DNA of 64,000 bases from Zingiber officinale (Eukaryota > Streptophyta > Magnoliopsida > Zingiberales > Zingiberaceae), in contig NC_055987.1 of the NCBI RefSeq assembly GCF_018446385.1, positions 32,120,202-32,184,201 of the forward strand, read 5' to 3'. The position numbers were made by a program, and so were the translations under genes. A model generated the notes under the pieces. That model ran no database searches. It saw nothing but the letters and a program-made list of their open reading frames with translations, and had not been told where the DNA came from. Position 1 is the stretch's first letter. Each line of letters starts with the position of its first letter. Positions 1 to 64,000 of the stretch are shown piece by piece.

Positions 1-1203
1 AGGTTTCCCACTTAAACCTAAATTTCTTCCCCTTTGCCATACATCAAAAAGAGCTTCAACAATATCCCAATTATTGGGCTCTTTGACCTCTAATGACCAT
101 AAACATCATGTATTAATCCCTCATAAGATTACATACATGTTCACCACTCTTTTGATCATTTTCTAATGCAAAAAAAATATTTTAAGACCGTATCGGTCGA
201 CTGCTATAAGTCCCAGTCGACTGCCATCGTCAAAATGAGCTTACAAAAATATTTTGTGCTCATGAACAGTGTTACCAGTCAACTGGTATAAACCCCAGTC
301 GACTGCCATCGTCAAAATGAGCTTATAAAGGTCTTCTATGCTCAAAATTACTATTACCAGTCAACAGGTAACTGTACCAGTCGATTGGTACTCTTTTTGG
401 GCAAAATTAACCTTTTTTTATCCACTTTCAGAAATGCGCCAAAAATTTCACAGACCTCTAAAAAATCCCAAATTTTGTAGAGAAATTTATTTTATCCATG
501 TCTACTTGGGAAAAATATACATAAAAATATATTTATCACAGATCCCAAGATTGACACAAAATTCAAAACTAGCTAAATAGTTCAATTGAACCTTGACCTA
601 AAGTCTTAGTTTTGACTTCCTCTTGATGTATCTGCGCATACTAAACCATAATGCATCCCTAGCATTAGTTTATATGACATATATACACCAAAAACTAATT
701 TTCATACAATATGAATTCAATTCATATTTCCATGCATGAAATACATCCCAATTGTGCCAACCCACTAGGTTAGAGACTTAAGTCCGTCTCCTAACCACTT
801 GGCACATTTGATAACCCATCTACCATGGGTCCCAAAGGCTCTTCCTAACCTTAGGAATCTTAACCTTAGTCACCTCCCTTGGTGACTCATCCACCATGGC
901 TAGGCCACTTCGGTGCACCTCGGGTGACACTTGACCTACTAAACTTACCTTCTTAACCTTAGACACCTTGTCTTTGGTTAATTTTTTCTTGTCCTTAATC
1001 TTGGACACCTCATCCTTCTATAATTATATGTCACCCTAACATATTCCTTTTTATTGGTCTTGGATGACTTTCCTTTGTCCTTGGTCACTCCTCCCTTACC
1101 AATGTCATGTGCCACCTTAGCACTTGACCTCCTTTTGGTCTTAGAGGGACCCAATTTGGTATTTTTGGATATTTGACCACTCAAATACATGTCAAGTCCT
1201 TTC
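1..1203 (-). mobile_element. Interior of a SIRE-like copia fossil (left part, runs off the window)
   Basis: This is the continuation, on the minus strand, of the element whose 5' LTR lies at 11443-12495. It is separated from the rest by the Angela element at 1204. Between about 820 and 1200 the minus strand encodes a Lys/Ser/Thr-rich stretch like the gag tail of SIRE-type elements. From about 190 to 400 a roughly 90-100-bp unit is repeated, containing the palindrome CAGTCGACTG at 214-223 and 296-305. The same palindrome occurs in the 11443-12495 LTR. The fossil is broken. I see no host gene here; small reading frames have no recognisable content. Confidence 0.6.
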
Positions 1204-3140
1204 TGTTGGGTTTTTCGGGTCGCGAAAACCCCGAAACTCCCTAGCTAACGGATCCGTGCGAAGAGTATAGAACAAAATTTTTACATGTACGAGTTTACTA
1301 ACTAGATCTACTCTTAGATCTATATGTTTAGAAAATTACCCTTGATGCGTGCCCTTTTCGAATCCCTCTCGTCCAAGGAAGTGCCGGATCTTAAGATTGT
1401 CAACATAGACAATCCTCTAGAAGTATCCACACGAACAAGATGTGTTCTCTAACACACAAGGATGGAGAAGAGAACACCACAAGTGTGCTAGCACTTCTTG
1501 ATGCTCTCGGATGGGATTGGAAGAAGAAGAAAGGAAAAGAAGAGAACACACTCCTCTAAAATCTCTATGTGACTTTCACTAACCTTTCTTCTTCGATTAG
1601 ATTCACTCTCCTTTCTTCTCCCTTGCTTGAAACCCACGACCAAGAGAAGAGAAGGAGCAAAAAGAGAGCTTGAGGAAGAAGATGATGTGAATGTGAGTGA
1701 ATGAAAAATTCATTCTCATTCAAAACCAAAAAGGTAACCCCCATTCTCATTAAATATGACCATTAAAGAGAATAGATTTATAACCCCCATGAGGTGACAC
1801 ACTTTGATGATGTGGCACATCATCATTAGTTCTCCTAATGCCAAATCACTAATGATGTGGCAAATAGTCAAGTCAAACTTGACTCTTCCTCTTCCTCTCA
1901 AGTCAAGTCAAACTTGACTTAATCTCTCTCATGGTTGATCTAATCCAACCATTTAATTCAAGCCAATTTAATATAATGAATCTAATTCATTTAATTAAAT
2001 TGATTCAATGAGTCATAATCTAAATTAGACTCATTGAACACATAAATCAACTTGAGTCTAACTCAATTAGCCCAATTAGGATTACTCTTAATCCAATTTG
2101 ATTCATCACATGAATCTAATCCTCTTGGTTCATCATATGAACCTAATCTCCATCCACTTGTTCTTTGTGTGTGACCCAATAGGTTCTTGTAACGTTGGCA
2201 ATGCCCCTAAACTCATTTAGAAGCATAAGTAATGAACGATATCTAGCAATACATCATTACTACCCAAGTTACAAGAATGTTGAGATCCAACATCACCTTG
2301 TGACTACTAATTGTGACTCCTCACAATATATGACAAGTGTCCTTCTATCCTAGACATCTAGATTGATCAATGTGAGACATACACCATGTCATCCTCTAAT
2401 CAATCTAAATCTTGAACTCCAAGTAGACTCACTCGATCAAATGAGCTCAATATCTCATATTGACTCATTTGGGCATGGCCATGCACTTCGTGGTCTCACT
2501 CTATCAAGAATATCGATGTCGCTCCCGTCATATAGGAGGGATAGATCCCATCTACATCACTCACATCCCTCCGTATAATTTGTTACATACCCAGTAATCG
2601 CCTTTATAGTCCATCCAGTTACGGGTGACGTTTGACGAAACCAAAGTACATAACTCCTTATGTAGGGAACCATGGTGACTTCAGGTCTAAGGACTAGTAG
2701 TCATACTAATAGCCACATGAGAAAGTATATGACACTCATATAACGATCCATGATACTTTCTCATGGCGGGTCATTCAGTATACATTCTCTAATGCATACC
2801 CATGTGTCAACTTGATATCTCTATATCCATGACTTGTGAGATCAAGTCATTGAGTTGACCTACATGCTAGTCTTATTGCATTAACATTGTCCCTGAATGT
2901 TAATACTCGACTAGGAATGATTAAGAGTAGTGTTCCCTATATCATCTCACTATCGATTCAACCAATTGATTGATATGGGTAAGAACCTTCTACTCAAGGA
3001 CGTTATTATACTCAGTTTATTTGGCACCAATACAAGTAAGTATAATAACCAAAAACCAAATGCCTTTATTTATATAGAATATGATACAACAAGTCCAAAA
3101 TACAATCATCAAATGATTGAGTCTAGGGCTCTAGCTAACA
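1204..3140 (-). repeat. 3' LTR of the Angela-like element
   Basis: This 1937-bp terminal repeat is nearly identical to 8181-10138. The other copy has an extra short duplication of the CGCGAAAACC region near its TGTTGGG end. Confidence 0.93.
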
Positions 3141-3149
3141 ATCTCCCAC

Positions 3150-6100
3150 TAGCACTAGTATCAATCAGTGTAGGCTCTAAGCCCCAATGACCAAGTGTGA
3201 CCATCATGCTTCCTCTGTGCCAAAGCCTTGGTCAAGGGATCTGCGATGTTAGCCTCTATAGGTACTCTGCAAATCTTCACATCTCCTCTCTCGATGATCT
3301 CTCGAATGAGATGGAAGCGCCGTAGTATGTGTTTGGTCCGCTGGTGTGAGCGAGGTTCCTTCGCCTGTGTTATAGCTCAATTGTTGTCACAATAGAGCTC
3401 AATAGAGTCAGCAATGATAGGAACCACCCCAAGTTCAGTGATGAACTTGCGAATCCAAACTGCCTCCTTTGCTGCCTCTGATGCAGCAATGTACTCGACC
3501 TCTGTCGTAGAATCAGCTATTGTGTCCTGCTTCGAACTCTTTCAGCTCACATCACCACCATTTATGCTAAACACGAACCCTGACTGCAATCGATAATCAT
3601 CCTGGTCGGTCTGGAAGCTAGCATCACTGTAACCCTTTACAGCTAGCTCATCATCGCCTCCATATATCAAGAAATATTCTTTAGTCCTTTTTAAGTACTT
3701 AAGAATATTCTTGACCGCTATCCAGTGACTTTCATCTGGATCTGACTGGTATCTGCTCGTCATGCTCGAAACATACGAGACATCAAGTCGAGTACATAGC
3801 ATGACGTACATGATCGATCCTATGGCTGAAGCATAAGGGATCTGATCCATGCGGTCTCTCTCCTCTCTAGAAGAGGGACCCTGAGTCTTCGAAAGACTCA
3901 CGCCATGTAACATCGACAGAAATCCCTTCTTGGAGTTCTGCATGGCAAACCGAAGGAGTACCTTGTCAATGTATGTACTCTGACTTAGGCCAAGCAATCT
4001 CTTAGATCTATCTCTATAGATCTGTATCCCTAAAATGCGGGATGCCTCACCTAAGTCCTTCATTGAGAAACAAGTCCCTAGCCAAGTCTTGACAGACTGT
4101 AGCAAAGGGATGCCTTTCCCAATGAGCAGTATGTCATCCACATATAATATGATGAAGACAACTGTGTTCTCTACAACCTTCTTGTAGACACAAGGCTCAT
4201 CTTCGTTCTTGATGAAACTAAACTGTTTGATTGCATCATCGAATCGAAGATTCCAGCTCTGAGAAGCTTGCTTTAGTCCACAAATGGACCTATGTAGCTT
4301 GCATACTCTGCTAGTATGCTGTGGATCTACAAAATCCTCAGGTTGTGTCATGTACACATCCTCGAGTAGGTTTCCATTCAGAAACGTGATTTTGACATCT
4401 ATCTGCCAGATCTCGTAATCGTGGTAAGCTGCAATAGCAAGCATGATCCGAATGGACTTAAACATCGCTACTGGAGAAAAGGTTTCATCATAGTCAATAC
4501 CATGAATCTGCTTGAAACCTTTAGCTACCAAGCGACCCTTATAGATAAGTTCATCCATGTCAGTCTTTCTCTTAAAGACCCACTTACACCCTATGAGTTT
4601 TACCCCTTCATGTGGATCAACCAAAGTCCATACTTGGTTGGTGTACATGGATTCCATTTCGGATCTCATGGCTTCTAGCCATTTCTCAGAATATGGTCTC
4701 ATCACAGCTTCCTGATAGGTGGTAGGTTCATCCTCTATGAGCACAACGTCATCATGGTCAGACAAGAGAAATGAGTATCTCTCAGGCTGACGACGTACCC
4801 TATTAGACCTGCGAAGAGGTATGTCTACTTGAACTGGTTGTTGTTCCTCAACTCTTTGTGGAATAACATCATCCACAACACTTTGTGGTTCCAGTTCAAC
4901 TTCCATCAAGACTTCAGTGCTAGGATCCGCATCTTGAACTTCTTCAAGATCGAATGTACTCCCACTAGTCTTTCTAGAAACAAAGTCTCTTTCTAGAAAG
5001 ACTCCAGTCTTTGCCACAACTATCTTGTGCTGATTGGGAATGTAGAAGTAATATCCCTTAGTTTCCTTGGGATATCCAATAAAGTAGCACTTGTCGGATT
5101 TGGGTCCTAACTTGTCTGAAACTTGACGTCGAACGTAAGCCTCACAACCCCAAATTCTCATGAAAGACACCTGGGCATCTCTCCCAGTCCATATCCTATA
5201 TGGTGTCTTTATCACGGCCTTGGATGAAACTCAGTTGAGTATAAAAGCTGCCGTGTCTAGAGCATAGCCCCAAAGGTATGTTGGAAGATCTGTGTGACTC
5301 ATCATAGATCGTACCATATCTAATAGGGTACGATTCCTCCTTTCGGATACACTATTCCACTGTGGTATTCCAGGAGCAGTGAGTTGGGATAGAATCTCAC
5401 ACTCAGCTAGGTAGTCACGAAACTCATGGCTAAGGTATTCTCCACCTCGATCTGATCGAAGTATCTTAATACTCTTGCCAAGCTGGTTCTGTACTTCATT
5501 CTTGAATTCTTTGAACTTTTCAAAGGATTCAGACTTATGTGTCATCAAGTACACATAACCATATCTACTGAAGTCATCAGTAAATGTGATGAAGTACCTA
5601 TAACCGCCTCTAGCCGCGACATTGAAAGGGCCACATACATCACTATGTATAAGTCCTAACAAATCAGTCGCTCTTTCGCTGTGCCCACTAAAGGGTGTCT
5701 TGGTCATCTTGCCTAGTAGGCATGACTCGCACGTCTCATAAGATTCAAAATCAAATGAGTCCAGCAAACCATCCTTATAGAGCTGGGATAAGCGCTTGTC
5801 ATTTATATGACCTAAGCGACAGTGCCAGAGATATGTTTGGTTCAGGTCATTTGACTTGAACCTCTTGGTATTTATGTTATAAATAGGGCTTTCAAGATCT
5901 AGAATATAGAGTCCGTTTATCAGAGGTGCACTACAATAGAACATATCGTTTAAATAGACGGAACAACATTTGTTCTTTATTGTAAACGAGAAACCTTTCT
6001 TGTCCAAACAAGAAACTGATATAATGTTCTTAGTTAATGCAGGCACATAACAACAATCATCTAATTCTAGTACAAGCCCAGAGGGCAGAGATAGATGATA

Positions 6101-6682
6101 AGTTCCTACAACAACAGCAGCAACCCGTGCTCCATTGCCTACTCGTAGGTCTATCTCACCCTTCGTCAATGCCCTGCTATTTCTCAGCGCTTATACATTA
6201 GTACAAATGTGCGAAGCACATCCGGTATCTAATACCCACGATGAAGAAATAGAGAGGTTGACTTCTATAACATGTATACATGAAGTAGAAATCTTATTTC
6301 TCTTCTTCTTAAGATCTTCCAGGTATTCTTTGGAATTCCTCTTCTAATGCCTTGCTTGTCCTTGATATAGGTGACAAAGATGTTCAACCATATCATAAGC
6401 ACTCATCAACTCATGTTGCTTCTGAAGCTCAGAGTTCATGGTCGCGAGCATAAGACAGGACACATCTAATGTGTCATCTTGATGTTTCTTATAAGCATCT
6501 TTGTCAGCTCGCGTGGCAGTGGTAGGAGGTGCCTCCGGAATGGGCTGCTCCAGAACGTACAGTTTACGTTCCTGAGTGAGAACTATTCTCAGATTCCTGT
6601 ACCAGTCCAGGAAATTTGCTCCGTTGAGCTTGTCCTTCTTAAGGACAGAACGCAGAGAGAAGATGTTCGTGTTTGACATCAT
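3150..6682 (-). mobile_element. gag-pol coding part of the Angela-like element
   Basis: Reading the minus strand from high to low coordinates: gag about 6680-6340 (phrases such as LDWYRNLRIVL and SCLMLATM are typical of Angela gag). Protease-to-integrase is about 6170-5230, with a zinc-binding GAG-pre-integrase block (WHCRLGH, CESCLLGK) and integrase core residues (HSDVCGPF, RSDRGGEYLS). Integrase tail, reverse transcriptase (ILYVDDILL) and RNase H run from about 5215 to 3150. Order and content are those of Ty1-copia. The gene is a fossil with a handful of breaks. Confidence 0.9.
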
Positions 6683-8180
6683 GGCAATTCTACAACAGAA
6701 AAATACAGAAAATAAATATCATATTCTTTTTAAATCATTTAATTAGGTCTTTAACTAAATGATGCTCCCACTGAATTCTATAATTCATGTGGGACAAGAT
6801 CCACATCATACTAACCCTTGAGTTAGCTTTGGCTAATACGCCCAAGATTTAGTATGATTGGTAGGTAACAATTTACCAATTACATCTCTATGCAACTCTT
6901 GTTTATAGGATCAAAATCGGCATTTATATTAAAACTCGAGTTAGCTTTGGCTAATACGCCCAAAAGTTAATATAAACGTGATTTTGACCTATCTACCAAC
7001 CATTGGATAATGCCTATAGTTAAACTCGATCCAATTGAGTTAACTAGTTACTCAATCTAATTGAGTTGTACTCACCCATGCATTGATAGGCGGGACCAAG
7101 ATTGTCCCTCCATACCCTACCAAGATAGTATGCGTTGCTTTGCTTTGGCAGATTTAACGACAACATGCAATCGAGGTAGTGGTAGGTATCACGACATGGT
7201 AGGCATTACGAGTTGCCGCGATTTAGATCTAATCTAAACGATGATGCGTATCATTTACTCGATAGATCTAATCTAATCGTGGGGTGCATCATGTGCACGA
7301 TTTAAATCTAATCTTAATCGTTAGACACTAATTAATTACTTAATTAAATATGCATCACATACACAAGTAATTAACTAAATTTTTTTTTGTGATTATGTCA
7401 TGGCCCTACTACGATCTTCTCAAACCAATGAGAAGATCGGATGGTCAACCTAAGGTCAATAGCTTCTCAAGCGCCTTCCTTTTGACCACCTTGTGTTGCT
7501 CGCGCCTTCCTCGTAACTCCGTCTTGAGTGGAACTTCCACCACTTCAAAATTTACATTACAATTTTGAAACTCGAGTTACATTCGAGTCTAAATCTAATT
7601 TACAACCAGAATATAAATAGGGAGGCACGACGCGCAGGTCGCGTATCAAATACAGTACACACAAACACATGACGGCACGCAGGCCGTATTATAAATTACA
7701 ACACAAATCCAATCATATTGGGTCTTTTTGGGCATGACTATCATAAAAATAATATATAATTCTAAATTATATATTTATCATAATTTTCTGTAATTTTTCA
7801 TAATTTTTACAATTTTATGAGTAAATTTTTCCCGGCGGTCCCGATTAACGATTTCGGGCGCAATCGCGGAGCAAATCCCCTTGCGGGTTTAGAGGCAGTA
7901 CCCCTACCCGCGATCTAACCATTGCGAGTTGCTCCCAAGCGATCCTACAGCGCCTTAGCCCGCTTTCCCAAAAAATTTTGGGTCGAAACATTGCCGTTAC
8001 GGAAAAATCTTCTCGGTAGTCGAAGCCTACAAGTGTCTAAACACTTGTGCTTCGCTTCTATGAGAAAAATACCCTTTAAAACTATAAAAATCATGAAATT
8101 ACAGAAATTCACAGAATGTTTATTTTTCATAAAAACCGAAATAAACTCGTACACGCCTTCGCACTTGGCTCTGATACCAC
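6683..8180 (-). mobile_element. Untranslated leader and primer-binding site of the Angela-like element
   Basis: This is the 1.5 kb stretch between the gag start and the 5' LTR; BARE-1/Angela elements are known for long leaders. It contains paired repeats of 'gagttagctttggctaatacgc' type around 6820-6960 and several copies of GATTTAGATCTAATC-like words around 7210-7320. The primer-binding site complementary to initiator tRNA-Met lies at about 8166-8180, next to the LTR. No reading frame here looks real. Confidence 0.75.
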
Positions 8181-10138
8181 TGTTGGGTTTTTCGGGCCGT
8201 GAAAACCGCTTTTTCGCGTCGCGGAAACCCCGAAACTCCCTAGCCAACGGATCCGTGCGAAGAGTATAGAACAAAATTTTTACATGTACGAGTTTACTAA
8301 CTAGATCTACTCTTAGATCTATATGTTTAGAAAATTACCCTTGATGCGTGCCCTTTTCAAATCCCGCTCGTCCAAGGAAGTGCCGGATCTCAAGATTGCC
8401 AACGTAGACAATCCTCTAGAAGTATCCACACGAACAAGATGTGTTCTCTAACACACAAGGATGGAGAAGAGAACACCACAAGTGTGCTAGCACTTATTGA
8501 TGCTCTTGGATGGGATTGGAAGAAGAAGAAAGGAAAAGAAGAGAACACACTCCTCTAAAATCTCTATGTGACTTTCACTAACCTTTCTTCTTGGATTAGA
8601 TTCACTCTCCTTTCTTCTCCTTGCTTGAAACCCACGACCAAAAGAAGAGAAGGAGCAAAAAGAGAGCTTGAGGAAGAAGATAATGTGAATGTGAGTGAAT
8701 GAAAAATTCATTCTCATTCAAAACCAAAAAGGTAACCCCCATTCTCATTAAATGTGGCCATTAAAGAGAATAGATTTGTAACCCCCATGAGGTGGCACAC
8801 TTTGATGATGTGGCACATCATCATTAGTCCTCCTAATGCTAAATCACTAATGATATGGCAAATAGTCAAGTCAAACTTGACTCTTCCTCTTCCTCTCAAG
8901 TCAAGTCAAAATTGACTTAATCTCTCTCATGGTTGATCTAATCCAACCATTTAATTCAAGTCAATTTAATATAATGAATCTAATTCATTTAATTAAATTG
9001 ATTCAATGCGTCATAATCTAAATTAGACTCATTGAACACATGAATCAACTTGAGTCTAACTCAATTAGCCCAATTAGGATTACTCTTAATCCAATTTGAT
9101 TCATCACATGAATCTAATCCTCTTGGTTCATCATATGAACCTAATCTCCATCCACTTATTCTTTGTGTGTGACCCAATAGGTTCTTGTAACGTTGGCAAT
9201 GCCCCTAAACTCATTTAGAAGCATAAGTAATGAGCGGTATCTAGCAATACATCATTACTACCCAAGTTACAAGAATGTTGAGATCCAACATCACCTTGTG
9301 ACTACTAATTGTGACTCCTCACAATATATGACAAGTGTCCTTCTATCCTAGACATCTAGATTGATCAATGTGAGGCATAGACCGTGTCATCCTCTAATCA
9401 ATCTAAATCTTGAACTCCAAGTAGACTCACTCGATCAAATGAGCTCAATATCTCATATTGACTCATTTGGGCATGACCATGCACTTCGTGGTCTCACTCT
9501 ATCAAGAATATCGATGTCGCTCCCGTCATATAGGAGGGATAGATCCCATCTACATCACTCACATCCCTCCGCATAATTTGTTACATACCCAGTAATCGCC
9601 TTTATAGTCCACCCAGTTACGGGTGACGTTTGACGAAACCAAAGTACATAACTCCTTATGTAGGGAACCATGGTGACTTCAGGTCTAAGGACTAGTAGTC
9701 ATACTAATAGCCACATGAGAAAGTATATGACACTCATATAACGATCCATGATACTTTCTCATGACGGGTCATTCAGTATACATTCTCTAATGCATACCCA
9801 TGTGTCAACTTGATATCTCTATATCCATGACTTGTGAGATCAAGTCATTGAGTTGACCTACATGCTAGTCTTATTGCATTAACATTATCCCTGAATGTTA
9901 ATACTCGACTAGGAATGAATAAGAGTAGTGTTCCCTATATCATCTCACTATCGATTCAACCAATCGATCGATATAGGTAAAAACCTTCTACTCAAGGTCG
10001 TTATTATACTCAGTTTATTTGGCACCAATACAAGTAAGTATAATAACCAAAAACCAAATGCCTTTATTTATATAGAATATGATACAACAAGTCCAAAATA
10101 CAATCATCAAATGATTGGCTCTAGGGCTCTAGCTAACA
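8181..10138 (-). repeat. 5' LTR of the Angela-like element
   Basis: This 1958-bp copy of the LTR starts TGTTGGG and ends CTAACA. It is joined to the primer-binding site on its left, so it is the upstream LTR for minus-strand transcription. Confidence 0.93.
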
Positions 10139-11442
10139 CTTTAGGTCCAGTAATGAATCTCTCTAGGACTTTCTCCATTTCCTCAAGCTTTGCCTTCAAG
10201 GCTTGATTTTCTAATTCTAGGGTTATAACCCTAGAATCAACATGTCCATCATGGACATTCCTAGACCTACCCTTCCTAGGCATGTGTCTCCCCTTCTTGG
10301 GATTAATGCTTAGGTTTTCACCCACTTTCCTTCCCTTAGGCAAAGTGGTTTGGATCTTATTAGGCCTACCCTTAGTGTATGATTTCTTAGGGTTATCTAC
10401 CATGTTAACCCTATTTGTATCATTATACCTAAATCCATGATTATGCTTAGGTAAATAATCTACATTATTTCTAGCATGCATGGAAATTTTAAATTTGAAC
10501 TTGAATTCAAATTAGGGTTTACCTCCCTTACCCTCGGAGCTCTCGTCTTTTCCCACTTCTTTAAGTGCGGCAATTTTTTGAGCTATTCTCTCCTTAGGCA
10601 CTTTGTGTGGTAGTGCCCCCACTCACCACATGTGAAACACCTAATGTGCTTCTTCTCCTTCCTATAACTCACATTAGTTAAATCAACTTTAGTGAGTTTA
10701 GAGTTTACCTCCTTTACCTTCTTGAGTGAAGGACACTTGCTCTTGTAGTGGTTCATCTTACCACACTCAAAGTATTTGATGTGGTCCTTTGTGCTCTTCT
10801 TGGTAATTGAGGTGGAGGGTTGAGCTTTCAAGATCTCCTCTTTCTTGGATTGCCCTTCTTCCTCTTCACTTGATGATGTGGACGGTTCCACTTCTTCCTC
10901 CCTTGATGATGTGGATGATACCTCCTCATCTTCCTTCTCCTCCTCGGATGTTGAACCTGTGTCAATATCCGATTGGTCCTTCTCTTCTTGGACTAATGAG
11001 CCTTTCTCCTTGGGCTCCTCCACTCCTGGGATTTGTGTAGGACTCTCATGAAGCGCAATTACCTTTTTCTAAAGGTCGCTTGTGTTCTCGTATTCACCTA
11101 CATTCAATATCGCATTAGGAGGTAATAAATTAATTAAAATTCTAGTTACCTCCTTGTCCGTCTCCAATTGCTCCCTTTGCTCCTTGGTCTAATATTGACG
11201 TCGGAGACGATTTCCCTTCTTGTCCATTGGAGCTTTAAATAGTTCCTCCAACGTAATCCATTGGTTCTAATTCATTTGGAACCACATCTCCATGCGATTC
11301 CTCCAATAGTCAAAGTCCTCGCGCTCGTATGGAGATGGGATTCGGATGTCCCATCCGAGAGGTCCCTCCGACTCCATTTTCTTCCTCTAGCCACTCTCTT
11401 GGCCATTAATCCAACAAGAGCTCATCTAGCTCTGATACCACT
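10139..11442 (-). mobile_element. gag region of the older SIRE-like copia fossil
   Basis: The minus strand encodes gag features: an acidic Ser/Glu-rich stretch (about 11020-10830) and two CCHC zinc knuckles (CGKMNHYKSKC and CFTCGEWGHYHTKC, about 10770-10590). A basic stretch and a coiled-coil segment (ENQALKAKLEEMEKVLERF, about 10200-10150) follow, the usual end of SIRE-type gag. The primer-binding site (GCTCTGATACCA on the plus strand) is at about 11430-11440, next to the LTR. The fossil is broken and split by the Angela element at 10138. Confidence 0.8.
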
Positions 11443-12495
11443 TGTTGGGACCTTGAAGCCCACTAGAAGTGGGGGGGGGGGGGGTGAATAGCGTCTCACC
11501 CAAATCGATCGCTTCTTCCTACACTTGTTTGTTACGCAGCGGAAATACAAACAAACAAGTAGAAAGCTAATCTAAATACAAGACAAGAAATGCAAACCAA
11601 GCTACACGATCATTTAACGTGGTTCGGAGATTAGGGCTCCTACTCCACGGCTGTCTGTAAGGTGGACGATCCCGATCCGTCGGTGGATGACTCCCCGACA
11701 AACTTCGGCTAGCTCACTTAGCTCCTTGTGGGTGGAGAAACCTTACCACAACTCTCACATGAGCACTTGAGATGCTAGGGCACAGGTAGACTACTAATAG
11801 AGGTTAACCACCTCTATTTCGTCAACCTCAACTAAGCTCCCAAGTCTTGGTTATATAGGCCACTGGTTGGAAAATCCCGCCTACCAGTCAACTGCCAAAA
11901 CCATCAATCGACTGCCCTATGTGAAAATTCGACCGTTACAGTCCAACGGCTCGATAGCAGCCCTCTGTTCGCTCCCAGTCGACTGCACTAGTTGACTGCA
12001 CCAGTCGACTGATGAAACCACTAGTCGACTGCTACAGTACTGCTACAATACTACTACAGTAACCCCTAATCCTAGGATTTAACCCCTGGGTACATTCATT
12101 CAGCACTCATCCTCGCCCGACCAACCTAGACCTAGCCTTCTAGCCTCCTCCATCAGCCTTGCACCCCTCAGATGTTTCCCCATCCTTCACGTCTTGCCTT
12201 TTGGAGCTTCCATTGGCCTTGTCATTGTTGTCGGGTCTTCTTTTGCCAAGAGGTCGCGCCTCCAGGACTTCATCCATTGCCAAGTCACACTTAGACTTAC
12301 GTTGCCAAACTACATGCTTGGACTTACACCGCCAAGACTCATCCTTGGACTTTTCTCCTTTGCCAAGATCACACTTAGACTTTCTTTGTTGTACATGTAT
12401 CCTGCACACTCACAATGCATATCAAATACAACAATAAACGTAACTTAAACCTTTGCCCAAATATTAAAACTTAGGGTACCTAGATTGCTCCAACA
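11443..12495 (-). repeat. 5' LTR of the older SIRE-like fossil
   Basis: The 1053-bp repeat starts TGTTGGGACC and ends CTCCAACA, with the primer site directly to its left. It contains a poly-G run at about 11470 and repeated CAGTCGACTG palindromes (11976-11985, 12002-12011) in its U3 part. The partner LTR is not in the window. Confidence 0.8.
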
Positions 12496-13790
12496 CTTAT
12501 GGCCCACCACATCCTTGCTTGGTGCCCAAGTAAGGGGTCGGCCACCCCTTGTTTGGTGCCCAAGCAAAGGGCCGACCAAGATGGGTTTAAAGGTGGGTTT
12601 TTAATTTTTTAAATATTTCTTTTTGTAGCCATCTACAATGTTTTAAAAGAGAGATTTTAAATTTTAAAAACTTTCCTTTTTTGAAGCCATCCACATGGTT
12701 TTAAAAGAGAGTTTTAAATTTAAAAAATCTTTCCTTTTGTAGCCATCTACAATGGTTTAAAAGAGAGATTTTATTTTTGTTAAAACTTTCCCTTTTTATA
12801 ACCATGATTTAAAAGAGAGGTTTTAATTTTAAAAATCTTTCCTTTTTGTAGCCATCTACAATGTTTAAAAGAGGGATTTTTAATTTTAAAAATTTTCTTT
12901 TATAGCCATCCACAATAGGAAATTTAAAAGAGAAATTTTAATTGTTGTTAAAATCTTTCCTTTTTAGCCATTACCAAGGATTATAAAAGAGGATAGATGG
13001 TGCCTTATAGGCAATAATCATCTACTATTTCTATTCCTCTTCTATTCTCCTTGTAGTCGACCCCCTCATATTCTTATTCTCCCTTTGCTTTCTCACCTAA
13101 GGCCGGTGGCATCAAGAGGCTTAAACCATCTTGTGGTCGGTGGGTTGCAAGGAAGAAAGAAGAACAAGAGGTGGTGTTCCTAGCTTTGATCCCTTGGTGG
13201 TCGAAAGTCTTGGAAGAAAGAAGGACTTGGGTGGTTTTTATGTCTTGGTAGATCGTCGCTCACACGACGTCCAAGAGAAGGAGAGGAATACAGCAGAAGA
13301 TCAAGAGATCTTTAAGCTACAAAGAAAGGTATAACTAGTTAATTGTTTTCACTGTGTACTAGTTTATTTTTCCTTTGTATGGATCTTGAAGTACCAACAC
13401 AAGAGGCTAGCGATCTTATGCTTTGATTGATGTCTCTGTAGTTTAACCTAGGGTTTACTGTAAGGAGTTTAAATATTCAATTTCTTTGAAAGGCTTTAAC
13501 TAGGAACTAGGAAGTGGTGGATGATCCCATACTCAAGAAGGTCGAGTGCCTCACCAACGACATGGAAGTCAATCCTTGAAATAGATATTTAATCAATTTC
13601 TGTAATATGGTTTAACTTCTGATGAACACATGGGTTGAGCTTGGATTAATAATGTTAAGTTTCATTTGCAATCCAAGTTTAACTTCTGAAAAGTACATGG
13701 GTTGCTAGGAAAAGTTCTGTGCTTGTACAAATTTTTGTACAGGGGAAACAGAACGGAATTCCGAGTAGCGCTAACAGCTTTGTTATTAAA
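12496..13790. repeat. Repeat-rich, LTR-like stretch with an AT-rich array
   Basis: A GC-rich start (about 12500-12590) holds repeats of 'ttggtgcccaag'. An AT-rich array follows, then a stretch ending in GAATTCCGAGTAGCGCTAACA at about 13786, which looks like a copia-type LTR end. No matching target duplication was found, so the boundaries are uncertain. Reading frames here are short and unlike known proteins. Confidence 0.4.
12590..12990. repeat. AT-rich tandem array, unit about 60 bp
   Basis: About six diverged units follow one another, each with TAGCCATCTACAATG, then TTTAAAAGAGAG, then a T/A-rich run ending in CTTTCC. Units differ by small insertions and deletions. Confidence 0.75.
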
Positions 13791-15034
13791 AATAGAACAT
13801 ATTTGAAAATTAATTATGAAAAATACTAGCATACTAGTAATATTAGTAATGGACCCCTAGAAATTTTTTCAAATTTGTTTATCTATTTTTTGTATTTTTT
13901 TTCTATTTTTTTAATGTGATCAAAGGGGAAGAAATAGGTACAAGTTAAGGGAAGTTAGGATATTTTTTTGAATTTAGAATTTTTAATTATTTTGTAAGCA
14001 ATTTGTGATATACTTTAGTTATGTTATTGTAATTTCTTTCTGTTTAACCCTAACTTAAAATTGGATTGATGCATATCAAAAAGGGGGAGATTGTAAGTAC
14101 TCTAGGGTAGTTTTGATATGATCAACTAAGGTATTTTGATCCTTGTGTTTAAGTGTGTAAGAGCTTAGGAACACAAGAAGTCAAGCGGAAGATGCAGTTA
14201 GCGAGAAGGATGACACGGGAAAGGAGTTGATGGACTCGATGCATCCGAGGGACGAAATGCTGCGAAAGAGTACACCAGTGGATGAGAAGAACGTGCATGA
14301 CATTTGAGGGATGGGAAGCTGGGAAGAAAGGCTGCTCGAGGAAAAGGCCGGAGTTGAGTTCGGGTGAGCTCAATTATTGACGGCTGGAGCATCACCCAAG
14401 CGAGCAGAGCAAAAATGGTTAACAAGGGAAGCTAACCATTTTTGGATGAACAGTGTCGAAGGCACCTTCAAAAGGCTTGGAAGGTACCTTCCATGAATAG
14501 TACGAAGGCGCTTTCAAAAGGCTTGAAAGGCGCCCTCTATGAACAGTACGAAGACACATTTAAAAGGCTTGGAAGACGCCTTCAGTGAACAATACCAACC
14601 TAAAGTAACCGTTTATTGCTGTTGAGTTGTGGATAAAACTTTTTCCACTTAAAGGCACCTTGAATCCTTTTGAAGGCGCCTTCTACCCACAGATAGGATT
14701 TTCTAGGAGCTATAATAAGGCCCCTGGAGATAGGAAATATTCAACAACTTGAACAACAAGTATTGTACACTTTCCTAATCTTTCTTTTGAGCTGTCAACT
14801 TCTATAAGAGGCTTCTCCGCCTACAACAAAGGAGAATTCTAGTGGAGCTTTCTTCAACGCCTTGGATTAATAACCACCTAGGTTGTAACCAAGTAAATAG
14901 TATTATCCTTTTACTTTTCTTTATTTAGTTATTTAATTAAGTTATTATTATTACTTTGCTGGTCTAATCTAATCAAAGGAGCCAGAAAGGAGTTTTTGTT
15001 TTCAACAGGAAATTCACCCCCCTCTTGTCGGTCC
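13791..15034 (+). mobile_element. 3' end and LTR (plus strand) of a SIRE-like family (family X)
   Basis: A polypurine tract (AAAAAGGGGGAGA, 14078-14090) is followed directly by an LTR starting TGTAAGTACTC at 14092. The right end is near 15034, but its exact base is uncertain because another LTR-like piece follows. The LTR holds repeated GAAGGCGCCTTC-type palindromes, for instance GGAAGGTACCTTCC at 14479-14492 and GAAGGCGCCTTC at 14672-14683. Its 5' part matches the reverse complement of 18229-19155. Interior sequence before 14078 is non-coding. The element is a broken fossil. Confidence 0.65.
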
Positions 15035-17130
15035 TGTTGCACCAATAGAAACTTGGTCGATCAGTCGACCGAACAATAGGATCGATCGACCGAATGATCA
15101 TTACATTAAAGGTGTATTAAGTGTGAATCTCAACGAACAGGGAAGGTCACTATTCGATCGACCGAACAAGAGGATCAGTCGACCGAACCATTAAAGATCA
15201 ATTAATGCTCGAAGATCAGATCTTAGCAAAGAAGGAAGGGAGTGGGTTCAGTCAACTGAACCCAAGAATCGGTCGATCGAACGTTGACGATTCTTATAAA
15301 AGTGGTGCTCGAGGTTCGAGGTTAAGTATCGGTTCTGAGTTCATCTTTGTACAAAGCTGCTGTTCATGCGACAAGTCTACTACTCATCTCTAAACAAGCT
15401 GTTGCTCTATCCAAGAAGTACTGACCGAGCTTCATCCTACATCTAGTGTAGGTATATTTTTATTTAGCTTACTTTATTCTTTATTTCAAGTAAGATAGTA
15501 GGAGATGAAGCTCTGTCAACACTTCTTGATGGAGTAGCTTACTTGTGAAGATGAAGCGCGGAGTAAGAGCATGAACAACAGTTTTGCACAGAAGCTAAGT
15601 AGAAAATGGATGTTGGAAAAACTTGTTACGACTCAGATCTCGAGTACCCCTTATATGAGCCTTATTCGGTTGACTGATAAATCGTTCGATCGACTGATTA
15701 GTTTAGTTGACTATCCTCCTATTGGTCGACTGAACCCCTTACTTTTCTTCTTCACTGAGATTTAATATTTGCACATTTATGAGCATTTATTGTTCGATAG
15801 ACTGATCCCCTTGATTGGTTGATAGATCTGACCAATTTCCCTCTTCGCTGAGATTTACCAATAATTCGCCATTAATGCATTAACTGTTCGGTCGATCGAC
15901 CCTTGAGTTCGGTCGATTGATTAGCCTGGCTTTCATGTTTGCTTCTATGCAATCTCATCTCTGCCAAATCATCTATGTTTGGTCAATCGATCCATGGGTT
16001 CGGTTGACCGATCAGATCGGTTCCTACAAAATAGAGTTAAACAAATACTCCTGCAAAATAAAATTAGCACAGTAATTTATGATACATGAGTAGTAAAGTA
16101 AGATGTATGGGTAGTAATGGACAATAAACATGTCTTGATCTCAACTTGGAAACCTATCAATTTTTTCAATTGGATCAATGATCTAAGGTTGTTCCTTTTC
16201 GGAATACGACCTCATCGTCACTCTACTCTAGTTGCTTACCTTAACCTACCTACCAAATATTGGCCCTCCAGACCTGTTTTGACTTTACCATTTAGCATCA
16301 GATTGGCTCACCAGGGCTTCCTCTCAATACCAGGTCCTTCAGACCTATCGAGCTTCCCTGCTAAGTGTCAGGTCCTCCACAATCTACTAAAACTTACCTG
16401 GTTGAGTAAACATCCTGTACACTTAGTTAACTTGTCATATTAGAATAAGACTTAACTTGAACCTTTGATAACATTAAAACTTAGATTTAATTTTGGTGCA
16501 TCATGCACCAACACAAACTTGGTCCATGTGCCTGGAGGTCCGGGCGCCTGGAGGTGGTCTAGGCACCTAGGCAAGGAGGTGAAGAAACGAGTGACTAGCT
16601 AAGGTGGCCCACACTGGTTGGCCGACATACGTCGGGTTCAGGTGCCCGAACTGATTCGGGTGCCTAGAGATGGACGAAATTTTAGAGATTGAGTTTTGCC
16701 AAGGTGCAGCCAACATCGTCAACATTCCAGGTGCCTGGGGGTGGTCCGGGTGCCCGGAAAGAGCCTATAAAAAGGACTTTGACCAGAGTCTTCTGTACAT
16801 TAATTGCTCTGACTTTTGTTCTCACGTATTGCTTTAAGAAGCTCTCCACGACACCAAAAAGATGCTCCGACAACCAATACTCAAACTTTTACCCTACTTG
16901 TTGTCGGTAACATTTTTGTTTATTACATTGTATTTAAATTCTTGTAATCTTTTCGAGCTTATAGTGATTTTTCAACGAAAGCACTCAACGAGTGTGAGCC
17001 TTGGAGTAGGAGTTATCGAAGGCTTCGATCCAAGTAAATTGAACTTGTGTTAGCGCTTGCTTCTTTTTTGTCTCATTTTGTTTTTCCTTAGTTATATTTT
17101 TGTTGTGAACTCATTTTCAAAACAACAGAT
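15035..17130. mobile_element. Mosaic of copia-type LTR fragments
   Basis: The first part (15035 to about 15480) has TCGGTCGATCGA-type boxes, a TATA-like TTCTTATAAAAG at about 15294 and plus orientation. The part ending at 16513 (GCACCAACA) looks like a SIRE-type LTR on the minus strand and shares its GAGTGAC...GGAACAA motif order. From 16514 to about 17100 a plus-strand U3-R-U5 piece follows, with TATA box CTATAAAAAGGAC at about 16768. Its end, 'ggagtaggagttatcgaag', resembles the 46366 LTR. I could not find target duplications. No gene is visible. Confidence 0.5.
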
Positions 17131-18228
17131 TCTCCATCTTCATTGCTATTTTATTTAGATGTAGCTCCCCCTTCACCAATGCTCTCCTTTTAGTGACTCG
17201 CCATTAGTGCTAGTCCGACATATTCCTCCAGTTCAGATTCTGATGATTACTCATCTCATGTTGCCTTCAGATTCTTGTGCTTCGATTTGCTTGGCCCATT
17301 GTTTTTCTCCTTCCTTTTCAGCTTTGGACATTCATCCTCGATGTGCCCTTCTTCTTGGCAATTGTAATATTTGACTTTCCTCTTTCTCGAAAGAAACTTG
17401 TTGGCCTGCGGCTTATTAAATTTATTAGATTTTAAAATTTTTAAAAATTTTCTTACCATGAAAGCTGCTTCATCTTCGTCTAATGATGTGCCAAACTCTG
17501 ATTCATCTTTTCTAGCTTTCAGTACTAGATTCTGACTTAGCTCCTTTTCTTTCCTCATACATACACATCTAGATTCGTATAATTCTAAAGTTGAAAATAG
17601 TTCTTCTAAATTACTTACCTCTAAATTCTTTGATATATAGTAGGCATCTACTATTGATATCCACTTTTGAGTTCTAGGGAAGTTGTTGAAAGCATATCAG
17701 ATTGAGTCCCGATTCATTACCAGTTCTCCAAGGTTTGTCAGTCCGGTGATAAGCTCCTTGATCTTTCCGTGTAATTGAGCTACTGTTTCTCCTTCTTGCA
17801 TTCAGAGTTTTATCAATTGATTTATGAACAAGTCCTATCTTGCTAGCTTAACCTTCGATGCCCCTTCGTGTAGCTTTAGAATTTCTCCCAGAGTTCCTTA
17901 TAGGAGTCATAAACACCAATCTAGTTGACTTCTTACGATGACAGAACATTTAGCAGATGGAACTCTGCTTTATCGTTTGTCACAATGTTAGCTTGCTCTT
18001 TCTTACTCCAAAATTATTCTTCTTTTTTAGACACTTGATAATCTCTAGGTGTTGAAAACTATATTTAATTGTAAGTAATATGTCAAAATCAATTTTAAAA
18101 AATACCTCCATTTTTTCTTCTAGATGATGAAGTTCCCCTCGAACTTTGGCGGATGAATGTTCACTCTGACCATTTTTTTCTTTAGATATCGGTTAGTCCT
18201 TTTAAAGCTGTTGGGCTCTGATACCAAT
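17131..18228 (-). mobile_element. gag remnant and primer site of a family X element
   Basis: The minus strand shows a gag tail with a degraded zinc knuckle (about 17340-17300) in a Lys-rich context. UBN2-like gag sequence lies upstream of it, and a primer-binding site (GCTCTGATACCA on the plus strand, 18215-18226) sits next to the LTR at 18229. The rest of the element is missing on the left. The fossil is broken in many places. Confidence 0.6.
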
Positions 18229-19155
18229 TATAAGTCTAGGTGCGGCCGAATAGAAGGGTGAATAGCCCTAAAATCAGAGTTAGAATAATATCTTTTGCTT
18301 TTACTTTAGCAAGGATGCACAATTAATTAAGCACATATAATTAACATAAAAGCAATAATTAAAAGTAAGAATGCTAAAGAATTTACTTGGATACAACCTA
18401 CATGGTTGTTAATCCAAAGTAAATGAAAAAGCTCTAAAAATCTCCTTTATTGAAGGTGAAGAAACCTCTTATACTCTTTGATAGCTCAGAAATTAACTAG
18501 GAATTGATTACAATAGTTGTTAAATAATTCCTACCTCTAAGGGAATCCAGGGCACCTCCAAGAGGATAAACTTTTATCCTCTTCTCAATGGTAGCCTAAC
18601 GACTACTATCTAGTTGGAGACACCTTCAATGTTATTAGAGGCGCCTATGTGCCTCTGCTTGAGGCGCCTTTGATCTTGCTTGAGGTGCCTTCGACCTTTT
18701 CATCTGAGGCACCTTCGCGCCCTTGCTAGGCAGGTTCAACAGAGGCACCTGAGGCACCCTCAATCACAAGGGAGGCGCCTCGAGTCTTCAAGATCAATCT
18801 CCAAGTTGATCTTCTTTGATCTCGCTCGCTTGGGTGATGCTCCGACCATCTGGAATTGAGCTCATCCGAACTCAACTTTGGCCTTTACTGCGAGCAGACT
18901 TCCTCTTAGACTGCTTATCCCTCGAAAGTGTCATGCGCTTCCTTCTCGTCTACTGGTGTACTATTCTGTAACACTTTGTCCCTGGATGCACCAAGCCTGT
19001 TGACTCACTTCCCGTGTCATCCTTCTCCCTAGCTACGTCTTCCGCTCGACTTTTTGTATTCCTAAGCTCATGTACACTCAAACACAAGACATCAAAAATT
19101 ACAGGATCTAACTTAACTAAATTGACCATGTCAAAACTAACCTATGGTACTTACA
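18229..19155 (-). repeat. LTR of family X, minus strand
   Basis: Read on the minus strand it starts TGTAAGTACCATAGG and runs to the primer-binding site. Its first several hundred bases match the plus-strand LTR at 14092 (for example 'gagaaggatgacacggga'). It contains GAGGCGCCT-type boxes around 18630-18790. Confidence 0.7.
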
Positions 19156-19215
19156 GGGGTGTCAAGGTGATGGATTTCACATTTTATAGAATTTACTACA
19201 TTTCTACTATTTTCT

Positions 19216-22040
19216 TGTAATGACCACCCTTCTTATTACTACTACTACTCTCTAAGAGTGACCGTTACTTATCTACTAACTTAACTTAACCGGTTTATTA
19301 AAAATCTCTAGGAAAACCCTACCGAAAAATTTCGGCAGAGTCTCCCCTATACCGGTGACCATTTTCCATAATACAAGCATAATATACTCAGCCACATGCG
19401 GCTGGAAATATATTTCAATCAACCACGCAGTTTAATAAGAGATGAAAACTAACCACAACCACGCAGTTAAATAATTCAATCATACAGGTAATGAAAAACC
19501 GAAAACATAACTTCTTACTACATCCTTTTCTTATCAACTTAATAAGAAATCAAACTAATCACATTCTTAAACTAAATGAATTCCTTAGCTAAGTCCCAAG
19601 GACCTCCATAGTCCACACATCACACACTCCTCTTGCATCTCCTTGTCGCCTTCTTTCACTGTATCTTTTCTTTCCCTTTATCTGCAGTAGGAGGAAATGA
19701 AGTCTATAAGCATAAAGCTTAGTGAGCGCTATCTACTCACAAAAACTCGATATGCATGTATATAAATAAAAACATGTTAAAACTGAATGCTAACATATAA
19801 AACTACTCATGCTCATATATAGCAAAGGAATCATGCTAACTGAAATACTAAACATGTATAGCTAATCATGCTCATAAGAAAAAAACTATAAAAGAAGCAT
19901 ACTAAACATGTAAAACTACTAAACATGTAAAGTTACTAAACATGTAAAACTACTAAACATGTAAAGCTAAACATGCTGAATAATCTAGTAGCAAGGAAAC
20001 AATTGAAACTACTACTGCATGCTTCAAATAACAAGAAACTAACTTTCTAATTCTAGACAGATTTGAAGCTCGTTTCATTTGTTTCAAAAACTTATATTTT
20101 AATACTTCAAAATAATAATAAACTTCTTTTGGGCCCGGCATTGTACCAATTTACGCGCATCCTTAGTAAGAGTCGAGGTAGCTAATCCCGAAACTACTAA
20201 GGTACTTCTAGGCGATCTTGTGCCTAGGGGCGATCTAGGAGCCCACCCAATGGACCTTGTGTCCTGGACCTCGTGTCCGGTACATGCCATTAAAAAGTAA
20301 AATACTTTCTTTTTAACTATAACTTCTTTATACTTGCTCTTACTTGGCATTTAAGCAAACACCTTGTGTGCGCTTTTGATATTCAATCATCTGGAATTGA
20401 AATCAAGTCTAGACCTTAGTCTTTCTTGCTTATAGTTCTTAAAGACAGAAACTCATGCTTATGTAATAGCAAAGAAACTAATAATTGCATGCTCAAGATA
20501 TACTATCTGTAATTAAACAGAAACAAACTGCTTTCTGGAAATTAGAGGCTGTTCGTGCTTAATAACTAGCAATGAAAACTTCATTCTTGCTGGAATAACA
20601 AATAGGAAATCTCATGCTTACTGGAATAACTTCATACTTCAAAAGAAATCCGAAACTCGACACAAATTGTTCATGCTTGTTAAAATGCAAGGTACCCAAA
20701 ACTAAAATACTGATGTTAAGGACTATTCTTGCTCCTTAAGTGCAAAGACAAGAAAGCTGTAATGCTAAACTCATTCTAACTAAATAAAGATTGTTCTTGC
20801 CCTTAAAACAGCAACAAAAGATCTATTCAAATATACTAAGGTACCAAGTTGTGCATGCTCATTAAGGAAAACTACACTACTGTTCATGCTCAATTAATAG
20901 CAAGGAAGAAAAATCAAGAAAATCAACACTGCAAGCTAAAGGCCGGCTGCTCATTCTCATGCAGTAGCAAAGAAAGGAATTTAAAGATATCAATGTTGCA
21001 AACTAAAGGGTCGGCTGCTCATGTTCAACTAGTAGAAACCGAAACCACATGTTAAACCTAAACAACTTATTCATTTATCTCAGATTTCAACAAAACTAAA
21101 TCTGCACTTGTAAAGGCTGTTCATGTTCGGAATTTACAACAAGATTTCAAAACTGAACTTCCAAATCAAGGTTACTCAAGCCTAATGCATGGCACAAACC
21201 CAAATCCGTACCAATCCGATTTACACAGCAAGGTCACAAACCCGAATTGCACAGCAAGGTCACAATAGAAAATTCTAACTCTAACTTGAATTTCTAATTG
21301 CAAGGCATGAAGGAAATCCAAATCATATGCCTAAACTAAACAATTCATTCCTTTTCTTTGAGATCCCCGACAGTAAGCACAAAACCATAATCTTTACAGC
21401 ATGTTTTAAAATCGAGAAGATCAAGGTCCGAAAACTACTCCTACTGCAGGTGAGTAGCAACTCACTTTGGGTTCTTGGACTTACAACCGAAGATAAAGGG
21501 CTGCTAGGGTTCGGAGAAGTTGTTTCCTCAACGATCTCTTGGTATCTACTTGTTCTTTTCGACGAGGGGATCACGAAGGTGTGGAGATCTCGTCGGAAAA
21601 AGTCCTCGCCGGCCGCTGGAGACGAGCCCTAGATTCGGCTCTGTTTCCGCCCGAGAGAGCCGGCGCCGTCGCGAGAGAGGAGAGGAGAAGTTTAGGTTTT
21701 TCGAAAATCACTCAAGTCCTCTCTTTATAACCTAGGTAATTTGTTCTCTGCTAACCCTTAAATAAATTTCGTTTCCTATTTGATCAGAAAATGCCTGCTG
21801 AACAGTTGGCTAGCTGGATCCGGTTAAGGCTCGGTTCGAGTTCGAGGTCCACTGCTCGAATCTCGGCTTGGACATTATTTTTTTTTAAACTTCTTTCGTT
21901 TAGTAAAAATACCAAACGACCTTCAAAAATTACGTAAAAATACTCTAAAAATTTCTAAAAATCTCTAGAATATTTCTATAGCATTTATAAATATTTTTAA
22001 AGACATTTAGAACTCGAATAGGAAAAATTGGGTCGTTACA
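19216..22040. mobile_element. Solo LTR, 2.8 kb, with perfect target duplication
   Basis: It starts TGTAATGACC and ends GGTCGTTACA, so the tips form a 10-bp inverted repeat with one mismatch. It is flanked by TTTCT on both sides (19211-19215 and 22041-22045). It holds motifs AATTTCGGCAGAGTCTCCCC and CCACGCAG repeats shared with the solo LTR at 43489. Size and tips fit a long gypsy-type (Tekay/Del-like) LTR, which is an inference. No internal gag or pol is seen, which is what recombination between two LTRs leaves. A run of ATG-containing frames near 21330-21730 has no recognisable protein. Confidence 0.8.
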
Positions 22041-22045
22041 TTTCT

Positions 22046-22847
22046 ACTCTCGTCATCTGAATTAAGCATCAGAGGACCCTTGTCGGAACTAGATCGACAC
22101 CCTCTGACTTTGTGTTAACTTTGAGCAGGAACTCTTATACTCAGTATGGAGAAGGCGAGAAGTGATTTGCTATCAATGTTCAAGAAGCACTCGGCTAGGA
22201 GCTTCCAAATTTTATCATATCAGTGGTATTCAAGTTTGTTTAATAATATAATTGAGTCAAATCAAATCGAATAAAAAAAAATAAACTGCTGAAATGATTG
22301 TTCAAGTTTAACTTGATTTTTTTATGAGCTCGACCTTGGTTCATTTAGATGTTATCGAGCTCTTAATTTAAGTTTGTTTAATTGTTTAAAAACTTTATAG
22401 TTTTTAAACTTATTTGATTGTTTATTAAGTTTGATAATACAAGCTTATTTGTTCATTTTAATTTTTTAAAATTGATTTACTATGTTTATAAGAGTTTTAT
22501 TTATAGATATGATTCACCAACATTGTTTATGAATATTATTCATGAGTATTATTCATGAACAATTCATAATTTTGTTCATTAATATTAATAAATTGAATAT
22601 ATATACTAGTGTTCTTAGTCGGCTCAAGGTATTAGAGCTTATTTTCAATCATCAAACAGAAAATTTGAAGCTTGAATTTGATCTGGGCGAAACATCCAAA
22701 GATATTCAGCAAAGGGGGAATGGGATCGACTTGTTCGTCGCAAATTATGCCTGGTGGGTTGCCATGCTTATCATGTAAATCAGAAATGGTTGCTTTAGCA
22801 AAAACAAAACACGCACAAAAAAAAAAGGACAGTAAAATAACTACAAA
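22046..22847. other. AT-rich intergenic DNA with a dispersed repeat
   Basis: No gene is seen. Around 22370-22590 the sequence (for example ACAAGCTTATTTGTTCATTTT) resembles 25755-25990, so both belong to one dispersed AT-rich repeat family of unknown type. Confidence 0.5.
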
Positions 22848-23049
22848 TTACAAGAGCTGTAAAATTACCACTGCGTAATTGTAGCAGCAACCGAATTGAA
22901 TTGTTATCCGAACTTGACCGCGCATCCATTTCCTCGGCTCCGAATACGTTCGTTCTGAACAAAAATACCAGTTAACCTTATGAACAACACGAATTATTAT
23001 CAAAATGCAGGAATAAACGTAAGATGAAATGGTGATCCATACCTCTGAG

Positions 23050-23219
23050 CTCACCGTTCCGCCCTTTCTTCTAGAAGGCATAGATGCAATCCACGATCTG
23101 TTTCTGCTTGGCGGGGGCTGAAAACTCTGGCGTGGAGCCCGAGCCCCTCGAGAATATTGACCAGCTGACCGTGAACCTTCTCCATCTTCTGAAAATCCTT
23201 CTTCCTCTTCACCATCCAA
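23050..23219 (-). other. Possible exon fragment downstream of the eIF1A-like frame
   Basis: After the eIF1A stop the minus strand keeps an open frame rich in Gly, Glu, Ser and Arg (DGEEEEGFSEDGEGSRSAG, then SRRKGGTVSSE). It ends at GAGCTCAGAG followed by GTATGG, a plausible splice donor near 23043. It does not look like eIF1A and I do not recognise it. It may be a 3' untranslated exon or a captured piece of another gene. Confidence 0.3.
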
Positions 23220-23267
23220 GACCTTTTGATCTCTTCTGAATCATCATCTTTTGAAAATCCTACTACC

Positions 23268-23600
23268 TTAGATCTTGTCGATATCTTCATCCTCGAACTC
23301 GATGTAGTCATCGGCACCGCCCTCGTCCTCCTCGTCGAGCCCTCCGATGCCCTCGTTGAGGCGGATGTTCTCAGGGAGCTCACCGTAGGCCTTAAGGAGA
23401 CGGGCCTCGTCAGGCATATACTTGAAGATGATGTCCGCCTTGTCGTCCTGGTAGTCACGGAGGTCGATGAGAATGATGTCCCCGGCAGCGATCCAGACCT
23501 TCTTGTGCATCTTGCCGCGGATGTGGCAAAGGTGCTTCGATCCGTCGAGGGAGGCGACGCTGAAGTTGGAAGAGGCTAGGGTTCTTTTGGGCGTTGGCAT
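23268..23600 (-). pseudogene. eIF1A-like reading frame lacking the N-terminal part
   Basis: The frame encodes about 110 residues if it begins at the ATG at 23600; an in-frame ATG at 23702 would add 34 residues of unrelated sequence. From LDGSKHLCHIRGKMHKKVW to the C-terminal acidic tail IEFEDEDIDKI it follows plant translation initiation factor 1A almost residue for residue. This includes GDIILIDLRDYQDDKAD and KYMPDEARLLKAYGELPE. eIF1A binds the small ribosomal subunit with an OB fold and helps scan for the start codon. Plant eIF1A is about 145 residues. Here the basic N-terminal tail and the first OB-fold strand (about 45 residues) are replaced by unrelated sequence. The frame has no intron and no internal stop. 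A truncated retrocopy is most likely; an expressed short paralog cannot be excluded. Confidence 0.75.
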
Positions 23601-23702
23601 GCACGTGCTTTGCACGTGAGGGAGAGTTTTATACCACCTATGTGGTCCAGGGAGGGACCAAGAATTCCTGGTCCAAAAGATCCGCTCCCTTCCACGAGTC
23701 AC

Positions 23703-25060
23703 TGGCGGCTGTTATATTTTAAGGAATATTTTAAGATAATTGTCTTATACTTTTAATATTTATTTAATAAATATAGATTTATTATTTAAATATATATTAT
23801 ATATTTGAATAGTCTTAAACTCATTTACTTAATATTTATAATATAATTCATAGCATGAGAAAATTTATGATTAGATCACAACTTACGATTATATCTACAT
23901 ATATAATTATGAACATATTTAAATTTTTCTAGTTGTCAAATTGATGCATTTAGACATCATCAATTCTGTAAGATTAGTACGCGTTATACTCCTTGATTCG
24001 GTCAAATAGTTGTTTCTCACTAGCTAGAAACATTGGGATGTCGAGATTTAAATATGAAAACTAGTTATGGTAACTATTAGAGTGACTTACTGTAATATTT
24101 CATATGGTTTCTCTACATATATGGAGATGTTTGTGAAATTCTTACTGTAGTTCGAGTACAAGTTTCCTTCGACTTAAGGTATACAAGTCATCTTAGTCAT
24201 GGAGACTTATACTTTGACATCTTAAGTAAACATCTCTTGGAGGTGTGAACATGAGATGATTGGGTATAAGTCAAAGTGTCCGAAGGTGTTTGGATGGTCG
24301 ACAGAGGATTCAGTGCTAATTGTGAGGAGACGTATACCCTATGTCATTCCTTAGGATTATTACTTAAAATCTTTGGTCAAATCATCACACGTTAAGAGTA
24401 TAAGACTCTTGTATAGATGTACGAGTAATTTAAATATGTAGAACGATGAAGTATTACTTGAGCTCGGTGTGACATAGTCAGCCTAGTGGGGGCAGACACA
24501 TAGACCATGTCCTGAACCAAGTGGGTATAAGACGAGTGAAAGGAGCGAGACATGACTCACTGTAGCTACTGAAGGGTTCAGAATTAGTTCTGAGATTAAC
24601 TGTGATTTTCTGGTTAATTGGGGATCATGATGTATTATTAGGTATCATTCATGATCGTTCCATAATTAAGTAGTCAATTATGGACGACCAAGATAAATCG
24701 AGAACATATTCGGTCACACGCACTACGAGTCTTTAAAAGACGTAAAATAAGTTAGAGAATATGATTCTCAGATCAAGAGATAAATGTTTGGTTAAATCAT
24801 ACATAAGATAAATATGAAAATATTTGTCGGAACAGAAGTGCGGATGTGCCACATCTCTTATAAAAGAGTTGGACTCAATTTGGTTTAGTCATGAACCAAT
24901 TTGATTTAGTTGTGAACCAAACAAAGGGGTTAATGAGCTAATTTTTAGTTAAAGTATAATGGGTTGGATTTGAGCTTTCTAATCTAACACATTAAAGAAA
25001 ACTATACATTGATATGGTTAAGAGAGAATTAATACACAATTTATTATCTGCTTGATTAGG
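23703..25060. other. Non-coding stretch, LTR-like from about 23960
   Basis: No protein is recognised. The first 250 bp are plain AT-rich DNA. From about 23960 the sequence looks like LTR U3 DNA and includes a TATA-like CTTATAAAAGAG at 24857. It probably continues past the AuSINE to a TA-rich end near 25660. I found no matching ends or target duplication, so calling it a solo LTR is only a suggestion. Confidence 0.35.
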
Positions 25061-25074
25061 TTTTGGAAATCTAA

Positions 25075-25211
25075 GAAGGGGAGTCTTGGTGCAACGGTAA
25101 AGTTGTTGCTTTATGACTAAAAGGTCACGGGTTCAAATCGTGGAAACAACCTCTTGCAAAAAGCAGGTCCGCATAGCGGGAGGTTCGTGCACCGGGCTAC
25201 CCTTTTTTAGA
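25075..25211 (+). mobile_element. AuSINE (tRNA-derived SINE), internally shortened
   Basis: The head GTCTTGGTGCAACGGTAAAG (pol III A-box region) and GGTCACGGGTTCAAATCGTGG (B-box region, 25125-25145) are those of AuSINE. The tail GCATAGCGGGAGGTTCGTGC followed by CACCGGGCTACCC and a T run also matches. It is flanked by the 14-bp direct repeat TTTTGGAAATCTAA (25061-25074 and 25212-25225). Compared with the family, part of the middle, between the GCAGG box and the CGCATAGCGGG box, is missing. It is not a functional tRNA gene: there is no acceptor stem or cloverleaf end. Confidence 0.9.
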
Positions 25212-25225
25212 TTTTGGAAATCTAA

Positions 25226-25687
25226 ACCTAATACCTCTCTCTCCCTCTTCTTCTCTCTTGCCGCCGACCACAACAAGAGGGCCTCCTCTTATTGTCGTGA
25301 GTCACCCAAAGGAAGAAGATCTTCCTTTTGCTTCTTCTTCCTTTTCTTGATCATTCTCGTTCCCTCGTGGATAGTACCTTCCGAAGGTGAAGCTTGTTCT
25401 CTTGGAGTTGTCTTGAAGAGCTTAGTGTGGATACGAATAGAAACGAGGTTCGATAATGTCACAAATGGTTGATGCCTTTCTCGTTATAGGTCATCCGTAA
25501 GGTATACCTAGAATAATTGTTATTCGATTTCATTTTGTTTTATGTTCTTGTCTGCGTGATTATATCTTGTATGCGTGTGGTGTATGTGATGTAATAAATT
25601 AGTTTATTTATCGTTAAGTCTTCCACTGTGCATGTTTATGAAAGATGTTTTTAACACACACTGCATCCGACATATCTCAATAAGTTA
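25226..25687 (+). other. Non-coding continuation after the AuSINE
   Basis: This is CT-rich leader-like DNA followed by a T/G-rich stretch (ATGTAATAAATTAG at about 25590) ending in TTAACACACA near 25660. It probably belongs to the same LTR-like unit as 23960-25060. The 119-residue frame at 25113-25472 is not recognised. Confidence 0.3.
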
Positions 25688-25752
25688 GACGATGCCTTGC
25701 CAACTCGTTCTCGTCTGCTCACTTGATTCTCCGAGCATCCTCCGTGTCAAGA
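25688..25752 (+). pseudogene. Copied scrap of the helicase gene start
   Basis: About 64 bp closely match 26992-27055, the start-codon region of the DEAD-box helicase gene (GACGATGCCTTGCCAACTC, then TTGATTCTCCG.GCATCCTCCGT). It has the same strand and lies 1.3 kb upstream. It ends abruptly in an AT-rich repeat, so it cannot encode more than a stub. Confidence 0.85.
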
Positions 25753-26022
25753 ATAATTAAGTTTGATTGATAATTTAGTTTGATAAAACAAGCTTATTTG
25801 TTCATTTTATTTTTTTAAATTTATTTATCATATTAATAAGAATTTTATTGATTGACATCATTCACAAGTATTCTTTCTTATTGTTCACGAATTGTTGGCA
25901 ATTCTTGTTTATGAATATTGATTAATTGACCATATATTTAAATTCATTCATTTAATTTAACCAATTATTCAAGCTTATTCAATTAATTAATTATATATAT
26001 ATATTAAATAAATATAAAAAAA
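25753..26022. repeat. AT-rich dispersed repeat, second copy
   Basis: It shares ACAAGCTTATTTGTTCATTTT and the following AT-rich order with about 22430-22590. The family is unknown, and the right part is simple TA-rich DNA. Confidence 0.5.
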
Positions 26023-26034
26023 TTTTACTAATAG

Positions 26035-26390
26035 GGACGGTGGACGCATGATATCTCTAGTTAAGGACAGAGCCAAGGGAGGTGATGGTGGTGCCCCTCA
26101 ATTTTTAAGTATAAGAAGTGTATGATGTATAATAATAGAGTGTGAAAGAGAGACAAATGGAAAGCAACGACACAGTCGCCTTCCCTGAACGTAAACACGT
26201 ACATTTAGTCCCCTCGATATGAAATTCTTGGCTCCTTCTTTGTCTCTAGCGTAATGACCAGAGGTCGATTCTTAGAAACCAATGACTTTGGGTTTATTCT
26301 ATCGTACGCATAACACCTGTGTACCTGCATTTATCTCTTTCTATATCTATGGGAATGACAAAGGGGGGCGTTAAGGTAGTAGATTTATTT
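26035..26390 (+). mobile_element. SINE with a nested insert, target duplication TTTTACTAATAG
   Basis: It is flanked by the 12-bp direct repeat TTTTACTAATAG (26023-26034 and 26391-26402). Its two ends match the SINE at 58181-58375 (minus): GACGGTGGACGCATGATATC at the start, then GGTCGATTCTTAG, GTACCTGCAT and a T-rich end. The middle (26061-26243) does not match and is bordered by CTCTAG on both sides (26055-26060, 26244-26249), so another small element sits inside it. Confidence 0.75.
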
Positions 26391-26402
26391 TTTTACTAAT
26401 AG

Positions 26403-26997
26403 AGTACGGGATGCTTAGTTGAATAGAGGGTAACAAATTTACTATAATATGTCAAGGGATTAATTCTCGATGGTGCATGCCCTCGAAAAAAAATCCCTTC
26501 TGTTCCTAATAAACTAGATGATGGACAATACCTCTCTTTATATAATTTAGAGATGGATCACGAGGTATCTAGATGTAATCACCTACTAAGTCAAATACTA
26601 AGTTGGCCGATGGTTCATTTAACGTCCTAACATAAAATATTTTAAAAAAACTAAAATAAATTTGCTAGGGTCATCTCTCTACCCTTCAATCCTTTTACTA
26701 TAATTTTTAATGTGTTTTAATATCTTCAATTTTGTTTTGTATAGTTTGTATTATGAAAAAAAAATATTTTAATTTAAATTGAATGAAATAAGAATATATA
26801 TTAAATTTAAATATAAAATTGGGTGGATGTTAAAATTTGACATAAAATATACATATATTAAAAGAAAAAAGATTATAGAAGAATTTATAAAACCTTGATA
26901 TCCACAGTGGAGCCGCTACACAATTATATATCCTCCCATTCTAAAACCCTCTTATCTCCCCCCTCTCTGTCAAGTCTCCGGCGGCTAGGGTCGGACG
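26403..26997 (+). promoter_or_regulatory. Upstream region of the helicase gene
   Basis: This is AT-rich DNA with no gene. Just before the start codon it becomes CT-rich (CTCTTATCTCCCCCCTCTCTG), typical of a plant 5' leader. A TATA-like TTATATATCC lies at about 26924, some 75 bp before the ATG. No other regulatory site can be supported. Confidence 0.4.
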
Positions 26998-29900
26998 ATG
27001 CCTTGCCAACTCCTTCCCATCTGCTCGCTTGATTCTCCGGGCATCCTCCGTTTCAATCTCGGGGCATCCATTCTTCGAAGAGCCTTCCCCTTCAAGCTCA
27101 AGTACCTGCCCTTTCCAGCCAAGCCTGCCCGTATTCTCCGTCATAGTAGCGATTCCGTTGGCATCGCACGGAGGAATTCCCTTCGTCTTGATAACTCCAG
27201 ATTCCCTTCGAAGCAGAAATCCTTGGTCAAGGACGACGCGCAACTGGGCGATAGGCAGTTTAAAGAGATGGAACGAGACGGGAAAAGGAGCAGCCGGGGG
27301 AAAAATAAGATCGCTTTGGGGGATGGAAAGATAAATCCAAAGGCGTCAGTGCAGGATACCATCTTTTCAAAGAGGAGTGACGACAGTTCCAAGTCCTTGC
27401 AAGTGATCAGCAAAGGGAGGGGAAAAAGAACCTTGGATGGATCTGGAGGGCGAGCTTCTAAAATTTTTCCCTCCAAGAGGAGAGTTTCAACTCAGCTTGG
27501 GGAGGAAGATGAAGGTGAAGACTGGAATAGTGATTCCCATCCGAAATTTACTGCACCTAGTAACAGTGCCCAACTGAAAAAGGGAAAATCTGTTAATGCT
27601 GTCTGCGCTGTGTCTCCTATAATTTCAGCATCTGAAGATGAGTCTTACCTAAGCGAGACCAGGTAAAAGTTCTTGGAAACTAATACTATAGGAGGTTCAT
27701 TGCTGACAAACATAATTTTGGCAATGTTTGAACTGCTAGAAGAAGTCTCTTGTGGACGTTTTTCATTTGCACGTTCCTTTTATAATATTGTGATTGTTTT
27801 TCTCTCAAAGTTGTTTTACTTTGCGTATGTAACATAGTGTTTGTTTTCTACTCAAAGTTAATGTACGCTGGTTATATAATACATTGATTGTTTTCCCCTC
27901 AAAGTTGCTCTTTTTCTACTACAGGTTTGAACATTGTTCTCTTTCTTCTTTGTCACTTAAGGGAATAAAAGATGCCGGTTATGTGAGGATGACAATGGTG
28001 CAGGAAGCAACACTTCCCTTGATCCTTCAAGGTCAGTTAGCTATATTGTGGCCTTAAGTACCAATGTATGATGCATCCAGTAGGTGTTATGGTTTTTTAA
28101 CAAGGCTGATCAATGGTGAAATGCCCAATCCAATAATTTTAGATTTACTTCGCTATAGTGGTATTGGTATTGTTTTGGTAGTAGGTGGTACCACTGTTGG
28201 TAATCCCATAGATATAGTTCTTATGCCCAATGTTTTAGAAATCCCTTGCTAGGACCACCATTTCATTGTTCAAATATATGCTAAGCCAAGGAGAATTTTT
28301 CCCCTTATTCACCAACTACATTCTATGTCACGAGTTATTAATCATGTTTCTGTTTTTGTGCTTCTGAGAATTTAGTTGCTAATGTTTAAACAATTAGTTG
28401 GCACACTGATTACTTTCTGGCATGATAGTTAAAATTGGAATTTCGGTTCCTTCTGGAAATAAATGACATCTAGTAAACTTTATTCAAATCTACTCCAGAT
28501 CAATTGCTGCATATTTTTCCCTCAAACTCCCCATATCCGCTTGCCATGCAGATGATGATCCTTTCCTGTTCTTAATGTAGGCAAAGATGTTCTAGCAAAG
28601 GCAAAAACTGGAACTGGAAAAACTGTCGCATTTCTAGTATGGCCTTACAGGATCAAAATATCTGATTATGATCCACTTGATGCATTTTTGATTACTTGTT
28701 TATTTTTTGTCTTTCTTTCTTTTTAGACGAGTGCATTTCCCCAATTTTACCATCTGCAAGTTGTTTCTTTGCAGCTTCCTGCGATTGAGGTTATTTCAAA
28801 ATTACCTACATTTGACCTTGATAGAAAAAGGCCTTCCATTAATGTGCTCGTCATTTGCCCAACACGAGAACTTGCATTGCAAGCCGCTGCAGAGGCTGAT
28901 AAACTCTTGAAGTATCATCCTTCTATTGGTGTACAAGCAGTAATAGGTGGTACACGACTTACACAAGAACAAAGACACATGCAAGCAAATCCTTGCCAGG
29001 TGAAATTCCTAATGCTCACTGATAAATGTGAATGCATATCTGTAATATCCCATTGGCAGTGTTTATGCTAATAAGTGTTAGTCTAATAGATTCTGATTGC
29101 TACTCCTGGAAGACTCAAAGACCATATCGAAAACACAACAGGATTTGTCAGTCGGCTAAATGGTGTGAAAATTCTTGTTCTTGATGAAGCAGATCGTCTA
29201 TTGGATATGGGATTCCGCAAGGACATTGAGAGAATTATTTCTACAGTTCCAAAACAACGACAAACACTTCTATTTTCTGCAACCATACCAAATGATGTAT
29301 GTTTATGGCAGTTATATCTTTAGTTTTCATTCTTACAATGGGATTTTTATTGAATAATCATGTTTGCATCTAGGTTCGTCAAATTTGTCATATTTCCTTG
29401 AAAAAGGACTACAAATTCATCAGCACTGTGGAAGAGGGTAGTGAAGAGACGCACTCACAGGTACTTTTCTTCTCATAAACATGCAATAGATAATTTGTTG
29501 CTATAATTTCATTTAATTAATTTGTCCTTATGATCAGGTGAAACAAATGCATCTGATTGCTCCATTGGAAAAGCACTTCTCAATTCTTTACTGTATACTG
29601 AAAAAGCATATTTCAGAGGATTTCGATTACAAGGTAATTAATAATCCGGCAAACCTTTCACTTGCCTTGTATCTTATCTAGTCATTTTTTTCATCATCTG
29701 GCATGTCACGAACTTGTAGGTTATTGTATTTTGTACCACTGCAATGTTGACAAAGCTTGTAGCTGACCTACTTTCTAAATTGCATTTGAATGTGCGTGAA
29801 ATCCATTCAAGAAAATCACAAAGTTACAGAACCAAAGTCTCTGAAGAGTTTAGGCAATCAAAAGGGCTCATTCTTGTGAGTTCGGATGTGTCTGCTAGAG

Positions 29901-32785
29901 GTGTTGATTACCCAGATGTTACCCTTGTTGTACAGGTAAATTGTAGACCTAAATTTTCTATTTACTTTGCTTGTATAACAGTTAATTAAACTTATATTTG
30001 TCTTGTTATGATGATAATGTTGCTCAAGTCACATTTCTTGTAGGTTGGACTCCCTTCAGATAGAGAGCAGTATGTACATCGACTTGGTAGAACAGGCCGG
30101 AAAGGTAAAGAAGGAAAAGGTGTGCTGATGCTAGCACCATGGGAAAGTTTCTTTTTGACAACTATCAAAGATTTGCCAATAACAGAGGCATCACTACCTT
30201 CCATTGATCCCAACGCTGCAAGACAAGTGAGTATCAAACAATGTACATGAAGTGTTATCTTAGTAACAGAGTGAAGTATGGTGATATTCTGTGAGCTTAA
30301 CATGTGAAGTATATACTAGAATTCTGAAAATGTTGCCCCCTCAACTTCCCCTAGTTTAAATCTGAGTTGTTAATTGATTATTATTAGACATAATTAATCT
30401 GAGTTTAACATGTGAAGTTTATACTAGAATTCTGAAAATGTTGCCCCCTCAACTTCCCCTAGTTTAAATCTGAGTTGTTAATTGACTATTATTAGACATA
30501 ATTAATTGAGTAATTATCAAAGATAATCAAGGAGCTATTTAACAATATAATTATTTGATTAAAATCATTTAGTTGTGGCGAGTGCCTGAATTAGCGAATG
30601 GAAATAACTCCAGTGGGTGGGATTTGAAACGATTTTCACTTATGGCTGAGGTTTGATTTGTTTTTAATGGTCTGGAATGTAGTTCCAACTGGGGGCTTGA
30701 TCTGTTTTGTTTAAATTTAATTTTCATCATGCGGGAGGAGATGAGGCACAGTCAAGTTTAATTGCTGGATTGTAATTAATTAGTGGTTGGTGTTCTTTCC
30801 TCAAAATGGACTGGACCATATTTTTGAAGTGAATGTTGCGACCTGTTTCAATTAATCGATTTAATTTCAGTCGCTTATATCAATTACTTGGGATGCTAGT
30901 TCTTATTTATGCTGTTGGAATTGCATGACATGGTCTAACTGTGTAAGGCTAGGTACTATTTTATTTTTTGGTTTAGGCATATGTAATTGGAGACTGGCAC
31001 TTTAGTGGCATGTGAAATAGTAGAATGTATTGAGTTTCATGCGATGGGAGGAGATGGTGTAAGTCATGATAGTATATCAGAGTTATTTCGATGGCTTTTG
31101 TCAAATTGAGGTCAGGTTGTATTTTGATAGTAGTGGATGAAGAGTAATGAGTTTAGGATCAATCCTGAATCCTGATTAGCTTTGATTTAATTGGGGGTTG
31201 AATAAATCCAAATGAGATTTCACTGGTATTTCTTGCCCCATCACTTGATCTTATTCAAGAGGGAAAAGGAACATGAACTAATCCTTCTAGGGAGCATATT
31301 TGAGAGAGCTTTGAATTCATGCTCAGCTATTTTCCATGAAATAGAGGTACTATGTCACAAGAGGGAAACAACCTCCAAAGGGTTTTCTAGAGTCCATGTA
31401 GGTTATTGGAGAGGCTGATAACATCAAGGAGGCATGCAACTTTGTGTGGAAGTGTAAATTTTGAGGATAATTTCCAACTCAAGCAGGTCCTTTCATTCTC
31501 CTTTTGAAATCCATGATAATAATTTTTATTCTGGACTCCTGTTTCAATCCCACTGTTGGTTTAAGAGAGGTTGCATGACGGAGTTGAGGGAAAATTGAGT
31601 AGACAGAAAAGAATTGGGTTTCAAGATGAAACAAAACAATTCAATGAATCTCAGCCAATATAACATAGTAGAGTATCCTCATTTGCACTAAATTGTGATC
31701 CTAGAGGAGAGGGTTCAGTACTAGAGGAGAGTAGAGATTAAGAGGGAGTCTATTCCCTATAACGGTAGAGTCTCTGTTGTCTCTTGGATTTGAGTTGTAC
31801 CTATTTTGTTTGCAACTCCCTGTCAATTGAATCTTGAGAATTTCTTATGAATCTTAGCAACATTTTAGTTATGAGAATGAGTTCGACAATTTATTTGGGT
31901 TGTACCTGAGTAATTGCGAAAGGGATTTTGTAGAATGTGCTTCTTTTTCTGCAGGAATTTTCTGGAAATAGTTTATTATTCAATTTTTTTGTGATTTGTG
32001 AACTTGCAGAAAAGTTGTAAAATTTTTTGTATACTGACCTAGGAAATTGATTAAATTTTAAAAATCCTTCAATATGTATGCTAAATATAAACACAACCAT
32101 GAAGTCACTGTTGCTCTGAGATCTCTGCTATGCTGGTGTTTTTGGTGTACAAGTCATCGTTGAGATATCTTATGAGCGGTATTCTGATATGTGGTTATGA
32201 TTTGCTGTCTAGAGTATTTTACTTTAGTTTTTACAAGACTGAGCATCATCTTTGGATTACAACACTGGTTGCTCCGTAGGGGGGAGGTCATCCCCCCTTG
32301 CAGAATGCACTCACCCATAGTGGTGTGACAGGAAAAAGTACAGAAGAAATATTGTGAAAAATTACAAGTAGGATGAGCCTCAGGTTTATCAATCACTGTA
32401 AGATCCTAGAAACAGTTTGAATACGTCAGGACAATTCTAGACATTGAGGCTTATTGTTAGCTCAGATGGCATGTAATGAATTTATTTATTTATGTTTGGT
32501 ATTTTTCAAGTATAGTATTTGTCTTCTCTAACACACTTGAATCTTGTGTTTGTACAGGTAGAGCAGGCTGTGAAACTGGTCGACATGAAGAACAAAGAAT
32601 CGGCATATCAAGCGTGGCTTGGTTACTATAACTCAGACAAGAATATCGGTAGAGATAAGTCTAAACTCGTGGAACTTGCAAATGAGTTCAGTCGAAGCCT
32701 AGGCCTCCGAGATCCTCCTGCAATACCCAAGCTTATCCTTAGGAAGATGGGACTCCATAATGTGCCTGGCCTGCATTCCAAGTGA
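26998..32785 (+). CDS. DEAD-box ATP-dependent RNA helicase (RH25/RH26/RH31-like), ten exons
   Basis: Exons: 26998-27662, 27925-28031, 28581-28636, 28775-28999, 29090-29296, 29374-29460, 29538-29633, 29720-29935, 30044-30226, 32558-32785. All introns are GT-AG and the frame is continuous, giving 689 residues. Motifs in order: Q motif with Q248, motif I AKTGTGKT (265-272), PTREL (305-309), TPGR (356-359), DEAD (383-386), SAT (414-416), ARG in motif V (540-542), HRLGRTGR (565-572). The enzyme unwinds RNA using ATP. The first 50 residues have many Arg and Lys and no acidic residue apart from one Asp, so mitochondrial or plastid import is likely; the closest plant relatives are of this kind. Residues 60-220 are a charged, low-complexity spacer. 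The last intron is 2.3 kb and holds a 108-bp tandem duplication. The start was chosen as the first ATG in the open frame after a CT-rich leader. No damage is seen. Confidence 0.93.
30293..30508 (+). repeat. Tandem duplication in helicase intron 9
   Basis: Two 108-bp copies (30293-30400 and 30401-30508) are almost identical, for example TTAACATGTGAAGT then ATGTTGCCCCCTCAACTTCC in both. It lies within the intron, so it does not change the protein. Confidence 0.93.
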
Positions 32786-33250
32786 CAAACTCTATATGCT
32801 GCTGACTTGGGATATATATTTATTTTTTTCCAGTTCTTTTCATTGTTAATGTAGTAGGCGGTACCTGCCCTGGTTCTTGAACGTGTTATTGTTCTGAGCA
32901 ACAATTAAGTTTCCACTAGGAAAGTCATACAATTAGTTGGTTGTCATTCAAAGTTTTGTACCTGATTCGATCTGTGAATCGATGGCCTTTTGCGCTCCCT
33001 GAAACGTAAAATCTAACATATCTATCCAAAAACTGTAAGATTGGCAGTTCGGGAGATTAAATAAGGGGTGGGGAACAGCTGAGCGGATACATAAATGCAT
33101 AGATGGTACTCGGACAACCATCAATTAGTTCGCCGTGCCCCCCTGCCTGGCGTAGCAGAGTTTGTTCTACTGTGATAGTACTGTAGAAAAAGTTATGGAC
33201 CAAGGCATAACATACGATAGATTCACAGTTGGTGAAAAATACATATAAGG
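32786..33250 (+). other. 3' flank of the helicase gene
   Basis: This is the 3' untranslated and intergenic stretch. I see T-rich DNA after the stop but no clear canonical AATAAA signal, and no other gene. Confidence 0.4.
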
Positions 33251-33470
33251 GGCTATTTGATTTACTCTCTTCTAGTAATGGGACAGCCTGGGAGGGGGAT
33301 ATATATATATGAGCTAGATTTTTTATATCAGGTGGGACAATGTAAAAAAAAGATGGGAAGAGGCTATTTGATTTACTCTCTTCTAGTAATGGGACAGCCT
33401 GGGAGGGGGATATATATATGAGCTAGACTTTTTATATCAGGTGGGACAATGTAAAAAAAGATGGGAAGAA
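33251..33470. repeat. Tandem duplication, 111-bp unit
   Basis: Two nearly identical copies start at 33251 and 33362 (GGCTATTTGATTTACTCTCT). Each holds a short TA run that differs in length between copies. No coding content. Confidence 0.92.
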
Positions 33471-33612
33471 AAATTAGCTTATAGAAAATAAGTTTAATTT
33501 TTTTCGTATTGCCTTTACTTTTTATTTTTATATAGGACAAGATTTTAATATTTTTATAATTTTATATATTTTTAGGAAAAATTGCACATCTGGTTCTGTG
33601 TGCAGACTATTA

Positions 33613-33743
33613 ATTTAATTCTTTATATCATATATTACCGATAAAAATAAATATATTTAATTTTAGCCAAAAGACTGCTCATAAATTAGGTAAGCGTACG
33701 TAAGACCCATGCAATAATGCAATGCTAGGGTGATACTCAAGAG
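33613..33743 (-). pseudogene. Further U2 snRNA-derived pieces
   Basis: On the minus strand, 33743-33694 repeats the 3' part of U2 (CACCCTAGCATTGCATTATT, GCATGGGTC). From 33677 to 33613 the sequence follows the U2 5' region (CTTTTGGCTAAAATTAAA ... TATC.GGTAATATATGATAT). The 3' piece comes before the 5' piece, so this is a scrambled or tandem arrangement. Highly diverged. Confidence 0.6.
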
Positions 33744-33763
33744 ACCACTCATAAATTGGGTAA

Positions 33764-33930
33764 GGGTGCGGAAGATCCATATAATAATGCAATGCTAGGG
33801 TGATGCTCGAGAATCCTAGCAACAAGCCAAGCTCAAGAATTCTAATAGCAAGCTACTGTAACGGACTCCTTCTTATAAAAATTTAATTTAATATTATACT
33901 TGATCTTAGCTAAAAAGTCGAGAAAAGTAT
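33764..33930 (-). pseudogene. U2 snRNA pseudogene with internal deletion
   Basis: Read on the minus strand it begins ATACTTTTCTCGACTTTTTA then GCTAAGATCAAGT, the 5' end of U2 (AUACCUUUCUCGGCCUUUUGGCUAAGAUCAAGU) with several changes. It then jumps to ATATTAAATTAAATTTTT and the 3' half (GTCCGTTACAGTAGCTTGCT, CATCACCCTAGCATTGCATT, ending near GCACCC). The central part with the Sm-upstream stem is missing. No plant snRNA upstream element (RTCCCACATCG) is seen before it, so it is unlikely to be transcribed as U2. U2 family features are recalled from memory, not aligned. Confidence 0.75.
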
Positions 33931-34839
33931 GCTTTCTAATATCACTAACCCAAGATATTTCTAAAAATTTCTCTGCTCATAATGTTGTCAATTCTAAGAT
34001 GTGGAACTAAAAAGAATTCTAGATTTCTAATTGATTAATAAGAAAAATTCTCAATAATATAACACAGCTAAGTCTCGAACTCTAGATCTCTGATTGATTA
34101 ATGAAAAAAATTCTAGAAGTTTCTCTGCTCGTAATGTTGCCAATTCTAAGATGTGGACTAAAGAGAATCGTGCAGAGCAACAAGACAAAGATGCACAAAA
34201 GGAGAGCAAACACGAGGAAGGAGAAGAAGAGAAAGAAAAAGAGTTAACGTGGTTTGGCGGTCTGCCTACACAAAAACGGTCGAAGCTTTATTAGAATTCT
34301 CTCTACACGAAAGAATCACATCTAATGATTTTTGTGTTGTTGTTGTTATCCAATTCATGTCGAGATTTACTCCTACCACGCTCTTGGTTACTATTTACCA
34401 CAAGTCCTCCTTGAGAAATTTCATCGCTTGTTTTTTTCCTTTGGTGAAAACCTAGCAACGCACTTGTGATCTTTTCCAATTTGAGAGCTTCCTTACCCCA
34501 CATCAAAGTAGTAACCAAATTCTCGTACGTAGGAGATGAAGGTAGAGAATTCAACAACATCAGTGCCTTGTCTCCGTCTTCGATCTTCACATCAACCCGC
34601 TTTAGATCACTTATAATATGGTTGAATACGTTGATGTGCTGGCTCAGATTGGTTCCTTCTATCATCTTCAACCCGAATAATTTCTGCTTAAAATACAGCT
34701 TGTTTGTTAATGACTTTGACATGTACCGACTTTCCAACTTTTGCCAAACTACCACCGGTGACTCGTCATCCATGACATGATACATCACATCATCCATAAG
34801 ACAAAGCCTGATTGTTGATACTGTCTTCGCCTGAAGTTC

Positions 34840-35887
34840 TGTTGGTGCGATTAGCATTAACGATTTAACCCAGGTTTTGATGAATGACAAATCAGGTTAA
34901 GTTAGTTTGTTGTTGTCTAACACTCTGATCGAGTGTGTAGGAGAAGTCCAGACAGGTCGACGGGCTGACCGGATGTCTGGCACGAAGCCCAGCTAGGTCG
35001 ACGGGCTGACCGGATAGCTGGCGAGAAGTCCAAGCGGGTCGACGGGCTGACCGGACGCTTGGTGAGAAGTCCAGCTAGGTCGACGGGCTGACCGGATAGC
35101 TGACACGAAGTCTAGACGGGTTGACGGGCTGACCGGACGTCTGGCAGGTAAGTGAGGTAAGTCACTGGAGGGGAGTGACTGCGAGGACGCATTCCCGGGA
35201 AGGGAACATTAGGCGTCGATCCGGCTTAGATCCATTTTGGATATCTAAGTCGAGATCGTGACTAGATTCCGGTCTCGGAAAGACGGAATCTAAGTCATAC
35301 TTTTTCTGTTAATTCATTGTGCTGTGTTGCAGGGTATATTTTGCCTCGGACTAACCTTGTTTTGCAGGAGAAGGAATCTCTGGAAAAAGGTGGTCTGGGC
35401 GCCCGGAGGCAAGTTTTATCCTCTGCGTCGCCTTGCCACGTGGAGCATCTTGACTGGACTTGCCACGTCGCACCAGGGCGCCCGGAAGGGATCCAGGCGT
35501 CCGGAGCAGCATATAAAAGAAGCCCCAGGGGTGGAGCTTCTAAAGTACATCTCTCAGAATTCCCAGATTGCTTTGCTGCTCTGTGCTCCAGCGACGCTAA
35601 CAAAGCTCCGACAACGCGCCCTTGCTCTTTAAGTTTTCTTTTCTGTCGGTACAGCTTTGTGTTTTGTTTCATTAGCATTTCTTGTACTCTTTTTGTAATC
35701 ACATTCGAATTGCTAGTGATTGCCCAACGAAAGTGGTCAAGGACCACGGGACTTCGAGTAGGAGTCGTCACAGGCTCCGAACGAAGTAAAATCAATTGTG
35801 TTCATTTACTTTTCCGCTGCGTACTTTTACACTCGAGTTTTCGAATCGATATTCACCCCCCCTCTATCGAACGATCACGGTCCAACA
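34840..35887 (+). mobile_element. Solo LTR of the SIRE-like family
   Basis: The 1048-bp LTR starts TGTTGGTGCGATTAGC and ends GGTCCAACA. It is flanked by AGTTC on both sides (34835-34839 and 35888-35892), a perfect 5-bp target duplication. It resembles the LTRs at 46366 and 54860. It carries a 41-bp hairpin array near its start and a GGGCGCCCGG box at about 35397. A TATA-like CATATAAAAGAAG lies at about 35510. The 195-residue frame across it is an accident of LTR sequence. Confidence 0.92.
34948..35144. repeat. Hairpin-forming 41-bp tandem array, five units
   Basis: Left arms start at 34948, 34989, 35030, 35071 and 35112, exactly 41 bp apart. Each unit is a 7-base arm, GGTCGACGGGCTGACCGGA (GGTTG... 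in the last unit), then the complementary arm. Arm pairs are CCAGACA/TGTCTGG, CCAGCTA/TAGCTGG, CCAAGCG/CGCTTGG, CCAGCTA/TAGCTGA and CTAGACG/CGTCTGG. Three pairs are perfect and two have one mismatch or wobble. Inside, GGTC and GACC can also pair. Confidence 0.95.
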
Positions 35888-36092
35888 AGTTCTTCCCAAT
35901 CTGATCTCTCCATGCTTTCTAGTTTTCTTTCTCCTAGTGCCTTCACCATGCCTTGTTGCACCAATAAGTCCTTGACCCTTATCTACCATAATCCAAAGTT
36001 TTCGATTCCGTCAAATTTCACCATATCAAACTTCGCAGAAGTTACCCCTGACATGTTGAAGAAATCCGCTAAAAACCTGTAGCTCTGATACC

Positions 36093-38500
36093 AATTGTGA
36101 ATCTCCATCCCAAGAATCTTCTTGGTCTCTCCCAAATCTTTCATGTCAAATTCCTTGCTCAATAGCCTCTTCAATTTGTCAACCTCTTTCATCTTCTTCG
36201 CAATAATGAGCATGCCATCTACGTATAGTAGTAAGAAAATCAGTGATTCATCTTCAAGGCTCTTCACATATATACAGCAGTCATACTCATATCTCCTATA
36301 TCTGTTTTGAATCATGTATGAATCAAAACGTTTGTACCATTACCTAGGAGATTATTTCAATTCATAGAGTAATTTCTTCAACTTGCAAACCAACTGCTCT
36401 TGTCCAGGCTGACTAAATCCCTCGGGTTATGACATAAAAATCTGCTCTTCCAAATTTTCATGAAGAAATGTCATCTTCACATCCATTTGTTCCAACTGTA
36501 AATCGTGATGTGCCACTAAAGCCAACACCGCTCTAATTAACGTATGTCTTACTATCGGAGAGAAAATTTCTTCATAGTCAATACATTTTCTCTGTGAATA
36601 CCCCTTTGCTACCAATCAAGTCTTGAACTTCACTTCTTCTCCCTCTGACATTGCTTCTTTCTTCATGAATATCCACTTGCGCTCTATAGCTTTCTCTCCT
36701 TCAGGAAGTTCCGCTAGATCCCACGTTTGGTTTTTATGCAACGACTCCATCTCCTCTGCCATAGCACTCATCCACCTGTCCTTCTCAGAGCCGTGTATCG
36801 ACTCCTGAAAAGATGTAAGGTCTCCGCTACTAGTGATAAGCGCATAAGATACTAAGTCTTCGAATCTGTATCTGGTGGGTGGTTTTATAACTCGTCTTGT
36901 TCTGCCACCAGCTATAGTACGATGCTCCGTGTGTTTTGAGCTAGAATCATCGAAATTATGAGTCTCTAGCTCCACCTACACAATATCTTTCTCTATGTTG
37001 CTATATGGTGTTTCCTTTTCTTCTTCCCGAGTACACTGTAACATAACTTTCTCGTCAAACACCACATCTCTGCTGATCACCACCTTGTTTGCCTTAAGAT
37101 CCCAAAGCTTGAAGCCTTTAACTCCTTTCTGATACCCCAGAAATATGCACTGCTTTGACTTCGCATCTAGCTTTGATCTTTCCTCACTAGATATCTGTAT
37201 ATAGGTTGGACATCCAAAAACTCGAAGATGAGAGTAATCTACTTGATTCCTTGTCCATACTTCCTTTGATACTTTGTCTTCTAGTGCTGCCCTTGGTGAT
37301 CTATTAATGAGATAACATGCCATGTTAACTACTTCCGTCCAGAAATTCTTTGCAAGCCCTGCATTCAGCTTGAGGCATCTTGTCTTCTCAATGATTGTCC
37401 TGTTTAACCTTTCCGCTACCCCATTCTACTGAGGTGTCCTGCGAACCGAGAAATGTTTCATTATCTCATGCTGCTCACAAAATTCCTGAAACTTTAAATT
37501 TGTGTACTTAGTCCCATTGTCTGACCTAATGTATTTAATCTTTCTTCCGGTCTGGTTCTCCACTTCCGTTTTCCACAATTTAAACTTTGCAAAAGTTTCC
37601 GACTTGTGACATATAAAGTATACCCAGACCTTTCGTGAGAAATCATTAGAAAAACTCACAAAATACAAGTGTCCTCCATGTGATGCTACACTGGCTGGTT
37701 CCAAAGATCTGTATGTACGTAGTCCAGAATCTCTTCCGTCTTGTTTGCTGCCATCTTGAATTGCACTTTGCTCTATTTCCCAAGAACACAGAATTTGTAG
37801 AATTCAAGCTTACACGTCTTGACACCCTTCAACAAATCTCTCTTGTGAAGTTATAGCATCCCACGTTCACCCATATGCCCTAGCCACATATGCCATAAGA
37901 CAGTACTGTCTGATTCAGACTCCACTAAAGTGGCTCCACCTACAACTGTAGTCCCTATCAACTTGTAGATATTTCCTGCTACCTTTTGTCCTTTCATTAC
38001 CGTTAGAACTCCCTTGCTGACCTTCATCACCTCGCTTACTGATTTATAATTGCAACCAATACCATCCAATGTGCCTAGTGAGATCAAGTTCTTCCTTAGC
38101 TCTGGTATATATCTGACATTATATAAAGTTCTGATCACACCATCAAACATCCTGATTCTGACGTTCCCTATGCCGATAACTTTGCATGACACATCGTTTC
38201 TTATTAATACTGAACCAGAATGCACTGCCTTATAGGTGTCAAACCAATCCTTGTTTGGAGTCATGTGATATGAACATGCAGAGTCTAAAATCTATGCATC
38301 AGTCAGTCACTCCGAACTTGACATAACTGATAGCATATCTCCATCATCGCTTTTTAAATTTTCTTCTTCAACTACGTTTGCAGACTTTGCCAACCTACCT
38401 TTGTTCTCTGCAACATATTTCTTTATCTCTCGACAATCTCTTTTGATATGACCTTTGCCTTCACATTTGTAGCACGTGATCACCTTCTTCCTTCTCAATT
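36093..38500 (-). mobile_element. pol part of the TNT1-like fossil
   Basis: The minus strand reads, high to low: zinc knuckle CYKCEGKGHIKRDC (about 38480-38440); protease to GAG-pre-integrase (about 38260-37850); integrase core (FSNDFSRKVWVYF and IRSDNGTKY, about 37700-37430) and its C-terminal part with RTRRVIKPP. Reverse transcriptase follows (YVDGMLIIAK, about 36210). The RT end, RNase H and LTR are absent. Broken in several places. Confidence 0.8.
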
Positions 38501-38504
38501 TAGA

Positions 38505-38720
38505 ACTCTAGATTTCTAATTGATTAATAAGAAAAATTTTCAATAATATGCCACGGATGAATCTCGAACTCTAGATCTCTGATTGATTAATGAAAAAAAT
38601 ATTCTAATAATACGCCGCATCTGAATCTCGAACTCTAAATCACTACTTGATTAATAAGAAAATTCTCAATAATATGTCGTAGCTGAGATTTGAACTCTAG
38701 ATCCATGATTGATGTGTTTA
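38505..38720. repeat. Tandem repeats flanking the TNT1-like fossil
   Basis: About three units of 60-68 bp each contain CTCGAACTCTAGATCTCTGA, TTGATTAAT(A/G)A, an A run, then AATAATATGCC. The first 100 bp closely match 34008-34105 on the other side of the fossil. Confidence 0.8.
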
Positions 38721-40030
38721 TGAAAATTTCTAATAAACTTTAAAATTAGTTTCGGTGTGAAAAGAAAAAAGAACATTAAAATAATTTTATTTTGGGTTTC
38801 ACAGAAATTAGTCAGTAAAGAGTCTAGATTTTTAATAAAATAGTAAAATATATATCAAGTGGTGTACATCTTATGAGTATCATGTATGACTTTTTAAAAT
38901 TTTTTTGTAGTTTTAATAGTATAATCTAACCTTTAAATCTTAAAGATGGAACCTTAAATCACTATCAAATCACAACTCTATATGCTTTTGTATGTATTAT
39001 TAGCATTTAAATAATGTTTTGAACAACCCTGTATAGCCAGTCAAGGTGAGTGAGAACACTGGAAGTTTGAAACTCCTCGGACAGATCACAAAGCATATAG
39101 TGACCTCCATCGGTAGTACTTGAGTCAAGTCAGCGAAATAGATTTCGACACTAAGAGTACTGTCGGTCACACGGACCCACGAGAACTTCATTTTAATGCT
39201 TCTACACGACCTATATACAAAGCAGTGCCAAATGAGGAAGTAGGGTGAAAATGAAAACGAAATAGTTCACCGGTATGCCTTGTTTACTTTGAAGGATGAA
39301 TTTAAACATATGAGCCGCAAGGATAAAAATGAGCTAACAATGGTCCTAACCAGCTAGTCGCATAGAGTTAGTATGAGCACATATATAGGCTTTGTTTCCT
39401 CTTTCTTATTTTCCTCCTCCCATGATCGATTTTACCAATTAATCATTCTCCCTCTTTAATCTATCCACCCAGGTAAACGGAGGGAACTAGAAATTAAACG
39501 CGTAAGAGGATAATCTCCGGACGTGCCCCTACACTGCCAATGCGCTTACCGCATGTGCCTCGACGAAATCCCATTAGCCTAATTGGTTTAGGAGCCTGAC
39601 CTGAGCGGTGACGTAGCCTCGCTCCTCACCTTTTCATGCAGCTTTTTCTTATAGTCCCTGGTTTCAATGTTTTAAAGAACTCTATTTTTTTTTTCTTTTC
39701 ATAAAAAAGTGTTTTTTTTTAAATTATCGAATTTATTAAGTCTTAAATCCATTGATCAATTATACGAAGATGACAAGTACGATAGTGTTATAACCATTAT
39801 AATTAATTAAATAAGAATATTATTGAACAAAAAAATCAAATTATGTTGCAGTAATTATAAAAAATTATGATATCAACTATAAAATCATAGTGGTTACGAT
39901 ATTATAATAATTAAGATTTTATAACTATTATAAAATAATGTATATTAGTTATTTATAATATCTTTAAATTTTAGAATAAATCATTCATTTTATTAAATTT
40001 GGACAATTATTTTTTATTACACACTATATC
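38721..40030. other. Intergenic stretch, nothing recognised
   Basis: AT-rich DNA. A 63-residue minus-strand frame (39191-39000) has no recognisable match. A GC-richer piece near 39470-39640 shows no gene. Confidence 0.4.
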
Positions 40031-40033
40031 AGA

Positions 40034-40390
40034 CGTTACAAGAAAAAATAGTATTACTGACAGAATTAGCAACGGGATGAAATATTTGTCTGTGCTTTCT
40101 GAAGGATATAACTTTCCATCGGTATATTTAGGTTTTCTGATGGAATGAGCTTTTTTCGTCGATAATTGTTGAAAATTGCTTACGGCTATGCTCTTTCCGT
40201 CGTAAATGAGTGTCTGATAGAACCGCGAGTTAGAGGGTTTACCGACGGAATTGATATTCCATCGGTAATTCTTATGATTACGACAGAAGACCACAATTTC
40301 GTCGGTATACTTCAGGATTATCGACGGAATTGAGTTCTCGATAATCATAACTATTACCGACGAAATATCAACTTCGTCGGTAATGCCTAT
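40034..40390. repeat. Left terminal and subterminal repeats of the CACTA element
   Basis: The motif ACCGACGGAAT and its reverse ATTCCGTCGGTAA occur repeatedly with variations (for example 40229-40260 and 40355-40384). In En/Spm elements such motifs bind the element-encoded TNPA protein. Confidence 0.85.
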
Positions 40391-41216
40391 TAAATCTAGG
40401 GCACGGGGCTGGACCATTTTCCTTCACACGCGCGGTCTTCTCCTCCGTCTCTCGAGCTCTGGTGATTCGGTAAGTTTCTCCTCTTTCTCCCTCTTCCCGA
40501 CTCTTCCCAACGCCGAAAGTGATTGGCGGCTAGCACAACACACTGCTGGCGTGTTGCAGCGACCGCTAGAACGTGGCTGGCGGCTGTATTGACCATCAGC
40601 ATGTTGTTGTTGATTGTGCCGACCACCAGCATGCGGCTAGCGGTTGTGCCAGCAGCCAACACGCGGTACACACGGCTGTCGGCTGTGCCGATAGCCAGCA
40701 CGGGGTGCACACGGCTGGCGACAATGCCGACCACCAACACGCAGTTGGCTTCTTTGCCGGCTGCCAGTATATAGGTTGGGCAGCCAGCAATTTGTTCCTA
40801 TTGAATTTATCATAGCATGCCATTTTTTCTATTAATTTTAGCTAACTAATCAATTCTGTTACAATAAACTGCATTTGCTGCTCTTCTCCAGTTGGACTAC
40901 ACATATTCAGTTATAATTTACATGGTTGAATTTAGATATAAGTTAAGTTAATATTTTGATATATAACATGATATAGTCATATGATAATTTTAGTATTGGT
41001 AGATACTACATGTTCAATATATGGAAAAACAATCTAGGTTTCTTTCAATTCACTAAGTTGAATATTCAATAGAAAGTAAACGTTATATCTGATCTAACTT
41101 ATTATGTTGTTAAATGGAAACTACTCACCCTATATTGTGTTTGATTACTTTATTTAAGATTAAATTAAATTGTACAAGTTTAATAGTATTTTAAATTATA
41201 TTACCATTAGGTGACA
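40391..41216 (+). other. CACTA 5' untranslated stretch
   Basis: A GC-rich piece (40500-40780) with imperfect direct repeats around GTGCCGACCACCAGCA and ACACGGCTG is followed by AT-rich, intron-like DNA. The reading frames in the GC-rich piece exist on both strands and reflect the repeat, not a gene. Confidence 0.5.
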
Positions 41217-43488
41217 ATGTCTATGAACAAATCATGGATGTATAATCGATTAGAAAAATGATTTATTAGAGATGATTTTATTGCTGAAATAGAACAATTT
41301 TGAATTTTGCTAAGAGTCATCTAAAATGTATGATTGGAGTCGAGTTACGGTGTCCTTGTAATTACTCCAAATGTAGAAATAGAGCCTTCCATGATGAGGA
41401 TACCATGAAAGTATATATATATAGAAATAGTTTTGTGTCAAATTATTACAATTGGTATTGTCATAGAGAGTCTTATTTGTATAAATCAATTGGGCCTTCT
41501 AGTGGTTCTTCATTTGACACAAATTATACTGCGCCTGAATCAACAACTTTTACTTCGTCTGAATCATCAACTTATGATATTAGAATACAATTAATGGTTC
41601 ATGATGCAATGAATGCAACAGTTGATTATTCCAATATCAATGAAATACCAATACCTGAATATCAGCAACTATATAAAATGCTAAAGGCTAGTGAAAGAGA
41701 AGTATAAAAAGGCATTCCCTCTGGTAATTCGCAATTATCAACGACTACAAGGTTATTGAATATGAAAGTAGAACATCATTTTTTAGAAAGATGTTATGAT
41801 GATATATGTCAATTACTGTCAGAGTTACTTTCTGTTGACAATATAATGACGGATAGTTTTTACAGTATAAAAAAATTGGTTAGAGGTTTAGGTTTGCCTA
41901 TAGAGAAGATTGATTGTTGTATAAACAACTACATGATATTTTAGAATGAAGATAGCAAACTGAGTGAATGCAAAATCTATACTCACCCTCGTTATAAGCA
42001 TCGTACTCGCATACTAGGAAAGAAGAAGAAAACTATTGCTTGGAAAGTGATGTATTACTTTCCTTTAATTGCTAGACTTCAACACTTATATGCATCTATC
42101 GCTACAGCTTATCACATGACGTGGCATCATGAACATAGGCATGAAGGAGGAATTATGTGTCATCCTTGTGATTCCCCTGCATGGAAATATCTTGATACTG
42201 TATTTCCCTCCTTTGTAATGGAACAACGTAATGTGAGATTGGGACTTTCACATATGAATTTCATCCATTTGGCCAGTCGAGACAACAATATTTATCTTGG
42301 CTAGTTATATTAACACCGTACAATTTATAACTATGGATGTGCATGAAAAATAAATTTATATTCCTTATTGTACTTATTCCTAATCCAACCAATCCCAAAG
42401 AGAAGATAGATATTTTCTTGCAACTGGTAATTATCGAATTAAATGATTTATGGAATGTAGCGTCAGTGACTTATGATGTTGCAAGTAAAACTAATTTTAG
42501 ATTGTATGCTGCATTATTATGGATGATTAGTGATTTTTCAGCATACTCAATATTATTAGGGTGGAGCATGGCTGATAAATTAGCTTGTCCATACTGTATG
42601 ATATATTCTTATGTATTTTCATTACCTTACAGTGGGAAAATATCTTGGTTTGATACTCACTATAAATTTTTACTTGTTGATAATCCTTTCAAGTGAAATA
42701 AAACAAAATCCTAAAGAATATTGTAGTTAGAAAACCTCATCCAACAGTCCATACTTCAGGTGAAGAAATCATTGAACAAATAGACAGTTATGAATTTCTA
42801 CCAGTATTTCAATCTAGTTTCGATGAGATAAATAAATACATTGTTAGGATATGTAAGTGTGGTTGGAAGAAAAGGAACATTTTTTAGGAGCTCCCCTATT
42901 GGAAGTATCTACTCATTAGACATAATTTAGATGTCATGCATGTTAATAAAAATTTCTTTGATAATATCTTTAACACTGTAATGAATGTGCCTGAAAAAAC
43001 TAAAGACACTATAAAATCTCATGAGGAATTAAAAGAACTAGTAAACAAACCAAAGTTGCATCAAAATGAAACAACCAATAGATTTCCAATGACTTGTTAT
43101 ACATTGGACAAAGATAGTAAGCAGACTTTATGTAGTTGGTTAAAAGAAATAAAATTTCTAGATGGGTATGCCTCAAATTTGGCTCGATGTGTGGATATAA
43201 ACAGATTAAAGATATTTGGAATGAAGAGTCATGAATGCCATGTATTCATGCAAAGACTTATTCCAATAGCTTTCCATGATTTACTTCCTCATAATATTTG
43301 GCAAGCTCTCACAGAATTGAGTCTATTTTTTAGATATTTGATAGCGAGGTGTATTATGATGGATGATATGTTTCAGTTAGAAATAGACATTCTTCTCATA
43401 CTATATAAGCTGGAACGCATATTTTTACCCATTTTTTTATTCAATGGGACATCTACCAGTATATCTACCATATGAGGCACAAATAGCT
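41217..43488 (+). pseudogene. TNP2-type CACTA transposase, first part
   Basis: The start ATG at 41217 begins a transposase-associated domain (MSMNKSWMYNRL), with the CPC..CxN metal-binding core at about 41357-41385 (RCPCNYSKCRN). The Transposase_21 core lies around 42400-42640 (IIELNDLW, ALLWMISDFSAY, WSMADKLACPYC). A DUF4218 block starts at about 43200 (GMKSHECHVFMQRLIPIA) and is cut at 43488 by the solo LTR. The gene is open only in five or so pieces separated by stops and frame changes. The enzyme family cuts and joins CACTA ends in the nucleus. This copy cannot make a full protein. Confidence 0.88.
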
Positions 43489-46351
43489 TGTCACGTCCCG
43501 GGGGAGTCCCTGTCCGAAGAAATTTCGGCAGCACCTCCCCTGTACGGCTGACAATCTGAATCATTTCTACATGTACAATATACCTCGGCCACAGGCAGCT
43601 GGAATATACACACAACCACGCAGTTTATATGCAGTCTACTCGGCTGATACAATAAAAATACAACCACGCAGTTATATGTAAAACTAACAACCCACTCGGT
43701 TGTACCAAAAACCAAACACAACGGAAATCCAATAAACCACACATACAACTATAACAAAAACTGCTGGCCGGCTAGGCTTACACCACACAACAAAACAACA
43801 CTCCAGAAACATAACTAGAACACAAAGCGAAATACAGAAATTTCATATACCAAAAATGTAAATAAATAAAAACGGAGACAGATCTTCTGATGTGACGTGG
43901 GGACCGGCAGGTAGGATACTCCAAGCGACTCCATAAACAACCTGGTACCTGAAAAGATAGTGTCCACGGGGGTGAGTTCAACAACTAAGCGGGTAACAAC
44001 TGATATGTATAATAAAAAAAATAACAATCAACACTAATCATGCGTACAGTCTCCTGATACAAGTAGGATAAATGCAACTGAAACAAGCAGGAGAAAACTG
44101 TATTAACCAGGACCAAGGTATAAGTACAACAGGGTCGTCAGACCGAGAGTGTCATAAATCCTGTATGCATGTCAATCATATGCATCCATATAAATGCAGC
44201 AAACACAAGCAATAAATGCATCATGCATATGATGCAAATGTCATGGGCACCCCTGACGTCAGTCAGCCATCTCACACACAATGGTGAGACCGAGTGGGTA
44301 GGGCTGTGACAACCGTGCACTCTGCCATCACTGCTCCTGATGAGTGACCGAGTGGACGGGATGCTGTCAGAGTACACCTATCCTCCTACCCCAAATCATA
44401 AATGGGGGAGCTCAATCCTCTCATCTCCCGGTACACGATGACGGGGAGGAATCTTTGTCGGCTACCACGCTGCGTCACACTACCCATGAGCGGACCAACG
44501 GAGCCAAACAGAGTCCAACCGCCTGCCGGCTACCACAGCGGAGCCAAACAGAGCAGAACTGCCTGCCGGCTACCACGCTGAGTCACCAGACCAACGGAGC
44601 CAAACAGCAGAACCGCCACACACCTGTCTGATATACCACTAACCCATGAGTGGTGGTGTGTACAGATACATGTAACTGGCGATGTGCTCGACAATAATGG
44701 AGCAGACTATTGCACAATATGCAATCATGCGAGATGATGCATGATACTAAACATGACAATATCCTAAACAACATAGCAATAACCATATATAAATATAAAA
44801 TGTGTACCATAGGACAATGAATCAAATCAAAGGTACACAGATCAGATAAGGTATCAAAACCCTAGGTCCTGAACAAAATATATAACATGATTGTGTCACT
44901 ACCCCTATAAGCATGTATAATCAGATAAGTACTAACATGATGTGCATATCAAATAAACAAACAAGCATGTAACAGATCGGGTAGTGATCATCCGAAACAG
45001 ATAAGAAAAACACAATCGTTGCTATTGGTTAAAAATATTACTATGCATATCAAATGACATAAAGTCAAAGTACCCGCCTCCAAATCGAAAAGTCCAAACT
45101 GATTCAAATACGATGTCGAAATGCTCGTCTCACGTCAAGGTCCCGTGTCACCAATATACATATATTTTTTTATTTAGCTACAACTCAAATGCATAGCTAA
45201 ATAAAATCCTTAAGGCTAAATTAGGGTAAAACCCTAATCAATCTAACCAGCTAGTAATCCAATTTATCCCTAATTTAATACATGAAACAATTACTCTACT
45301 CCTTAGCTCAATCCCAGATCTCTGTTCTTAATCCACAGCCAAAGAGGAACTGCTGGAAGGAGTGTTGCCGGAACAAAGTGAGCTGAATCAAGAACACCAC
45401 AGAAGAGAACAGAATAGAACCTCACAGCCGCACTTGTTGATCCACAACACTCAATTTCACCTCACAACCCTTATCCTTTGATCCACAACCGAGAATCGTC
45501 ACTGCTGGAACCCAAGAACACCTTCACAATCACAGAACCTCACCTCCCTGGATCGGATCAAGATGAGAAGATAACAAATTCAACCAAGCATTCCAAATTC
45601 AAACAACAACCTAATTCCTGAAACCAAACCTTACCTTCAACCGTGATCTCAATCACACCAAGAAATGGAAAAGTCCAAGATATGATCCCGCGATGTCAGT
45701 AGGAAGAATCGAAAGGTAAGGCTCAAAGCTAGGGCACAAATCAGAGAAATAGAAGGAATAAGATTCGGATTTCTCACCCTTGAAGCCCTAATTACCCTGT
45801 CACACCGGCGATCGAGTGGATCTCGCTCGATCCAATGACATCAGTGATCGGCGCAAGGAAACATAAGTGTCTACAGCTCAGAGACGAAAGGCATCAACCA
45901 AATCTGAGCTCAATCCAGCGGCGCGGAACAGGAACTAGGGCTCGGCACGCACGATCAATCAGGGGCAGAGAGAATCGGCCGTCGGTACCCAACGAAGCTT
46001 GATGTTGGTGAGACTCTAGAGAAGAAGACCTCCGCCAACAATCTGCTCCCTGGTGTCGTCGGTGTCGGAGAAGAGACGAGAGGAAGAAGGAGAGAAAGGA
46101 TCGGGCAACATCGGGGAAGGAGGAGAAGTAGGCTCGGTTTCGGCGTTTGGGCTTGAGGGAAAATTAAAAGAAAAGGAATATAAATAATAAACATTTCCTC
46201 ACTTAAACGGGTATCCCAAACAGGTTTTCCCGACCCCCATTTTTTTTATCCCTGTTTACTCATCCATACGATCTCTGAAAAATTCTCAAAAAATTTCCAA
46301 AATTTTTGAAAAATTCCCTTATCATTATTCGCCATTTTTGGGTATTTTACA
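43489..46351. mobile_element. Solo LTR, 2.9 kb, inside the CACTA transposase gene
   Basis: It starts TGTCACGTCCCGG and ends GGGTATTTTACA, flanked by TAGCT on both sides (43484-43488 and 46352-46356), a perfect 5-bp target duplication. It shares AAATTTCGGCAG, CCTCCCCTGTA, CTCGGCCACAGGC.GCTGGAATA and AACCACGCAGTTTA with the solo LTR at 19216, so both are one superfamily. Around 44455-44620 a roughly 55-bp unit (CGGCTACCAC ... GGAGCCAAACAGA) is repeated three times. No internal coding region remains. Confidence 0.88.
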
Positions 46352-46365
46352 TAGCTGGTCCTATG

Positions 46366-47404
46366 TGTTGGTGCGGTTAGCACTAACGGTTTAACTCAAG
46401 TTTTGATGAATGACAAAATGGGTTAAGTTAGTTTCATTGTTATCTAACACTCTGATCGAGTGTGCAGGAGAAGCCCAGACAGGTCGATGGATTGACCTGA
46501 CGAAACCCAAGTAGGTCGACGGGTCGACCGGATAGCTTGCACGAAGTCCTAACGGGTTGACGGATTGACCAGACGTTTGAGACGAAGTCCAGCTAGGTCG
46601 ACGGGCTGACTGGATAGCTGGCACGAAGCCTAGATGGGTCGAAGGGCTAACCGGACGTCTGACAGGTAAGTCACTGGAGGAGAGTGACTGTGAGGACGCA
46701 TTCCCAGGAAGGGAACTTAGGCGCCGATCCGACTTAGAACCATGTCAGAACTCTAAGTCGAGATCCTGACTAGATTCCGGTCTCGGAGAGACGGAATCTA
46801 ATTAATATTCTGCTTAATTTTAAACTGTGCTAATACTCTGTGTTGTAGGATATATCTTATATTTGCCTCCGGACTAACGTTTTCTTGCAGGAAGGAATCT
46901 GCTAGAAAATGAGGGCCCGGGCGCTCGGAGGTGAACTTTTATCCACAACGTCATCTCGCCACGCGGAGCGCCCTGGTTGGCTCGGTTATATCATATTCAG
47001 GGCGCCCTGGAGGTTCTAGGCGCCTTGAACCTCCTATATAAGGAGGGTCAAGGCTGAAGTTTCAACAACAACTCACGATTCACTCTCTTGTGCTCCTGCG
47101 ACGCTGCGAAGATATTATGAGAAAGTGTTGTTTCTTTAATTCCTTCTTTTTGTCAGTATTATTTCTTTTTATTAGCATTCTTGTACTTCATTTGTAAACA
47201 ACTATTCCGAATTGCTAGTAAATTGCCCATCGAAAGCACCCTTGCGTGCGGGCCTTTGAGTAGGAGTTGACACAGGCTCCGAACCAAGTAAAACTACTTG
47301 TGTCGCTCTTTCATTCACTTTATTATTTTCCGCTGCGTATTCTCGATAATTTTTTAATCGATATCCACCCCCTCCCCCCTCTATCGAACGCTTACGATCC
47401 AACA
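46366..47404 (+). repeat. 5' LTR of the SIRE-like element
   Basis: The 1039-bp LTR has a decayed hairpin array at 46475-46662 and the palindrome CAGGGCGCCCTG at 46998-47009. A TATA-like CTATATAAGGAGG lies at about 47034. The R-U5 part ends at the primer site. Confidence 0.92.
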
Positions 47405-47683
47405 AGTGGTATCAGAGCAGGTACCACTTTGATTTGGTGCAACCACTAATCAGACAGGGGGTGAAACTAGTTTTTTTCTCTCTTTTCTTTCTTTCGTCGG
47501 CTTTCAGATTTTCATAATTTTCCAAACTGGTACTATTACCTTTTTGGAAACCTTTTTCGTCGTAATCAATCTGAATTGGTGCAACACTAATTCAATTTTT
47601 AAATTATTTCTATTTTATCCCGCACTACTAATCCAAGACCTAGTCTTGGGACCTTTTTGTCTTTTTCTTTACTTGTGTGCAGG

Positions 47684-49116
47684 ATGTCTCAAATTGAAGG
47701 CTTCAGCATAGTACGTCCTTCCCTGTTCAACGGGGATGATTTTTCGTACTGGAAAAAGCGGATGGAGGTGTATCTAAAGACGGATTTCAACCAATGTTTC
47801 AGCGTTACCAGAGGCTACAAGACGCCGATCGACAACTCCCGAATCCCACTGGACCCAGAACAGTGGATTCCGGATATGAAGAAGAAAGCTTCAACGGAAT
47901 TCAAAGCACTCAACACGCTCTAGTGCGGACTGACGAAGAAAGAATTGAACCGGGTAAGACCGCATCAGAACGCAAAGGAATTGTGGGACAAATTGGTCAA
48001 ACTACACGAAGGACAAGCGATGCCAAGGTAACGAAGCGCGACCTATTATTAAATAGGTTATTTAATATTAAAATGCAAGAAGGAGAAACGACAAGTCAGC
48101 TTCACGTGAGGATTAAAGATATCCTCAACAGACTCCATGCGATAGGACACCAAATGGAAAATCGAGATCTAATCAGGTACGCGTTAAACGCTTTTCCACG
48201 CAACACTTTGTGGGCATCTATCGTGGATGCCTACAAAATTTTAAAAAATTTATCCAAATTAAAATTAGATGAATTATTTTGTGAGTTAGAGTTACATGAG
48301 CAGACTAACACTGGATCCGAGAAAGGTGTTGCCTTATTTGTAGGTTCCTCCAAGGAGAGATCTAAAAACAAGCCTGAACCCGAAGAAGAGTCTGATCAGG
48401 AGACTGAAGATGAAGAGTATCTAGTGAACCTGGTAAGGAAAATGTTCACTATGAGAAAGAAGAGCTTTAGCAAAAAGGACCTGCAAAAGATCAACACTCC
48501 CGAACCAAAGAACGTAATGTGCTTCGGGTGCAACAAGAAGGGACACTACAAGAACGAGTATCCGAAACTGAAGAGCGACAAGACAAAGGCATCCAAGAAG
48601 AAGGCTCTCAAAGCGACTTGGGACGACTCCTCCTCGGACGAATCAGAGGCCGAAGATCAGAAGCGCTAGAGCCACCTCGCGCTGATGGCCCTCGCAGAAG
48701 AATCGGACGAAGAATCGGAAGACGGGTCCGAACTTGAATCGAGCCACGAGTCCGTGCTCGTTTCCGAAGGTCCCGACGAGGTAAATCTTAATTTAAATAG
48801 AAAATTCTTTAAAATTATTTCGTGCTTGAATAAGAAATTGACAATACTAGAAAATGAAAATAAAACGCTCCTTGAGGAAAATCAAAACCTCAAGGAACAA
48901 AGCACAAAATCAAATCCAACTCAAGATCCAACACTTGAGGAGGAGAATTTATCACTAAAAATAGAAATTAACAAATTAAAAGAAATGTTAGAAAAATTTA
49001 CAACTAGATCTAAGAATTTAGATCTAATTTTAAATAATCAAAAAGTAATTTACAACAAAATTGGACTTGGCTACAGGTCAAGTTCGAATAAAACATTTAA
49101 ATCGTTAATAACATAA
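47684..49116 (+). mobile_element. gag region of the SIRE-like element
   Basis: It begins MSQIEGFSIVRPSLFNGDDF, the usual SIRE-type gag start. A UBN2-type core, a CCHC-like knuckle (CFGCNKKGHYKNEYPK, about 48520), an acidic stretch and a C-terminal coiled coil follow (ENENKTLLEENQNLKEQ, about 48850-48900). The coiled coil ends FTTRSKNLDLIL. It is the structural protein precursor of a broken fossil. Confidence 0.88.
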
Positions 49117-50600
49117 CACAAACAATCAAGTAAAGCTTGGGTTCCGAAAGCATGCTTAACCACGCAAGTAGGACTTAACCAATACTACATACCCAAAGAA
49201 AATATATATTATGTAAAATCAAATAAATCAACTCAAAAACAAAAATATAAACCTAGACTAACAAATTCAAAATCCAAATATTTTAAACCCCACCAAGACT
49301 TAGAATATCATCAAGTAAATTATAACTATAAAAAGAATAGACATAAACCAAGAACTACAAATCAAAAATAAAGGCCAATAATTCAGGGGGAGACTCCAGG
49401 ATAGCTGGCACCTCCAAAACTAACCTACCCGACAGGATAACCCAAACTAACCTACCCGGCAGGGTAACTAGGACTAATTAGAAAAGGGACCAAGTTTAAC
49501 TTGACCTATGGTACTAGTGAAGTTTTGGATGATAGTACGTTAGGGAAGCTTAGTCTATGCATGTCTAGGAAGATATGACTTCGACCTGGTGCATTTGGCT
49601 ATGTGGAACTGACCGAAGCTATCCTTCATGGATCATAACCAGTTAAACCAAGGTTTTGTATTAAGTTTAGTGGATAGGACTATTTGAAAAACCTCGAAGG
49701 CATGGTTACTCAAATGATGTCCAAGTGACTCACCATAGCTCAGAAGTTTATCCAAAGAATGTCTATTTGTTGAGCCTAAAACTAGACCTGAATTTAACAC
49801 AAAGTTAAACCAAACCCTAAAACTAAACCCAATTCATCTCACAAAATTATAGGATTCCCTGATTGAAAATGTAGATCGGGTGAGATGACTAAGGACTCAA
49901 TTAAATTAAAATTAAAATTAATTAAATTAAATTAAATTAAATTAAATCAAATTAAATAAAAATTATTTTAAAAATTCTTTTAAAAACTTTAAAATTTTAT
50001 TTTAAAAATTCTTTTAAAAACTTTAAAAAAGTATTTTAAAAACTTTAAAAATTATTTTAAAAAATCTTTTAAAAAACACTTTAAAAATTATTTTAAAAAC
50101 GTTAAAAAAATTATTTTAAAAACTTTAAAAATTATTTTAAAAATTCTTTAAAAAGAAATTTTAAAAATTATTTTAAAAATTCTTTTAAAAACTTTTAAAA
50201 AATATTTTAAAAATTCTTTTTAAAACTTTAAAAATTATTTTAAAAACTTTAAAAAATTATTTTATTTTTTTTAAACTATAAAAGTTATTTTAAAAATTAT
50301 TTTTTAAAAAAACTTTAAAAGTTATTTTAAAAACTTTAAAAATTCTTTTAAAAACGTTAAAAATTATTTTAAAAATTCTTTTAAAAAAGTTTTAAAATTA
50401 TTTTAAAAAATTTAAAAATTATTTTAAAAATACTTAATTTTTTTAAAAATTAACTTAAAATTAATTTGAAAACTAACTTAAATTATTTTAAAATTAACTT
50501 AAAAATTTATTTTAAATTAACTTAAAATTTATTTTTAACTAACTTAAGAGTTATTTTAAAACTAACCTAAAAATTTTATCAGCCTGAAGTTAGACTAATT
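49117..50600 (+). repeat. Spacer between gag and pol with an AT-rich minisatellite
   Basis: The first 800 bp are non-coding, with repeats of CTAACCTACCCG.CAGG. From about 49905 to 50560 the sequence is almost only A and T, made of TTTTAAAAA(C/T)T-like words repeated dozens of times. It has no coding value. Confidence 0.8.
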
Positions 50601-53600
50601 GTAGTTATTGCCTATTGTAGAAACCAAGTGGATTTTGGATAGTGGTTGCTCCAAACATATGACTGGAGATTACACCAAATTCACCCAACTTACTTACAAA
50701 AGCTTAGGAACAGATGCCTTTGGAAACAATGGCAAACTCAAAGTAATTGGTATAGGTAACATTGAGCTAAAATTTGACTTCATTATTACAAATGTCTTAC
50801 TTGTTGAAAATTCCAAGTATAATCTCCTAAGTATCAGTCAATTGTGTGACACTAGGTATAAGGTTAGGTTCTTATCTACGGAATGCTTAATCAAACACCT
50901 AGATAATTCTACTATAAGTCTAAAAGGGTTTAGAAAAGACAACATCTATGTAATTAAGTTAACCACTTCTTCAATTAAGTGTTATTTAACACAAAAAGAA
51001 GAAACTTGGTTATGACATAGAAGAATGTCACACACAAATTTTAGAAATATAAGCAAATTAAATGGATTAGTTAGAGGTTTACCAAAATTACCTAACTTAG
51101 ACTCAACCATATGTAATGCTTGTCAACAAGGCAAACAAACAAAATCTACCCACAAACCAATTAATCAATCTAAAACTAATTCAATACTAGAACTTTTACA
51201 TCTAGACCTGTTTGACTCTCATGGGGGAAAATCAATAAATGGTAATTTATATTGTCTAGTAATAATAGATGACTACTCTAGGTTCACTTGAGTAAAATTC
51301 TTAAAAAATAAGGATGAAACCTTTGAAATTTTTACAAACTTTTGTAAGCAAGTTGAAAATGAAAAAGATCCTAAAATTAAGAGAATTAGAAGTGATAATG
51401 GGGGAGAATTTAAAAATCATAGCTTTAATAAATTTTGTCTTGAAAATGGTTATCATCACAAATTTTTGTGCCCTAAAACTCCTCAACAAAATGGGATTGT
51501 AGAAAGAAAAAATAGAACTTTACTTGAAGCCTCTAGAACTATGTTAAATGAATATAATCTTCCCAAATATTTTTGGGCAGAAGTTGTTAGTACAGCTTGC
51601 TACGTGCAAAATAGAACAACCCTAAATAAAGTACATAATAAAACCTTTTTCGAAGTTTATTATAATAAACAACCCAATATAAAATATTTTAAAGTATTTG
51701 GGCGCCCAGCCTTCATCTTAAACACAAGGGAACATTTAGGAAAATTTACTTCTAAAGTAGAAAATGGAATTTTTGTGGGATATTCACTCAACAGTAGGGA
51801 ATACAGAATATATAATAAGGTTACATTAAGAATTGAAGAAACCACCAATGTAAAATTTGAGGAATCCAAACCAAACTTAGATCAAACCCAACTTCAACCA
51901 ATTGAGTTCATTCAAAGCAATAGTAATCAAGAAGGAACCAATCAAGACTTAAATTATGAAGAGAAAGTAAGAACTCAAGAAAATTAACCTCTTAGAACCA
52001 TAAGAGTCAACCCAAACCATCCAACTGACCAGATAATTGGTGATTCAGACCTAAGGGTTCAAACTAGGTCATCCTTTAGAAACCTAAGTCAAATTTCTTT
52101 AATTTCAAAAATCAAACCTAAAACCATAGCTGAATCCTTACTTGACCCAGACTGGGTCATAGCTATGCAGGAGGAACTAGTTCAATTTGAGCAAAATGAA
52201 GTTTGAGATTTAGTACCACCACCCAAAAATAAAAAAGTAATAGAAACAAAGTGGGTATTTAGAAATAAACTAGTGAAACTGAAGAAATTACTAGAAATAA
52301 AGCTAGGCTAGTTGCTAAAGGGTTTAGTCAAGTAGAAAAACTTGACTATGATGAAACTTATGCCCCAGTAGCTAGATTAGAGTCCATTAGAATGTTACTC
52401 AGCTATGCAGGCCATAAAGGGTTCAGATTGTATCAAATGGACGTTAAATCTACCTTCCTAAATGGATTAATAAAAGAAGAAGTCTATGTAGAACAATCAC
52501 CTGGGTTTGAAAGTCTAGAACATTCTGACTATGTGTTTAAATTAAAAAAAAGCTTTATATGGACTTAAGCAAGCACCTAGGGCATAGTTTGAAAGACTAA
52601 CTTCTTACCTAATATCCAAAGGGTTTAACCAAGGTCAAATTGACCCAACCCTATTCGTTAAGTTAATAAACGAGGATATTTTTATAACCCAAATCTATGT
52701 AGATGATATATTTTTTGGTTCAACTAATCCAAAATTTTTAGATGAATTTACAAATCTAATGGAGCAAGAATTTGAAATGAGCCTAGTAGGCAAATTAACT
52801 TACTTTTTAGAATTACAAATCAAACAAACAAATGAAGGTAATTATATTTATAAAAAAAAATACACTAAAGAATTACTTAAAAAAAATGGAATGGAAAATA
52901 CTAAAGAAATAAAAACACCTATGACAGTAAACACAATCCTAGATGACGACGCCAATGGAAAACCAGTTGACCAAAAATACTATAGGAGTGTTATAGGTAG
53001 CCTACTGTACTTAACTACAAGTTGACTCGATATCTTATTTGTAGTTAGTATGTGTGCTAGATACCAAACCTGTGCTAAAGAATCTCATTTGACTCAAGTC
53101 AAAAGAATCTTTAGATACCTTAAAGAAACAACAAATGTAGGTATCTGTTATCCTATAACTAATAATTTTGAATTAATAGGGTATTCTGACTCAGATTATG
53201 CTGGGTGCAAATTAGACCGTAAAAGTACAAGTGGTGGATGTCAACTACTAGGTTCATCACTTGTTAGCTGGTTTAGTAGAAAGCAACACTGTGTTGCTCT
53301 ATCCACAACTGAGTCAGAATATATAGCCATAAGAGAATGTGTTGCATAACTATTATGAATGATGCACACTTTAAAAGATTTTAACTTAAACCTTACAAAT
53401 GTAAAAGTATTAATTGACAATATTAGTTCAATTAATTTAACAAAAAAATCTAGTGCATCATTCTAGAACCAAACACATTGAAATTAGGCATCACTTTATT
53501 AGGAATCATGTCACTAAAGGAGATATTGAACTCAAGTACATTGAGTCAAAATCTAATTTAGCTGACATATTTACTAAACTCCTCCTTGAAAGTGAGTTTA

Positions 53601-53641
53601 GCAATCTACGTAGAAAATTAGGGATGTGTCTAATAGATTAA
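50600..53641 (+). mobile_element. pol region of the SIRE-like element
   Basis: Protease starts near WILDSGCSKHMTG (about 50630; DSG is the active-site triad). Then come GAG-pre-integrase (CNACQQGKQTKS, about 51110), integrase (LLHLDLFDSHGGKS; SDNGGEFKN), reverse transcriptase (IYVDDIFFGSTN, about 52700) and RNase H (YSDSDYAGCKLDRKSTSGG, about 53180; STTESEYIA). The last part covers HHSRTKHIEIRHHFIRN. All copia domains are present, with many breaks. Confidence 0.9.
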
Positions 53642-54859
53642 GGATTTTAAAATTATTTTCAAAAGTGGTTATTTTCAAATTCTAAGGTAAAATGCTTTTA
53701 TGTTTTCAAAATTTCCTATTTTTAGAATTTCAAAAACAGTTTTAACCTTAGACTAGGATAATCCCTTAGAAAGCATGTTTCCCTAGGGCTAGTACTTGAG
53801 CATCTCACCAACACCTTAGGATTTCCTTGTTTGTGATTGTCAAACATAGAAAGGGGTGAGATGCATAGGCAAATTGCCTGGACTTAAGATGCTTATGTCA
53901 ATGTATCGATATAAGTCTGGGCGTTAAATACCAAACAGATATTAATCAAGTTAAGTCATTCAGTGTAGTAAAACACTAACCGATGCTTAGACTTAATTTG
54001 ACTAACCAAGTGAAAACTGCTATTCTCTAATAGTTAGTGAGTAGCTAACTGGTTAGACAGATTTTGTAATGTCAGGTTCAGGGGGAGGTTAGTTATTTTT
54101 TATACTTATTTTAATTTTTGAAAAATACCTCTTTTAAAATCAAATCAAACCTAAGTGTTTTAAAATTTCTTTTTTGGATTTTTCAAAATTAGTTTTGAAA
54201 GTTAAAATCATTTTTGAAAATTAGCTTTATTTTCAAATTTTAAACTTTTCAAAATCAACTTTGAAAATGAAAACGTCTAAACTTACTTTTTGATTTAAAC
54301 CCTCCAAACTTCAGGAAAAAGTTGGGTTTGAAAATTGGACTCTTTAAAATGGTATTTTTGGAAATTGTATTCTACTTAGGCTTAAAAACATATTTTTGAA
54401 AATTGATTACTTGACTTGTAAATTGAACTTAACCCTAATATTTTTTACTATCTTTGTAAATTATGTTTCCAAATTGTAAAACTCTTTTTGAAAAATTAAG
54501 TTAAAATTACAATTATCCTTTGAAAGTTAAACGTAGCTACTTTTTGGAAAAAAAGATAAAAGTTAAAAACTTAAGTCATTTTTCTATGTTATACTCCTCC
54601 AAGATAATCGGACTTACATTTCTAGATTGTTTTTTTTTTTTTTACATTTTTTCAATTTCAAAAAATTACAATCTACATTTTTTTATGTTATTCTATGTTA
54701 ATTTTTTGATGAATACCAAAGGGGGAGGGTTTGGTGATTAAGTTAGTTAAACAAACAGAACAAAATTTAAAAGCTAAACTTAACAACCTTATGCTTGTTT
54801 TTACTTGTATATTTATCACTAACTTAACTAGGTTGTCATTGCATCAAAAAGGGGGAGAT
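53642..54859 (+). mobile_element. 3' untranslated part of the SIRE-like element
   Basis: This is non-coding sequence after RNase H. SIRE-type elements often carry an extra 3' frame here, but I see only short frames. It ends with the polypurine tract at 54846-54858. Confidence 0.7.
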
Positions 54860-55938
54860 TGTTGGTGCGGTTAGCACTAACGGTCTAACTCAAGTTTTTA
54901 TTAATGACAAAATAGGTTAAGTTAGTTTCATTGTTATCTAACACTCTGATCGAGTGTGCAGGAGAAGCCCAGACAGGTCGACGGGCTGACCTGATGAAGC
55001 CCAGCTAGGTTGATGGGCCGACCTGATAGCTGGCACGAAATCCAAATGGGTCGACGAGCTGACCGCACGTTTGACACGAAGTCCAGCTAGGTCGACGGAC
55101 TGACCAGATAACTGGCACGAAACCCAGACGGGTCGAAGGGCTGACCGGACATCTGGCAGATAAGTGAAGGTAAGTCACTAGAGGAGAGTGACTATGAGGA
55201 CGCATTCCCAGGAAGGGAACTTAGGCGCCGATCCGACTTAGAACCATGTAGGAACTCTAAGTCGAGATCCTAACTAGATTTCGGTCTCAGAGAGACGGAA
55301 TCTAATTAATATTCTGCTTAATTTTAAACTGTACTAATACTCTGTGTTGCAGGATATATCTTATATTTACCTCCGGACTAACGTTTTCTTGCAGGAAGGA
55401 ATCTGTTGAAAAATGAGGGTCCGGGCACTCGGGAGGGGTCCGAGCGCCCGGAGGTGAAATTTTATCCACAACGTCATCTCACCACGCGGAGCGCCTTGGT
55501 TGGCTCGGCTACATCATATTCAGGGCGCCCTGGAGGTTCCAGGCGCCCTGGAGGTTCCAGGCGCCCTGAACCTCCTATATAAGGAGGGTCAAGGCTGAAG
55601 CTCTAACAACAACTCACGATTCGCTCTCTTGTGCTCCTGCGACGCTGCGAAGATATTCTGACAAAGTGTTGTTTCTTTAATTCCTTCTTTTTTTCAGTAT
55701 TATTTCTTTTTATTCGCATTCTTGTACTTCATTTGTAAACAACTATTTCGAATTGCTAGTAAATTGCCCATTGAAAGTACCCTTGCGTGCGGGCCTTGGA
55801 GTAGGAGTCGACACAAGCTCCGAACCAAGTAAAACTACTTGTGTCGCTCTTTCATTCGCTTTATTATTTTCCATTGCATATTCTCGATAATTTTTTAATC
55901 GATATTCACCTCCTCTATCGAACGCTTACGATCCAACA
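54860..55938 (+). repeat. 3' LTR of the SIRE-like element
   Basis: This 1079-bp copy has the array at 54969-55156 and an extra copy of the AGGCGCCCTGGAGGTTCC unit near 55521-55570 compared with the 5' LTR. Confidence 0.92.
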
Positions 55939-55943
55939 CTATG

Positions 55944-57123
55944 CAATACAGATAGATGTATCTATTCAAACGTTTTTTGAGGAAATTAAAGAATAATGTT
56001 CGTAACAAAGTAAGAGTTTAGGACTTAATATATAATACTCATTTGGTTGAAGAAACATCTTCTTTTTGCTCCTATTATTTTGCTGATAATGTGCAAACCC
56101 GACATCGCAAGTGTCCTAGAAATTCTGATAAAGCTTAGGCAATAGACCATTTGAAGCTTTTTATTTTCAAGTTTCCTGACAAGCTAATGGATGCATCTAT
56201 TTTTAGATTCTTAACTCCAGAAGAATACCATACTGCAAAAATATATATACTCTTAAACTGTGATGAGGTTAAATCATACATAAATTAAGTTGACTTCTCT
56301 AATAAAAAATGTATCTCCCATTTAATTTGTTTGCTTGATACCTTAATTATCTTAAAATTATCTTCTTTCCCAGCTTGTATGAATAACAGCTATATCTACA
56401 AAATCCATCAGTGAATACAGGTGGGGTAGCTGAAATGTTAGAGACCGAATTTGTATTATGGTTTAAAATGTATGTAAGTTGGAGATTTTATCAAATCTTT
56501 AAATTCATGTATATTAAGAAGTGTTATAATGTCTACTAATTTTATAGGCTAAAGACCGTAGAATATCAAATGTGGCAGATGATAGGATAATGAATCTTGC
56601 AGCAGGACCGCTCTGTAAAATAAATGTCTACTTTGATTGCTATATTAATGGCCTCAAATTTCACGTGGTACAATAAGATTCATAGAAATTAACCTATAAT
56701 TCTGATGTTTGCGTCAAAGGATCTTTGGACAATAATAACACTCAATTTGATTACTATGGTAGACTCGAGGAAATCATAGAAGTTGAATATCCTGCATTAT
56801 CTATAAAAAAGTATGTGCTATTCAAATATTCATGGTATGATCCTACTCCAAGAACATGTACTAGAATATATCTAAATTATAATTTAGTTAAGGTTAATGT
56901 TAATGCAAATAAAAGGTTTAACAAGTTTAAACCATTCATTTTGGGGGTACAAGAGGGCCAGATTTTTTATCTTAAATATCCTACGAAGAGAAGACCTAAT
57001 GAATGGTTGTATGTTTGTCGAATGAAGCCTCGCTCGACTATAGAAATGTTGAACATCATCACTACTCAGAACCATGATACATTTCAGAATGATGAAGTGA
57101 TGAGACATTCAGTTGATATATAA
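55944..57123 (+). pseudogene. TNP2-type CACTA transposase, second part
   Basis: Directly after the SIRE insertion the sequence continues the DUF4218 block (TATGCAATACAGAT.GATG..TCTATTC codes the MQYR.MYLF word of the family). A DUF4216 domain follows at 56725-57120 (DYYGRLEEIIEVEYPAL, VLFKYSW, KPFILGVQEGQIFYLKYP). The order matches TNP2-type proteins. The coding part is broken by stops and probable introns in between. Confidence 0.82.
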
Positions 57124-57417
57124 CTACACTCCACATCTCAATTACTTATAGATGTTAATATCACTTATGAGAAGATAGATGATGGAGAGATCCTTAACAG
57201 TGAAAATGAAGTTGTACTAACAGAGTCTAGCAATGATGACTTAGAAACTATAATTATTGATTAGTCAGATGTTAAAAATGATACAATATTAGCATTATTG
57301 TTCATCAAATAAGTTATGTTTCTATATTATTTTATATTGATGCCATACATGTTTGTAAAATTTAGTATATATGTTGTGCTGTAATATTATTTTATAGATA
57401 TTATTATGACTGAGCAG

Positions 57418-58968
57418 CATGTAATAGCACCCCATAGCTATAAGGTTATTAGAGTTGTTGAAGACACGTAAATATTTTTTTGTTATTAGTAATTTAATTT
57501 CATATATTACTTTAATAAATTTTATATCTATATATTTTTTTTTTGAAGATTAGTTCCTGATAGCCACCAGATTGCATCTTACATCTCCGAAAAATATAAA
57601 GAAAGAGTTTGCACTTCTAGTACTACATGGAGACATGTAGACCAGGACATGAAGACGTTTTACCATAATGAATTTGTAGTAAGTAATTTAATATATTTGG
57701 TATTCCATATTATATTTGTCCTTCATATACTAAATGTTCAACTTATAATTGTAGAAAAGATATACATGGGAAGAAGGCCAAGAAGAACAATTTAATGCCA
57801 CATAGAATAACTATTGTGCCAAACTGTACAGAGATATGATGTACTACATAAGAAAGAAGGGCATAAGACTGACGTATGTTTCAGAGGTAATATGGAGTGC
57901 ATGGACGATCACCTAGGTTGCATAGAGGTGGCAAGAAAGTGCAGAAAAGGCTCAAATAAACAGAAATACAGAGCTAGGTGGCCCGAGCACCGGTACCAGT
58001 CAGCATATGTTAGGATCTAGATCCATTGTTGAGCATGCCATGTATCTAGTGAGTTTAATTTAAAGTTAAATAAATAAATTTTGTATTTATTATTAAATTT
58101 ATATAATTTTATCTTAAATTATTTGTGTATGCAGAAACATGAACTAGCCCACTAACATACTTGTATGGAGGTCTTTCTTAAAAAAAAAATATAGATCCGC
58201 TACATTAACGACCCCCCTAGTGTCGGCCCCACGGATATGGAGGGAGGTACATGCAGGTACATAGGCGCCAGGCACATGGTGGGGTAAACCCCAAGTCGTC
58301 AATTCCTGAGAATCGACCCCTGACCAATATATCAGAGATGTCATGTGTCCACCGTCTGTGCTACGCCCTGGGGGCATGGAAGTCTTTCTTAAGATCCACA
58401 TAAAGAAGGATGACACATTTATCGATCTCAGATCGAAGGTCATATACATAAGATTATTTATTTTATTACATTTATTACACATTTGTAATTATGATTAAAT
58501 TGAATAATATTCATATTATATTTTTTCACATAGGATCAAATGAAAAATAGAGTAACTCAGACATCTCAACCACTAGTAAAGGGTAGGAGGAGTCACAACC
58601 TCTATCCACCGAGACACTAAATGATATTTATTCTGATGTTGTTGGTGGACGGACAAAAAACTTCACCTCTCTATTGCCTTGGCTCTCAAGCTAAAGTTGT
58701 ATTTGATCGTTTGAGAACTTCTAGGGTCATGATGGTTCCTCTTCTTCTTCTTTTATTGAGGTGCAGTCTTTAAGAAGGGAAAATCAAGAACTGCGTACTC
58801 AAGTTGCCTTAATGGATCAAAAGATGAATGAATGGATGACGGCTAAGCGGCAGTGAGCTGAGGATGATCGGAAGCAAAAATAGGATCATGATGCTCTCAT
58901 GGCTCAGATGCGAGCATTCGTACGTTATTTGCCTCGCTTGCTACAGGAGACTTAGGATCCATCAGATT
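57418..58968 (+). pseudogene. Second CACTA gene, Transposase_24 (TNPA/PTTA-like)
   Basis: From 57551 the plus strand encodes LVPDSHQIASYISEKYKERV and a tryptophan-containing block, then an intron at about 57680-57755. The block ending ARKCRKGSNKQKYRARW (about 57930-57980) matches the KNK/NR region of PF03004 proteins. After the SINE insert it continues with VFLKIHIKKDDTFIDLRSKV (about 58382-58440). A coiled-coil tail (SLRRENQELRTQVALMDQKM, about 58770-58830) ends near 58968. In En/Spm the second gene makes the subterminal-repeat-binding protein. Stops are present, so the gene is dead. Confidence 0.72.
58181..58375 (-). mobile_element. tRNA-type SINE inserted in the second CACTA gene
   Basis: Read on the minus strand it starts CCCCAGGGCGTAGCACAGAC with an A-box-like TAGCACAGACGG and a B-box-like GGTCGATTC. 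It ends in a T run. It is flanked by ATGGAGGTCTTTCTTA (58165-58180) and ATGGAAGTCTTTCTTA (58376-58391), a 16-bp target duplication with one change. The same family is seen at 26035. Confidence 0.85.
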
Positions 58969-59170
58969 ATGATGATTATTTTTTTGAAGTTTGTTCAACC
59001 ATAACTTTAAATTTTTTATCATACATAACTCATGCAAAACATATCTATTATGTTTTGATAATTTACTAGACTAATATTTAACTTTTGTATTGCTATATGT
59101 TTCAGAAGTCCAGGCCTATTATCATTGATGATCATCATTTGCTCATGCTGACTATCCAGGTATTAAAGCT

Positions 59171-59197
<27 letters not shown>

Positions 59198-59201
<4 letters not shown>

Positions 59202-59847
59202 TCTTGATGTCCTGCGCGACTGTGCGCGTCGCGCAGGAGATCAAGCTTTGTTTTTTAATTTTTTTATTTTTTAATATTTAAAATTAAAAAAATCAATTAA
59301 AAAAATTAACATTTCCTTATATAAATTTCTAATACATTAATATATCCCCTCAACATATTACAATACACAATAAATACTTAAATTAATTTAATTTAATTTT
59401 TTTTTTAAAACCAAACACTATAATCTAATTGGGAAACCTGAACCCCAGAGGTAAAATCTAAAAAACAAAATAGCTTTGATACTATAACTAAAGCCTAAAC
59501 CGTAGAGGTAAAATCTAAAAAAAATAGCTTTAATACTATTACTCAAAGCCTGAACCCTAAATAGCTTTGATACTATAACCCAAAGCCTGAACCCTATAGG
59601 TAAAATAAAAAAAATAACTTCAATACTATAACCCAAAGTCTGAACCCTAAAAATTAAATTTTTAAAAAATATTTTAATTATTTTTTTAATTCAAAAATAA
59701 AAAATAAAAAAAAATGTTGAAATCCTGCGCTGTATATATATATATTTTAATTATTTTTAATTAAAAATAAAAATTAAAATAAAAACAACTGATATCCTGC
59801 GCGCGCACAGTCGCGCACTGTGCGGGCGCGCAGGATATCATACCCCC

Positions 59848-59850
<3 letters not shown>
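59198..59850. mobile_element. Insert with GC-rich hairpin ends inside a TA repeat
   Basis: It is bordered by (TA)n on both sides, with an additional CT run on the right. The left end has CCTGCGCGAC (59211-59220) and its complement GTCGCGCAGG (59228-59237). The right end has a long hairpin: TGATATCCTGCGCGC (59790-59804) pairs with 59826-59840, and inside it GCACAGT (59805-59811) pairs with ACTGTGC (59817-59823). Both ends share the inverted ATGTCCTGCGCG/ATATCCTGCGCG word. The inside is AT-rich with a roughly 65-bp unit (AAAGCCTGAACCCTA..GGTAAAAT) repeated about four times (59430-59650). The class is not known; a MITE or foldback element is possible. Confidence 0.65.
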
Positions 59851-59885
<35 letters not shown>

Positions 59886-60199
59886 CATATTTGACTTTCT
59901 ACATAAATTTATATTGTAGTTTTAGATATGAATGTACTATTTGGATTATGAATAGTTATTGTAGCTTTTTTCTATTATTTTATTTGTAAGAATGTTTCTA
60001 CTATGGATATGGATGGATATGAGTTTTCTATGGCTATTTTAGATATTATTTGGATTGTGAAATGTATGAATGCGAAATATAATTGTGGATTGTGAACACT
60101 TTATATCGTTTGTATGCATGAAAATGTTATCGTTTGTGATGGTTCTTTATGTATAAAAATTTTATACAAGTTATGGTCTAAATAAGAAGATAAATCTGT

Positions 60200-60779
60200 G
60201 AATTTTTTTTATTTCCATCGGAATACTGATGGAATTTACATTCCGTCGTTAAATATCGAACGATATTTTCTGACGGAATTCTTATTTCGTCGATAATTAC
60301 TGACAGAATTGGGTATTCCGTCGGTGATCTCATTTAGTGATTACTAACGAGATATCTATTTCCATCGGTAATCTCTGACGGAATGCCTAATTCTGTTCGA
60401 TATTTAACGACGGAATTCTTATTTCGTCGATAATTACTGACAGAATTGGGCATTCCATCGGTGATTACCAACGAGATATCTATTTCCGTTAGTAATTACC
60501 GACGGAATAAGAATTCCATCGTAACTTGCTAAATGAAATCACCGACGAATTAAATTAAGATTACCGACGGAATTAAATATTCTGTCGGTAATTATACCGA
60601 CAGAATAGTAATTCCATTGGTAAGTTTATTGAGGGATACCTGAATCTATCGGAATATATTTTTCTGACGAATTTTACACTGACACATTATTTCCCATCAT
60701 AATTCCGTCGGTACACGTCTCCTCCGACGAAATTACGATGGAATAAGTCGTCAGTAATACTATTTTTTATTTTACAATG
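60200..60779. repeat. Right subterminal and terminal repeats of the CACTA element
   Basis: More than ten copies of ATTACCGACGGAAT-like words or their reverse complements lie in both directions. They are followed by the 3' tip ATACTATTTTTTATTTTACA ending TG. They mirror the left end. Confidence 0.88.
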
Positions 60780-60933
60780 AGATATCCTAAAATTTTTATT
60801 TTTTAATTATTTTCTTCTTTTTTATTTTTTTCTCTTTATTTTTTTACCCAATCTATTCCCTTTATTTTTTTTCTCTCTCAAATTTAGTGATATTTTAATG
60901 TTTAGAGAATATATTTCATTCCCTAAATTTAGA

Positions 60934-61101
60934 CAGTTCAAATCTTCTGTCCCCGAATCCTGTGTCCCCTCTGTCCCACTCGCTGATTGGACGGGTCATA
61001 TCACATTTTAAGGATGTAGTGCACCTCACGAGATTACGACAGACATCCGATCGACAAGGAGATATGGGAACATCAGATTTGGGGACAGAAAATTTGAACT
61101 G
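60934..61101. mobile_element. Mutator-type MITE, 168 bp
   Basis: The terminal inverted repeat is about 26 bp (left CAGTTCAAATCTTCTGTCCC; right, reverse-complemented, CAGTTCAAATTTTCTGTCCC). A 9-bp target duplication AAATTTAGA lies at 60925-60933 and 61102-61110. A 9-bp duplication points to the Mutator superfamily. No coding capacity. Confidence 0.9.
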
Positions 61102-61110
61102 AAATTTAGA

Positions 61111-61969
61111 GAAATATTATTTATAAAATCTAAATATAAAGAAGGGGGTTGGATTGCTGATATATTTTTTTTAATATAAAAATAAAATTTGATATAAATT
61201 TTATGTTTAGGAAAATTGTCCCGGATGCTATGACTATTACGTGGACATATTATTTATAGAATTAGTTAAGATTTAATAAGTGTAATATAAAATAATAATA
61301 TTAATAGTATGGGTAGAGGACCTATGATATTTCGCAGGGAGAACGCTTAAAAAATTGCTCTTTATTTTGATTTTGATTTTTTTTTATCGTCAATGACAGT
61401 CAAATCTTTGATCAATCAACTTCAAATCTTTGATTCTATACCCATGGGATCGGGACCTATATCCATGGAAATATTAGAGTAGGTATTAAATTTAAACAGA
61501 CATATATTCGTAGAAAAAATAAATTCTACCATCTTTTAACCACCTTTTAACAACGGCTATTGACTAATTTACCTCCTGTTTTTAGAATCTCAGACAGGCT
61601 GTGAAATATCTTCTTAGAATGTGGAATTTGATTTTTATCATAGTCATTATTCTAAAATTAATAATCATCGATCTTATCGGTGCTAGACTATTAAACTTGT
61701 CTAGTACCCTTTTGCCAACTCGGACGGGCGGTGAAATTATTTTTGGTACAATGCTACGACTATGCCTTCGGATGACATAGGACGATGACCCTTTTGATGA
61801 CGACAGCAGAAACTCAAAGAACATGCCTCTTCCCAGTCGAGTTTTTCGCAGTCCCTGGCCTTCCTATAAATCTCCCCACCTTTGATCATTCCCCTCCATC
61901 CACTCCGCATTAATTAGAACGTCGATCGCTAGCTCTACGCTGTCAAAAATTGCAACTTCGCAGAGAAAA
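61111..61969 (+). promoter_or_regulatory. Upstream region of the WRKY gene
   Basis: AT-rich intergenic DNA becomes mixed near the gene. A TATA box TATAAA lies at 61865-61870, about 100 bp before the ATG. TTGAC cores, the heart of the W-box bound by WRKY proteins, occur nearby (for example TATTGACTAA near 61560), so self-regulation is possible but unproven. No other gene is seen; the 61824-61582 minus frame is not recognised. Confidence 0.5.
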
Positions 61970-62987
61970 ATGGAGACAACCGGCTCAGGGAAGCAACTGC
62001 GAGGCCTGCTACTGGCCGAGCTCGTTCGAGTTCAGAAACTGGCGAGGCAGGTGGAAGCCGATCTCAATCTTCACTTTGGCAATGGACCCTGCCATTTTCT
62101 GCTGCAAGAGATGCTCGAAGCGATAGACAAGTCGATTTCCTTGGTCCAGTCGGGACACCCGGTGGTCGCCGGAGAGTCCCTTCCTTCAGCCGGCAGGATG
62201 CCCAAGAAGAGGTCCGAGCTAATCAATACATAGCGATAATGTCAGTTGCTATCCCGGGGATCTAACTTGTTATAATTTACAGGAAGATAATGGCTACGTG
62301 GATCCAAGAAGTGCGAGTGAATTCCGGTGCCGCCGGAGTCGATTTCCCCGTCGACGATGGCTATAGCTGGAGGAAGTACGGGCAAAAGGAAATCCTCGGA
62401 GCCAAGCACCCGAGGCCGGTTAACTTCATTCGATCTCTCTAGATTAGAAATTTACAGTAAATTGTGGAGTAAAGAAAATTGTATTGAAAGTCTCTTCTCT
62501 TTGCAGAGGCTACTACAGATGCAAGCATAGCATGACTCAGGGCTGCCCGGCGACCAAGCAAGTGCAGCAATCGGACGGCGACCGGTTGCTCTTCCACGTC
62601 ACCTACCACGGCGAGCACACCTGTCTTCAAGCGGCAGCAGAACCGTTGATGTCGGGGCAGCGGCGGAGCCGAGTCTTGCTCTCGAGCTTCCGAAACGAGC
62701 TCAAAGTAGTGGAAACAGAGCACGTCCATGGCCGGAAATCGGATGCATCATTCGACTTGGCGCCGCCGCCGCCGACGCCGAACCACAACAACTGCGGCAT
62801 TAGCAGACCCTCTCCGACCCTCCACTCGCAGGCGGCCGGCGGTAATTCGGATTCGTATTTGCCTTTGCCTTTTTGGGACGTGGATTCGATGTTCCAAGAG
62901 CTGGATTGGGAGGCAGATTTCTTCGGCTGGTTCGATTATCCAACTAGTGAATCAGTTATCGAAGAATCATTCAAAATTGGCCATTAG
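61970..62987 (+). CDS. Group III WRKY transcription factor, three exons
   Basis: Exons 61970-62211, 62283-62414 and 62507-62987 give 284 residues. The single WRKY domain holds WRKYGQKE (110-117) and a C2HC zinc finger: C130-X7-C138-X23-H162-T-C164, the group III pattern. Exon 1 holds the leucine-rich N-terminal helix usual in this group (LLLAELVRVQKLARQVE). The C-terminus is acidic and aromatic (FWDVDSMFQELDWEADFFGW), a likely activation region. Such proteins bind W-boxes in the nucleus and act in defence, salicylate and senescence responses. Intron 1 has normal GT-AG ends. Intron 2 sits at the conserved Arg codon before GYYRC but begins GC (62415-62416), and the nearby GT does not keep the frame. 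The start is the first ATG after the TATA box and leader. Confidence 0.9.
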
Positions 62988-64000
62988 TGGTCAAAGAAAG
63001 TTACGATGGTGATGATTAGTGTTAGTAGAAAGTTGTCCTATTTAAAGTAATAGATATGTAGTTGAGATAGTGTTGAAGTCAGTGTTAGTAAACGCGGAGT
63101 TAATGAAGTATAATTGAAGAATTAGTGGTTTGTTTAAGTTATGTAATTATCCTATAAATAAGCTACTTGCTTAGTGAAAAATATTGTGATTCCCTTGCCT
63201 ATTCTGGATTTCCTATTATCCTTTTTTTTTTAATAATGATATCAGAGCACTAAGTTTAAAGTGTCTGAGTTCGCAATAATAATCAATAGAATTACGTTAC
63301 AGTGTCTTTTCTTTTCCCCTAATTTGGCACAGTTTGTTAAGTATTGGACAGTTGATGGCGGATGACTATGCATTGTTTGATAATGGAGTTTGTCTTATTA
63401 CCGACAAAGATTTTTAGTAGTCTATTATTAGGTAATAAGATTTTTAGTAGTCTATTATTAGTGTGCAGATGGAAGAAAATAAAATGTTTTTACTTAAAAT
63501 TTCTAACATGAAAAACAAAGCTCTTATTGCCGGTGAGACAGTGACAGATCCAGACAAAAAAAAGAAGGTGTTTAAAGAAGAGAGTTGGAGCTTGTCTCCC
63601 TTCTCGTTGTTCCTCGGACTGTAACATATTGGTGGAATTTTTCGGGAGTAAGGGGGTGTTCAAACATACCCTCGCTCCCCCTAGATCCGCCACTGCTCAT
63701 TTGCCATTAAAGAGCTCCTCCAGTTTCAAATCAAGAACGTCGAAAAATAGCTATTGCCCATATTGGCAATCACTTCTTGTAAGTTTTCTTATATCCTTAT
63801 TACCACCCATTCCAACGTGATGGTGACAATATTCATCGAACAAAGTTAAAGGATGAGTCACTCGTTATAAGATATGTATTCATTTGTGGTACGAAGTAAT
63901 AGATACACCACTACAAAATGCGTTGGGAGCCGAATTTGAAAGAAATATTGATTAAAATTTCTATTTTTATATATTTTCATATTCTTTTATTATTACATGT
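62988..64000. other. Downstream flank of the WRKY gene
   Basis: No gene is seen. A 24-bp sequence (AAGATTTTTAGTAGTCTATT plus ATTA) is tandemly repeated at 63407 and 63438. At 63539-63695 a MITE-like piece has ends CAGTGACAGATCCAG and, reverse-complemented, CAGTGGCGGATCTAG. No target duplication was found. Confidence 0.45.

Follow-up and report, generated by a model that had tools for sequence, protein, structure and literature searches.

The window analysed here, a stretch of 64,000 nucleotides from the genome of ginger (Zingiber officinale), contains a solitary long terminal repeat (LTR) of a copia-type retrotransposon, flanked by a target-site duplication (AGTTC) and carrying a tandem array of five hairpin units (Table 1). 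The solo LTR is 80–81% identical, over its first 570–607 bases, to two other LTRs in the window (54860–55938 and 46366–47404), which bound a related, decayed element with a target duplication of its own (CTATG). The array sits in the U3 region, at LTR positions of approximately 103 to 307, and a TATA-like box follows at about position 671. GGCGCC-type boxes located 5' of the TATA box, at 35398–35510 and 55524–55570, are possibly a second set of palindromic repeats. The solo LTR itself seemingly lies within a minus-strand copia element (34500–36150), with a gag-like stretch, recognized by eye, on one side and GCTCTGATACCA, which resembles a primer-binding site, at 36082 on the other. Elsewhere in the window a 1.93-kb direct repeat (1211–3140 and 8210–10138; 97.7% identical) presumably represents the LTRs of another, younger element; when the copy at 1211–3140 was checked for a similar array none was found, and 25 scattered inverted repeats were seen instead.

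The array occupies 34942–35146 of the plus strand and comprises hairpin units with a period of 41 bp, whose arm types run in the order A-B-C-B-D. The cores, GGTCGACGGGCTGACCGGA, begin at 34955, 34996, 35037, 35078 and 35119, a spacing of exactly 41, and the fifth differs by a single change (GGTTGAC). TRF recovers the same array independently, with a period of 41 and a score of 235. Direct reading confirms the description given in an earlier note on this DNA, namely five units at 41-bp spacing with paired arms of seven bases, perfect in three of the five units and with one flaw each in the remaining two; these two flawed units are the product of ordinary decay. The predicted fold of a unit is a composite hairpin, in which an outer stem of seven pairs is followed by a GGA bulge, an inner stem (GGTCG/TGACC) and a six-base loop (ACGGGC). 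A search of Rfam with 34700–36000 returned no match at gathering score, both of its hits being sub-threshold (Twister-sister, 19.1 bits against a cut-off of 34; SNORD109A, 22.6 against 35). The Twister-sister match, at 34985–35071, is probably a chance product of the stem-loops.

Table 1. Features of the two LTR-bearing loci, the five hairpin units and the common arm types (5' arm/3' arm).
Feature	Position	Strand	Details
Target-site duplication AGTTC, left	34835..34839	.	flanks solo LTR
Solo LTR, Sirevirus-type copia element, TGTTGG...CCAACA	34840..35887	+	identified by likeness to two window LTRs
Unit 1, type A	34948..34980	+	CCAGACA / core / TGTCTGG; perfect arms
Unit 2, type B	34989..35021	+	CCAGCTA / core / TAGCTGG; perfect arms
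Unit 3, type C	35030..35062	+	CCAAGCG / core / CGCTTGG; perfect arms; 9,283 exact 33-mers genome-wide
Unit 4, decayed type B	35071..35103	+	CCAGCTA / core / TAGCTGA; one C.A mismatch
Unit 5, decayed type D	35112..35144	+	CTAGACG / core / CGTCTGG; one T.G wobble; one core change
TATA-like box	35511..35517	+	GGCGCC-type boxes upstream, at LTR positions 558, 637 and 656
Target-site duplication AGTTC, right	35888..35892	.	flanks solo LTR
5' LTR of related element	46366..47404	+	similar array inside; first core at 46482
Primer-binding site TGGTATCAGAGC	47407..47418	+	junction CA/AGTGG-TATCAGAGC
gag open frame	47794..48669	+	Retrotran_gag_2, E 7.3e-06, 26 bits, just under Pfam cut-off of 27
Copia-type reverse transcriptase (RVT_2)	52269..53022	+	two pieces, searched apart
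Terminal polypurine tract AGGGGGAG + AT	54850..54859	+	adjoins 3' LTR (TG at 54860)
3' LTR of related element	54860..55938	+	first core at 54976
Common types A, B, C			A CCAGACA/TGTCTGG; B CCAGCTA/TAGCTGG; C CCAAGCG/CGCTTGG
Common types C', D, E			C' CCAAACG/CGTTTGG; D CCAGACG/CGTCTGG; E CCAGACT/TGTCTGG

The related element

Pfam searches of the related element returned, besides the entries in Table 1, a retroviral SH3-like domain and a piece of the integrase core that scored under its cut-off. Judged by the signs defined in Bousios et al. 2010 (PMC2829016), the sequence is that of a Sirevirus-type copia element, an assignment drawn from its polypurine tract (PPT), LTR junction, C-rich signal and inverted repeat. 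The tract AGGGGGAG is found 10 bp before the 3' LTR and is followed by AT/TG. PPT octamers are clustered ahead of this LTR, with copies at 54080 and 54720 in addition to that at 54850, and one lies far upstream at 49385; the mean for Sireviruses is put at four PPT copies per linker in PMC2829016. An inverted repeat surrounds the junction between PPT and 3' LTR, its left arm ending at the PPT and aligning with the reverse complement of the LTR start over some 33 columns. At the end of the 5' LTR, the junction CA/A(T or G)TGG followed by TATCAGAGC is present in its G variant, which is on record (PMC2829016), as CAACAAGTGGTATCAGAGC. Close to its end the 5' LTR has the C-rich integrase signal as CCACCCCCTCCCCCC; the solo LTR has CACCCCCCCTC, and the signal is weaker in the 3' LTR of the related element (CACCTCCTC).

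Both LTRs of this element (46468–46515 and 54962–55009) have a first unit that is nine bases short and without its 3' arm. Since the loss is common to both, it probably predates insertion, and since the element was mobilised despite having such a unit, not every unit can be needed.

Arm pairing across the family

The exact 19-base core occurs 41,825 times genome-wide and its backward reading not once; the assembly contains both haplotypes, and alleles are counted twice in this and the other genome-wide counts. With a unit finder blind to the arms, we collected 139 arrays containing 728 units from places with the exact core, from LTRs similar to the window LTR and from three diverged subfamilies. 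Between 2 and 8 units were detected per LTR. Four two-unit arrays and a duplicate record of the window array were dropped, leaving 134 arrays and 715 units; because loci were picked by exact core or by likeness to chosen LTRs, this sample is not random. A tree was built from 127 of these arrays, seven with flanks too short for the purpose being left out.

In these 134 arrays (715 units) the Watson-Crick fraction at the four variable arm pairs is 0.873, compared to 0.544 ± 0.011 where the 3' arms are shuffled within their array (the best of 500 shuffles reaching 0.580) and 0.321 for arms that adjoin a common linker (134 arrays). The central claim of the earlier note, that pairing is kept while stem sequence changes, is borne out in sampled copies of four subfamilies; neither of the two results it had named as fatal to that claim was obtained, shuffled arms being less complementary than true partners and the pattern extending beyond the copy in the window.

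Inherited arm types

The matched arms are inherited types and are not made afresh in each copy. Six types are common (Table 1), and they track both subfamily and array slot. Units in the most diverged group are mainly of type B with A in last place; a second group (L015) has B and E units, with D last in most; in the group to which the window's second element belongs the order is A-B-C'-B-D, and in that of the solo LTR array it is A-B-C-B-D. Ranked by frequency after B, A, D and C, the inner arm combinations continue with a B form that carries one G.T (42 units), followed by E with 36 and C' with 22; the G.T form is counted, by our choice, as decay of B. Among the six common types, positions that are partners form Watson-Crick pairs in 23 of 24 cases, against 9 of 72 for positions that are not, and 2 of 720 permutations equal the observed value. 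Two rare types, CCAAGAG/CTCTTGG (type F, in two elements) and CCACCTA/TAGGTGG (type G, in one), were obtained from searches for transversions at a single pair in which purine still faces pyrimidine, and are therefore excluded from the unbiased count; including them gives 31 of 32 partner pairs, with 2 of 40,320 permutations as good, in a comparison for which the search favoured paired forms. One array of six units (L139) includes two arm sets that are uncommon and pair perfectly, CCAAATG/CATTTGG and CCAAGAG/CTCTTGG.

When the types are joined in a parsimonious, unrooted network of our own choosing, the pair changes that separate them are two-sided and complementary in five of six cases among the common types, and in seven of eight with the rare types added, the sole one-sided step being from A to E. 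Treating steps as independent, five of six two-sided changes would arise by chance with P = 4e-7 at a decay rate of 0.0375, or P = 3e-5 at the highest per-pair rate (that of pair 6), and the independent events behind the network are few, perhaps 5 to 8. At pair 5 of type C, genome-wide counts are 9,283 for G:C, 143 for A:T, 120 for G.T and 83 for A.C. Independent change predicts approximately one A:T by hand calculation, where 143 are found, and the A:T form must accordingly be an inherited type. C and C' are separated by a transition, and both single-change forms exist, possibly as products of later decay and not as ancestors. Type E has a stable T.T mismatch next to the core in many copies of one subfamily (L098–L132). 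In the inner stem one pair has changed on one side only, being predominantly G:C in the most diverged group and G.T in the three others; an inner G.T pair is present in 526 of the 715 units.

Decay in resident copies

Types were assigned to 700 of the 715 units, the 15 that were too distant being dropped. Within types, both sides of a pair have changed in 26 cases where 24.2 are expected after correction for copy age, bearing in mind that large double changes may go unseen when a unit is given the type nearest to it; 21 of these 26 are complementary, as two matched deaminations would yield. Compensation at the level of individual copies is rejected, in sum, on this comparison. Pair 6 alone has 7 doubles against 2.4 expected (single-test P 0.012, without CpG correction) and the other pairs no clear excess, so that the absence of copy-level covariation is true in sum and not for each pair. 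Doubles being near chance within types, resident copies lose their pairing without overall compensation. Here single changes break pairs just as the earlier note had expected of random drift. Covariation is strong among inherited types and absent in sum among copies; pairing was maintained in replicating lineages and decays in resident copies.

The earlier note left a choice between selection on the folded molecule and a copying process that regenerates both arms together. That pairing is kept has been seen above, but active regeneration of arms in copies finds no echo in doubles that stand near chance. Double transversions are also very rare, amounting genome-wide to five places at pair 6, of which two are fully complementary, and one at pair 4 (searches of these two pairs, with the exact core only), and type E keeps its T.T, both of which speak against regeneration of arms in copies. 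A rarer event is harder to dismiss. Hairpin-templated copying, during reverse transcription or DNA repair, could change both arms at once and the new type could then spread with no selection on the fold; a few such one-step events in the history of the family would look like selection, especially where transversions are concerned. This would account for two-sided transversions lacking a wobble intermediate (A to B at pair 5, C to F, B to G), and it accords with the readiness with which the arrays rearrange. We nevertheless consider it unlikely, if deserving of serious attention. The scarcity of double transversions and the near-chance number of partner doubles, pair 6 excepted, tell against it, hairpin correction should have erased the T.T of type E and the inner G.T pair, and C and C' differ by a transition for which both single-change forms are present, even if those forms may have arisen by later decay. 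Were arms rebuilt from one another, many private matched types should be seen and mismatches should disappear; with double transversions nearly absent at the two pairs searched and mismatches persisting, selection is favoured.

Evidence for rearrangement comes from 20 LTR pairs, in two of which the flanks were out of register. Where the two LTRs are at least 98% identical upstream, a figure that covers approximately 100 bases only, 7 of 15 pairs differ in detected unit number, although a unit may have escaped detection through the limits of the 601-base stretch or of the unit finder; in two elements, one LTR contains chimeric units. Among these pairs (L145–L184) either rearrangement is more rapid in the array than in its flank, or the array is difficult to assemble. 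There are 154 B/C chimeras in the whole genome, and clear chimeras account for 2 of 715 and 4 of 218 units in our samples. Among 100 of the 154 chimera places, 4 of 94 clusters are present in both LTRs, compared to 19 of 51 matched type C clusters among 100 of 9,283 places. We set this aside as evidence of selection, because the pattern may only reflect the formation of chimeras after insertion.

Folding and the nature of the folded molecule

Folded as a whole, the array on the plus strand shows no unusual stability (z −1.24; 26 of 200 shuffles as good), the minus strand is relatively more stable (z −2.57; 3 of 200), and in the best global fold of the plus strand only unit 3 retains its self-pairing. 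The order A-B-C-B-D is almost mirror-symmetric, and global folding of 34942–35146 favours one long fold with unit 3 at its tip. With the pairing span limited to 40, units 1 to 4 fold as the predicted hairpin, with 5 to 7 of the 7 outer and all 5 inner pairs, and unit 5 forms the outer stem only; the z values under this local folding are −2.51 for the plus and −3.15 for the minus strand. The array as a whole does not fold as a row of hairpins. Folded singly, units from the window have energies of −9.5 to −12.4 kcal/mol when the 3' arm is their own, and a mean of −8.0 when 3' arms are swapped among them (20 swaps), values that are relative only, since the folded 33-mers were cut one base early. 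The idea that neighbouring arms are kept different to prevent cross-pairing finds no support, given that a model array of the form A-B-C-B-D also folds mainly across units.

The relatively greater stability of the minus strand means that folding does not favour sense RNA, and wobble pairs are equivocal. Pooled single changes comprise 223 G.U and 197 A.C (P 0.22). Pair 1 runs in the opposite direction (36 G.U against 77 A.C); at pairs 2 to 6 taken together G.U is the commoner (183 against 117), a grouping picked post hoc. At pair 5 of type C, the 120 G.T against 83 A.C give P 0.011, and clusters found in both LTRs number 17 for G.T (from 100 of the 120 places) and 8 for A.C (from all 83), for which Fisher P is 0.084, or 0.27 within the same territory.

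The transcript of a retroelement is single-stranded and has U3 in its 3' end, and sense RNA tolerates the inner G.T pair. A protein that reads double-stranded DNA could not require 'any matching arms', and hence the signal points to a folded single strand. That the fold matters as DNA, a fold-back or cruciform upstream of the promoter that acts as an enhancer or sets the chromatin state, a role suggested more widely for U3 repeats of palindromic form, seems to us quite unlikely. Stems of 7 and 5 pairs interrupted by a bulge would be rather short to extrude as a cruciform, and the inner G.T, in DNA a mismatch, is present in most units of three of the four subfamilies. On the other hand, the position of the array in U3, upstream of a TATA-like box, would suit a role in DNA, as would a wobble test without overall strand bias and a minus strand that folds relatively better, and the palindromic boxes of Sirevirus U3 regions were read as possibly cis-regulatory by their discoverers (PMC2829016).

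Discussion

Our preferred reading is that the array is a palindromic U3 structure whose fold has been kept by selection in active lineages, and that the molecule which folds is most likely the RNA of the element; we would put the probability of this at roughly one in two. The core is almost constant, and the outer arms belong to a few inherited types that are mostly complementary double changes apart. Duplication of units, together with transposition, may have spread the arm types, while selection in active lineages would have preserved the capacity of each unit to fold on itself, the core presumably being recognised by its sequence and the arms by pairing alone. Less securely, the folded molecule would most likely be element RNA, with U3 at its 3' end, and the stem-loops might serve there as binding or regulatory sites. 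A more general statement would be that in active Sirevirus lineages selection for base pairing acts on a succession of stem-loops, whose recognition core is fixed and whose typed arms can be exchanged; we put it forward tentatively, as possible but short of even odds. That nothing but ancestry is at work, chance or copied palindromic units having been amplified with no constraint on pairing ever needed, is very improbable, for although most units fall into few types and the pairing of any copy is inherited, it leaves the two-sided complementary changes between types (five of six; P 4e-7 at the decay rate) unexplained.

If selection on the fold is correct, the U3 region of a plant LTR retrotransposon would contain a structure supported by covariation, one that can be read because decaying copies, in their thousands, provide a built-in neutral control. 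Sirevirus U3 palindromes have been viewed in two ways, as regulatory sites and as structures to which small RNAs are drawn, and the question has been raised why elements retain structures that invite silencing (PMC10760457). Matched changes in active lineages, set against free decay in residents, would show that the fold is worth keeping, and its value becomes testable by comparing paired with re-paired arm mutants.

Tnt1 and other plant copia elements also have short tandem U3 repeats, sometimes palindromic, that in them act as enhancers; we know of no matched arm changes in boxes of the Tnt1 type. Closer parallels exist in Sireviruses, where arrays of a palindromic repeated motif (RM) in U3 were published in 2010 (Bousios et al. 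2010; PMC2829016), and the earlier note, which knew of no such array in copia LTRs, needs correcting on this point. Like the ginger array, RM boxes are repeated palindromes that precede the TATA box within the upper half of the LTR, and their sequence varies across elements yet remains palindromic (Table 3 of PMC2829016). They differ in being short, simple palindromes, with a CGG-CCG core in all but one and at least eight copies per element (PMC2829016), whereas in ginger a unit is a 33-base hairpin of composite build, its variable arms distinct from a conserved core, and 2 to 8 units are detected per LTR. Types A and B read AGGTC...GACCGG and only C and D have a 5' CGG too; lacking a consistent CGG-CCG core, and being composite in build, the ginger array is termed RM-like and not RM. 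The words 'compensatory', 'hairpin', 'cruciform' and 'covari' do not occur in PMC2829016, and we found no report of matched arm changes within such units in literature titles and the beginnings of abstracts, a body of text in which subscription journals are little covered. Later work ties such Sirevirus palindromes to hairpins and small RNAs (PMC5311732, PMC10760457): a study of 2016, as related in those two articles, describes clusters of palindromes in maize LTRs with predicted secondary structure and an excess of small RNAs, built on the motif CACCGGACNNNGTCCGGTG, with no arm types in the passages that describe it. Palindromic arrays in U3 are, then, already known in Sireviruses, and the matched changes of the stems are the new part.
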